NCBI GenBank assembly: GCA_002205965.3
Contig: NADL03000599.1
Coordinates: 930,001-994,000 of the forward strand
From: Kappaphycus alvarezii
Lineage: Eukaryota; Rhodophyta; Florideophyceae; Gigartinales; Solieriaceae
Length of the DNA: 64,000 nt
Reading direction: 5' to 3'
How positions within the stretch are numbered: position 1 is the first letter of the stretch; each line of letters begins with the position of its first letter. This document shows positions 1 to 64,000 of this stretch, piece after piece. The notes beneath the pieces were generated by a model that saw only the letters and a list, made by a program, of their open reading frames with translations, ran no database searches and had not been told where the DNA came from. A program made the position numbers and the translations under genes.

Positions 1-1741
1 ATTATTCCGCCGTCAATGCAGAACTTTTGAGCAAGTCTAAAGACAAACATAAGCCTTAAGAGATTACTAGCCGTGCGATAGAAGCTAGGCTTGATCCGAT
101 GCGTCTCACTAAATCGGTTTTGGGGATGGAAAAACTTTTAGTGGAAGCCAGGTTTAGCGAGGAAGCCAAGGTAGGGCTACTTCGCAACGCCGCAATGGAA
201 CTTCGCGACCACGTTCGGTGATTACACAACGCAGCCCAAGGACTATGAGACAATCGTAGCAGTCGTCACTGGTTCCGATGAGGCTTAGAATGCATTTGAG
301 CCTGCCCAACAGAACACCAATCCTCTATCAACCTTAATGCTGACATGAATATCGACTTTAGCTTAAGTAAGGGTAGCGGGAGAAAGGGGCAAAAATGCCT
401 GTTAATTACAATGGAAAAGACGGCGCCGCGGTGCCAGAAGTCGAAGGAAAGGTTGATAACTTTGTAACAGCCTTCCGAGACCGCTTTTTCACAATCAAGA
501 GGTATCAAAGTCAACTTGACTCGATCGAGGGCTCTACTGTGGCGGAGATTAAGTCGCCAGAGACGGATCGTGACCATGCTTATTCTTTCTCTCGCAAGCA
601 AGAGAATGGGACAAACTATTGACCTGATAAGTCCATCGCAATACTCGCTGCTCGAAATTAGGCAAGGTAGGGCATTAGGTATCGACTTATTGGAGTCACA
701 GAGAGAAATAATTTGACTGACAAAGGGGTTCTGTTGCAATACCAGATTCTAGCGGAGAAGAATACGATGATGAAGAGAAGATAGAGACCGTGTCAGTTGT
801 GATTAAGGGCTCAGACAGCGAAAAGTTTCAGATCTCAAACGCAACATCGAAGGGGAGCCTTCGAGTAGAATGAAGGGGGGAAATCAAGGAGTTCCCTTTG
901 CGTCGATTATAACGACCACCTTTGCTGGGGCTATCGTCCCCTCAGAATCCACTACCACTACGCGTAATCGATAGGACCCGGAGGAAGATGAAAAATACAG
1001 TAAACCAGAAAGAACCGAGTAGAAAGAAGATCAAACGGAAGATAACCAAAGAAAAGGTCACAGAAATCACCTAAAGACGGTATGACTCATACTTTTCCCC
1101 GAAAATAAGACTCTTAACGCTCTTTTTAATGCCAAAACATATCTCGCGTTTGGACCACCACTTCAAAGCAACGCGATAAGGGAGCAAGGGTTACGTAAAA
1201 GCGACAGAACCGTGTACGCAGATGAAGGAAGGTCTCAAAGCAAAATTTGCCTTAGAGTTCCCAATTTTACTATCTACGACACGGAAGCGCAAGCATCGTC
1301 CGACAAAGAGGCACCGCTAGCGACTTTCTCGTCTGGGATTACCGAAAAACTTTATCAAACACCGAAGTCAGTCAACCGCACTATCACTGCAGCGAACGGT
1401 GTTAGGTGCAAAGCGGACGTGATTTTAAGAAGCGCACCCATGTGGTTCGGAAGATTATTGGTTCCCTTGATTTTACAGTCGTCAACGGATCTCAGTTGAC
1501 TCCCGTATTATCGCCCGAAGATAGAGGCTTTTAGAGCTATCTTAAAATAGACAAGGACTGCTACATTGAATAACGAACCAAGGACTACCTTGTTTAACTG
1601 GTTCCCTGAATTCGCATCCTAAAACGCATGGGTTCCTATCGAAGAAAGAGAAGATACCGAAAGCTAGGACTTCACCTCTTCTTCCTCTGCAGTGCCCTCC
1701 GAAGATGAAGTTTTCAAGAATTCTAGAAGCGGAGATAAGGG
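1..1741 (+). mobile_element. Decayed Ty3/gypsy retrotransposon, left part (gag/protease region)
   Basis: No intact frame survives, but conceptual translation of the plus strand gives protein-like stretches broken by stops and frameshifts. One at about 75-220 reads like a helical capsid segment (…LVEARFSEEAKVGLL…). Another at 1212-1499 and just beyond resembles the retropepsin region that precedes gypsy reverse transcriptase. The assignment rests mainly on the right-hand part of the same element (9527 onward), which contains clear gypsy reverse transcriptase on the same strand. The copia element at 1747-9521 splits the two halves and is flanked by a 5-bp duplication. The element enters from the left edge, so its 5' LTR is not seen. 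Confidence 0.6.
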
Positions 1742-1746
1742 GTCTG
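1742..1746. repeat. Target-site duplication GTCTG, left of copia element
   Basis: GTCTG lies directly before the 5' LTR and recurs at 9522-9526 directly after the 3' LTR. It defines the LTR limits, implying that the 5' LTR begins TTTTAG (mutated from the TGTTAG of the 3' LTR) and that both LTRs end in TATTA. Confidence 0.85.
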
Positions 1747-2193
1747 TTTTAGAAATGGACAGTTCCCGACCTGACTATCCGCTCCTACACGGGTAGTGCC
1801 GCAGCATCTCATGACATGTTGATGGAGTGATGTCTTGAACTGGATCCTAAAGGTTCCTGAATAAATAAGACCGGGATACTGGATTGGTTCTAAACATATG
1901 CATGGATTATAGCTATTTCAGATAGATTTTTATGCTTTGATGTTATATTCTCTATTCAGAATATAGTGCCATCGTCAGCATGGATGACCATGCGATCAGT
2001 CTGGAGTTTTTCTGATTACCAGAACTACGATTGCCAGCACTGAAATAGACGAGAAATGTGAGTATTCAAACTAGAGTAGTTTACTGGTCTGGATGACTAT
2101 CACTGTAGGTGACAGAATCCGGACCAAGGAGTAAAGAGAAAGGTAAGAACACATTCCAACTCCGAGTCCACTGTAGTAGCTATTGTGTTATTA
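1747..2193 (+). repeat. 5' LTR of copia element
   Basis: 447 bp, aligned by eye without gaps to 9075-9521. I count four differences: G to T at position 2, ATGACATG versus ATGAAATG, GAACACATT versus GAACTCATT, and GTGTTATTA versus GTGCTATTA. This is about 0.9% divergence, so the insertion is recent compared with the surrounding relics. The LTR ends in TA rather than the usual CA. Confidence 0.95.
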
Positions 2194-2194
2194 G

Positions 2195-2206
2195 TGGTAG
2201 CATCGC
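2195..2206 (+). promoter_or_regulatory. Putative primer-binding site of copia element
   Basis: TGGTAGCATCGC begins 1 nt after the 5' LTR end. Its TGG start matches the complement of a tRNA 3' CCA, as in LTR-retrotransposon primer-binding sites. The cognate tRNA was not identified. Confidence 0.5.
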
Positions 2207-2275
2207 TTTTTAGGATTCTTTGTTTTCTTCTCTTTCCTTATCCCTTTATCTTCTTTTACTTTTTGTTCTACGTCA

Positions 2276-3049
2276 ATGATGGATGATGACCTAGGGAAGA
2301 AGGCATCTCGCTTTAAGGCCAATCGCGGGGAAGACTTTCATCTCTGGGCTCTACGTTTTGAGGCACTTGCAGAGTATAAGGAGGTATCAACAGTAATTTT
2401 TGAGAACGATATTGGTGATCTGAAGCCCGAGGACTTGACCACTGATGTTAAGGCTAAGCTTTAAAAGGCACGTGCACTGCTCTTGATGTGTTTGGGCCCA
2501 AAAACCGTTCGGACTGTTGCCAAAGATAAGGTTAATCCTTATAAGATGTATAAACTACTTGAGGAGAGGTATACTACTAAGACGCCGGCCAGTCGCGTGC
2601 AGCTTCAAACGGAGCTACATCAGCTGAAATGTGGTCCTGGTCAGACGATAAGCGAGTTCGTGGACAAGATGGAGGGAATATTTAATCAGTTGGAAGCCGC
2701 GGGAGGTCCAGTGCTTGAGTCACTGAAAGGGCCAACAATATTAGCCATGTTTGGGAATGTGGATGAATCACCGTATGCGCCGGTGGTGTCAGCGTTGCAG
2801 ACGCTGGCTGATGACAAATTGACATGGGAGGCGGTAACAACTCCATTCCTCTTAGAGTATACCTCCCGCAACAGAGGTTCAGTTGGACCTAGCAGCAGCG
2901 GTGGGACTATTGGCGGACACAGCAGACCGCGGGCACTGAGGTCGATGGCTAAAGTAAGATGCCTCGGCTGTAATCAGTTCTGTCACTATTAGAGAAACTG
3001 CCCAAGAAAAGGTTTAAAAATCCAGGACAAGCGTGGCAATAAATCGCGT
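2276..3049 (+). pseudogene. Copia gag (capsid/nucleocapsid), disrupted
   Basis: The frame starts at ATG 2276, about 80 nt after the 5' LTR. It reads through a capsid-like region of the copia gag type (segment …YKLLEERYTTKTPASR… and a helical continuation). It ends in a CX2CX4HX4C zinc knuckle at about 2960-3005 that would bind packaged RNA. Two in-frame stops break it: TAA at 2462-2464, and TAG at 2990-2992, which falls inside the zinc knuckle between His and the last Cys. The same frame continues into protease, so gag and pol were originally one polyprotein. As it stands the product would be truncated after 62 residues. Confidence 0.85.
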
Positions 3050-4444
3050 GTGACGTTTGGTGGACAGAAATCATTGATCTCGAGGTTTAATCGCAGCCGG
3101 AACTTGGACTTTGTAGTAGACTCTGGTGCGTCTACGCACATGATTCGCGACAGATCTATGCTTACAGGTGATGTGACTTCATCACAGATGACTGTATCGA
3201 TCGGCGATGGTCGGGACCTGAAATCTACTGCTAAAGGCTCGCTCGTTATATGGACATCCCAACCTGTAAAAGAAGGACGTAAGTTAGTACTGAGGAATGC
3301 ACTACAAGTGCCGGAACTGGAAAGCAATCTGCTTTCGTGTGCAGAGCTTTCGCGATCTGGTTTCTTTACGCTCTTCGAGAACCAGCATTTTTCTATTTTG
3401 AGGGATGGCGACACAGTAGCTCGAGGGAGCATGAAAGAGGGACTATTTATCCTCAATGCATATTTAGACCCGAAAGAAAGGGAAAATATTGCAGCTGAAA
3501 GCAAAGTTGGTGCTGATCTCTGGCACCAGAGACTGGGACGTGTGAACAAACAAAGCGTAATGAACATGTTGAGATCAGACGCTGAAAATGGGATGAATTA
3601 AAATGACCATGGAAAAGCTGGAAAGGACTGTGAGAGCTGTGTTAAAGGAAAACTGCACCGCTCAAGTCTAAAGCCAAGGGACAAGAAGCCCAACACCCCT
3701 GGGGAGATCATTTATTCTGACGTTTGTGGGCCTATGTCAGTGGATAGTATTGGAGGTGCAAGATACTTTGTGACTTTTTCTGATGGCTTCTCAAGTCAAA
3801 AATATATTAAGACTATATCAAAGAAGAATAAAGTATTGGACAGCTTCATGCGCTACCACAGATGGTTTGAGAGAAAGTTTGATTCCAAAATCAAGTTGCT
3901 TTATTCACACAATGGAGGAGAGTATGAGGCACTCCAGGGATACTTGGAGGAGCACGGCATTAAGAGTGAGTTCTCTGCTCCATACATGCCTGAGCAGAAC
4001 GGCGTGTCCGAAAGGGTCAACCGCACTGTAATGGAAATGACACGAGCAATGATGGATCAAGCGGGGCTACCATCGTCATTCTGGGCGAAAGCGGTGACGA
4101 CTGCTACTGAACTGAGGAATGTCATTGGGTCCCGTGCGCATGGAGGTAAGACACCAATTGAAGTGCTAACAGGAGAGAAGCCAGGAATAGGGCACATTAG
4201 GATGTTCGGTTGTGAGGCGTGGGTGCATGTACCCAACCGCAAGAAGTTAGATATGAAGGCGAGGAGGGGTATCGTGCTCCGGAGCCTCGCACACTTAAAC
4301 TACAGAACATGGGACATTGAGAAACGCCGAGCATACACAACTCGTCATACCATTATCAATGAGAGTGTGTTTCCAGGGAAGGAGTGGCGTTCCCTTAATC
4401 AGAATAAGAAAGCATTGGATGCGTGGTATCGAACATGTTACTGA
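3050..4444 (+). pseudogene. Copia protease and integrase region, disrupted
   Basis: This continues in the gag frame. The aspartic protease motif DSGAS lies near 3120. A GAG-pre-integrase segment (WHQRLGRVN) and an HHCC-type zinc region follow, the latter crossing a TAA at 3599-3601. The integrase core then reads YSDVCGP, a GGEY block and a GVSERVNRT block. The second catalytic acidic residue appears lost: the usual D in the S/T-D-NGGEY motif is His (YSHNGGEY, about 3905-3930). The frame ends at a TGA (4442-4444), and homology resumes in frame 1 from about 4423, so there is a frameshift between integrase and reverse transcriptase. The copy could not integrate autonomously. Confidence 0.88.
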
Positions 4445-5053
4445 GTACAGAGCCAGAGGCTACTGACGAAGGGATCTCTGATGTTACTGAGAATTACATC
4501 GAATTGGAGGACTACGAAGTAGCCTCTGACGAGGCAACTGACTCTGATGAAGGCAATGCGCTTATACATAGTGAAAACACTGCCCAGGAATCGCATCTGG
4601 CAACTGATAATGTGTTGTCGTTGTCTGGGACAGAGGCTTTGACTCACATACCGCTTCAAGAGTCAGAGCGCATAAAAAGGGTGAGAAAACCAGTGAATAG
4701 ATGTGGATTTTCTGGCAGTCACAGTGCAAATGCAGCAAACGCAAACCAACCCCTTCCCTCGACGATTGAGGAGGCCTTGAGCTCTGATGAGTCAGAGCAG
4801 TGCAAAGCGGCTATTGAATCTGAGGTTCAGTCTTTACTGAAAAATTCGACTTGGACCGCGACAGAGGGTCTTGAGGACGTCAAAGTAATTGAAAGTAAGA
4901 TGGTTTTCACTAAGAAGTACAAATCTGATGGCAGTATAGAGCGTTACAAAGCCAGACTTGTTGCAAAGGGGTTCCAACAAGGAGATGTTGAGAATGTTTA
5001 CGCTCCGGTTGTTGACTTTTCTAGCATTCGCATTGCTGCCGCTGTGGCAGTAT

Positions 5054-5057
5054 CTAG
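5054..5057. repeat. CTAG target-site duplication of piggyBac-like element (left copy)
   Basis: CTAG abuts the left end TGTCTAT of the inserted element and recurs at 7820-7823, abutting the right end ATAGACA. Removing the element plus one CTAG rejoins the copia reverse-transcriptase frame exactly. Confidence 0.8.
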
Positions 5058-5076
5058 TGTCTATCCGTCATGGCAC

Positions 5077-5094
5077 TGTCCTCATATGAGGACA
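5077..5094. repeat. Palindromic subterminal repeat, left end of piggyBac-like element
   Basis: TGTCCTCATATGAGGACA is a perfect 18-bp palindrome. An identical copy lies at 7787-7804 near the right end, and a degenerate one at about 56124-56140. Confidence 0.85.
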
Positions 5095-5278
5095 AAAAAA
5101 ATAGGGAGTACTGTACTGTACTGTGGTGGTCAAATAATTTTTTTTGTCCCAATATTTATTAGTAAAATATGGCACTATAAGGATTTACTTACAGTGGAGT
5201 TCGACTGACCGACGTACTGAAGACGCAATAGCTTCCAACTCTATATACTCCCAGTCACTTCCTCACATCCATCACTGG

Positions 5279-5346
5279 GATGGTGGCCTATAGTGCGAAT
5301 CGTAGGTTGCTGACCCAGAGATCGTGAATTCGATTCTCGCTGGGGT
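5279..5346 (+). repeat. tRNA-like / SINE-head sequence inside piggyBac-like element
   Basis: The stretch resembles the internal pol III promoter of a tRNA gene. A TGGCCTATAGTGCG A-box-like block lies at 5284-5297. AATTCGATTCT at 5327-5337 is close to the GGTTCGANTCC B box. No full cloverleaf forms: the T-stem has one mismatch, the anticodon stem is poor and no acceptor partner is present. A degenerate tRNA or a tRNA-derived SINE head is therefore likelier than a functional tRNA. An 8-bp inverted repeat CTGTCTCA/TGAGACAG follows at 5401-5443. It lies between the left end and the 3' end of the transposase frame. Confidence 0.4.
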
Positions 5347-5611
5347 TCTGGAAGGAGTTCGAAAATTCCAACGGGAACTCGACTGTTTGTGAAAAAGCTG
5401 CTGTCTCAGTGCGCCTTTAGGCATTTACTTGAACATGAGACAGAATACGGTGACATCTCATAAAGGGATAATTCCGTACACCATAGACGGCAGATAACTT
5501 CACAAGTCAGATGACGCAAGTAAAACCAGTAGGGGGCAATAGAAATAGAACACATTGATCATTTTTTCTTTTAAAACAAAAAGTCACACTATTTTATATC
5601 AACTTGGAATC

Positions 5612-7509
5612 CTATTTGAGATCCATATGATGTTTCTCGCCCACGTGGTCCATGAATGAACACCTTTTTTTGATCGCGTGACAGAAATAAACATCACCAA
5701 GGCCGTTGTCCCGGCAAGTAGAACAAAGAAATTTTGACTTACTGACCTTACAAACTCGACAGAGATCTTGGTAAGATGCGTTAGTATACTCACCATTACT
5801 AAATTTCCTCTTCTTGTTAGTTACAGCAAGATGAGTTCCAATCCCTGGAACAGGGTCCAATATATCGTTGCCATCCTTATTTTGTAAGCAGTTAGATGCC
5901 CTACGTGATATCGAATCAAACTTGTTCTCAATGAGTTCTTTGACAAGCAGCTCATAAAACTTGGATTGTGATAAGCAGAGTCTTGGACCGAAAGAATGCT
6001 TATATAGTAAAAATGAAGCAACAATTATGATCGACAGGAGAGGGGAATTGACCCTGAGCGACCAATTTTTGACTTCCAATTTCTTCTCAATTCCAAGGGT
6101 ATCTTGCCTACATCTGTTGTGACGATCGACTTGAGAACCCGTGTCGTAGTACCTCTCCACAACATCTGGAACTGCAATCTCGAATTCCACTTTCATTGCC
6201 TCGCCATCCACATTTCTCCATCTTTCCCTACAAATTGGGGTTCCCTGATTGGTTGTATGGAAACTGCTGAAGAAAAATCTTCGTTCTCTCTCCATCCAAA
6301 ACACAGCCATTACAGATTTGTTGGTGTCAGGATTCTTCGAAACCATCAAGATATGATCTCCGCGCTCCGTGAGCTCCTGTGACGAAAAGTGTTGCATCGG
6401 AAATCCCTTAACCGAATTCTTGACCACACCAATATATCTCGTTCCATATATCATCAAGGCTTCCGCAGTTGACAACGATGCAAAAAATAAATCCCCACAT
6501 TCGACGCGACCTGTCTTCAGCCAAGGTTGAACAAGACGAAGTGTAAGTGCGGTGGTGTGATAGAATCGCTCTGTGAAGTCACGCCGAAGGCCACCCGTTT
6601 TCCCCATCACGAGCTCCAATCTCAACATTATTCCAGATTGGCCACATGCGGAAGCCTTCAACTCGCAGCCATTCTCGGGCTTTCTGTCATAGGCAACGTA
6701 ATGTGGAAGTCCTTTTTTGATCCAATCTCCCCCGAGACAGTACCATCTGCTAATACTTTCATCGACCCAGATATGAGAAGATGGAGTGACATATTGCCTG
6801 CGGTGGTCATTGATGGCTTTCAAAAATCCACTTACCAGAGACCATCTCGAGTCATCCAAGGGCCTTTCCTCCCGTTTAGAAGTAAGACTGAAGCAAATGT
6901 TTGCCAGAATCAGCTCAAATCTTCTACGTTACATGATCTTTTAAAAACCGGTGCTGGAATGTACTTCAATCCAGATTCACTCCAGAGGTCGCGGCGGTTT
7001 GAAAATGAAAACCTTGTCATAAGTATGAGAATCCGAAAGAACTTCAATATCTCTCCTGACGAGACGGGATGATTTCCAATGGCATTCAATCGATCATTTG
7101 TAACGTCAAGCATGAAGGTTAGGTGACGGGGCGGAAACATGCTCATAAGGAATTCAAATGGCGATAAATCTCGAGGAGCACAACCATACGCGAGAGTATT
7201 ACCAAAGAAGCCAATTATTTTGCAGCTTTTCTCGGATAAATTTTTATTAATAGGTGTGAAAACCTCCTGATTAGTCCATGATCGTCCATGAGAAAGAACA
7301 GGTGCATCTGATTTATGCGCCAGGGAATCATCGGAATTCCCATCTGATGCAGACGAAGACAGTTGAGGAGCGCCCAAACCTTCATGTACGGCTTCGTTTG
7401 GCAATTGAGCGGTTCCTTCTTCCACTAGGACATCTGTTGGAGGTATTCCAGCTTTGATGTTGACAATCTTCAACGTGACAGTTTTGAGACGGTCATTTTC
7501 GTCTTCCAA
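5612..7509 (-). pseudogene. piggyBac-like transposase, one frameshift
   Basis: Two overlapping-homology frames on the minus strand make one transposase. The N-terminal part (7509-6910, about 199 aa) carries the SPFEFL…TNDRL region typical of the start of piggyBac proteins. The catalytic part and C-terminus (about 6920-5612, 415+ aa) contain the WVDESISRWY block, the GDLFFASLSTAE block, the D-bearing YYDTGSQVDRHN block and a CX2C…CX2C…C…H cysteine-rich finger at the end, as in the family's terminal zinc ribbon. The two parts are offset by a single-nucleotide shift near 6925: the second frame continues smoothly upstream as RRFELILAN. No ATG begins the first frame (it opens at a TTG after a stop). 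In the block where the first catalytic Asp is usually expected the protein reads ACGQSG, with no Asp. Confidence 0.85.
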
Positions 7510-7786
7510 GCTGACCCATACAAGCGCTTATATTCCGCAGCTGACGTAGCAAGGGAACCACAGCAGTGAATGAGATTTCCTGCAACGGTTCGTGGATCTT
7601 TTTTTCCTGAAAATTGAGGGGGAAATCGATTTGTATCGCGTCAGGGAAAGTTGTTCCTGCGTTCAACTGAGTGGGAATTCTCGAAAAGTTTGTTTTGATC
7701 GAGTATCCACATGTTTAAAAGAGTACGTGGGAACTAAGAAAAGGCGGCTAAAAAATTTTGTTTTTAAAAAAATAGTTGGTAAAAGT

Positions 7787-7804
7787 TGTCCTCATATGAG
7801 GACA
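7787..7804. repeat. Palindromic subterminal repeat, right end of piggyBac-like element
   Basis: This is identical to the 18-bp palindrome at 5077-5094. It is followed by the outer ATAGACA end (7813-7819) and the second CTAG (7820-7823). Confidence 0.85.
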
Positions 7805-8316
7805 ATGGTGCAATAGACACTAGAGGTCTGCATATACACCATCTTGATATGAAGACTGCATTTATCAATGGAGTTTTAGATGAAAACGAACGCATCTACA
7901 AAGCCCCTCCCAAGGGAATGGATTTGGGCCTGCCAGAGGGCCATGAATTTCAGCTCAGCAGAGGTATTTACGGTTTGAAGAGAGCTCGACGCACATGGAA
8001 CGAGATTCTTGACAAAGTCTTGTGTGAACTGGGATTTAGGCAGTTCAAGTCGGAGCCATGCATGTATGAAGCGACGGTCAACAACGAGCCAATTTACTGC
8101 TTGGTTTATGTCGATGACATTTTAGTCATGGGTTATACTGAGGAAGGTATCAGTACTGTCAAGAGGCGCTTAAGTGATCGCTTCAGACTGTCAGACTGTG
8201 GCCAGGTTGACAAATTTCTTGGTGTTGAGTTCAAGCGTGTTGGCGAACATGGAGATTGTGTGTTCCTGAGCCAGAGACTCTATGCACTAGAGGTATTGGA
8301 CAGGTTTGGTACGTAG

Positions 8317-9040
8317 GAGTCAAAATCAGTTTCCACACCTGCAGTGAAAGAGTCAGTGGTTGCTGACTCGGAACCGTTTGATGTATCACGATACAAAGAT
8401 ACTATCGGAAGTCTCCTTTACTTCTCTACACGTACCCGTCCAGATCTAGCCTATGCGGTTGACATTTTATCTCGAAAGTCAGGTAACCCAACGAAGGCAG
8501 ACTGGGCTGCAGTCAAAAGAGTGGTTAGATATCTACGGGGGACAGTTGACTTTCGCGTGATTTTCCGCCCATCTGAAGATCCAGCAGATTCACTGATTGA
8601 TTATTCGGATGCTGATTGGGCTGGTGACACCAGCGATCGGACGTCAAACAGGACAGGAAATTCTTTACGGAGATGCTCCAGTGTTTTGGGGCTGTAAGAA
8701 GCAGACAGGAGTAGTCCTATTGTCAAGTGAGGCCGAATACGTAGCTCTCTCCGATTGATGCAAAGTGGTGATATTAGTTTATTGTGGGAGTTCGGTATGT
8801 TGAGTGGTGAGGCAACTAGTGTACGAGGATAACACTGGTGCCATCACGTGGTCAAATGGAGAGCGACGATCAAAGTATGTCGACACCCCATACCATTTCG
8901 TTCGAGAATTGATTGCAGAGGGCTTGATTACTGTAGTATAACGTCCTACAAACAGGATGCTAGCGGATCTTATGACTAAGACACTCAGCGGATCAAAGTT
9001 CCAAGACCTGAGGACGATGATCAATGTGATATGCTCAAAA
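8317..9040 (+). pseudogene. Copia RNase H region, disrupted
   Basis: After the TAG at 8314-8316 the same frame continues with the copia connection and RNase H region: YKDTIGSLLYFSTRTRPDLAYAV at about 8386-8460, then VVRYLRGT and YSDADWAGD near 8605-8635. A frameshift near 8660 moves homology to another frame (GDAPVFWGCKKQTG, then LSSEAEYVALSD). Further stops follow, and the C-terminal block YVDTPYHFVRELI lies at about 8877-8920. This domain would degrade the RNA strand during reverse transcription. It is unlikely to be functional here. Confidence 0.88.
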
Positions 9041-9065
9041 TATTGCTGAAGGGAGATGCAGCGTC

Positions 9066-9074
9066 AAGGAGGGG
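9066..9074 (+). promoter_or_regulatory. Polypurine tract of copia element
   Basis: AAGGAGGGG lies directly upstream of the 3' LTR, the position from which plus-strand DNA synthesis is primed in LTR retrotransposons. Confidence 0.7.
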
Positions 9075-9521
9075 TGTTAGAAATGGACAGTTCCCGACCT
9101 GACTATCCGCTCCTACACGGGTAGTGCCGCAGCATCTCATGAAATGTTGATGGAGTGATGTCTTGAACTGGATCCTAAAGGTTCCTGAATAAATAAGACC
9201 GGGATACTGGATTGGTTCTAAACATATGCATGGATTATAGCTATTTCAGATAGATTTTTATGCTTTGATGTTATATTCTCTATTCAGAATATAGTGCCAT
9301 CGTCAGCATGGATGACCATGCGATCAGTCTGGAGTTTTTCTGATTACCAGAACTACGATTGCCAGCACTGAAATAGACGAGAAATGTGAGTATTCAAACT
9401 AGAGTAGTTTACTGGTCTGGATGACTATCACTGTAGGTGACAGAATCCGGACCAAGGAGTAAAGAGAAAGGTAAGAACTCATTCCAACTCCGAGTCCACT
9501 GTAGTAGCTATTGTGCTATTA
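9075..9521 (+). repeat. 3' LTR of copia element
   Basis: 447 bp, starting TGTTAG and ending CTATTA. It differs from the 5' LTR at four positions by eye and is followed by the GTCTG duplication (9522-9526). Confidence 0.95.
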
Positions 9522-9526
9522 GTCTG

Positions 9527-11600
9527 AGGATGCTGGACTATTACTCACAATCCAGGACTGCGGGAAGTCCTATTTAAGAGAGGAAAAGGCAATCAAGTCC
9601 TCCGTCATGCTTGAGTGAAAGCTTCTTCATCCATCCGATACAGAAAAGGGACAAGTCAAAGACGCCCTACAGTGCCGATCGAACAGTCATTCGAACTCAC
9701 CCATGAAAAGCAGATCTACCACTGGAGTAATTTTGTACCATCGAAACAGATCAAATTCGTGCGCAATGAACTGGAAAATATAGTAGAAGCCGGAATAATC
9801 AGACATTAATCGTCTGTACTGTCTTCTCCGGTCGTCATAGCATCCAAGGAGAACGGCAAGCTCCGCTTATGTGTTAAATATCGGACGTTGAATGAAAAGG
9901 TGAAGGGTAACCGCTCGCTCCTGCCGAAGAAATAAGAGATCTTTAATGCTTTGTGTGGCGCACGGTTTTTTACATTTGTTGACCTTTTCACCGCTTTCTG
10001 ACAATTCATAGTTGTGGAATCATGAAAATAGAAAGCCACTTTTGTTTGCCAGCTCGAAATTTATCAGTTCGAGGTAATTCTATTCGGCTTTATTTACGCG
10101 CATTCGATGGTTCAAACAATTACTTGTCTACAAAGGACATTTATGAGGCAAAATTCGAGAAACGCACGAAAGAATGGAGAAAGGCCAAGAATTTCTTAGT
10201 CTACAATGTGCTCTTTCTTCTCCAAAACAAAACAAGCCCCAAAACAAGATAAGCCAAAAAATAGTAGTCGAAGTCAAGAAGCGCCTGGAGATACTGAAGT
10301 TCCTACTCGAAAATCTAGGGCTTTGGAATGTGCGAAATGCTCGCAGTTTCTTACAAGATCCCGGGTGGCCTATAATGATATCTGACATCACGGGGATGTT
10401 CGCTCGTGTAATGAGAACAAGCGTATTAACGTAACCCCTCGTTGTGTCTCTTTTCTTTGACTAACGCTCACAGGGGTCCTCCAAAATTTTCCTATAGAAT
10501 TAGCGGGTCTGATAATCCATCTAAGGGAAGATAATCGACACATTTAGGTATGAGTGGAGCATCTTACGGGGTTGTCAATAGCGCTCCCGAAGCTCGACGG
10601 AACAGCGCTACCAGTGATAGGTTTAATACCTGAAGATGTAATTCAACCATTTTAACTGCACTGCACAATTACCAGCTACATTAGGAGCTGTTTCACAGAG
10701 CTGCGCTCACTACTTGCACCCAGAAGCGTGGGATAAAATGGCCAGAGGTAATGGCTCATTATCTCATGTAAAACGTTCGAGCCGAGAGAATGGCGCGTAC
10801 TCTGAAATCAGGAATGGGTAAAGTCGTTCATGATAACGTAGACTTGGGGAAGGCGTGAGATAAATGTTTTTTGGGGCATGGAATTCTTCCTGGACCGATT
10901 AGGGTATATCCATTTGAGCTTTTCTATTGGACTGAGCCATGCCTTGCAGGGACGGAAAAGGGGAGAATATTTCTGTCATTAATGGTGGAGGACCACCGCG
11001 TAGAAGTTCAGGGGCTTGCCAACCAACCAGCTGGGCGAAGATTAATTGTCGGGAAGTAGGTTGGTGAGGAGGTCCGGGGAGTCTTTTTTGTATTGCTGTA
11101 ACGTCTTAGTCGCTTATGGGAAGGTATTACACGGGTTAACATGGCTTGCACTCAAGTAGAAATTATCCGAACCTTAGAACGCATTTGAGGCCCTCACCCA
11201 GGCCATTCATGCCTAGAATCTCCAAAAATAGTACCAATGGCCGAAAAGCGTCTGCCAACAGCAAAAGTATGGATTGATTCTGTGGGAGCACCTCAGAATG
11301 TTTCTTCCAGCGATATATTTATTACATTTGTTCTACATGCTACTAGAATGGACTAGTTAGCCATGGGTTGGTCTATTGGAAATAATATACTGCCTTTTTG
11401 CGCCACCCCTTGAGCTCCCTCCGAGCTTCTAGTGAAGCTTCCCCTAAATTGACACAGTTGACCTTGCGAAAATCGCTGAAAACTCTATAGTCAGAAGTAG
11501 GACCGCTACAGGCGCAAATACGGAAGTATGCAGGGCACGGCCTCATTTCATACCGTTCTGGGCAATCAATGAGCACGGGAGGTTGGAAACGAGTTCTTAC
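9527..11600 (+). mobile_element. Decayed Ty3/gypsy retrotransposon, right part (reverse transcriptase to integrase)
   Basis: Plus-strand homology to gypsy reverse transcriptase is clear at 9640-10010 through several stops: FVRNELENIVEAGIIRH, then SPVVIASKENGKLRLCV and TLNEKV, then EIFNALCGARFFTFVDLFTAF. Weak integrase-like text follows (a Trp/Pro/ISDI block near 10370-10395). A PFELFYW block near 10910-10940 resembles the C-terminal end of gypsy integrase. Dense stops and frameshifts show long decay. This is the continuation of 1-1741, separated by the copia insertion. The right limit is approximate. Confidence 0.75.
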
Positions 11601-14600
11601 AAGTGAATAGAACAGATGTTAGTGTATTTATATTAAAATAGCTCCCGCTACTGCATTAAGTCCGTATTTAAATCTTTCTCTTTCTGAATTATCAATGACT
11701 AGAATTCGGAGCTCTAAAAGAATATTCATGTTATCTCCTTGAATTCTTATGGGGGGTAATTAAATAACAGAGGCTAGGCTAGTGAGGAGTGTATCGGAAT
11801 CATTTATCCCCGCAGCGCTTTCGAGCAAAAGCTTTTGTAATATGACTGAACTCTAACCTAAGCCTCGCAATTTCCTAGATCTCACAGCTGCAAGCCTTAT
11901 GTAACATTCTTTAACATTAGAATAACGAAAAATTCTACCATTAGACTATTCAAGGATGAAGAGGACAAAATAAGCGGTTGGTATATCCAAAAATATTATT
12001 CCTAACAATTGAAAGTAAACTTCTATGGGAGAAAACTCGTGACCTCACGAAAGAAGCAACTGAACAGCAATCAATATTTAAGGTTCAGATAAGGCTGCTC
12101 ATAATTTATTAATCCGTTTTTGAGGCAAAAATAGAAATTTCACCGGGATACAGAAGCATGCCAGCAGCATTTATTGTTGATGAAAAATATTAAATCGGAC
12201 GCGAATATAAAATAATTCCAATCCGTTGGGGTATTATGTGAGTAAATTCTGTAACTATTTTCGGAGGGATACGGAAATAATTTTAATCAAGTTGGGGACA
12301 ATAATGGGCTGGAGGACAACTGGATTATACGAAAGAGCAAGGGAAATAGCTACATTAAGCTCTCTTATATAGCAAAAATCGTGCGATTGGGAGTTGAAAT
12401 TGGTACTGAAACAGACATAGCATAAAAAATTACGGCTGAGTCTTTGAAGAAGTCCCCATTAGAATACGGAGGGGGTTCGTAAAAAGTAGAATAAAATTTA
12501 CGGACTTTGGAAGGATATCACAGGAAAACAGAAGCTCTTAAATTGTTTTCATGTACATATTAAAACATTTAAATCTTTAAGTACTTAAAAAAAATTAAAG
12601 CTCAAGTGAGAAGGGAAAAAGTTCAACTGGGACACAAAAGATATTTATCAGAAATCTCAGAGTAAAAATATGTAAGACGGAGGTCATTTATTGAATGGAT
12701 TTAACAAGAACTATACTGATTTTCATTTTATTTCAAGCCTCCATACTCTAAAACAGTCTTTGATACACTAAAAATAAACGAAGAAAAAACGAAATGTTCT
12801 AAGTTTTAATCATTTTCACATTTCCCGGAGTTTCAAATATGGCGAAAAAAGTTATCCATTCAAATACTGTAAAAGGACTTTAATATTTCCAGCGGTTCAG
12901 CAAGTGATTTGAAGTATTATGAAAATAAAAAACACTTTTCAACAGAAAAATAAACTACGAGCGGGCTCTGCAACATGAATAACTCGAATAATGTGGCACA
13001 AAGGCATATAATGATAAAGGAAAGAAATGAAATGGGATACCTGACTAAAAATATATTTGAGAAATTCTCTCATCAATCTCAGTTTAAGTAATTATATAAA
13101 AACTGTTGATATTATCCCTAGTCAATAATCATTCATTGTAGGTTCCAAAAATTACAAGAATAAGAACAATAAATGTACTGACGACAGTCCATCCGGTAAA
13201 TTTTTGGTCAGGAATCCGGTCCCTACAGTGTATGGGGATTATTAAACAGTTATTGAGCTATCAACAACAGATACAGAGGGGAAGTTTTCTTTCGGTTTTT
13301 CTAGTGTATAAACCGGTACACAAAAGTAAGTGAACTCTATGAGGGAAAAAATAAAGTAGTACAATGGGTTCGGGTTTTCTTCCAAAAAAACAAGTCAATA
13401 GCTATAATGTAGCTTACATAACAGTAAGTTTAAGGTGGTAGAGCTGATTATGTTTCAAACCATTCTTCAGTGAAGACCTATTCCTAGTTTTCAGTTGAAG
13501 GTCAATGCAGTTTATGTACCACCGCCTTTTGTCTTAAGCTTTATGGAAAATTACCTGTTTAGAATGAATTAAATGCATTATTTAGTTATTTGAGAACATG
13601 AAGAATGTAATATTAGATATAATAGCAAACCTAGTCATTAATTTACCGTTTCATAAACAGAGAAGGAAATCCTATTCTCAACACAGGGGCTAGGAAAACT
13701 TAGAGACACTTTTACTATGCGGAGTCTGAATGAATATTATTATCTCTCCCTAGAGTAAGTAGAAAATTAATATTCCTGTACAAGCTCAGAAAAATATCAA
13801 GGTATAATTTTTTGATGGATGTCATGTAATCACTAAATTCATGGTCCCATCCATGTTGCACTATCAATTACTAATATCGTTGTTAACCGGGTTCTAAACT
13901 TTAATTTTTAGAGCGAGGGGGTTAATATCTTTAACGTGCTCAATTGGGACAAAATCGGAACGCTCATAGATTTCTGTGGAGAAAACATCGGACTCTGTTT
14001 GAATTAATTACATAAGTATATGAAAAAGCCGATATTTGGCTATTACACTTTAGAAAGATGCCGAATCAAGACCGCAGTTCTATTTGTATCGCCTAAATAT
14101 AATAAATCCTTTACGGACTTAATCTGAAGCATATTGGAAGGTGGAAGCAACAAGTATCTGGGATTATGTCAGTGAAAACATTCAAATCGAATTTATAATT
14201 ACTTCAAATATAGGCTAGAACACGAGTAACTAAGTGAAATGGTTACTTTGAGGATAAATTTAAAGGATCAAAACGAAAATACCAGATATAATAGCATTTT
14301 GTCAAGTTTATTGATATTGGATGGAGCCTGTTTTCTGCAAAAGAATTTAACTGTCCCACCTAAGCGAATAAACCCGACAGGTATGGGTCAGAAAGGGCTT
14401 TAAAATTCGAAAACTATTTTCAATCGAGATTTGACTAGATGAAAAGAATTAATTTCAAAAGTTCGTTTCTTGACAAAAATGAAGGCAAATTCTAATTCTT
14501 TGTGAATTTCTTCCAATAAAAAATGCGAAAAAGGTTGGCCTTTGGACAGGAGTGAGAAAAATTAAAACATTTGATTGGCTATTTTCGATATCGAAATATT

Positions 14601-17600
14601 TAATTCCCGAGTATTTGAAAACTATTATGAACCACTGAAAAAAAGAAAATGGGAAAGTTGTATACAATTTTTTTCAACGAAAACTTTGTTGATATGGCCG
14701 CTGTTCTGGTTGCATTTTCTATGTTCCCGCGAATACCTTATTAAATCTAAGAATACTCTCTCTATCTCATTTCTAAACAGATGAGATTAAGTTATTCTCT
14801 GATTGGGTTTAGAAGTCCATTTAACACCTTTTTAAAGTTCCGAGGCTATGCCGAGGGACTTCATGAAGTTAATGATCTAAAAATGTGTCTCTACTAAAAA
14901 AATGTAATTTTCATATACCACCACGCGAGAACATATCAATTTCATATTAATTTAATGTATGATAAAGAGGTAATTATGCAGAAAATAGAGTAGATACTAA
15001 TCTAGGCTATCATAACCGGTCTTAATGACTTTCTTGACCTGATCAGGTATTATTTAGGTATTTTTCTTCGATATAAAACGAGCCTAAAAGGGTCAAATAT
15101 CGCATTTAGGTGAAAATTTCATCTATGTTGTGCTTCATTCGAACATAGAAGTCAATTAAAAGAGGCATTTGAGACATTAGACTATCGAAATTGAGGAAAG
15201 ATACCACAAACCGTCGAAATATAAGTAAGACAAAAGTTATTTAACTTTACCTCTCCCTCGATATCAATCTCCCCACAGTATTTTCCGTGATAACTGTGAA
15301 TGTTTCCCTAGATCTGGAGGTCCTTGTTACATTTGCTCTCATATTTAGTGATTTTTCAGTGTATTTATGTTCTACAATTACACGTTAATGGTATATCAAA
15401 GTAAGATACTTTCGCAGTGTTCCACAATCTTGAATTTTATGTAGTATCAATGTTCAAGATAAAGAAGCACGCCCGCGGAAGACTTGGAACATCGTTGCAA
15501 ATTTTTGGCACTAAATATTTCGCAGAATACGTAGCTCTGTTAACAGCCCAGATTCGGCCCATATTTCGTGCCAAAATTCTATTCATCTACTACTCCACTT
15601 TGCTCCGACTGCTATTGAAGCTATAGGGCTCATTACACAGTTCTGAAATCGCAGCCAATAGAGATGTTAAAAACGACACTGTCTTAATAATTAAAAAGCT
15701 TCAGTTTGCAATTAGTGCAAAAGCTCATTCTTTATTGCTTTCATGTAGATAAATGGAATGGAAGTGAATGTTTTAGTATTTACTCGAATTTTCAGAGAAA
15801 CTCTCCTTTTACAGTTTTTAATCAAACTTAAAAGCGCCAATCTATCTAATTCAACTCTTATTGCATATTGTTGGTAGAAATTCCTAAATATCTTAATTAA
15901 CGGTTACAGCAGCTGTAATCAATAAAATAATAAGAAAGTTCATAACTAGGGCAGCTACTAACTCAGAAACTAGTTGCATGCCATCATCAATGCTCACGAC
16001 ATATTGTTGAAATTACGAGATCTTTTAAATTAAAATGGACTCTGTGCTTTATTTTCCAGATTTACCAGAATGTTACCGAGAATAAAGTAATCTCCACGGA
16101 TAACTCGCTTCCTGAAGGTATTTGCAATCAGTTTTTTGGTCAATAGCTTATTATATAATTCGCTTGTAATAGGTAAATAAATATTTTACCGAATGGCAGG
16201 GTAGAACCGAAGAATTATTAGGACGAATAAAGTTCAGTGAGGAAACAACGATTACTACTCAAGTCTTTGGATTTACTTCAGTTTTTTCTGTTTATTACTC
16301 TCCTTGTGTCATTAATAAGGTCATGAGGTGCGGTAGTTTGTAAGGTGAAAGTTGGAGACCAACATAAAAGTCCTACAATGTCATACAGGAACTTCAATGT
16401 ACAACACAGTGATGGATGATGTTTTACCTACTCATATCTGAAAATAACATCGCCATACTAAAACGGTAGTCAGGAATCGAGCCAAGATTTAATTATGAGA
16501 GTTTTATGGTTTTATATATCTGTTTACAGCATTAAATTGTTGCCTCATGTTCTTCACTATTTCGGGGTTTATTCATGCCAACTTTTGGCCGGTACACGTA
16601 TTTAGCTAGAAGCGAATTTTTCTAAGGATATAAAATGGTTTTCGAGCGAACTATAGCGCGAGGCAGCATGCATTTCACCTTAATGTTTTCTTTAAATATA
16701 TTTTTATCCATTGGGCATTTTCTTTGTTCAAATGCTGTATAAAACAGTAAAGGGATTGTCGTTGGCACAAAAAGGCACTTCGAGCGAGCCGTAACCAATG
16801 GAGCATATAGATTAGCCATTAGGAGCAATTTGAGGAGACACTAGTAAAGGTGTAGGCTTATTGGTATAGAGTTTAAATTTATGCGGGAATTAATATCCTG
16901 AGAAGTGACAGCTACTTGAACACCTATACAGTAGGTGGATTCCAAATTTTGCTTAAAATTCCACTTTTTTGTCTTGCTTCAACCAGCTCTCCTAAGAAGA
17001 AAAACCTACCCCGTCATTACACTGTAATCCAATATATTGCCAGTCCTATAAAAGAACTGCCCCTTTATCAGCATCAGCTCAATCCAGCAAGAGGAGCCGT
17101 GTACCCTTTATACCTGCATCTGCTGCTGTAGACTACCCCGCAGCCCACCCCTTGAACCTTTTTCCATTTTGATGCTACAACTTCTCTTCGGAGCTACCAG
17201 GATCTGAATGTTCTTCATCCCAGTAAGGGCGCTGAGCCTTATGATAATAACATGTAATACAACATAAATTTACACAGAAGACAATGAAGCTCAGGCGAAA
17301 TTATTTGGGAGGCATCCGCACCAATCAGTAAACACCCCCTTTTGTCTCTCTCCAGGTCAACAAACGAAACAGTACCCAGATGTGCTTCTAGCTGTTTTTA
17401 TAAAAACAGTTTGTACCGGAAAACGACGGGCTGCAAATTCTACACGGCATCACGTAAAAAGCTGGAGTAAGGAGACTATCTCCAAGAGTGAAAGAGACTT
17501 CTAGTTTTCAAGTGCATGTCAGCCTTACCAGTATGGGCATATTTTCGTAATGCTAATAAATCAATGTAAAAAAACTAATTTTGCGTGTCTAGAACGAACA

Positions 17601-19082
17601 GGAAAGAATTTTAAAGAACTAACACCAGTTTTTGCATTTAAAATAAACAATTTTTGCTGTAGGACTACGGGAGGCAATATAGTTTCATGGATTCTCCGAT
17701 TCGTGCATTATTTATGTATAAAGAAGTTCGGAGATTTACTGTCAGCTTTTCCCGGAAGAGTCAAAGGAGTTATCAGAACTAAGTTTAGGATAAGATAGGT
17801 TGTGTCAGAAAGAAACTGATTCTGATCCCAAGTAATAGTACAGTTCGTAGTGGCTAAAGGACGATTATTTATCAATTTGACTTTGGCAATTTCAAAGCTC
17901 GCACCTGAATACCGTCAGAACCCTTTGCGACATAATCCGTAGCATTGTTTATGGATTATTTAGGCAAATTAAAATATACTCAAAGAGCTTCTAGATGCTC
18001 TTGATGACACATAGGATGCTACTGGCTCGGAAACCATTCACTCGCCTTATGATTCTGTACCATTGCGTTTAATAACGGGTTCGGAGAACAAGGGAGGCGC
18101 AATAAAAATTAATGTATGACATTCAACCGCAGATAAAGTTGGTTTTGTGATGTACATGGCACATGTGTGATATATCGCTATATAGTACTTGTTTTCAAGG
18201 AATTTCGTATCACTGTTCGTCGATGCAAAGCAAATAATCAGTGTTTCTAACGATAAAGTCACCGCAAAATTCTTTACATTATATAGTTCATATGTTTAAA
18301 AAATTGCACATTTTATAACGGTGCATTTTTGAGGTTTTACTTAAAGCAATTTTGAATGCCACATATGGTATTTGAGCGTACGATCCCAGCCAGTATTAGG
18401 GATATATTCACGCAGCAGTAAGCGGTTACGACCTAGTGTTCACGTTTTGCGAAACAAACTACTGTCAGGACTGGTCCAAGTTTGCAACTGGCCTAATCTG
18501 TTAGGTGCTGTGTTGCCAAAAAGTTCACATATTTACAAATATGCGAAAGGAAGGTTTATGTAAATGTGTTAAAGTGACAAAATTAAAATTTTTGAAATGG
18601 AAGCCGTGAAAAAGGCTCCTACTGACCAGTCTCTTGCCTAAAGATTCGGAAAAGTGTCCAACTTGTATAACGCAGTAAATGCGTTTAAATTAGTATCAAA
18701 GCAATTGAACTTAACCGGTTCAGTAAAACACTTATTCGAAACCAGGAAGTGCTTTAAGGGTAAACTGTTGTACAGACACCTTTAATCAAGTGAAAGTCCC
18801 ACGGATGAAACTTTATTTTACATGGAACAAGTCCGTGGCTACCAGTATGAATGCCATCCTATCTGACTAAATTATTATTGCTTTATTTTTCTAATTAGTA
18901 GAACATCAAAAAACATACTTTGAATGATGATAAGTGTTCTCTGATGTACTGAACCAATTGTAAAGTTCTGTAAAACTCTGTATGTTTTTGTAATTTGTCT
19001 CCATTTAATGCAGTTACTACCCCACTATATAACTCAACAACCGAAATAAGTAATAAGTGAATAAATATGTATAACTATATAG
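11601..19082. other. AT-rich intergenic stretch without a recognisable gene
   Basis: Only short frames (at most about 82 codons) with no family resemblance occur on either strand. A plus-strand stretch at 18597-18850 reads as broken protein-like text, but I cannot place it. No LTR pair, tRNA or strong tandem array was seen by eye. It is probably ancient decayed transposon and intergenic DNA. Confidence 0.5.
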
Positions 19083-19217
19083 CGCGTCGCAGCCACTTTT
19101 AGTCTTCATTCCATAGCGCGCCCATTTTCGCCGTGTTGTTTTATCCGCCGCTGCCATACTGCACAGACTAATAGGAATTTTACCCTATGTTCCCCTCGCA
19201 GTAAACCAACCAAAAAA
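19083..19217 (+). repeat. Dispersed repeat, copy A (partner at 59933-60069)
   Basis: About 135 bp aligns along its length with 59933-60069 on the same strand. Shared blocks in order include TCGCAGC, CCCATAGC.CGCC, a CCGTGT/CCGTAG block, TCCGCCG, TGCGCA/TGCACA, CTAAT and GTAAAC. Divergence is substantial (roughly a quarter to a third by eye). The repeat type is unknown; a decayed LTR or short interspersed element is possible. Confidence 0.65.
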
Positions 19218-19640
19218 TTACGCGGAGAAGGAAATTGAGCTGCATTTGATGAAACCATACGCAACCGAGCGATGGTAGTTGCTTGCTTGTTGCAAGGCCC
19301 AGTAATGTGTTAAACCCTTTCGAATTTACACTCAACCTTCGTTATCATGAAAATTGAGTAAGCCACCCACTTTAACCTCGTAAAGACTTAATTAAAACAC
19401 CAATTTTACCCAAAAATGCCCCTTATATAATGCAGTACTGATATAAATTCTTCCCAAAGACTTTAATGTACAGTATGAGGTCTGGAGCGAAGTTCCGTAA
19501 TTCATTAGGTATCTCTCGCCTATGAAAATGACTCAAATACTTTCATAAACTTCTGCCACTCACTTCCACTCTATTTAGTTTTAAGGGTTAATTCATTAAC
19601 TACAATCCAAAAGGGATAAATTTGAGAAGAGCAAACAAGG

Positions 19641-19670
19641 AGAAAAGTGTGGAAAAACTCACACTTTTCT
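19641..19670. repeat. Perfect 11-bp stem hairpin
   Basis: AGAAAAGTGTG (19641-19651), an 8-nt loop, then CACACTTTTCT (19660-19670). Beyond a small bulge, pairing continues weakly on both sides (GCAA/TTGC). No gene lies next to it. Confidence 0.7.
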
Positions 19671-20830
19671 TCTTGCTGTCCGGGAATATGGGATGTCGAA
19701 TCTAAAATTTCTTGGAAAGTTTACCATCTTAAGAGTACTTGTACAGATAGAAAAAAGTATCGCGTTAAGGCAGGAGCATTTTTAAAAAGTCTTTAATCGA
19801 TCAAGCACAGGTTAAAATTCTTTAAAAGATTTTACTGAATGGATTTATGAGCAGCAATGGGATAAGAGATGTAAATCCGTGAACAATTTCCTAGTAAAAG
19901 CTATATATTTACATTTATTACCAAAAGAAATTCTCTTTTTAAAAGAAGAATTGTGGATAGTTTTTCATGCGTCTGGCCATGGAAGCATAAAGAGCGATGG
20001 AATGTACATGATTTAAGGCCACATCTTGTAAGAGGAAAAAAATATGAGGCATCGGTAGAAAAAAGTCTCCGTGAGCTGCATGAATCAATACGAAAACATT
20101 TCTAGATAGACTTTTAAATGCTGATAAAGTTGGTTTGTTTTCAGTATATATGCAGATAAAACTATTTCAAAGGTAGAGTTACATGTTGAAAGAAATGGGG
20201 ACAGACTTGCTAGCATCGCTTACTAAAATGCAGGTAGTTCCGAAAAATTCAAGCTGGTATAGATTGGACGCCATTTGAAGCCCTGTTGCCTCTAAAAAAT
20301 TAACATAGAGCTTGGATTTGACCACAAAGAGACCCCAATGGCCAGAAGTAAACCTAAACTACTTTTTACAGGCTGAAGCGCCTTCAAAAATAGATCAAAA
20401 GAACAATTGAACGGTCTTTTTTTATCTCAATTGCCAACTGCAGTGTTCATCGAAGAGACTTGCGGGATTAGAACGGAGTCCCTGACTTCAAATTCGCTAT
20501 CGGAGACTTCATAAAAGAGCTGAATAGATAAGTGGGGATTATTGCGAATAGAGGAATGAAGAACAGTCGTGTAATGCGAGGTGCATGAGAAGTGTCACCG
20601 CGGAAATAGAAACCGTGCTCAAATTCCATGCAAAGTAGTACAAAATATCAGATCTCGAAAGAGATTGTCGCACTTTTTTTCATACGACGGCTCCAGTGAT
20701 CGTAGATAATCCACGGAGGAACCTTTTCACATTATTTTCGATTGGATAGCGACATGTTCTTCAGTGAATTTTTATCCGTTACGACCATCCGTTCCGATCT
20801 ACTGATTGAAATGAGTAATATTATCAAACT
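19671..20830. other. Intergenic stretch, nothing recognised
   Basis: Broken protein-like text can be read on the plus strand near 19820-20110, but no domain is recognisable. I see no RNA gene and no terminal repeat. Confidence 0.4.
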
Positions 20831-23800
20831 GTTTTCTATTCTATCACAGACCCCCTAATGAACGTATGAGAAGCACCTGCAGTGTTGCAAGTGTTATTTT
20901 CGGAGATGATGTATTTCTTGGGAACGAACGAATGCATGAGGTCATTGCTAACAAATTCGGTGACTGCGTACGATGTGAAACTTCTATGGTATAATTTGAT
21001 ATCACTAATCCAGTTACATTCTATACACAAACAATTATTTGACAGTTCCAGCTTGATGAGTCAGGGAGCGTGACCGCAAAGTCGATAGAGAAGACATCAA
21101 ACAAAGACGAAATATGAGTACGAAGGCTCTACTTGTACTTAGACAACGGGGAGGACTTCTGATATTCTTCGTAAGTCCTGACGTAGCCGTGGAGCTCAAG
21201 GTACATACAAGGTCATAAGAAACGGTAAGAGACAAAATGCCGATTAAACTAGGCATTCAAGTGCTCTGTCTGTTCGTGATGTGATTGCATCATTTTCTCC
21301 CTTATCCATATCCAGGAGTCACGCGTAGCCATCTTGAGTCAGGTGAAATAACCAGTCTTCCCAGTATCGAAATTTATTGGCCCGCGACCAATATTTTGCC
21401 TCTCATCAGAACAAAGTTATTCATGGTTTTCCAATCAAGAACCTAGTTTTTTCTTGCAGCTTTGACTCCAGATCCTGTACGAGAGCCTGCTCGTTGTATC
21501 CAGTATACTCAGCAACACAGAAAAGGGACTAATAATGCACAGTATTTTTGATGCGTGAGAGGTAATAAGCCCCATCCATACTTTCATCGGGACAAAATAC
21601 AATCTTGAAGTCTTAATCAGAGAGCAAATAATCCCAACAGGCAACACGCATATGTGCTTCCATCTCTTGGGGTACATAATGGAGAGCCTTATAATCGGTT
21701 ACCAGCTGAAATGGTTGGGAGAAAGTAGGTAGAATCCTAATTTGCTCGAAGCGAATATCACTGAAAGAGTTTCTGCGGCACCACTCAAGCCTTTGCTGGC
21801 GTAGTAGGTGTGATGAATCCTGTCATACCCCTTTTTATGTGCTAAAATTGCTCCTATGGCCTTGCTTGAGGCGTGTAGTCTCGATACAGAAAGAGCAGTG
21901 TAAACACGGGAGAACCAGGAAAGTGGGTATTTTTAACTTTTTCTTCAACGCTTTAATGCCCATTATATACCGAAATTACAGAGGTAGGTAACTTTGACCA
22001 TGGTCCCTGCGTGCAGGACAGAAGAGATTCTTGCGAAATATCCCATGAAACGGCGGTAGTGTACTGCTAGTCCAAGGAAGCTACGCAGCTAGGTAGTATT
22101 TGAAGCGGCTGAAGAAGTAGATATAGCGGAAATTTTGTCAGTATCTGCCCTTGGGATCTCATTGTCAGCAACATGCCCCAGGAACATAACGAAAGTATAC
22201 ATCAAGAAGCATTTGGATAATTTTGTGATGAGAACATTCTTCCTGATCGCCTCGAATACTAGCTTGAGATGTTCACGTGTTCATTTATCAAGTTGGAGAG
22301 TATTAAAACGTTATACATGTAGCATAAAACAAATAAAAAGGTCTGTAGGACGTCATCAATGAGTCTTTGAAAGGTATAATTGGTTTTCATTAGACCGAAG
22401 GCTATGACCTAGACTTGGTAAATGCGATACTTTCACACGAAGTCGTCTTCTACTTTCAATCTTGAGACGTCCGTATTTGCCAATTTCCCGTAAAGAGATC
22501 CAGTATTGTGAAAAGCTGCTTTTCGGTAGATATTCGAAGCCCTGTTCAACTTGCGGTATTTTTCAGCGGTAGGCCTTCATGAGGCCATTTATTTGCCAAT
22601 AAGATATACTGAACGGGGTTCTCCAGTCATACTCTCCACAGATGACCACAGGGAAAGACAGATAGGAGGGGGAATTCGAAGTGATCCCTGAGCCCAGTAT
22701 CTTGTATATTTCCTTTTGGATAGGTAAGTTACCCTGTGTGGGCAGCCTAATATTCTTTGAGTAGATCGGTTGGTTATCGGTTTGCTCGAAACCAGGAGTA
22801 ATGGGTACATGGGCGGGGCAGGGATAATTCAGATACCATGCTAAGATATCCATGTCTATGATCAGGCGAGTGATAGCTTCCTGTTATTCTGCTGTTAGAT
22901 TTTTAAGTAACATAGAGAAAGTTGCCTGCCACCCCTCGTCATCGGGGTCACATTCTGACTTAAGAGCTTCTGTCAGGAGTCTGACTGAGTCCACGGCAAT
23001 AAAATTAAGTCCTATATTCAGGTTCTTGTCACCTCCGTAGGACGTAGTCTAATCTTAGGCCTGAGTCACCTTTTCGTTTCCGTTATGGACTACTTAATGT
23101 CTTTTTCTAGCAAAATAAGGACTTCCCCCTTTTTAAATTCATCAGTCTAGGAGGGGCTGGGAGACACAGATGCATAAGTAAAGTCGGCAGAGTCCGCATC
23201 AGAGATGATCCTCCGACCCTTGCCAGTGTCATATTCATACTTTAACGTGATATCCTTCTCAGAATTATTGAATTAAACTACTTGCCTTCTAAGACACAAG
23301 AAAGCCGCCAAGGCTTCTGTTTATACGAGTCCGAATAGTATTACTTAAGGATAGCTAGCAGCCGAAATGAACGTAATCGGAACTTTGAGGTTGTCAAAAG
23401 TCCGCGGGACATTCTCCACCAGCCTCCAGACAGAGGTGCTTCCTTTCCCTTCTAGTATAGACACTACGTTATTCGTGGGAGCTGGAGTCAACGACCAAGC
23501 CTTTGCGAAAGCCTCAGCCAAAAAGAATGTAAAACCATTAAGTTCACACAGGCATTGAATTTCTGCCCCATAGACCTTTGTGGGGACAAGCATGAGCCTG
23601 CGAGAATGGGGATTTTATCACCTGTACGAAAGAAGCAGGGAAAGTGATGCGTGCATGTTCAAGAAGTCTCTAATAACAGGTTCAAGATCTTCTCAATTCT
23701 TTAGAGTACGGAGAAGAGCAAATTGAGAGACTTCTGAGAAGTTCGCAACGTCCTTCCGCCAAAGACCGAACTTTACCTCGTCGATTGATATGAAATTATC

Positions 23801-24480
23801 ACACTTAGTGTTCATTGCCTTAAAGGAAGCAAGAAGAACACGGAGATCTAATACTGCGTACAAAGCTTGGCTTGCGAAATCTTCCGGTTCCTCAGCAACG
23901 CGAAAAAGCTATGGAATCCGACTTAACTTTCTTCAAATCCTTACCAGCCTCAAATTGGTTTCCATTCGTCACAAAACACTCATTAGAGAATTGGAAAGCG
24001 ACAATGTCAATATTTGAGATTAAAAAAGTGTTTTTTTTGTGACGGATACTTCTATTTCGCTAGAGACTTCGAAGATAAATAAGAACTGTATCGCATCAGC
24101 TGAGACAAAACTATGGAAAATAACAGAATGAAGGGACTATGAAGATGATGCAACCCTCAACAGAAGTATCACGTAAGGATGCTGGTAGCTATCCGCAGTA
24201 CAGGCGCAGGAAGAGGCGACAGGAAGGAAAAAATAAATTGTGGTGGCTCGAACGCGTGTGGGAAGCTTTAGAGCTGAATGTTTGGCGCGTTTGTTCTCGG
24301 TAAAAGGAAGGCGCCACGAGTTGCTGCGTCTGTAGCGTTGGAGGTGAAGCTGAGACTCGAGTAGCGGCGAGAGGTGAGAGTGGAGGAGGAGAGGCGAGAT
24401 TTTCTCCTTCAGCCCGGCTTGGTGGTTCTCAGGAGCATGTTGTTGGTCATCTACCCAGACGGCCGTGTGGGTGAGATGAG
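20831..24480 (-). mobile_element. Decayed Ty3/gypsy retrotransposon on the minus strand
   Basis: Reading leftwards on the minus strand, domains appear in gypsy order, all broken. A gag-like helical segment lies at about 24000-23690. A protease-like segment follows at 23593-23345. Reverse transcriptase starts at 22853 (PIYSKNIRLPTQ, then NSPSYLSFPVV) and continues through an LFTGNWQ-like block to about 22000. RNase H lies at about 21900-21440, with an ASSKAIGAILAHKKG block and, in another frame, ALHYVPQEMEAHMR and a DGAYYLSR end. Integrase should follow below 21400, but I could not identify it. Limits are approximate; no LTRs were found. The GC-rich 24200-24450 stretch may be its 5' leader. 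Confidence 0.75.
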
Positions 24481-24980
24481 TTTAGTTGTAAAGTAGATCT
24501 CCAACAAAGTTATCCCGCTTTGCAGTATAGATCAAAAAAATGTAAATTAGTTTGGAAGAGACAAAAAGACTAAATAAACGACAAAATATGCACGAAATAC
24601 AGAATAAATGCGCACTAACAGATAAAATTTATTATAAAATCAAGTCCCTTCAAGCAGACACAGAATAAAACATAGCTATTGGTTCAAATCTAATTCGCGC
24701 CAGCTTTCCGGACATGACGTGTTCTGCCGCTGCCACCCACGTTGAGCCCTGGGTGAAGTGGTACCACGGCTATGAGTACTCCCAGAGGATGACTCGAAAT
24801 GTGAGTTTATGCATCGTTATCGCTAGGCCCGATACCTTTCCTGCACACGACAGTTCTTGGAAAGTATCTCCAGTTCAATTGAGTAAAGCCTGTTTTAAAT
24901 GTAGTATAGTGCTTGGCATCTCGGTAGTGCATCTTATAGTGCTTGATATGAAAGTTGGTGAGGGACAAACATAATATAAA

Positions 24981-25970
24981 CTATTTGTCATAGTTCCCTT
25001 CGTTCCACTTCAATTTAGGTGAAACAACAATCCACAGACTTTCCATGCATCCGAAACAATCTTCCGTTAGTATCCTGTCTGAAGAAATTTCCTTATTCTC
25101 CTGCTCTTCTGAAATATTGAGAAATCCATTAATGGTTTTCTTTTTAGGGGTTATGGCCCTAAATATCTCCATAATTCTCTGATAGCCATTGTCGCACAGT
25201 AAGGCCCAGGACTTTTCACCGTTACAAATATCTTGTAACTCCAAATTATCAGACCGATTAGAGGGCTATACTTTGTGAAAAGAAGGCATATTTCTGAATA
25301 TCTCGAAGTCTGAAACTTATCCTAGGGGGTTCGTACTACAGCCAATCGCCAAACTGCTTGGCAATACAGACACCTCGACATTATAACTATACTGTGCATG
25401 TTATGTTTCCCGCTAAAATAAATTTTCCTTTCCTGGAAAGTTCCCGTAGATCTATAGTTTTTTTGAAATTTGACATCTGTAATATGCCAAGCGTGGGGAT
25501 AACTCGCAAATTTATATCTCTGTGAATAACCAATTTGTGCATGTCGTATATATTTACAGCCCCAGAAACTGTCCCCTTGTACAGTATATCGTGTCTGCGA
25601 TTACATAAAAACACTTAAAAACCTGTCGTTCAAAACCAAAAGCCTTTTATTGAAACAGAAGTGCCATGAAACCCCACTGAACTCGCACGTAAAAACTGTG
25701 AGGACCATAAACAGCATATTACGGCCTGTAAAGAGACTCTTTCGTCCACATAAAACATTGAAGTTTGATGAAACCTTGTCAGCAACTATGTCGTAAATAC
25801 AGTATAAACAAGCTCTTCTGAATTGGAATTGCAGATTTGTACAAAACGGTAGGTTGATAAACATCTTTCTCATAGAGCTTATCAGTCGCAATCATCATCG
25901 GAGTCATCGTGTATAGGTTCAATTTTGTACTGATCCATGCTATCTTTTCGGTCTCTGGCAGCATCAGCTA
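24981..25970 (-). pseudogene. Decayed PIF/Harbinger transposase, relative of the one at 32.35-33.68 kb
   Basis: Minus-strand fragments line up in order with the intact transposase downstream. At 25891-25601 a GRKSLFTGRNMLFMVLTVF block matches its helix-turn-helix-like GRRSQFSGKDVLFMTMTLL block. At about 25480-25350 broken text parallels the YFSGKHKLYGLKVEVS region. At 25244-24981 a WALLCDNGYQRIMEI block parallels WAVLTDKGYQGAMEF (second catalytic Asp), followed by SSDRILTEDCFGCMESLW parallel to the ASDRIIVENYFGRMCSLW region (catalytic Glu). Several stops and shifts separate the pieces, so this is a dead copy of the same or a close family. Confidence 0.8.
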
Positions 25971-26318
25971 GCAATCAAAGAACATTTGCGGCTGTGGTGA
26001 TGTTAAAGTTCTCCACTTCCGTTGGGCCCTGTGGGTAGCTGATGATGCCTGTCACCTACTACTTTACTGTGTCTTTTGGTATAGTCGTAGAACGCTCGCC
26101 CGTTTCCCGCCTACCTTGTGCTTAGCTTTGAACCTGGTGTTCTCAAGAGCCATTCATGTGGCGCGAAATATATGAATTTTTTAAATTTTTGTCATCCGCA
26201 AGAGGTGGTGCGCAAAGATCTTTTCAACATGCGAAGCTTCATTTCAAAGGCTGATGTGGTACAAAGGATCTTTACTCATTACTTATCTTGAGTGTGCACC
26301 GACTGACCGACAATTCAG

Positions 26319-26830
26319 TTAAGAACTAACTGGATGGACCAAATCGGCCACGTGTAGTGGGGCGCGCGATATGATGGCCATAGACACCGAAGACCACAAC
26401 GTGCAACTGATACGCTGGTAGATGCGTGTGCGAGTCGTAGCGTCCGAGGTGTGGCATTTCCTGGCTACGCATAGTACAAATTCTTCGATGAATGATGCGG
26501 GCTCCGGAGAAGGGGCACCGAGGGAGTCGAAAACCAGAGGCTGGAATCGGAAACCTGGGTCGCGGGAGGGCAGTGAGGGGGGCACCAGGCGCCTTGACAG
26601 CTTTTGCTGTAGGCCCTAGACCTTGCGTTGGTGAGTGAGGGCGGCAGCCCCACCGGCGACTTGCGTCGCTTCGGTGATTGAGGACTGCTTGAACGGGGAC
26701 GTCACGGCGACGTCGCATGTGATGGGTCGGTCTGGTGCGCCAGCTTCAGTGTCACAGGGGGGTTGCACGAGGAGAATGTCGGCAGGGTTGTTGTCCGTAC
26801 CGGGGAGGAAATTCTTGGCTTTATCTTAAC
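26319..26830 (-). pseudogene. Retroelement polyprotein C-terminal region, copy 1
   Basis: One minus-strand frame, broken by a single TAG, reads NNPADILL, then a CDVAVTSPFK block, a QRK block, and then FQPLVFDSLGAPSPEP ending in HPVSS. This order (RPAD.., D.TV.SP.., K.., F.PL..DS.G) is the conserved region downstream of reverse transcriptase in a widespread class of eukaryotic retroelements whose remnants are common in marine genomes. I recognise it from general family knowledge, not a search. It shares the ending with copies 2 and 3. The 5' part is missing, as expected for 5'-truncated retrotransposition. Confidence 0.6.
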
Positions 26831-26956
26831 TCGCACCTGAGTGTTATGCACTGTTGTCTAGTAGCTAGTACAAACTAAATTTAAGTCGTGCACATCTGAC
26901 TAAAATATTAAATATTACAAATAAAAACCCACCTTCTACAACATTACTCGCGTGTA

Positions 26957-27003
26957 TGTACTGTACAGTACAATGTACAGTACAGTACTGTAGATACTGT
27001 ATA
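26957..27003. repeat. Cluster of TACTGTA/GTACAG short repeats
   Basis: Tandem and inverted variants of TACTGTACAGTAC fill this stretch. The same motif recurs at 5107-5125, 27678-27695, 31543-31557, about 31764-31783 and 31934-31969. Confidence 0.7.
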
Positions 27004-27242
27004 TCGATTGCGCACACCAGCAGCTCCACACTTGTGGCATAAATTTTCGAACTGAGCCCCTCAAAATGTGGTACTCGTTCATGTCTCCGGAAGCGTTCCA
27101 TGTAGGGAGATCTGACTGTGTTGGTAAGGCCGTGTCATGCAGTCTTGATGGCTTCTCCAGCAAATTTGCAGCACTCAAAAAGATGTCTCCTGGCAGGGAC
27201 ATAACCATACATCCACTCAGTGAAAATGGGGGCTAAACAAGA

Positions 27243-27596
27243 GCTACAAGGGAAGTGGGCGGTGCTGCTGCAATTGCACACCGCAACAAAGTGACGGACC
27301 TGGAGCGAAAATTGTCGCGTCGACTCCCCCCGCCCTCCGATAACCCGACACAGGCCGCCGATTTCGAATTTCAACCACTAGCCTTTGATTCCTTGGGTTC
27401 CCCTTCCCCCGAAACCGTCCGCTTCATAGAGGGACTGTTGCCTCGAATTGCGGAAAAATTCCAGACGTCAGCAGGGGTTATCCGTACTCGGATTTTTAGG
27501 CGCATTAGTCGCACAATCTGGTCGTCGAGTGCACAATCTATTCTGTCGCGCATGTCGCTGCACGTGGCCGGCGTGGACCACCCGGTTAGCTCTTAG
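27243..27596 (+). pseudogene. Retroelement polyprotein C-terminal region, copy 2
   Basis: The open frame reads GGAAAIAHRNKV, then DLERKLSRRLPPP, then FQPLAFDSLGSPSPETV, an FIEGLLPRIAEKF helix, an RTRIFRRISRTIWSSSAQSIL block and a HPVSS end with TAG. It has no stop within the preserved part but starts inside the domain (an upstream stop lies at 27234-27236), so it is 5'-truncated. Its best parallels are copies 1 and 3. The conserved segment is too short to be an independent gene. Confidence 0.6.
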
Positions 27597-27677
27597 CTAG
27601 CAACATAGTCGAATCCTGCAGCGGACACCCGTTTTACTGGTTTCATGAAGTTACTACTGCCTAGTGTACTCTTGGAA

Positions 27678-27695
27678 GTACTGTACAGTACTGTA
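27678..27695. repeat. GTACTGTACAGTAC palindrome
   Basis: A perfect 14-bp palindrome (27678-27691) plus CTGTA lies between retroelement copies 2 and 3. It is the same motif family as 26957-27003. Confidence 0.7.
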
Positions 27696-27729
27696 TTAAA
27701 TTCATATAATGTTCTTTTTCCCGTTCTAA

Positions 27730-28378
27730 GACCGCCCCTTGGACACCCTCGTGGATCACGCCGCCGACCTCTGCTGCCCTGGTTTCGGCCGTCATCACCG
27801 CCATGACTCGCTCTGTTATGCGTTCGCGACACACGTTACTCGCGCCGCGGGTCTGGATACTCGGCACGAGGTTCCGCTCCTCGTGCCGGGCACTGAGCTC
27901 CGGCCAGCCGATATCCTCGTATAGACCCCCCAACCCCGGAAGGCACACAGTCGCGCCCCATCGCGTATGACATCACTGTCGTCTCGCCGTTCAAGGCCGC
28001 AGTTCGCACCAAGGCGACCCACGCTGCCAGTGGCGCAGCTGAAGTGTTGGCCCGTGACAAGGTTACAACTCTGGAACGCAACCTCTCCCGACGCCCCCCT
28101 CTCCCTCAACTGACCCATCTTCTGCGCCATACACGCCGAATTTTACGTTTCGACCCCTGGCGTTTGATTCCCTGGGCGCCCCTTCCCCTGGTACCATTGC
28201 GTTCATTGAAGAGTTAGTTCCGCGGATCGCGTCCAAGTGTCACTCGACACCAAGTGTTATCCGCCGCCGTATCTACCAGCGACTGAGTTGCATCCTCTGG
28301 TCATCCATCGCTCAAGCTATCCTGTCACGAGCCCCGATTCGCATGGACGACGAGGTACATCCAGTTAGGTCTCAGCCG
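27730..28378 (+). pseudogene. Retroelement polyprotein C-terminal region, copy 3 (longest)
   Basis: The first frame (27739-27924) contains the FGRHHRHDSL, a VPLLVPGTELRPADILV block and then TAG. After a shift, AYDITVVSPFKAAV and a RDKVTTLERNLSRRP block follow (27966-28100). After another shift the FRPLAFDSLGAPSPGTI, FIEELVPRIASK and LWSSIAQAILSRAP blocks run to about 28376. The HHRHD…RPAD…D.TV.SP order is typical of the region after reverse transcriptase in a class of eukaryotic retroelement polyproteins. It extends further upstream than the other two copies and has two frameshifts. The reverse transcriptase itself is absent. Confidence 0.62.
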
Positions 28379-28379
28379 T

Positions 28380-29086
28380 ATAGTTGGGACGTGCGCAGTC
28401 CCCAGTAGATACTGTACTGAATGCATTAAACTTCTTCCGACATAAAGGCAGCTTGAAATACCCCCAGTATAAGCATGAGTGCTTACAAACGATTGCAACC
28501 ACCACAACGAAACTCGGGACGAACGAACTTGAGGACGAACTGACAGGGTTACGCAGACCAGGTTCCCACTAAGATGTAACAACGACATTATGTTGAGCAG
28601 CGATAAGAAACGGTGAGCTTTGCGCACAATGTTCGATTAGAAGAGCTGTCCTTATGTACACACCATTCCCAGGTCGTCCCACGTGCGCTCCGGGCGCGGG
28701 ACGAGAATTCACTCGATATACTGTAGCTATTGACAGCAACAGTGCAGCGAATGATCTAGAGTCGGGGACGTGCCATCAACAGGACATACGAACACGAGTG
28801 GGTCTTGTGCCCGCGCGGAGTGCAGCGCCGGCTTCGAGCAAGGCAAAAACAAGCTCTAAGAAAAGTCAGGAAGGGAGCAAGAGGCGACCAAAATAGAGCT
28901 GCGATTTTATTGGAAGTGATTATGCCACAAGTGTACACGTGTTCAAGACCCGACTGCACCTGTGCATGTACTGCGCGAATCCTCACAATCATTTTCTCGA
29001 GGAAAACTGCGAGTACTTTTGAGTTAATTCATTGCCTGCCTTATCGACTCCCCACCACCGCAGGGCATCTTCATCACTACTTCACG
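28380..29086. other. Upstream region of the IspF-HisE gene
   Basis: No conserved coding sequence was seen. The IspF-HisE frame stays open upstream to about 28805 without stops, but that extension has no domain and shows no targeting features. Promoter elements were not identified with confidence. Confidence 0.4.
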
Positions 29087-30142
29087 ATGGCACCGTTAAA
29101 CTTTGTACCAAGCAGTTTCGCATCTATCCACCGTCCTCTTTCCAATTCCTATTCCCCTGCATGCGTCTCTCCCCGAGCAGTGGTGAAAATGTCTACCTCT
29201 TCATTTCGCATCGGTCATGGTTTCGATCTCCACCGCCTCGAGCCCGGTCTTCCTCTTATTCTCGGCGGCGTCACCCTTCCCCACGACCGTGGTTGTGCAG
29301 GTCATTCTGACGGCGATGCTGTATATCATTGCGTCGTCGATGCCATTCTTGGTGCCCTTTCTCTTCCTGACATAGGACAACTCTTTCCTGATACAGATCC
29401 AAAGTTCAAGGGATGTGCCTCTCATGTATTCATGCAAGCCGCATATGAAAAGATGGCCGAACGAGGGTATAAGGTAGGCAATGTGGATGTGACAGTGATA
29501 TTGGAGCGACCAAAAATGTCTCCCCATAAGCGCACCATGAGAGAAAACATTGCCGGCTTGTTGCAGACGCCACTGGAAAATGTTAACTTAAAGGCCAAGA
29601 CGCATGAAAAAGTCGATGCACTGGGGGAGAATCGCGCTGTATCAGTGCATGCGGTGGCAATGCTGGTGCCAATTGAAGGTAGCCAAGAGGTAAAAAGAGG
29701 AGAAGCTGGGACGACAATGCGGAATGATAGTGCCAGAGCTGTGACGGAACGATTGTTGGATGTGGTCGGCGAACGGATAGGAGATATGAGTGGGAGAGGG
29801 GGTAGTGGGTGTGCGGTAGAGAATTTGTACAACACTGTGATGAGTCGAAAGAGTGGAGATGCAGAGAGCTCGTGGACGGCAAAGTTGTTCGCAAAGGGAA
29901 GGGGAAAGATTTGTCAAAAGGTTGGAGAGGAGGCGGTAGAGGTTGTACTCGATGGAAGTGCGGGGAATGCAGAAGGCGTAGTCAAGGAAAGTGCGGATTT
30001 GATATATCACTTGTGCGTGCTGTGGGCGGACATGGGGGTGACGCCAGGGGACGTGTGGGGGAATTGGAACGGAGGGAAGGGACCAGCGGGATTACGGAAA
30101 AGGCGTCAAGGGTCGAAGGAGCGGGGGCGTAGACTAACTTAG
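29087..30142 (+). CDS. IspF-HisE fusion: 2-C-methyl-D-erythritol 2,4-cyclodiphosphate synthase joined to phosphoribosyl-ATP pyrophosphohydrolase
   Basis: One uninterrupted 351-residue frame. Residues 1-35 (MAPLNFVPSSFASI…) are Ser/Pro/Arg-rich with an early Phe, like a primary-plastid transit peptide. Residues 38-194 are IspF, which cyclises CDP-methylerythritol 2-phosphate in the MEP isoprenoid pathway. Visible hallmarks are RIGHGFDLHRL (metal ligands Asp47, His49), HSDGDA (His73), DIGQLFPDTDPKFKG and EKVDALGENR, the last of plant/cyanobacterial type. After a linker of about 50 residues, 244-340 are HisE, which converts phosphoribosyl-ATP to phosphoribosyl-AMP in histidine synthesis. Hallmarks are SSWTAKLFAKG, KICQKVGEEAVEV (Glu281, Glu282, Glu285) and ESADLIYH (Glu301, Asp304). 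The start was chosen for A at -3 and G at +4 and for the transit-like leader. An upstream ATG at 28922 is open in frame but adds no recognisable domain. HisE is usually separate or fused to HisI; joining to IspF is not an arrangement I know. Both pathways are plastidial in plants, so one import event could serve both. Confidence 0.93.
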   Translation: MAPLNFVPSSFASIHRPLSNSYSPACVSPRAVVKMSTSSFRIGHGFDLHRLEPGLPLILGGVTLPHDRGCAGHSDGDAVYHCVVDAILGALSLPDIGQLFPDTDPKFKGCASHVFMQAAYEKMAERGYKVGNVDVTVILERPKMSPHKRTMRENIAGLLQTPLENVNLKAKTHEKVDALGENRAVSVHAVAMLVPIEGSQEVKRGEAGTTMRNDSARAVTERLLDVVGERIGDMSGRGGSGCAVENLYNTVMSRKSGDAESSWTAKLFAKGRGKICQKVGEEAVEVVLDGSAGNAEGVVKESADLIYHLCVLWADMGVTPGDVWGNWNGGKGPAGLRKRRQGSKERGRRLT

Positions 30143-30233
30143 TTTGCAGTGTGATTTGCGTACAAGGCGTACCGCCAGTGGGGGATTGGATGAAAGGCCA
30201 GATTTGAGGTAATTCTAGTTCGAAGATGATGTT

Positions 30234-30239
30234 AATAAA
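30234..30239 (+). terminator. Poly(A) signal for IspF-HisE
   Basis: AATAAA lies 92 nt after the IspF-HisE stop codon, before the end of the convergent RING gene. Confidence 0.5.
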
Positions 30240-30390
30240 CAGGCTGTACATCTACAAAGTAAGCGGCTATCGAAAAGTAGGCCGTAGGACGCAAGGTGAA
30301 ACGCAAAGAGTTGGTAGCGTTCCAGTGTCATCTAGGTGCAGTGACGAAGAGATGATTGAAGTTAGTCGCGATGAACGAGGTTTCATCCTT

Positions 30391-31302
30391 TCAGCTTCTC
30401 GTTTGCATAGCATTCGCTTCCGCATCTCGTGGAAATAATGACGTGGTTTCATCCAGCATGTGCGGCTGCGAAGCGATGTCGGAGGTAGATTGTGCGGTGA
30501 GAGGGGCGGTTTCCAGGACATCAACCGTCTCTTGCCGACTTTGTATCGGCGGGGAATTTAAGCATGTTGTATGTTGATGGTCATCGCATGAAGTGTGACT
30601 TAGCACGTCCTCTTGGTGGTGTTCGACCTCGTCGTCAGCTTGGGAACGTGGACGCTTGGGCGTGATGGATTGGAATGTGCTTCGACAAACGGGGCAGGAT
30701 AGATGAGGGTCGCGCATAAGCCATTGCACGAGACACGCGGTGTGAAGCGGATGCCGGCAGACGCCCTCACTGACGGGATGATCGCTTAGAGGTTCGAGAC
30801 AGATGGGACAAGTGACGGAGATGTGTGTCTTCATTGGGGAATAGGAATGAACTCGGATTGTCTTGCCTGCCCTTCGGCGCGGTGGGCTTATTTCAGAGAG
30901 CGGGGTGGGGTTTTGGAGAGAACGAAGGGAGAGTAGGTCGAGACGACGAGTGCGAAAGATTCCAAATCCAATACAGGCGAATATGACGAATATTATGGAG
31001 ACGACATAGACCGCGGTTAGCTCGGGTCTAGAATCGGACTGGCGAAGAGTGAACGGAAGTGCGAGGGGAAAGAAGACGGGGGGGGTGACATGGTGATGCT
31101 GGCGACATTCGGGTTGGTGGCGGAAGCAGGTTGAAGAGCAATGGTGGATTGGGGTCCGCGAGATGGTGGTGATGGAGGAGAGTGGGTGGAGTGGAAGCGA
31201 TGCCTTGCATAAGCAGAATAAAACAAATTTAAAAAAACAAGAAATTTCGCTTGTATGAGTGCACGCGGTCAAAATTGATGGTTGAAAGAGGTACGTTGAC
31301 AT
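30391..31302 (-). CDS. Membrane-anchored RING-H2 finger protein, probable E3 ubiquitin ligase
   Basis: 303 residues from the first ATG in the frame; the frame stays open further upstream without an ATG. A hydrophobic stretch near 23-32 may be a signal or first membrane segment. A clear transmembrane helix lies at about 95-116 (AVYVVSIIFVIFACIGFGIF), followed by basic residues. The RING-H2 finger is complete: Cys165, Cys168, Cys182, His184, His187, Cys190, Cys203, Cys206 (C3H2C3 spacing). RING-H2 domains recruit E2 enzymes, and single-span RING-H2 proteins of the ATL kind act at membranes. The roughly 100-residue C-terminal tail is polar, His/Gln/Ser/Thr-rich and probably disordered. The gene converges with IspF-HisE, with 248 nt between the stop codons. 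Substrate and exact membrane are unknown. The start is uncertain because of the weak ATG context. Confidence 0.82.
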   Translation of the reverse strand: MSTYLFQPSILTACTHTSEISCFFKFVLFCLCKASLPLHPLSSITTISRTPIHHCSSTCFRHQPECRQHHHVTPPVFFPLALPFTLRQSDSRPELTAVYVVSIIFVIFACIGFGIFRTRRLDLLSLRSLQNPTPLSEISPPRRRAGKTIRVHSYSPMKTHISVTCPICLEPLSDHPVSEGVCRHPLHTACLVQWLMRDPHLSCPVCRSTFQSITPKRPRSQADDEVEHHQEDVLSHTSCDDHQHTTCLNSPPIQSRQETVDVLETAPLTAQSTSDIASQPHMLDETTSLFPRDAEANAMQTRS

Positions 31303-31542
31303 TCGGTCCAGAGTGTGGAAATACTGTAGACGGTTTCCCTTGTTCCACTCCAATCGTGCACAGGAGCAATGCTCTGCAACCAAATTAGCTCCATTATTTG
31401 TTACCGCCAATACCGTTACGTTGCTAATATTCTACAAGATTTTGTTACATCGAAACGTTTGTTCCTTCGCTCAGGATTGAATTGAGATATTCTTAACAAG
31501 CCCAGGGGTAATTGCCTGCTGCGCGTTGTACCATTGCTGCAA

Positions 31543-31969
31543 TACAGTACAGTATACACTATACCCTAACGTGCATTTCTTTAACTGCTTGATGCTGTCC
31601 TTAATTTTTCTTACATTTTTTTTGTTTTTTTCTTCGTCCGCGACAATGAAATACAATTGTCATAATCAACTGCCCCACGCTGTGCAACTGTTACCTAGCT
31701 AGCCAGTTACCTAGGTACTGTACTATTCTTGTGCGTACATGGTATTGTACATGTAGATGCACAGCACTGTACTGTACAGTATAGGGGGGGAACATGGGGG
31801 TGATTTAATATTTGAAAGATATGGTCGGTATAGTATACTAATGTAAGGGGAGGGGTATCGTTTGTGTTCAAAAATCTGTAATGTAAAAGAATACAGTCCC
31901 GTAGTCATTCCACAGTCATCAAAACAAATCGTTGTACTGTACAGCGTAGAATACTGTACAGTACTGTAA
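31543..31969. repeat. Scattered TACTGTACAGTA repeats upstream of the RING gene
   Basis: Variants of the motif occur at about 31543-31557, 31714-31725, 31764-31783 and 31934-31969, including GTACTGTACAG and TACTGTACAGTACTGTA. The intervening DNA is non-coding. Confidence 0.65.
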
Positions 31970-31994
31970 TGTAATTGTTGCTAACAAAATTACT

Positions 31995-32033
31995 GCACTG
32001 TACGAGTAAATTCGGAATTTACTCGTACAGTGC
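31995..32033. repeat. 39-bp near-perfect palindrome
   Basis: GCACTGTACGAGTAAATTC (31995-32013), one G, then its exact reverse complement (32015-32033). The 19-bp arms are fully paired with a 1-nt spacer. It lies between the RING gene's upstream region and the Harbinger element. Confidence 0.9.
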
Positions 32034-32350
32034 CCACCATGAATTATAAACTCAACTGGAGCTCATCAAGGTCTTAAGCTTGGGAGTATGAAAAAGCACT
32101 CATTTGAAAGCTACGAATAAACTGCGGAACAAGCAAAAATAAGAGCAAGTCTAGCAGTAGATCTCTAGCTCAGTTATTAAGTAAATACAGAACTTATTGA
32201 TTTCTACATAAAAACATTAATCTCGGGAAAAACTAATAGATGTAAAGAAGTGATTTCGATTTACTGCATTGATCAGTGTATAATCGAAACCTTCAAATTT
32301 TATTGAGAAAAGCAGATTTTCAAGCATGTAGCAACAAACTGCAATAAAAC

Positions 32351-33817
32351 TCACTCTGACTGAGTTTCTTGATCAGACGGATAATATGATGAGGTACGAG
32401 CCCTTAACTGGACCTCCATTCGCCTGCGCCTCTTATTCCGATATTTCGCTTGAGCCCTTGCCCGCTTCTGAGTCGTCTCCTCCCCAATCATGTTAAGACG
32501 ATTTCGAACACGAACATAGAAAATCTGATCACTTGCACGCAGTGGATTCCACCCTACATGCATATTTGTCAAACCTAAACAACAGCGAAAAATAGCACCG
32601 TATAGCTTCTCATTCCAACGATACTTCTGGGCTAAAACACCCCATAGACTGCACATGCGCCCAAAGTAATTTTCAACAATAATTCTATCGCTAGCAACCA
32701 TCTTGTTGAACATGTGTTCGTCACGAGTAAGCTCTCGGCTGCGGGGCTTTTTCTTCGGGTGAACAACCCTCGTAAACTCCATTGCACCCTGATAGCCTTT
32801 GTCAGTCAGCACTGCCCAATGAATTTCATAGTTCGAGGCTCCGATCCCATCATCAGGCTCAGCAGCCTGATTCTCCGTTTTCTCAAGCTGCTCTTCGTGC
32901 CACTCTAAATTCTTATGAAAAATATCAATATCGGAGACAGAGCCGGGATACGGAAGGGAGCATCCAATAGCGACGCCAGATGGTAAGACTGAAACCTCAA
33001 CCTTTAGCCCGTACAATTTGTGCTTCCCTGAGAAGTACCTCTTTGCCTCCTGTAGGTTACCGCTAGGCCGGTTACTGTTCTGGAAAGTAACATCGGTAGC
33101 ATAACGAGCGTACGGAAAATTTTTGAACTGCCTATTACTCCGACGCAACTTCTCGAACGTCCAGTGCTTGGATAAGCCACTGACTCCATAGCGATAGACC
33201 TCATGCGACAGTAAAAATATGAACGACGAAACCGTCCTCTCAAATGTCGGGCCACTTATACCAAATGCCTTTCCGACAAAGTCCCACGCCCCGCCATGTT
33301 TCAACAACGTCATGGTCATGAATAAAACATCTTTTCCCGAGAACTGAGACCGCCGCCCTCTTCCAACGTTGTAGTTTGCGGAAATGAAATTCGTAAAAGT
33401 GCTCCAGATTGAGTGAAACTCCTGGGCGGTGAAGTTAGTCATCTCGGTAATATTCTGGGAGCCACCGGCATTGTAGAAAGATTCGAAGTATGGAGCGTCA
33501 CAGTCGTTTTCGTCATCTGTATCTGGGTTGTCTTTCACGCTGTTGTAGCACTCAAGCTCAGCTCTTCTTTCCTCTGCTGCTTCAGCTAGGAGGGCAAGCC
33601 CCCGGTTGCCTGCGAGCTGGTCAATGCGGGTTGGCTTGTGTTCATTTTTCGTTGTTGAGTATTGAGGCTGTTGCAGCAACGGTTTGTTTCCAAGGCAGGT
33701 AGTATTCTTGCAGACTACCAGCCTTTGTACTCCTTTAATTGATCTGAACCTTGAATTTTTGCTCTGGTTTCCCCGGTCTTCGCATGAGATGGCGTAGAGT
33801 CCTCCGATTTCGTATTA
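32351..33817 (-). CDS. PIF/Harbinger-type DDE transposase, apparently intact catalytic core
   Basis: An open minus-strand frame of about 488 codons runs from 33817 to the stop at 32351. The recognisable protein covers the last 442. A helix-turn-helix-like block lies at about 112-150 (QFSGKDVLFMTM…TFERTV). The DDE superfamily endonuclease catalytic residues are probably Asp196 (YATDVTFQ), Asp293 (LTDKGYQG) and Glu336 (RIIVENYFGRM). A basic tail follows at 404-422. It would cut and paste the element that encodes it. No ATG is seen upstream in the frame before the stop near 33817, so the start probably lies in an upstream exon or has been lost. An AT-hook/Myb-like frame at 34752-35278 on the same strand is the expected partner. 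A dead relative lies at 24.98-25.97 kb. Confidence 0.85.
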
Positions 33818-34751
33818 ATTTGTAAATATTGAAAGAGACCGCCTAAAATCGGAAGAGATTGACTTTTCTTGCAATTACTGAATCATAAAATTTTTTTTGA
33901 AATGTTTCTTTGAAGGACAATATTTTTTTAATATGGGAGGAGCTCAGTATTGTCCCTGTGTTTGGATAATTGCGGAATTAATACCAATAAATCGCTCTTA
34001 TTAAGTGCAAATTCGACTATATTCACATGTCGTCAGTAACAGTGAGAAAGGTCTAGTGGGGCAAAATTTGCACCGTTGAAAAATAATATGCACCGTTAGA
34101 AAACATTAAATTAAGTTGCAAGCCAAGCAGTGGCGGTGAATTTCATAGCTTGACCTATGCTCGTACTTATTCTCTTACTTCCTGAAAGCCAATCAAACTA
34201 CATCGCTCTAGATACAATTGAAAATAAACATACTGGACAGCGGGTGAGAATTCATCCTTTTGCAGCCAACATCAACGATTGAGTGACACTTTGAACGCTT
34301 CCTAACTACGGCAAGCGAAAATATGTAGCGTACGTCGAAGAGGAGGAGGGAAATAAACTTGATGCTTGCCTATAGTATACAGAATAGGGCAATCAGTGTG
34401 GGAGCTATTCATTGCTCCTCTTGGTTGCCAACAATACGCCAATTTCAACATCAAATATTTGTGACAGTTCTGATAGTGTCTTCTCTATCTTCATGTTTGT
34501 CTACTGCCATTCTCTTCACGTTAACCAGACTTGATACCGGAAGAGCGCACTCTTTTTGTAATTTTCAACAACACATTGGCTCACTCATCATTGTGTACTG
34601 CAGGTCCTTCTCTGTTTCCTATTTCAAAGTCTCTAATTGTATTGTTCGACAACGATGCAGTAACAGATCCGGTGCTACATTCCCAAATGTGGCGAAGTTC
34701 TTCTTCTGATCGATCCTTAAAATAATCATCGTCAAATGTAGGCTGCAAGGT

Positions 34752-35278
34752 TTAGTATTCTGCCGCTTCGATAAATTTGAACGGTGTAGCGTACTGAATA
34801 ACACTGTTACCATCCTTCTCTCCGGCTCTCTTCCTATACAGCTCCACACTCAATCTGTCAATGTCTTCATCCGTCATTCCAGATATCTTTCGAGAGCGAA
34901 CTTTTGCTCTCGCCGCAAGAAAATGCCGCGTCTCTCTGGAAAGTTGGGCCCATGTAGATCGCATACACTCACCTGTTCGATTCATGGAGTAGTTATTAGC
35001 GCTAATTCTGGCGATTCCCTCCCATATAGTGGCTTCAGTCTGAGTAGGCCCTTCCATTGACTGGGATACCCATGCCTTAGCAAGGTACAGTGCTCCATCA
35101 GACCTGAATGATTTCCCCCTGCCCTTCCGAATATCATCAGAATCTATAGCAGAAGTATTTGACCAGGACGAAGAATTGATCTTCTTTGTTTTGGAGCCCT
35201 TGGGCCTCCCTCTGCCTCTTGTTGGTTTTGATATCAGATGAATTGGTGTAGAATACCTATAATACGGCTTTTTTATTC
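34752..35278 (-). CDS. Harbinger ORF1-like DNA-binding protein (AT-hook plus Myb/trihelix-like domain)
   Basis: The frame is open from 35278 to the TAA at 34752, about 175 codons. It has an AT-hook core (RGRGRPKGSK) near its N-terminus. A Myb/SANT- or trihelix-like domain follows, with the pattern YLAKAWVSQSMEGPTQT, a Trp-containing helix (TIWEGIAR) and RTGECMRSTWAQL. A basic segment ends the domain. PIF/Harbinger elements carry such a protein beside the transposase; it binds the element ends and helps bring the transposase into the nucleus. No ATG precedes the AT-hook in this frame (first ATG at 35057, after it). A different-frame open stretch at 35273-35497 overlaps its start, so a spliced upstream exon or a frameshift is likely. 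Confidence 0.65.
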
Positions 35279-35499
35279 CTTGTTATTGAGTTCCAGTGTT
35301 GCTAGACTCATTAGGGTTCGAACGATTCTGGGTTTGACCCGGGGCATTGAAAAGAAGGGCTGAAGCTCATCCAGATCTTGGACAGGGTCATTGAGATTTT
35401 CCTCCCCGGTTCTGGAGGTTTTCACTCTCCATCCTACCTCACTTGGGGGGCGCTTCGTAATGAGATGTTGTCTTGGTGACGCTCGCCCTTGCTCCAAGA

Positions 35500-37590
35500 G
35501 TCAAGACGATCGTGATGGATTGACAGAAATGATGACCTCAAGCACCGTCATTTGGCGGTAATCAGAAGAAATTATACACGGAAGAATCCAATTGGCTCAA
35601 AAGATCTTGATTTCTATTAAAATAAATATGGTGACGGTGTATTTCGGTACCGGTATACACATGGAAATACACCGAATCAAACGCTTCACAGAGCCAAAAC
35701 TAAATTTACAACACTGCTTGGGTTGCATATTGCGCGAAACGTTTCCCAGAAATTCATATACACTGCTGAGAGACTTTCTGTAAATGTTGTAAGACAAACA
35801 ATGAAAAATATTTATAACAAAGTGATTTTCGAAAGCACAAAAAAATAGATTCAGGTCAACACGCATGTCTTTATCTAGCTTTTACTTCATCTTATTACAG
35901 ATTGTTGGCTCCGATCGACCGCAAAACAGCGATTCAGTGCTTTTCTTTGAATCGAGTAGGTTTTGCAGGTTTTCCTCGGGAATCGCCGAATTGTACTCGC
36001 TATGAACTCTGTCGGCTGGTATACAGAGCTAAATTGCCTTCCGTACTTGTACACACCCATATTCACGACGCCTCATGCTTTTTTCCTTTAAGTAGGGCGC
36101 ACGAGAGATCATTCTAAAACCTGCTCATTTCTCTCGAAAAATGTTTTAAATTAGACCTTGAGACATGAATTATGCAACTATTCTGCTGATAAATCCAGTT
36201 TCCTCCTTGTTTTATCACCAGTAGACTTTTTCAATACTTCTATTGGTCCTGTGGTTCTTTGAAAAAAGTAAATCACCATGAACCATAAAAAGAAAAGCAC
36301 CTCTAAATTTGAAATTTTGAAAATTTCCTGGTCACTTAGAAAACTCCTTTTTGCCTTGTTTATATCATTTCAATAGCATTCGAGACTGTTAGCACCGTCT
36401 TAATTAAATTTAAACTGGTCCGAAAAAACACCTTTTTCCATTTGCAAACTCCCATTCCACCATTTCTGTTGCCCACCCAACCCGTTTTTTTGTATGCAGC
36501 AGTGGTAAAAAATGACTGCTTCACTTTTCAATTGCTCACTCTAATATCTTTTTGTATTATCAGTGCATTGCACACTTTGAAAAGTCAATATTTAAGTCCT
36601 TCCGAACCTAGTTAGTACCATTACCAGTTGTCTACGCTTCACGAATGAGTTGGCGAATAATGGCTTTTCCGACCTTGAGTGGCCTGTCACTCATCTTTTC
36701 ACAATAAATCCTGATTTATTTATATGAAATCTACTCAAAAATATCCCGAGCGCTTAAGTCTCGACGCAATGGCTCTCCATTTCACTTTTTCAGTTGCTAA
36801 GATTTCGATCACTCATTTCTCCGATTGTGTCAACTGAGTGCCAATTGGTATGTTGGTGGCTGATCTATTTCACTGGAAGTGGTTTTATTTCATGCTCGTG
36901 GCCATTACTGATTACGCTTTGTGTATTTACTGCAATTTACACTCCTCAGGGGTCAGTTTTCTGTCAGTCAATATTTCGAATCTATTATTATGTCGTCATG
37001 TAAAACAATTTTTAGAAATAATCCTTAGATGTTTCGAGAAAAGCAAATTTAATTTCTATATTCATTTTAAGAATATGCTAAGCTTTCGACTTTACCTATT
37101 GGTGGTTCATTCATCAAGCTTTGTTATTTGTTAAGATACCCTCGAGTTTATATTATGGTGCACACTGTACATTTTTTATCGTTGCTGTTAGAAATTGCTG
37201 TGAGACCTTGAAAATGACCAAGGTAAAAGTTACCTCGTGACTATCGGTCATTTTTACTTTGGAACATGTGAATCTCATCATAATCGCCGACCGCTTCTAA
37301 TCAGGTATTTCACTAATTTTTGAGTAAATTCGACCCATTTTGATGGCAAATTATATTCGAAATTTAGGATCTGACTGTGTTCGGCGTCGAGCACGCGACG
37401 CCCGCGCTCATCCACTCACAAAGGGTACCTTGCTGGAAGGGGAGAAAAATTGAGGCAAGAAAAGAGAGAGATAGAAGTGAGGAGTAAGCCAACGTTTTGG
37501 TCATCTGCGACCGTTGGAGTCTTCCGCTCAGACCTCCTATCCTACTTTCTATACTTTTTAATTCAAAAATCTATTTATCTTTCTATACCC
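35500..37590. other. AT-rich intergenic stretch without a recognisable gene
   Basis: Short frames of fewer than 100 codons, rich in Phe, Leu, Ile and Ser, show no domains. The right terminal repeat of the Harbinger element should lie near 35.3-35.6 kb, but I could not find a matching pair. Confidence 0.45.
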
Positions 37591-40330
37591 TGGCTTTTCC
37601 GTGCAAAAAGACAGAAAGTCTCCCGCAGCGTTGTTCTTCCCTTTGAAGTAAAAGATCTTGAAGTCTTATTCCGCAAGTAGGTCCAACCAGCGCTTGAGGA
37701 CTCTATGTACATTCTTGAATACGTATTAAAACGCCTGATTGTCTGTGCATAGCTTGAATGGAGTCGAGGAAAGAAGGTAAATCAGAAACTTCTTGAACGA
37801 TAACACCACTGCGAGGACTCTTCGTTCGCACACGCTGAAATTCAGTTCCGCTGCAGTTAATGTCCGACTTACATGCTGTAGTGAATGCACTTGACCTTCT
37901 AAATTCTTTTGGGCCAACAGTGCACTCAGGGCAGTGTAGGATGCATCTGTGTCCACCGCGATGGGCGCCCCTAAATACGGAAAGGAAAGCACATGTGGTG
38001 ATGTAAGCTTCTTATCAGGACTCTAACGGCGTCATTCATCTCTGGAATCCATTATGAATTCATGTCGACGTATTTTGCAGCGTGGAGAGATTTCTTAAGG
38101 CCGGTGAAATAGCGAATGAAACGGTGATAGTATCGGCAAATGTCCAAAAAGCTTCGTAGTCCGGTAATGTTCTTGGGTTCAGGTCTCCCCAGGACTGCTA
38201 TGATCTTCTATGGGTCTTTAGCGACGCCAACCGGCCGATAATGTGGCCCAGAAGTTTCATCTCGTACTGCGAGAAGCTACATTTCGACATATTAATCTTC
38301 AAACCTTTTTTGCAATAGCAGTAAGGACCTACTCATGTGCAGTCCAGTAGTCCTCCAATAACTTAACACGTCATATACGTACCGTATGGAATGCTCGCTC
38401 TCTTTCATCACCTCGTTTGTAAGTCCTTGAAACGTGGTGGGGGCGTTTATCAGCCCTAACTGCATGAATTCTAATTGAAATGTACTAAATTTGGAGAAAA
38501 AATTGTCTTCTCTTTGTAAGCCTCTTGAACCTTGCACTACCCGGTGAAAATGTTCAGCGTTGTAAAGTAGGAACTTCCAGTCAGTTCATCAAAAATTCTT
38601 CCAGTATAGGAGTGGTGAAACTCACTGGCTTCATTCTCAGGTTCGGAGCTCTTTATTATACGTAGATCCTTGTATTTCTGTCCTTTTGGCTATGATAACG
38701 GTAGGTGATAACAAGACACTTGAGACTGGGATGACAATTACTGCATTGGGCATCATTTCTAGCTACTCGCGTACCACTTCATTGTGTTAAGGCGCGAATA
38801 GACTAGAGGTCTGATGGATAGGCCTGTGTTGGGCAGTGTGTACTCGAATTGGCAGGTGAGTAAATGATTTTGTCGTCTTTAAGCTCAGAGTAGTGCTTAA
38901 TCTTGATGTCCGACGGACAAAGGTCATCAAGTGACCTCAAAATCATCTCGAGGTCGCGAAGCATATGAAAGATACTTCCTTGAGTCTCTTCCCCTAGATG
39001 CACGAGCTTAGCCCGGAGTAAATGAGTGATTACCTCATCTTCGGGAGGATTTTCGAGTTCTTCGGAAGGCACATCTGGCTCGTATAGCTTTTTGCCAATC
39101 ACGTATACGACAAACTTTCCTTCTTTATATGGGCTTACGGTTGGTTCGGAATCTGAATCAGATAAAGGGGGTAAATCTTGGCTTTCCTTTCTGATTTCAA
39201 TTGGCGATGGTTCTTGTGATCTGGCTCGAGACTGATATGTACTTCATTACCATTTGCAATCATTCCAAATGTCTGCAGTACTAAGTCCAAGGTATCCTTC
39301 AGAATTCCCAGAGCTGTGAAACCAATAATGATCTCTAATGATAGATCATTCTAGACTAGGAAGTCGAGAAGAAGGTTATTGGGACGAATTCGAATGTTCC
39401 AATACACCTGGTTATTGGCCATTTTCCACTGCCACTCAAAAACTCGTGCCGTGGAGTGGTAAGCCTAAGGCATCCACAATTCGTTGGGATAGCACATTAA
39501 GAGGATCTACTGTACTAAGAAGAGCTTTCGCATGTGTTCCATAATCCTTGATGGGCATAATTTTAATAAATCGTTCAGTTTTCTTGACTTGGTCCGACTG
39601 GGTGTCGTGAACCTTTAATCCGTCCCAAACCTGTTTTCGGAAAGTCACAGGAGCTTCGCCAGCGCCTTTACGAATTAGTTGGAAAAATATATGGCCAGTA
39701 GGGCGTTAGATAGCTCGGATTGAATGTCATATTTGGATAAATATTATTCAACTTCTGTTATCTTCGTCTTGCTCCTTGTGGATTTCTTCTTTACCTCTCC
39801 CTTTACCTTCTGCCTTGGCTTAGGGCGAGCGAGAATAGTTTGGGTTTGCACAATGTTTCACTTAAGGATTTTTTCAACTGTCATATGATTCTCATGCATA
39901 TACATTGGTAGCTTCGGAAAGGCTCATCCAAGAGTATCTCTTTCGCGGCGGCGAAGACGAGATCATCACCCATTACGGCTTCTTGAATCACAGACCCATA
40001 GTCGTCTTTGTTAGCGGAATCAGCCGGGTTTTTCTCGTGTACGACTGTGGTTAGTTGAACATATTGGCTAGATTGATTTCTTCTAGACCAGCAAGTAATC
40101 TAATGATGTCCGCGCCGCCCACAAGTTGTCCACGTTGTGCTGGCCCGCGGGTTCAACGGGCAACAGTATGCCGTGCAGCTGGACCCTTTTTAGTACGAAT
40201 ACTTAGGTTGGGGAGTATGTGAGGACTCAGCAGTTTGCTCATTTGGTCTCCGCGAACCTTTCTTGATGAAAAGTGCTGGTTAAACATTTTTTCGAGAGCA
40301 TCCAGGATCGACTCTATGTTCTACATTCTT
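37590..40330 (-). mobile_element. Decayed Ty3/gypsy retrotransposon on the minus strand
   Basis: Domains run leftwards. A zinc-knuckle-like CX2CGRRGHX4C lies near 40110-40160. The protease region (39640-39436) has a NVLSQRIVDALGLPL block, and the active DSGA motif is replaced by STVD. Reverse transcriptase starts near 39100 (KIKHYSELKDD) and continues at 38537-38292 (QLEFMQLGLINAPTTFQGL). The usual YxDD there is YVYD, so the first catalytic Asp is lost. RNase H lies at 37992-37726 (VDTDASYTALSALLAQK, ELNFSVCERRVLAVV) and is followed by a KRWLDLL…KGKNNAAGDFLS end near 37600. The integrase was not found. Stops and shifts are frequent; the element is dead. Confidence 0.82.
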
Positions 40331-40523
40331 GCACCCGGGCTCAAAATTAACTTACTGCATGATCCTGGGGTGGCGGTAAAAATTTAATGAAAGGATAGAT
40401 CCAAAATAGATAATTCCAAATAAGTGAATGATAAACTTATCTGAATAGTACTGTGAATAATAATAAAAATAAACCAATATTTATTGATAACTGAACAACG
40501 ATCGATAGTTCGATGGCCCGACG

Positions 40524-40580
40524 CTTGCTAAATTTATCTAGCAGCTTAATGCTATTAAGCTGTTAGATAAATTTAGCAAG
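40524..40580. repeat. Long hairpin, 27-bp arms with 3-nt loop
   Basis: The left arm 40524-40550 and right arm 40554-40580 pair over 27 bp with one mismatch (G·U if transcribed). The loop is GCT. The surrounding sequence is AT-rich and non-coding. It could be a foldback mobile element remnant, a small-RNA precursor-like hairpin or a recent inverted duplication. Confidence 0.9.
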
Positions 40581-42700
40581 TTTCGTAGACAAGAGTAGAA
40601 AAGCTACAAGCTTCATTTCAACATCATAATAATTTTTTTGACCAAATTCACGCTCAGGAATAAATATAGAATAATTGTCCAGATGAGCATTAATCCAAAT
40701 AATATTTTGCTGGCAATATAATTCCAGTCATTATAACTGTATAATTTAAAAACCAACTGATAGATGCAAACATTGCTTCAAGTGCAATACAGTCCAATAC
40801 AGTATCAAAAATGGGGCAGTGAAAATGGATAAAATTATTTTTCGATGATTCACACACAGTAAAAAAAACTTGAGGCACTCTGATAGAATATTTTTCCACA
40901 ATCGTTCATCAATTTACTCAATATAGAAAAAATTAAATAGTTCTCTAATAATTTTAAATAGATTTTCAATATTCACACACTTCCCCTTTTGAAAATATAA
41001 ATTTTATATATTATCATCCTGTTGACTGAAATAAATCACAAGATAAAATATTGCTCATATCTATGGATATATATCTATGGGTATAGATTCATCGAATAAA
41101 AGAAATTGTAGGAAATCGCAAACCGGACTATCCTTTTTTGTGAACGGGTCAGAAGGATTAATCTAGCCAAGTATCCAGATCATTTTCTTAATTTTTTTTG
41201 TTTCAAAATTATACCTTATTAATTGTAAATCTCCTCTTATGGTATTGCCTTCAGGTACAGGACATGTGGAAAGAGAGCTAAATAAATCCTTTTGAGCCTA
41301 CAGCGACATGTCGGGGAAAATAATATTGAGTATCTAACCGTGTTGCTGCATTAAGTTTTCGTCATTCAATAGCTTCAACAGCAGCCAAAATTTCACCAGA
41401 TAGAATAGATTAACCGGACGACTAGATAAATGTTAATGCCAATAAATTTTATGAAATATTAAATTACAATTTAGAGCAGCAATTGGAATTCGAGCAATAC
41501 AACAAAGCTGCGCATTAGTAGACCCGGTTGGTTTTCCTGTATCCTAATCCAATACGCGTAAGAAATATGTGCTCTAATGCAGCTATTCGCAATATTCCAA
41601 AATTGGCGGCGTTGTCAAAACCGTCGTTCTCAAGGAAATGGGTTATTTCACGCAGTGATCAGGGAAGATCATGTATAGAGAGAAAAGCGCCGGGAGCGCG
41701 ACGTATGACACATTATGGGAGTTCTGGCTCCTCAAAGCGATTAAAAGAAACCTGTTTACCATTAGAAGAGCATTTTAAATAGTAACGTAATATCGCAGCT
41801 GTTTCAAAGGTTTCAACTGTAGAAAAAAGGTCAGGGAAGTAGTCAAATTCTTGCCCATTTAGATGTTGCAGTAGAGCTTGCACTTTTTCTTGATCGGTCT
41901 TGTCTTACGCGAGCACTTTCTCAAACAAATAGAAAAACTTTCTAAATCAGGTAGTTTCATCTAAGGTTCGACAATTAGGATCGGACTAAAGCGGCCCTGC
42001 TGAGAGTTCCATGACTAGTTCCGATGCGGAGGGAGTGGGAAAGGGAAATAAGAGCGTGAAAACAAAATAAAAGGGAGTTTATAATTCAGGAGTAAAACAA
42101 CTGAGTAAAACAGCTGCTGAACGAGACCGAGTTTCCTGGTACTTTTGCCCTCCTTTCGATAGGGGCGTAAATATAAAACAATATAGAGCTTTTTGTGCGC
42201 TTGCGAAAAAGAGCGCCTCGAAGCGACAACAAAAGTAGAGAAAAGGCGCGGAAAATAACAAAGAAACTAAAACAGGGCCTAAGTTTGTCACACCGGACAT
42301 AAATTTGTTGCTCAATGCATAAAAATGAAGCTGATGCCGTGTTTGCCGCAGGAATAACTCAGGTGAGAGGAACAATGTACGCACCCACACCGTGGATGAA
42401 TAATCCCTAGGAGGTGGTTGAGGTCTTAGAGCCGATCACGTGGAAGCGGTTTCGTGAATATTTCCCTTAGGTTGTTAATTGATGAAACGGTGAAGATGGC
42501 GCATCTGGTACCGTTTCAGCTTATCCAAAATGCTGTAGTAGGTAAACAGATTTCCTGCGCTTCATTCTAGCGACAGAGCGGAGCATCTCGAGGTTTGGAA
42601 AATATACTAGTCGGACCTTTGCAGTTACTTCGGGGTAGACACCTGGCTCGTGTTAAAGGCGAAGTGAAACGATTACTTGGGTCAGTTCAAAGTGTATAGC
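40581..42700. other. Intergenic stretch, no recognised gene
   Basis: An 84-codon plus-strand frame (41528-41782) and a 103-codon minus-strand frame (42079-42390) show no recognisable domain. The 3' end or LTR of the adjacent minus-strand copia relic may lie at 42.0-42.7 kb, but no second LTR was found. Confidence 0.4.
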
Positions 42701-43720
42701 AATATACTCCGCTTCAGCCGTAAAGTTAGCCAAGATTTTCTCCTTTCGAGAGAACCAAGCGACTAGATTTTTGCTCTAAAAAACCGCCGCAACTGAGTGT
42801 TCGTTGCGGTCCGCCCTGTCATTGACCCAGTCAGATTCAGTGGAGAGTCTGTCCGGCCCGGTTGTGCAGGAGTCTTGGTGTGGTAGATACAAAAATCCAT
42901 GGTCCTAGTGAGAGCAGAGTTATCGTAGAATCCCCTTGAGTAGAGCAAAGTGGCGGTAGATTGGTGAGTGGTTCACAGCTCCGAGTTTCTCCTTCGCAAA
43001 AGATAGGTTGGTACGGGTGCTATCGGCGAGGTAGCGCAACTCGCCAACCAGTTTGCTGTAGTTGGATTTGTGGCTGTGAATACAAGGATATCCTGTTTCT
43101 AGTGGGTACAAAAGTATGACTGACAGATAAAGGGTGATTTTGTCATTGGCCGATGCCATTCCAGCCTCGTTGAAAGTACTGGCTGTGAGGAGGTAATGCT
43201 GGTGGAAGACATAGTTGCAAGGGCCCCGTGTTTTCTCCCAACTTATGTACTTGGGATGAACCCCATTTGTTTGAGTTTGGCTCCCTACAGTATTTAGCTT
43301 TCATTATCTGCCAGAAACTCGTCAATTAGAGTTTGGGAGTTGGTCGCTACGGTGAAGTGGTCACTGCAAACAGCGTAGAGAAGAGTATTTCCTGCCATAA
43401 AAACCCCTAAATCCCCAAATCAGTATGCAGTGATCGGCTTCCGAGCTGACATAATCGGTATTATTAAGGTACTGAAGCATAGGACTATTATGTTAGTACG
43501 CTCCGGATGGCGTTTGTACAGTTTGAGGTTGAGTCTACTGGTTGCAAGAGACGAACAGCCGTTTTTAAAGCTTCCACCGCTTCGTTTATGTTCCCTAATG
43601 TAGACGGAGGATTAGAAGCGTTTTTTATCCGTGACACACGCCTTCTTTAGATCGAATCGGTCGAAAATAAGAGACTTGTGGGCGACGATGGCAATGGTCG
43701 TGCGGGTTGACGTCCGGTCC
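42700..43720 (-). pseudogene. Decayed copia reverse transcriptase/RNase H fragment
   Basis: Minus-strand blocks match copia order: an SDHFTVATNSQTLIDEF block near 43330-43390, where YVDD should be, so the catalytic pair is damaged. Next come YSKLVGELRYLADSTRTNLSFA near 43060-43000 and an RNase H segment near 42850-42760 in shifting frames. The equivalent block of the better preserved copia element at 1.7-9.5 kb reads YKDTIGSLLYFSTRTRPDLAYA, so this is a different copia family. Stops are frequent, and gag, protease and integrase were not found. Confidence 0.72.
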
Positions 43721-45290
43721 GCCAAATATAATTTAATCGATTTTAATCAGAGACATTAGAGCGAATGAAAATTGCCCTTTTGCCACTGACCACTCTTTCT
43801 GTGGCGGGTCACTAGTCCTTATTAATTTCCAGACTTAGATGAGTTTATCACGAAAAATAAATGAAGCGTATACTTGTGCGGAGTTCAATTTATGCAAATT
43901 ATCCATGTTAAGCCTCCATAAGTATGAAGAACTCACCTACACTTCACTTACGCCCAATGATCTATTTGTTGAGAGAAAAATGTAGTCACGAGAGTATATA
44001 ATGTTATTTATTACTTCGTGATTTTTTTCTTTAGAGCCAATATATTGCCGATAAAATTTGCGCTACAATTTTTTTCAACCTGGCTCAGTTCCGCAGTAGT
44101 CCTATACTGACTTTCGTGAGGATAATTCAGTAATAACCGACCTAGCCATGCTCATAAAAAAATCGGCTACTTTTCATTGACTGTATTATTTAATACTAAA
44201 ATCCCGTTCTCGTATTCAAAATGAATGTGAGAACGTTCTATCGTCAAAATATTCTTTGATGGGATATGCCAATAATTGAAAGGGCAAGAAGTGAATGTTA
44301 AGATCAACAGTGAAAAAATATGCCAAAATTTCAATATTTTGAATGGGGGTCAAAAATTACTCTGGGCATTTTAAAATTCCCACCAGTAATCAAAATCCAA
44401 TCTCAATTCATCAAAACTCATTTTCCAATACATCCTTATGTCTTTTCTAAAACAGACCTACCACTCAGCCGTATTCATTTTTTTTTCAAATGAAACCTTT
44501 TGAATCTTTGATCGCGTACCGCCAAGATTGTAGCCTAAGGAAGAAAAGTGGATCCAGATCAGACGGAACTCAATTCATTTACTGTACTGCGATCTTTAAA
44601 TTCGCTATTTCCAGTAATTTGTTTCTGTATATCAAATTTTAGGTCTACAATCGATGTTTCCCAAAAATCTATTTTTGATCATGCACATGCTGTATCGTCA
44701 TTCATAAACTAAAAAACAAGTAATTTTGCGTGTTGACTCCATTTCATATAGGGATCAAAATCTGAACAAATCCGCATCCATACTGGGTCCAGATGTGACG
44801 CCTGAAATCCTTCTTTTAGGGACACGATATAAAAGTTATAATTGTGTTAGGGCTGGAAATATCTGCAAGTTGTTTCAAGATCAGAAAAAGTTATTATATA
44901 ACGTTCAAACATTGTATCTCACAATAATTTGACCACAAAAGAGGGTTAAGCATCCTGTCGGGCGACAATGCCCACTTCTGAAGTAAGAAAACTCAAACGA
45001 GGAAGGAAATATTTCCGCTCAAGATTAAAAGGGCGAACTTTCAGGTCTCTAATGAATAAATACCTAAATAGACATAAAATTTGTAATTATATAGGAGCTT
45101 CAAATCTGTTAAGCAGCTTTCTGCCAAAACTTTGGCAAAATGTATCAAATTTCTGGTCTATTTGGAGCATTTCCGCCTACCAAAGCGCAACGCGATACCC
45201 GAATGATGGCAAGCCTTTTAGACAGGCAACTGATTTTTTAATGGCGAAGATAAATTGATGTACATTTGCACATACCAGAATTATTCGATG
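43721..45290. other. AT-rich intergenic stretch, nothing recognised
   Basis: Frames of 68 and 96 codons on the plus strand (44726-44932, 44968-45258) show no domain. No repeat or RNA gene was seen. Confidence 0.4.
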
Positions 45291-45294
45291 GTCC

Positions 45295-46848
45295 CTACTC
45301 GAGCGAATCTTCGGTACCAGTAATATTCGACCTTTTCCTGTACGCATCACTCTTTGTCACCGTCGCACATCTAACCATGTAAAAATATAGACAGGGCATA
45401 TGGGACTTGTAATAGTGACCATTATTTGGCACTTTGGATGACCAGGCGAATACAGGCACGAAGCGGAATACTTTTTCTTCTATTAAATGCGCAGCGGTTG
45501 TGTCAGATTCATCGCCCCAATCTACGATACCTGAACTTGAGAAATCTGTGGGGAACAAGAGATACTAGGGCATTGTACAGAACTTGGCTGTTACTTCGAG
45601 AGGAGTAAGGTTAACTGCAAAATAGCCACTGCATCAGATAAAAAAAAATAGCTAGACACTCTCGAGAACCAGCGCGCTGAGGACAAGAGAAAGCTCCTTG
45701 CAATGGAGGGGTCGGACACAGAGATCAGTAATCGATCATTTTTTTTTGCGATAGAAAGATACTGCTGGGAATAGAAGAAACAGATGTGACAGCAACTCCA
45801 CTCAACGCAGCCAAATACTATTTCAGATCGAATTGTCAGCCTTTTTTGCTGCTTGAGCATCACTCGGGTCTTATATTCCCAAATGGCCGGCTAAACCCGA
45901 TGCTGCATGGAGAGATCATTCTATTTCAGTACAACAAGTGTCACATGTTATGGAAGCTCTGAAAGTGACTTAAGACGATAGATAGATTCAATTTTTGCTC
46001 TTTTTCATAGAAATCGCTAATTTATAAATTCACGTCGAGACTCGAGTAGCCCGAATTAAAAAAATTTCTATTTTTGCGCTTCCATTAGGGAAGTGGCAAT
46101 GTACGTTCCGGATATACTGAGATTAACTCCGTCAATAGCAAGTGCTCTTATACTGACCGTCTTTCGAACACCAGCTGCTGCTACTCGAGAGGTTGGAGAC
46201 TGCAAGAGGGATAGCTAGGGAGATAAAATATTACTGATCCTAGTACTAATCCATAAAGAGAAAAGAAAGACTCTTGGCAACCGTTGAATGAAAACTATTT
46301 CTACTAGATTTTGTGCGGGTAGTTTAAAATGAAAAAAGGGTGTCACAGCGCTTTTTTCATATAAACCGCCGGCATAAGTTCAGATTAAGACGGAATTAGT
46401 ATCATTATGTACAGGACAGGGATGAAAAGCGCCTCTGAAGGTAGATTATGGATACTTGATGATGATTTTTTGATATTTTTGGAGACCATTCAAACTCCGA
46501 GAATGAGATTTGGGTGTATGTACAGGGGCTGAATTTTGGATGTTCAGTTGCAGAGGGCTGGTAAAGACATCCGACTGGAAGTCCTTTTGAAGGAAAGGAG
46601 AAAGCGGCATTTCTCTGTTCGTGGTCGACACTTTTGGTCAAATTTGTCGTCTCATAGCATAAAAGGGGTGCTTTGGGACCGATAGCGGATAAAGTTGAAA
46701 CTGCAGCTCTCGCGATCACATATCTGCTCCAAAGAGGATCAAAGTTCTCCCTATACAAATATATTAATATAACCAACAGTTCCCACTCATTGAATATTTC
46801 TCCTGTCATCGCAGACGGTAAATAGGATATACCATATTGGAAAATCAC
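45295..46848 (-). other. Unassigned minus-strand frames, possible decayed gene
   Basis: Three minus-strand frames of 87, 90 and 147 codons (45558-45295, 45863-45591, 46848-46405) lie in series on the same strand. Their composition is less AT-driven than the surroundings (for example FVPVFAWSSKVPNNGHYYK in the first). I recognise none of them. They could be remnants of one transposon-borne or host gene broken by shifts, or coincidence. There are no transmembrane segments or motifs I can name. Confidence 0.25.
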
Positions 46849-46959
46849 ATTTTTATTAGCATAACATTATAAATTACATGATGATCACCAGCCCCACCTT
46901 AAGTTAAACCAAATTCTCATATCGAAACTGAGTACCTGATTCATTTTAGTTCTACCGTG

Positions 46960-49900
46960 AATTTTGCCGAACAGAGCAGTAAAATTTGAAAAGCCACCTT
47001 CAAAAACAACAAATCTCATAGCATTCAGATTGCCCCACGTGTCACCCAACTGCCCATCTCACTCCCTCTGTCTAAATCACCCGTCTCGCTCTCCCATTTC
47101 ATCCCTCGCCCTTCCGACTTTTTCCCTCCACGGAAACTTCTTCCTCCATAGCGGATTTTCTGAGTAGATTTAAGCACTGCTGAAATACAGATTTGACGAA
47201 AAGAAGTGGCGGATAGCTTTCTATTGTAACCAAGATAACTTTAAAACATCAGCCGTATGACGCGAGCCTATACCCCAGATTGCCTTCAATTTAATTAAAA
47301 AAGAGCCTATTAGTATACCCCTGTCTCTTAGATCCAAAAACGTAGTTGAATATGATTTCATTGCGATTATCTGAACTAATTCTTATTTTCGCGGTCTCTG
47401 CTACGAAAACTTTTGATATACGAGCTTGTAAAGCTAAACGAGTACAAGAGTATACATATAAAAATCATCAAAATTTTACCTTTTGGCTTCTTTCTTAGAA
47501 CATGTCTCGTCAAAGCGCCTTTAATAAATTGAAGAGAATTTTTGCGATTAGATTAGCTTTAGATCGGTAATTCATTAACTATTTCGACTAAATGTTCAAT
47601 TCCCGTCATATCTCTCTTTAGGCCGCACAAACCTATGACTTATGCGTTTTCATTTAGATCAAATCTTTTATATCCTCAAATAGCTTAAAATTTTCAAGGT
47701 TTCATAATTTTCAAGTGACTTCCCTTTCAGCCGCATTTTATTTGCTTTCTTTCTCTTTGTATCCTTTTTTGAGGTTTTTCTAGTATATGTATATTTATAG
47801 AGTCTTAATTGCTTATCTACCCCACTCCCGATATAGCTCAAAATGTGTCGAAAAAAGGTTGAAGAGCATCTGTATCTTGCTAAGAGAAGTGGGTAGAACT
47901 GACTACGAATCTTTTGGTGCTACAAATAAACTTAAAAATTTTTAAAAGGTGATCTAACATATGTTTAGAGCGTTGAGAGCACTTAAAAATTAATCAAATG
48001 TAACTTTCAATTCAAAATATTAAAAGATTTTATCAAGGACGCAAAATATTTAATAAAGTAAAATTGATAATAAAGGTGCAGTGAAACTATTCAAATATAT
48101 TCTTCATTTGAAATTTTTTTTGATTAAAAATTAAAGGGGCTGTGAATTTGGATTTGAATGCTATAAATTTTAAAATTATTGCAAAATAGCCCAAAATATG
48201 GCAAAACGACGTCAAATTCTAATCGAACTCCGAATTTTTCGATTTTAAAGTGAATTTGACTCAGTTTTTGTGCAAGAGTCTTGAAATAGCAGCAAATCGC
48301 ATAAGAGAACGAATAGAATTATTCATGTAAGCTTTACGACCGAAATACTTGTAAAACGTGGCCTACGTAAATATTTGCGCCTTTTGAAACAGTAGGGCAA
48401 GCATTAATTCATTCTGTCACTATACTGCGCAGTGCTGAATCAATACGAATATTTTATGGTATATAGTGATTCGGACGAAGTACGGGAAACTTATTAACCA
48501 TGTCCTTTATAACTGTATTGTTTATTACATTAAATTTCCTTTTCCTGCATAGAATAGTGACACATCCCTCCCCCTTTACACCATTCTTTACTTTTTACCC
48601 CTCTTAGATTTTGTTAGAAAATCATCGCAGCATGATACCTTTCAAAAAGATGGATTAGATTCAGTACATATTCCTTATTGCGGTATTTTCCATATTTTTC
48701 GTATCGTACTATTTCCCGCTGCCAATTACAAAGATTGCTATACTTCAGTTTTTCCTTTCTTTCTTTTTTTCTTTCTTGACAGCAGTTAAAGTGCGAGACG
48801 GTTTCTAAGACCTTTTCAAACCCTTTTGTACTACTTGTTGTTCAAGACACGGATTTTTCTTTTCTGATTCTGACTCTATTTCTTCCAATGCTCAAGACCA
48901 CATTTTCAATATAGCTCCGAGGTGAAAAATTCACCAAACTACCCTGCAACCACCTACCGCAACCCAAGCCCGGAAACTTGTTTTTACCATACACTCTTCA
49001 AACATTCTTGATTCTAATAATATTTTTTGCTTCAAATATCAATTATAGTCACCTCTGTCACGTCTTACGTGACGTAATAGGAGCCCCAAATTACGTAACT
49101 CTTGATAAATACCATGAAAAAAAAACCCAGGCGATAATCTCTGACTAGCCGGATGTCGTCTCAGCAGCAGTATGAAACATTTTCATCTCATGTATCTAAC
49201 ACTATCCACCATTATTTTAGGTGAACATGGTACAAAAGTACAGCTACTTTCCGCAAAATAAATAAACTTTTACGGAGTGTAACATTAAAAAAATCTTCTG
49301 AATACCCTTTATAGCCTTAAATTGATATATGGAAGCATTTTGATCAAATTATCCTAAATTTGATGTAAAATATACCAAAAGGTATTCAAGTCGTTCTTCA
49401 ATTTGTATTTTTGTTCTCACGTTACCTAAATAAAGGTCATCTAGATGACATAGTAAAGTATTTTCTCCGTTTTCGTGAAGTGCATGTGCCGTTCTCATGC
49501 TACAATTACAAGATTGAAACTCTTACTTATTGTTAACTACACTGATCGCTATAAATATTTTAGTGATAATAAATTCACTTCGATCCAAATTTTTCCATTT
49601 CGAATAAATTCTAAGATTTTAACGGAGACTGGATTAGGACGTAAAATTAAATTTATTATTAACTCGATGGAAAATTTCTTTCGTCTTCCTGTATTTTATA
49701 AAGCAAATGAGGTTGAGTTTTCTGATATTGTCACCAACTTCTTGGGGATAAAAAATTTTGAACTCACCATTGTGCAACCCACTTACCTCCAACTAGTATT
49801 GAACAGCCTATAAAGGTAATTATTTAGATCCTTGGTTGACTTTATCTTATTCAATAATGGCTTTGATGTCAAATTATCCCCTGTTCCTAGCAATAAAAAC

Positions 49901-52900
49901 AGAAATTTGTTTTAATTCGAAAATGAGCGAAAAAACATAAAATTTAATTGCATCATTCCAGTTTATATGTAGAGAATATGTGTATATTTGTCTTTTCTCG
50001 CAAACTTTTGAACTCTTTTTTAATTCATTTGAATATACTTTCAGTTTTTTTAGTACAGTTTCATGAAATTAGTATTTCCTTGAAAACTGCTATATTGTTA
50101 CATTTGGATAGGTACTCCAGAAATTAATACAATAAAAGAGGCATGAACTACGGATAAAATGAGCCAAATTCACCAAACTAATGAAGTTGGACAGCATGAC
50201 GAAGATCTATGATAGATTATCTCACTCCAGGGCTGCACATTAATATATTCGAATGTTCTGTTCTTCCATTTCAAAAATTTAACAAAGACCAGAACGAGAT
50301 ATATAAATTAATTGGAAAATAATATAAAATAACTACGAACCAAGAGTAAAGCGTTTGGATTAAAATTATCAAGTCAATAATCATGAAACAGTAAAGCGTA
50401 GCGCAAGCATATACAGTAATACATCTGTCGTAGATATACTTTCTTCAAGTACGAAAACAACAATGATGAAAATACTAGTAAAATTTAGTAAATTTAGCTA
50501 ATAATTCCTGGCAAAAACTCCCTTTACAACAAAAGAGCGTTTCAAAGAAAATAAAAGCAATAAAATTTTCGATTTTTATTCATATATTCCCGGGTCAGTC
50601 GGGTATATTTCCTGATTATTAAATTCATATGGGTTTAAACCCTATTTTTTAAAATACTATGTTGAAAATCCCACATTTAGTGAAAATTTTCCTTTAAAAT
50701 GTAAATCAGCGGAAATACTTACTCTTTTGTGTTTTTTTTATAAAGTTGAATGAAAAATTGGGCATCTTATTAACATTGGTCTGTTTCAAAAATGATAATA
50801 CAGCTTAACAGAGAAAATTTCATATATTTTGGTAAATTCATGTTTCCGAAGATTCAGGTCTTTCAAATTCGTAAGACTAAGAGAATAACTTGAAAATATC
50901 TGTAGCTACCCGATCAGTTACGTTCCTTGGTTTTCCAACTCCAGTTGAATCTTTTTCTATCCATTTAAAATAGATTACCAAATTCGTGACGAAGTATTTT
51001 TGAAGTATCTTACCCCATCGAATTTTCATTTTGTATCAAATTTTCTTCACAAAGAAATATTTGGGTAACGTTTAAATTATTATCTTGAGTTTTCAATGCA
51101 AATTAAAAAATATTGATAGCCGATTCATCAAATCTGCCAAGGTTTGAATCCTGATAGCATTTCTAAAGCAAAGGGTTGTGAAAATATCGCTCCCGAATAC
51201 CTTATATTATTTATCAAATTTGTCGCTGATATACCTTCTTGGATCTCAGTATGAGTAAACTCCCAGTATAGCACTGAATTTACAAAACATTATTGTTTAT
51301 AGAGTACATGACATTTTTCCTAAAAAAACTCATATAAAGATGTATATTCTGCATTGATAAGATCACAAACTTTAATACAGACTCTTCCTTTTTTATAGTA
51401 TAGATTATATTCAACAGCAGGAACATATTATTGAGCCAAACCGGTTTTTGTAAATTGAAAACATAGCCAATAGTCTATCTGATCCGTATAATTACGAAGG
51501 CTAGCGTTTAATCTCTACGAAGCAAAGCTAGATCGATTCAACCCAGGTTTAAAACCAGTTTAGAATTTAATTTGATATTTTCTCTTAAAATTAATATATG
51601 ATTTATATCATATCGAATACTAACTTTTAGTGAATCCAATCTTCCCATAAAGCGTACTAAGAACAATTAGAATTTTTCATGTTTGCTGAACACAAAAAAG
51701 AAGTTCCATCTATGTCTTCTCTTGTTTTAAAAGATATTTTTATGCTCATAACAGTTTTATTCGTTATTTTTTGTTTGTGAGTCTTTGAAGCTGAACGTTC
51801 GCCTTATGCATTCAAACAGAAATTTGGGATAAATAGTGTTATTTCTCGTATTCGGAATAAATTGGATCTTTTTGACAAATTTAGAGTTTGGATAAGATGT
51901 AATTTAGTTGTTACTCTTATTTATAACCCAGTGGCCATAACCATATGATTTATTTTCCTTGCAGGGGACAGCTAATACCGAGGAGAATACCAAAGAATGA
52001 AATTTTATTGAAGGCTGCAGAAACAAGTGGAAAATTACATTGAAAAGATTTTTTTAAAAAATATTTTCAATGATTTAGTTTCATCCGCTTACTGCCATTT
52101 TTATATTTATGCTCCAATTATATGTTCCAGTTTCTTATGATCTATCAAAACTTATCCTGTAAAAGGAGCTATCTATACTAGATCTGAAGATGTACTTTAT
52201 TAGACTCTTTTCTTCTTCAACTACCATATTAATATTCTAGAAATGTCTGGGATGAAATTGAGAAGTATGCGAGGGATTTTTTATTCTGAATAGTACGCAG
52301 TACCATCTACATTTTCTTAGTATCTAATTGAATGGGTAATCAAATTTTGTCTCCAATAAAACATTTATTTTAGCAAACATGCACAGTTGTAATTTCTTTC
52401 TGTCCTTTTGTTTATTTTTCATGTTTAGAGGCTAGTCTGGATTTAAGATGTATATTATTAAGGTAAGCAAAATTATTTTTAGAATATTGAGAAAAAGATT
52501 CCATACTGTAGATATATTCTGCTATGGCGTACCATTTGAAGATTCACGGACTGCAAAAATAAATCATGGGATAAAAAAAGTGCCGTAATTTAGGCTTTCT
52601 TGCTTTCTTTAGACAAATCATATTTAAAAAATTGTATAAAGCGGTAATTATTGCTCAGTATCAGGAAAGATATTTATTATCTCAAATCTGATTAGATTAA
52701 TTTAATGTACCAAAATAGCACTAGCCGACTACTGTACGCATAATTTCCTCCCCAATACAGTTTTATAAACCATAGCTATCATCTGAGAGTACGTGAAAAA
52801 CAGCATTTATCCATCACTACTTCCTGAACCGATGTTTCCATTTATTGATTCCACACCCGAATCTATCGGCGAAATCTCTTCTTATTAAAGCACAGTCATG

Positions 52901-54500
52901 TCCTTCTAGGCTTATTTTTTAAAACTTTTTCCTGGCGTACCGAAAACCCCTATAAAAGTTGTGAAAATACGCCGTCTCTTCACAAAAGTTTTTTCGCAGA
53001 TATCTGTAGTGCTTAATTGCTGTTACAAAGGACTATAAAAACATATAAATTGGCGAAAGTCGCCTTCAAGCTCCCTTTTGATAATATTTGCATTCATGGA
53101 AACATCTTCTGGCTCCCGTATGATGGTTCTTACAGCAACATGGATGAAATAAATTTTATTATTCAAGCGATCAATATATGCACCCAGTTTTTTCTCCAGT
53201 GAGTTTTTAATTAGAAAAGCCTTAGCCATGTATCGAAATCCGGTCAATCATTATTGTGAAAATGCAACAGGAACCGCTCAGGCAGACCTCTCATGGCGCG
53301 AACTGGAGTAAAATTTTTAGAAAGTTAGTAAAAACGTTTCTGGTCATGTTGCCTGTACATATATCAATATATCTCCTCAGTGAAGCAAGTACTGGACTCA
53401 TTATCTGTGGAAAATCCTTAAATAATGTACTAGTTTTACAGCTACCAAACAAATATATTAGAATCAAAAAGTCTCTCTCAGCCCAATGTTTCTTAATTTT
53501 GAGTTATTTTTGGTTTCTCTGAAATTTCTTTCTATGATCATTATATTCAATTTCATGGATGACACTTCATTTTATTCTGCCAATTTAGTGGTTTCTCAAA
53601 AAAAAATATGGCCAATGCGATCTTTGCGTTTAAAAGATTTTGGATGCCAGCCTACTAGGCTCCTGAAACTATTCCTTTCGACCCTATACTTGACAATTAT
53701 CCATTATTATGTTACTTAAAACTCACAGATTTGATTTTCTGCCCGAAACCGCCAAGAGATCACAAAACGAAAGTCCAATAGCTTAATCATAAGATTACCA
53801 GAGACGTATTGGAGCCTCTGAAACAATATTGTATTCATCCTGCTATACATAGGTAGCCAGTGCTTGTAAAAAACCCTTTGTGGGCTTTGAAGGATCATTG
53901 TGATAAATATTTACCCTATTCTTATGAACTGGGGAAAGAGTACGCACGCCCTGTTACCTCTATCTCTGCCAATTTTTTGGTACCTTCAGACATTATGAAA
54001 ACACATGGAAAATTTATAGCTAAAAGATGACTTAATACGATACTGTGCTCTAATTAAGTTCTTAATATCCCTATTTCATTCTTTCCATGTTTCAAATTTT
54101 CCTTAAAAATCATCATCATTAACGTAGACACTGGACTGTGCCTGAACCAGATATAGCATACGAATCTGAAACTGTATTGATTTACTTCCAGGAACTAATA
54201 GAAGATATCTAAAGGATCGATTGAAAAATGTTCGGTAGCCTGATAACTCTAGTCTTTCTTTTGGTACGAATGAACGCCCTTCTACTATACAGTATCTTGT
54301 CGTACCACCATATTCCCCTATCCAAATGACATAAGAAATTACATGTTACCTTTATATACAAATTCAGCTTTTGATCGGATCGTAGACAATTAGAAATGAA
54401 AATAGGTTCCGTACAAAATTTTCAATCCCTCCCTGATGAACTTGACAAGTACTAACATATCAATAATGCTACCCTAACTGCGATGATTGCATTGAACTAT
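46960..54500. other. Long AT-rich gene desert
   Basis: Apart from a 112-codon plus-strand frame at 49475-49813, which has no recognisable domain, no frame of note occurs. No LTRs, tRNAs or tandem arrays were visible. The base composition is strongly AT-rich with many homopolymer A and T runs. Confidence 0.5.
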
Positions 54501-54539
54501 CATTCTGTGCGCTCAGTTCCCCCTACTGGGAAAAGATTA

Positions 54540-54900
54540 ACTTTCGTCGTCCTTATCATGAGTTCCACTATCTCGGTACCTTAACTAAGTTCACTGAGAG
54601 CAGCTGGAATCACACAATTATATACCATGATGGCACGAAAGATACAATAGAGTTAGTCAATTAGATGTGGAAATACCAAGTACCCCTGGTGCCACTATCG
54701 ACCCTGTTCCGTCCTCTGTGACTACTGATACTAGTAATGATAAAACTTTTGTTGATAATTCTCAGGAACATTTTTCCCAAGGTTACCAACTGCATAGTAT
54801 TGAACAGCGAAATTTTGCTGCGTTTTGCTCTGTGTTGGGAGGAAATAATTTTTTGCTCCATGAAGCTCAAATTATACCTTCTTATGTCAACAACAATTAG
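54540..54900 (+). pseudogene. Possible decayed retroelement coding fragment
   Basis: A plus-strand frame reads …ESSWNHTIIYHDGTKDTIEL…, then after a 1-nt shift EIPSTPGATIDPVPSS… to a TAG near 54900. The Y.DG..DT.EL pattern followed by a Pro/Thr/Ser-rich tail resembles the C-terminal tail after integrase in some LTR-retrotransposon polyproteins. This is a pattern impression only. Flanking text could not be assigned. Confidence 0.25.
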
Positions 54901-56123
54901 GATACAATCAAAAAAATTTATTTAAAATATATCTAATTGAGATCCCCGTCGCTAATATTCCTTTCGATACCAACATTATCAGTGCCCAAGTGTTGTATAA
55001 GATTATAATGAAATGTGAGTCCTCCTCGTTATTGACGTCCCTCATCGATCCACATAGATACGATAAAAGTAATAAAGGAGACCTAAAGACTGTTTCAGCA
55101 TCAAAAATTTTCATCTTCGTCCTCATACTACTCTCTATTTCTCGCATAAATAAATTACCATACGTGAAAGTATATTTAAATTGTGTGTTCTTTCAATCAT
55201 GGGAATCCATTAGTAATATTTCCATGATACATCATATAATTCTGGAACTGGCATCAATTTGACTTGCTACTGCTACCAAAACCTTATCTCCTCGTTAAAT
55301 ATAATGGAAAAATAAGAAGTTAAATGATCCCTTAAAGAAAATATTTACATTCAAACATTCCCTCTTTGTTCAGCCGCAATTTTATCGAATAAACAGTGGT
55401 GTTCAAACAACATTTGCGACTAAAATATATCGATTAAATACTTTCTGCAGCACCTCGATCATTTTTGGTGCGTCTTATCCGTCATATACAACCCAGATTT
55501 TACCTTGGCAAAATCTTCTTCGGCCCATATCGTTTGAACTCTATGTGCTGAAATTTATCCAAAATCATGTTTATTTCTTTATTCTACAGAGAGATCATGA
55601 AATGAAACTGCTCCTAATGTACCTTCTAGACCTGGCGGGAGGAAATTAAATTGATGATAATTTGAACGGCATTGCGCCTAATCCTTTCCGTTCGGTTTAC
55701 GGCTAATCTCTATCTTTGATAACACGATACTCATTTGAGGCGCACTTTGGCACTCATTTGAGGAAAAAAATGTTTATCATGCTAGTATCTACTGTGACTG
55801 TAGCGGATTAAACACTTCTGGTCTCGTCAGAATTTACCTTAAAAATACCATTTCTTAACATTGCATTACAGTAAATAGGTTCTCACAGGCTTCAATTCTA
55901 CAAAATACTGGCTAGATTACCCCTCTTCAAGTATTGGAGGGATGAAATATGGAAAATTGAAATTGAAATCTAAGTTTATTCGATGGGGAAAAATGGTCCT
56001 TAAAAAACAGCGTTAAAATTGCCGAAAATTTTATTTTAATCAAGTTTCATGAGTGTTGACAATATTTGCTCGCAAATAAATAACACAGCAAATGTTTTAC
56101 TTAAAAAATCAGCCCTAAAACTT

Positions 56124-56155
56124 TTCCTCATGTGAGGACAATGCTTCTATAGATA
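56124..56155 (-). repeat. Terminal fragment of a piggyBac-like element (family of 5058-7819)
   Basis: TTCCTCATGTGAGGACA (56124-56140) is a two-substitution version of the palindrome at 7787-7804. As there, it is followed by AATG and, 8 nt after the palindrome, by ATAGATA (56149-56155), against ATAGACA at the intact right end. On the inner side TTAAAAAA and AAAACTTTT parallel TTAAAAAAA and AAAAGTTGT. CTAA follows where CTAG would be expected. No transposase and no opposite end were found nearby. Confidence 0.65.
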
Positions 56156-56159
56156 CTAA

Positions 56160-59100
56160 ACAGTTTGGTTGTAAGTTACCAAATCACTATTCTGTGCTAC
56201 CGCTTAATTATTAATTCAGCAAAAGGGGTTGAAAAGGTAGTCAAGGGAACTGTTTCTAAGTCTGCAAATTGTACAACTTGAATTGAAAAAAAGAGTTCCT
56301 TTTATCCTTTTCAAATTTATTCGACAAATCCTCTCCATCTTTACGTATTGCTTCTTTCTAGTTTCTTTCTTACAGTAGATCCCGACCACCATGTGTTTTT
56401 TGCCGTTCTACTGTTCTGGGGATCTTATCAGAGATTCTTTGGTCCAAGTTATAGCCTTTTCGTCATACAAGGTCTGGACACACTTCAAAATTATATTTTT
56501 CGGTGATATTTTGGCTTGCAGAGAAATAATTAACGATCTAATATTCCTAGTGAAAGATTTGACAAATCTTCCAAATGAAAAAGTTGATTTTTGTGTTATT
56601 ATGGATTCTAGAGCTCTTTCGACGCTTGATATACTTTCTGTAATACTACATAATTATCGATCCGAGCTGATTTGAGCCTCATCTGGTGTGATTTTGAAAC
56701 TAAGAAATTATATTTTATGATGCAGATAAAAGGGGAAGCCAAGCTTGGTAGATCCAAGAACCAAATTGCAAATTTCCTTTACCTTCAATATTGTAATTTT
56801 TATCCCTAGTGGCTGAACTTCGACAGGCACTGAGTTTGTGTAGCATGCAATTCAGATCTTAATACCATTTGACATTACAACGTTGCGGTCATTTCAAAAA
56901 TATGTAAATTATGGGAATTTTATTGCGTATTCAAGAATTGATTAAATAAAGTTTGATATTATCACAATTATACAAGCCTAGACTATTGCACAGTAGGCTA
57001 TTTCGTAGATTTCTGTTACCTGGTTTGTCTGCGGCAGCCGCAGTACGGGCAGATATATCTGCAGGTTATTATATGTACTTTTAGCTCTGTCGTACTTTAT
57101 TCTAGCCACAAGAGACTGACGTTTTATAAATTATTCATCAGAGCACATATTGCGTCGTAACGTAGATATATTTTTGTAACCTTCATTGCGTTATATCTGT
57201 TCATCTAGTCACTCCTCGAGTGAGATACAGACAGAAGGTCCTGAAGTATTTTAAGTAAGGCACATTGCATTTTTTACTTAAGAAATGGGAGGGGATTAAT
57301 AAATCACAAAAAACTGCACCGCATCCTTCTTCTGTCGTCTATACTACCCTGATACCAATTGGGTCTGTTAAAAGTTACCAAACTTCAACTTTTAGTCCCT
57401 TATTTCAAATTTTAGCTCATTCGGATATATTATGCACTGCCTGCGATAGATGAGAGAACCTGTCTCATTTAAGGTGTGGTATCTAGAGGTGACAGAGCTT
57501 ATTTGCTTTTTGGGTTGACCAGATGGATGGTAATTTGTGAACCCAATGACTTTTTCAGGTCGCTATTCAACCGACCCCCTATATTTATGTTACTTCAGGT
57601 AGACTAGCAGAGATAAAAGTAAATTGACTAAGGGTGGCGGGGCAAGGTCTGTAAGAGATTGAAGAATCGCGAAAAGTAGAAGATTCTGATTTTAGTGTAT
57701 CAATCTGAGTATAGATACACAGGAAACTACAATGGGAAGCAGTGTTTTCCCCAGTGGGATGAGCTTAATGAAGGAATCTGTACCCGTAAGGGGGGCTAAA
57801 AAGAGGATATCCTCATTAAACTCTAGAATTTGTAAAGTGTGGGTGGCTATACTAATCTTCACAGTATTTCTAGGGTAACATTACTTTACAACTGGTAACT
57901 GGAAGTCTACTGGATTCCCAGTCGACTACGGCAATTTTGACTAAATGACTGTACAATGAAAACAGTTCATTTATTGAAGCAGTCAAAAAATTAATGTTTA
58001 GTGGAGTGAGCGATTGCAGATCCAGCTGTTTCTTAGACTTCAATCGACTGTCTATTTTCAAGAATCAATTGATCTCTAGTCAACAGTTGACTAAGAATAT
58101 TTTATCTGTTAATTATCCGGTCTTCATTCTACATACAGTTTCCAGGACCAAATTTTTTCTAGTGGATATTTTACTGAATAGAGCGTTTATGCAGTCATCA
58201 TCCAGTCTCCGGTTAGATATTAAACGATTTATTCTTCTAAAAATCACGTGTCCTCGAGAACCAGTGTAATCTGCTTGTTTCACTTCAAGTCTTCAACAGA
58301 TCACGCAAACCCGATCAAGATTCAGGAGTCTCATTCGAACTAGTTCCCTGCTTCTAAGGGTCTAAACCCTCCGCTCCCTCTCTAAAAATCCAAACCCTTC
58401 TGCGTCCTCCGGTCGGGGCGATGAAAAATCACTAAATACATCACAAAAAACGGGTTCCATTGTACATCAGCCGGACGAGGCGATATGCAGCATCACATCA
58501 GAAAAGATGATAATAATCATATTATTAATTGAGAAGCTTCTGTCGCCTCCTGGATTTGATCGCTTGCCCGTCCAAATTCCCAACATACCACTCTCAATGT
58601 TGGAATTGACATCTATAGATCTATCAATTGTTGTTGAATGTGCAAGTGAAAATGGGTACCTCATCCGTGTGTTACTTTGTTAAAGTTGGGACTAATTGGA
58701 ATAGATCCGTTGACTCGGATCATCATTTTCAGTTCCTTAAATTAGCCGCGCAGATATTCGAGTTAAATTCTGGTAATAAATTACAGTAACGCAACTGAGT
58801 GGAATCACTCAGGGCTGAGATGAATGCCTTTATACTTCAAGTCTAGATGCTCTGTCGTCTATCGCCTTTTTATTCTTACTAGAATGTGCTGTACTGCTTG
58901 AAGATCTCAGCCGGATTTACTATGAGTCATGAGTATATAGTACATTCGTAAGTAAACAAACATAGGGGTGGATCAGTAAGAAAAAGGAACTTGGAAACAG
59001 GACACCTAACGTTCAATAAGTTATGATTAAATTACAGGGGAATAATACGTTAAAGGGAAAAACTCTCTACCAAGAGAGGGCAACGGAGCTGATTCCAGTA

Positions 59101-59300
59101 TATGCAGGTCTTCTCTAATTTAGGAGGCGCGAGTCCGCATCTTGTCGTCATAGGCGATTTTGTGGTCAAGTTGAGAGGCCAATGCCTCGCGATTTATGTC
59201 TACGGAAATGTAAGGCATTCAAACATGACGCTCTCAGAGTAAAATGGTATTACCCCTGCAGTGTGATTTCGAAGGCAGGGCAACGTGTCCGGTCATTTGT
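56160..59300. other. Intergenic stretch without a recognisable gene
   Basis: Frames of 91-94 codons (56391-56675, 57994-58269) show no domain. The composition becomes less AT-rich after about 57.3 kb. Confidence 0.4.
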
Positions 59301-59309
59301 TCAGTACAC

Positions 59310-59584
59310 TTTCCAGTTGACTGACCCTTCCAGTAACCCAGTATAAATCCAGCTTCCAGTCATCTTCCTCATTCAGTTGCCCAATCGAAACTCAGTCTCC
59401 AATAGTCTGCCTCCTTTAGTAATCCAGTCAATACCCAGTGTTCCGCTGACTTCTTCTTTCAGATATCCAGTCCATATCCAGACTTCAGTCCAGTGCAAAT
59501 GTCATCAACCCAGTCAACAGTCAATTGGAAAATCAAATATGTAGTCCTGAACAAAGTCGTTTCGTGACTGTCAGTTGACTGGGT
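59310..59584. repeat. CCAGT-rich degenerate repeat with terminal inverted repeat
   Basis: CCAGT occurs about nine times between 59310 and 59515, often as TCCAGTC, CCCAGT or TTCCAGT, with a few CAGT variants. The cluster ends in an inverted repeat: ACCCAGTCAACAGTCA (59508-59523) against TGACTGTCAGTTGACTGGGT (59565-59584), the same sequence with a 4-nt TGAC insertion. Nothing codes here. Confidence 0.65.
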
Positions 59585-59932
59585 GACTCCTAGGCTTAGC
59601 TATTTCGCAGCCCGCAGTCGACTTTGCACATGTTTAGGGTGTGAAATATTTTGATAAGTAGCTCACTGGACCTGATTCGAATCGGCACTAGGTCTCCTGC
59701 GATGATATCCACTGTTCATGTAGAGTCGGATTATTATCTCTCCTAAAAATCCGTGAGCTATCCGTCGCCCTACCATTTTGCAGTATAATAGGTAGAGCAA
59801 TTGTTCAGGATGCATTGCGCAATATGTAAGACGCATGTACGGAATACCAGAATACAACTTAATTTTGAACAGGAAACAGTACTTTGCTGTATAACAACGG
59901 ACTAAAAGAATCCTGTTGGCATTTTTTGTCGG

Positions 59933-60069
59933 CGCTCGCAGCAAATTTTTAGTTGCCGTCCCATAGCACGCCAATTATTCACCGTAGTGTTTTCTCCGCC
60001 GAAGCCACACTGCGCAAGCTAATGGTAATTTCACTCTATTTTCCAATCGTAGTAAACTAGCAAACGATC
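59933..60069 (+). repeat. Dispersed repeat, copy B (partner at 19083-19217)
   Basis: Same strand and block order as copy A, including CGCAGC, CCCATAGCACGCC, CTCCGCCG, CACTGCGCA, CTAATGGTAATTT and GTAAACTAGC. No coding content was recognised. Confidence 0.65.
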
Positions 60070-61200
60070 CCCCCTTTTTTTCATTCTAATCTTCTGGCAT
60101 TTGGGCCCGTACTAATGTATGGATAGGCACCAAGATGCTACTACTTTAAGTTAAGCTTCGGAAAGGTAGGCGTCGAGGCAGGCTCTTGGTACTGTTTCAT
60201 ATCATCAGCTTCAGTGCTTCCATTTTAGTAACACTGCCTACCATTTTTTTAAACTGCGCGACCCTGTTACTGTATTTCCATGGCTCTTAGCCTCTGGCTA
60301 ATGTGGCAGCCGGGGTGGACTATTATCTGAGCGATAATCGCTTGTAGGCGAGCAGGGTACATCCAGAATGTCAAAAGCAAATGGAACAATCATCCAACTT
60401 AGAAACGATCTCGCAGCAGAGTCAGTAAGATGGAAGGTCTTCTAGAGTTTGACGGTGTGATTCCCAATCCTTACATCTTCAGTGCGTTTATTGGCAGCTC
60501 CTTGAGACGGATCCTTGAGACAGAGGACGGACGACATGCGGGGATATCGCGCTGTCACTGGATAGGCATTCTTCCCAGGAGGAAGGCTGCCTGAAGGGGT
60601 CCCGACAGCTGGGTGGTGAAAGCAGTAGGGCAGAGAAAGTGCCAGAAATTGGAAGGGGGGCTTCGAGCTTGATGATGAGTCCAAAAGGCCGGATAAGGTA
60701 GTATTGTGGCAGTGGATACGCTATAGCAGAAGGTGCATCTTGTTAGGCGCGCGTAAATCGGAACAGATTTTTTTGTCGTCGTTATCTACCGACTTTTTAT
60801 TTACTGTAGTACCTCCCCTTGTCCAAAATTGCTTGTAGTTCTGGTCTTTCCTCGCCCTCCCTGACTCTAAGCACCTTCCTGGGAGAATATCTCTCCTTCC
60901 TTATCCTTGCTTATCCTTTCCGCGGTCTTCTCCAAATTCATTGTCATTTTATCTAGATTTTTTAATACTGTATCTACCCCTCTAAATCGATCCCGAATCA
61001 AGTTCTTTTTCTCATTTGTCTTACCTTCTTCTCGAAATTCATTTTATTGAGAAAAAAGGCAAGAATTCACTACTAAAAATTCCCTTTTGGATTTATTTTA
61101 CCTATTTCAAATCTATATAATGCGCCCTCGGGAGGCTATTTAAACCCCTTTATTCCGAGTTTCAAACCTCTTCGATCATTCTGCTCACTACTCCTTTCCC
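60070..61200. other. Intergenic stretch, nothing recognised
   Basis: An 80-codon minus-strand frame (60442-60684) without a domain overlaps unbroken but unrecognised plus-strand text (about 60431-60590). Pyrimidine-rich runs dominate 60780-61200. Confidence 0.4.
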
Positions 61201-61253
61201 CCTACCCATTCTAAACACCCTCAATTGCCTGCCACTCCCTAAAATCCACCAAA

Positions 61254-61779
61254 GTGGACAACCTATGCCCCTCCAGAATCATTTCCAAAAATCGCCAACC
61301 TAGCCCCCTGAACGCCGTTCCCCTACTCCCTTTCGGACTTACTGACCGCGATGAGTATCTCCGCCGGAAAACGAAGAAGGTGATCGCGTTCGCTTGTCGC
61401 TTGTTCATCGAGGATGAGGCGGAGGAGGTAGGCGAGGGACAGGAGGGGGGTTGACGAGGGAGCTAGGAAAACTTTTCAGGAGTGGGCAGCCCCGGAATTG
61501 GTTTACGAGAATGAGGGTGGAGATTAGGATGAAGACGAGGACGAGGAGGGTGAGGGGGAGGGAGACATGGAAAGTGTTGGAATGTTGGGGCGGACGCTGG
61601 ACAGTATGGACCAGGTGGTCCCGACGCTGGAACCAGATGGGGCATCTTTAGTGGTTTAGATATCTCCCAGAAGGAAATAGAAAATTATGAGCTGTTCGCC
61701 GATATTTGTGGGGACTGCTTGGATACCATGAATATTTTGGAGGAGCTTTTTGAGTCTGTTCTAGAGGATGGGAAATGAG
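61254..61779 (+). pseudogene. Unassigned acidic coding fragment, probably frameshifted
   Basis: Plus-strand text seems to be one protein read through shifts. 61254-61454 gives a 66-codon frame ending in Glu/Gly repeats. The next frame, from about 61452, gives a Glu/Asp-rich tract with one stop and then MESVGMLGRTLDSMDQVVP (about 61566-61622). A third frame gives GLDISQKEIENYELFADIC and a helical acidic end MNILEELFESVLEDGK with TGA at about 61777-61779. The amphipathic acidic C-terminus looks genuinely coding. I do not recognise the family. Introns or sequencing shifts are alternatives to decay. Confidence 0.35.
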
Positions 61780-61795
61780 AGGACTAGATCTATTT

Positions 61796-61845
61796 TTCGT
61801 TTCTTAAGTATCTTTTGTATCTTTCGTTTCTTAAGTATCTTTTTT
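61796..61845. repeat. Short tandem repeat, 27-bp period, about 1.8 copies
   Basis: TTCGTTTCTTAAGTATCTTTT occurs at 61796-61816 and again at 61823, with GTATCT between the copies. It lies just after the acidic fragment. Confidence 0.75.
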
Positions 61846-61849
61846 TTAG

Positions 61850-63550
61850 AGTACATCATCCACACAAAGTGTTTTTATCCATTTTTTGGTATCTTTTGTA
61901 GTTTTGTTCGTACTCTACGGGTAGCCAAAAGTCTATATAAGCTGATTAAACTGCTTTATCTTGGAGAGGTCAAGCAAGTAGGAAGACAACTTAACTTCAA
62001 GTAAAGTTCCGAGTAGTAGGAAGTTGAAAGTCAACTTCAGACCCAAGAACCTTTTTTTACGCTGGTCACAGAGCATCAGTGGTAGACCCTGCTCCTTTTG
62101 TACTTGATTATAGCCCTCTCAACTGTCGTCCTTATTCACCCCTTTTTTTCGCTCAACTACACCACGGTAGCACTTTCGTCGCTTACAACACATCCTTCTT
62201 GGGGTATTTGGTTCTGATTCTCTCTTCTCCCGACGATTTACCCCTATCACATATGGTGGAATGTTTCCACTGTATCGGTCCATGGCAATATTACACTTCA
62301 GGCATCTAAAATGGCCGTCGGTATCAAAGACAGGAAGATCGAAGCGAATGGTCGAACATAATGGACCGTGAAAGGAAGGAGAGGAGAGTGCAGCAACGGA
62401 TATTGACGCTTCTGGGGAGACAAAGGAGTCGTAACGGCCCCAACGGCGGATGGAAGCACTTTCGTAATCATAGAGGGGTAAGGGGCTTACCAAGAGCGCT
62501 TCCCAGAAACAATTCACAGGTGCTTGTTATAGTCACTGAAGCAAGATGCAATGAACGGGCTCTGGATGCCGCAAGAGGGCCTAGTTGGTGAACTTCAAGT
62601 TAGGAGTGTGCGGAGTGAAATCCTCCAGATGACGGGCTGTATGTGAGGCTGCGAGGGGTAGAAAAAGACGAGAAGTGGAATCATGGCGTAGCAGCCGTAG
62701 GGGGTTACGTGAGGAGAGGTTGGCTTCCAAGTTTTTCTCCCACACTATTATTGTACCTCAAGTTCGGGAATTGTCCCTATCCCAAGGCCCCTCCAATCCG
62801 CCGGGTCTCGTCGCTGCTCAATTCCTTACTCTATAACCTGCAAATTGAGCCCCATCTCGTCGGGTTTGCGGTCAACGTTATCAGTCCAACTTGTACTTCC
62901 TTTTGTTCAATATTTGACTGCGGTCCAATTCATGCCTTCCAGTAGGCTGAAACCACATACTTTTACCCGCCAACGGCAAAGAATACCGTGACCTAAGCAA
63001 TGACCCGCCAAAGAGTGGAACCGTAATCTGAGTAAAACCCCACTAAAGATAAGAAGTACTGTTATTAAGCATCGGCCTTTCAAATGACTTTTTACTAATG
63101 TCCCTCGATGCTCTCAACTTTTTCACACCTGGCGGTGAGTTTGGCCAACACCGCAAATATCATGTCATGTCACTCCGCTGTTGCAACCTGTAGCACCGTG
63201 GGGTACACTGCTTCCCTTAGGTCCCATTTTGAGGTGCAACCCATATCAATTCAGATCTTTATATGGTGTCTCTTTCTGAGTTCCTGGGTAGTTCTTCCCT
63301 TCGGGGTGCCCCTCCACCCAGCAGAACTCAACGGTGTCCAAGTCTACCCTGACTACAGCTAGCATAGCACAATGAAACTCTGCTCTACTCTACTTAAACC
63401 CCCTCTGGCAATAAACAAGAGGGTAGGAAATCCTCAAGAAAAAACCACCGGGAATAACATTGCCCAATTTACCTTACGCATCTTCCCCCTGGGAAGCATG
63501 CTATAGTGATCACTACGCTTATCGCGTACTCATCTCAACCACCCCGACTG
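61850..63550. other. Intergenic stretch, probably including the 5' LTR of the right-edge gypsy element
   Basis: A 132-codon minus-strand frame (62517-62119) has a CX2C pair and a CCKRRKC run but no ATG and no recognised fold. The 5' LTR and leader of the gag at 63553 should lie within 62.6-63.5 kb. Its partner LTR is outside the window, so its limits cannot be set. Confidence 0.35.
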
Positions 63551-63552
63551 CT

Positions 63553-64000
63553 ATGTCATCCAGTGGCTATCGCCCTGATGGTCCCCCCGTGTTTGCTCCA
63601 ACACAACACCCAGAACTCAATCGATTGGGTCGCAAGGCCATTCACACGTTCATCACCGAGAGAGAGCGTTACTTGAGGCTTTTCAAGGATTGTCAAGCTC
63701 AATGCAGTTCAGTCCAACCTGTCTCGTTGGTCTTGTCGGTGAAATTCAAATTACTTAAAGCCCTTGTCTGTCTTCGCACCTTTGATGGCATCAACAATGT
63801 GAAGGATTTGACTGATTAACTCCTCCGCACGTGGCTCAAGGCTCAGGACGAGCAAACCGTGGAAAAATTCAGCGTTGAAAGTCTGGAAGCGGCATTTAAG
63901 AAGAAACTGTTCATGCGAATGAAGGAACCTGATCCGAACATGAGTGTCATGAACCTTTTCGCGGACTACCTCATGCTTCTCTCAGAGAAGAAGATGGACT
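63553..64000 (+). pseudogene. Ty3/gypsy gag, partial at right edge, one in-frame stop
   Basis: The frame starts at ATG 63553 (MSSSGYRPDGPPVF, a Pro-rich leader). It continues into an LGRKAIHTFITERERYLRLF helix and a capsid-like region. A TAA at 63817-63819 interrupts it, and the same frame goes on (LLRTWLKAQDEQTVEKF, LEAAFKKKLFMRMK, then an LFADYLMLLSEKKMD helix) to the window edge. The helical, charged character fits gag of LTR retrotransposons, and an ATG close behind a non-coding leader fits the start of an element. Protease and reverse transcriptase would lie beyond the window. The stop suggests a defective copy or a recent nonsense change. Confidence 0.6.

Follow-up and report, generated by a model that had tools for sequence, protein, structure and literature searches.

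An IspF-HisE fusion gene in Kappaphycus alvarezii and its spread among red algae

A gene of the red alga Kappaphycus alvarezii joins two enzymes of unrelated pathways, IspF and HisE, in one reading frame, and the same fusion recurs in other red algae. The gene lies in the 64,000-nucleotide stretch of DNA that was analysed here (the window), where a 351-residue open frame on the forward strand, at 29087-30142, holds an IspF domain followed by a HisE domain. Our preferred reading, to which we assign a probability of roughly 0.8 from sequence comparison, is that the product is a plastid enzyme with two activities, made by joining a bacterial-type HisE to a plastid-targeted IspF, and that this fusion had been fixed by the time the living red algae split. 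The IspF half would act in the MEP pathway, converting CDP-ME-2-phosphate into ME-cyclodiphosphate and CMP, while the HisE half would act in the histidine pathway, converting phosphoribosyl-ATP into phosphoribosyl-AMP and PPi; HisI is a separate protein in this alga. An alphaproteobacterial-type stand-alone HisE would have become attached in frame behind an IspF that was already plastid-targeted, so that one leader would import both enzymes. In the simplest history, a leaderless HisE gained plastid import by landing behind IspF. Plastid import and the activity of both halves are our inferences, as are the donor and the idea that import hitch-hiking kept the fusion in place. The features of the gene are:

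29087-30132, forward strand: IspF-HisE fusion gene without visible introns; past a one-base frame loss, its conserved frame closes with the TAG at 30130-30132
29087-29200, forward strand: N-terminal leader, residues 1-38, a putative plastid transit peptide, judged from the composition of the relatives' leaders
29204-29665, forward strand: IspF (2-C-methyl-D-erythritol 2,4-cyclodiphosphate synthase) domain, residues 40-193 (PF02542, TIGR00151, 2pmp)
29666-29818, forward strand: linker, residues 194-244, mostly of low confidence in the structure model of the relative P0002
29819-30058, forward strand: HisE (phosphoribosyl-ATP pyrophosphohydrolase) domain, residues 245-324, with EExxE and ExxD (PF01503, TIGR03188)
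30057-30061, forward strand: G-run, one base shorter in the window copy than in the copy on contig C665 according to the alignment of the copies; the frame is lost from here onward
30062-30132, forward strand: conserved HisE C-terminal tail in another frame (open reading frame 29809-30132), with the tail positions R, G, E, K and R

Both domains scored well above the curated cut-offs. The IspF half matched PF02542 (YgbB; E 7e-59, 199.1 bits, cut-off 26.7) and TIGR00151 (196.1 bits, cut-off 116.45), and the HisE half matched PF01503 (PRA-PH; E 1.8e-16, 60.8 bits, cut-off 21.3) and the equivalog model TIGR03188 (E 1.1e-26, 92.9 bits, cut-off 42.7). No other Pfam family matched in the Pfam search; PF01502 (HisI) was absent from the fusion protein, and no IspD domain preceded IspF. 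The IspDF model NF006899 matched at 185.8 bits, which is under its cut-off of 417, and over profile positions 222-380 only. The window copy carries the IspF metal ligands Asp-x-His and His as well as KAKTxE, and it carries the EExxE and ExxD of the acidic cluster of HisE. The earlier note, made from the letters of this DNA, had claimed a single-frame fusion of IspF and HisE. The fusion is real, with both domains over their cut-offs and both sets of active-site residues kept.

We scored 22 positions across 79 fusion relatives (see below). The first Asp of IspF was kept in 78 of these and the other eight IspF positions in all 79, as were the EExxE and ExxD of HisE and five positions of the HisE tail (R, G, E, K, R). 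One non-catalytic Lys (position 266 in P0002) was Lys in 62 of the 79 relatives.

The 351-residue frame described in the earlier note is correct up to residue 324 (W), but its last 27 residues (325-351) are out of frame and do not form the conserved end of the gene. Aligned with a second copy of the fusion, on contig C665, the window copy lacks one base of the G-run at about 30057-30061, and its reading departs from the relatives after DVW. The conserved tail, ELERREGTSGITEKASR..., is present in the window DNA in another frame, with a stop at 30130-30132; the tail of the relatives is of the type ELERREGTSGI.EKASR. The C665 copy is 98% identical to the window copy, intact, and ends in the expected tail; it encodes 348 residues, the same length as P0002. 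The HisE tail (R..SG..EKxxR), common to red-algal and bacterial HisE, is thus out of frame in the window copy and intact in C665. Because the five scored tail positions are kept in all 79 relatives, HisE would probably suffer if the tail were really lost.

Upstream of the break, 324 codons were compared between the two copies, with 19 synonymous and 5 non-synonymous differences (dS 0.088, dN 0.007). The dN/dS between them is low in both halves (0.0028/0.1036 for IspF and 0.0053/0.1244 for HisE), and by this measure both halves are under constraint between the copies. Contigs C595 and C665 are collinear at 86-92% identity across some 27 kb of the 28 kb compared on C665, which points to divergent haplotypes or duplicated subgenomes. 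Such an identity represents a high divergence for alleles, and the contigs are possibly divergent haplotypes or hybrid subgenomes. Frame breaks also occurred in a second HisI copy and in a ribosomal-protein neighbour on C7 (where the neighbour was identified by eye); HisD on C675 is in pieces whose overlap suggests frame breaks, not introns. Since other second copies in the assembly are also frame-broken, the one-base loss in the window may be either an indel error or a very recent loss. The extra HisI and HisD copies on C7 (L092), C675 (L097, L099, L100, L102) and C578 (L098) have frame breaks or internal stops. HisI and HisD copies on C462 and C497 are open; the broken ones would be haplotype errors or decaying duplicates.

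Downstream of the fusion in the window lies a convergent gene for a RING-finger protein (30394-31410, reverse strand; PF13639), and a similar frame adjoins the C665 copy. Further on, at 32354-33679 on the reverse strand, there is a 442-residue open frame resembling a DDE_Tnp_4 transposase (PF13359, E 4e-22).

The earlier note had proposed looking in other red algae for proteins with both PF02542 and PF01503, and such proteins were found. We searched about 5.8 billion proteins, of which only the 7995 candidates that shared most words were scored. Among the 120 matches listed, 79 clusters contained both domains (P0002-P0080) and 41 contained IspF alone; the latter ranked after the fusions and included many land plants, in keeping with a plastid-like IspF half. 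Twelve of the 79 fusion clusters bear an organism name, and all 12 are red algae: Agarophyton, Gracilaria, Chondrus, Purpureofilum, Porphyridium, Cyanidiococcus, Rhodosorus, two Pyropia and three Galdieria (one of these assigned from the label 'Galph1'). According to the NCBI taxonomy, Cyanidiococcus belongs to the Cyanidiales, and Purpureofilum and Rhodosorus to the Stylonematophyceae, all within Rhodophyta; we place the remaining named carriers in Rhodophyta as well. The Cyanidiales are the deepest branch of the red algae. From the sequences, the best reading is a fusion that became fixed ahead of the divergence of the living red algae. Among the fusions from the best-word candidates scored, 67 of 79 are without an organism name, and the 12 named rows include no alga with a red-derived plastid; one scan of viral contigs yielded no fusion.

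Two of the relatives, P0002 and P0065, have complete open reading frames under transcript-type labels, which supports a single message. An annotation or assembly error that joined two neighbouring genes would fit the frame loss in the last part of the window copy. However, its probability is close to nil: there is no stop between the domains, and the fusion also occurs on C665 and in 79 database clusters, of which two bear labels of the transcript type. The second copy and the 79 clusters with both domains exclude chance, and on their account we rejected an assembly artefact.

In the 336-Mb assembly, IspF was found at two places, both of them this fusion, and HisE at three places, namely the two fusion copies and one locus on contig C541 (L005). 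The HisE on C541 adjoins matches to HisI and HisD in a dense, bacterial-looking cluster of his genes, in which HisF and HisH were named by eye. We read this cluster as contamination and set its HisIE aside as an algal enzyme; the cluster probably derives from a contaminant or an associated bacterium. Elsewhere, HisI stands alone on C462, in a 258-residue frame with PF01502 at 157-230 and no HisE, and HisD is present in the assembly. Whether a separate HisE or HisIE exists in this genome had been raised in the earlier note. Intron-blind searches, exon by exon, which a heavily intron-split second HisE could escape, detected no algal one, and the sole other PRA-PH place was the bacterial-looking C541. 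On this sequence survey, the fusion seems to be the genome's only source of IspF and of algal HisE.

These results also bear on the function of the second half. HisE is one member of a broader superfamily of all-alpha nucleotide pyrophosphatases, and the HisE-like half might accordingly be another, related enzyme of that superfamily, or else play a regulatory part in the service of IspF. We regard this as very improbable: the half exceeds the equivalog cut-off of TIGR03188, all 79 relatives have the EExxE, ExxD and tail residues, and the searches brought up no further algal HisE, yet HisI and HisD are present.

The relatives of the separate HisI were of one type. All 120 matches listed contained PF01502 only, with red algae and bacteria together; the named red-algal matches were Gracilariopsis, Rhodosorus and Compsopogon, and the rest were bacterial or without a name. 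Several red HisI bear the UniRef title 'bifunctional protein HisIE'; the named ones shown are 162-201 residues long and have PF01502 only. The transcriptome that contains P0002 also has a HisI (P0173). HisI of Galdieria and Cyanidiococcus was not among the named matches listed.

The earlier note had called the leader transit-like, and its composition in the relatives agrees with this. Pooled leaders contained 20% S/T and 3% D/E, compared with 7% and 13% in the IspF part. Leaders of at least 30 residues were present in 46 of the 79 relatives; 25 had leaders of fewer than 10 residues, which may be truncated gene models or real. The linker varied from 26 to 92 residues (median 57; 80 rows, including the window frame), without conserved columns in the alignment of the fusion relatives. 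An AlphaFold2 model of P0002 gave two confident domains, whereas the leader and the linker had low confidence. With a pTM of 0.54, the model gives no defined packing of the IspF and HisE halves. A Foldseek search returned only IspF structures among the best 50 matches listed; the HisE fold is therefore supported by sequence and by model confidence, with no structural match to add.

The variable linker is relevant to why the fusion has persisted. There is about an even chance that the two domains work independently and that the fusion is kept for convenience only, simply since HisE lacks its own leader and promoter, which is compatible with a bifunctional plastid enzyme. The range of linker lengths, the lack of conserved linker columns and the absence of a defined packing in the predicted structure all fit this explanation, as does an analogy with Arabidopsis HISN2, whose domains are functionally independent when expressed apart according to passages of PMC8102479. 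Set against it is the retention of the fusion in 12 of the 12 named red algae, although fission needs just a new start and a leader.

Alternatively, the fusion may couple the two enzymes. IspF is a trimer, and HisE dimers could bridge IspF trimers into a defined assembly, with cross-regulation of isoprenoid and histidine synthesis. Linked trimers and dimers can close into larger symmetric bodies, and passages of PMC8102479 describe PRA-PH as dimeric. The model of P0002 predicts a helix within the linker (residues 214-235). In the corresponding region (about 195-243 of P0002), the helix-like pattern S/T..LL....R[VI] occurred in 41 of 79 linkers, compared with a mean of 4.9 in shuffled ones; the pattern was composed after seeing the sequences, and serves as a lead. 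It was missing in the other 38, including P0002 itself and the rows of Galdieria, Cyanidiococcus and Porphyridium that were shown, which argues against coupling, and we consider such an assembly unlikely. Still less likely is its extension to the whole phylum, a higher-order IspF-HisE body in which the MEP or nucleotide state would set the histidine flux, through a link that predates the divergence of the living reds.

Cleavage of the linker after import, releasing free IspF and HisE, is similarly doubtful. The stretch of about residues 201-240 has block means of model confidence of only 49-71 and is probably exposed, but the linker has no conserved columns and hence shows no sign of a conserved cleavage site.

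The HisE half of the proposed bifunctional enzyme points to an alphaproteobacterial-type source, which may have been the mitochondrial ancestor or a later transfer. Among the 120 listed matches of the HisE half, 71 were fusions and 49 were others without IspF, and the organism-named ones among the latter were Roseomonas and its kin. When GTDB genomes were searched with the red HisE alignment, using motifs drawn from red sequences, which favours look-alikes, we obtained at least 587 confirmed HisE places. The best 80 of these were titled alphaproteobacterial, four of them only as Proteobacteria, and Roseospira marina ranked first among the matches listed (69% identity). We rejected an ispF gene next to hisE in alphaproteobacteria as the source of the fusion, as none of the 80 loci had ispF in flanks of up to 3 kb on each side.

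In a HisE tree with 23 red rows, 30 alphaproteobacterial rows and 3 others (101 columns; close matches sampled, no plant or cyanobacterial row), the reds nested among Rhodospirillales-like sequences. Of the 23 reds, 21 formed one group (support 98/94), with two Pyropia rows elsewhere, and a single red clade was neither demonstrated nor rejected (p-AU 0.303). A larger quick tree with 80 red rows again placed Pyropia apart, with weak support. The Pyropia fusions (P0074, P0077) have an odd composition, and their HisE halves stand apart from the other reds in the trees. We dropped the use of plant HISN2 (7bgm) as a distant outgroup by bit score: it scored 49 bits against the red HisE profile, within the range of bacterial HisE chains (32-92 bits), and hence bit scores alone do not exclude a plant source. 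Passages of PMC8102479 place the plant HISN2 enzymes near Deltaproteobacteria. Other HisE fusions or joined frames were seen as well (P0123, P0170, P0127, P0129, P0146), combining HIT with HisE or HisE with PF00977 (HisA/HisF).

Most enzyme fusions combine consecutive steps of a single pathway, whereas the pathways of IspF and HisE share no intermediate. The fusion is unusual because the pathways are unrelated and because it spans widely separated red algae; it has outlasted the diversification of the group. One gene would have to sustain two essential functions of the plastid if both halves are active. Red algae evidently took apart, or never had, the HisI-HisE fusion reported for other eukaryotes, and the IspF-HisE fusion may serve as a shared-derived marker for Rhodophyta, to be looked for in algae with red-derived plastids. 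It also offers a clean test case of whether fusions are kept by selection on coupling or by the lack of an import signal in one half. The public fusion entries hold both Pfam domains, yet the visible functional names (Chondrus, Porphyridium, Gracilaria, Galdieria sulphuraria, JGI) say IspF only, so that automatic pathway reconstruction may call HisE missing in red algae.

The earlier note knew of no IspF-HisE protein. The fusion turned out to be widespread in red algae, but we found no description of it in the titles and passages brought up by topical full-text searches, which covered few subscription journals. The papers that seemed to combine all the relevant terms were false matches, 'hise' being part of 'HiSeq'. 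Plants and fungi fuse HisI to HisE. According to passages of a 2007 study (PMC1963479), HisIE was bifunctional in all eukaryotes in which it was found; the words ispF, isoprenoid, red alga and Rhodophyta are absent from this study. Passages of a diatom review (PMC3901274) describe a bifunctional HisIE in two diatoms, and those of an oomycete fusion paper list a HisE-HisI enzyme, without the word cyclodiphosphate. A paper on horizontal gene transfer in Cyanidiales contained no ispF, isoprenoid, cyclodiphosphate or HisE, and a paper on chlamydial genes no ispF, cyclodiphosphate or histidine.

Several known systems resemble parts of the red-algal protein. The closest solved structure to the IspF half is plastid IspF of Arabidopsis (PDB 2pmp; E 2e-70, 64% identity), a 160-residue chain without a HisE domain. 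For the HisE half, the closest named matches listed are stand-alone alphaproteobacterial enzymes (Roseospira, Telmatospirillum and others; up to 69% identity), which were not seen with IspF at the 80 loci. In plant HISN2 and bacterial HisIE, HisE (PRA-PH) is likewise C-terminal to another enzyme, but there it is fused to HisI, which catalyses the following step of that pathway, and plant HISN2 is not especially close to red HisE. Bacterial IspDF (PDB 1w55) likewise combines IspF with a second enzyme in one chain; however, IspD, the partner, precedes IspF in the chain and is itself an MEP-pathway enzyme. Fungal HIS4 and other histidine-pathway fusions, as described in passages of PMC1963479, are metabolic-enzyme fusions that include HisE, as here, but the partners in HIS4 are all histidine enzymes. 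Hence, what is new in the red algae is the combination of enzymes, within the known kind of metabolic fusions.
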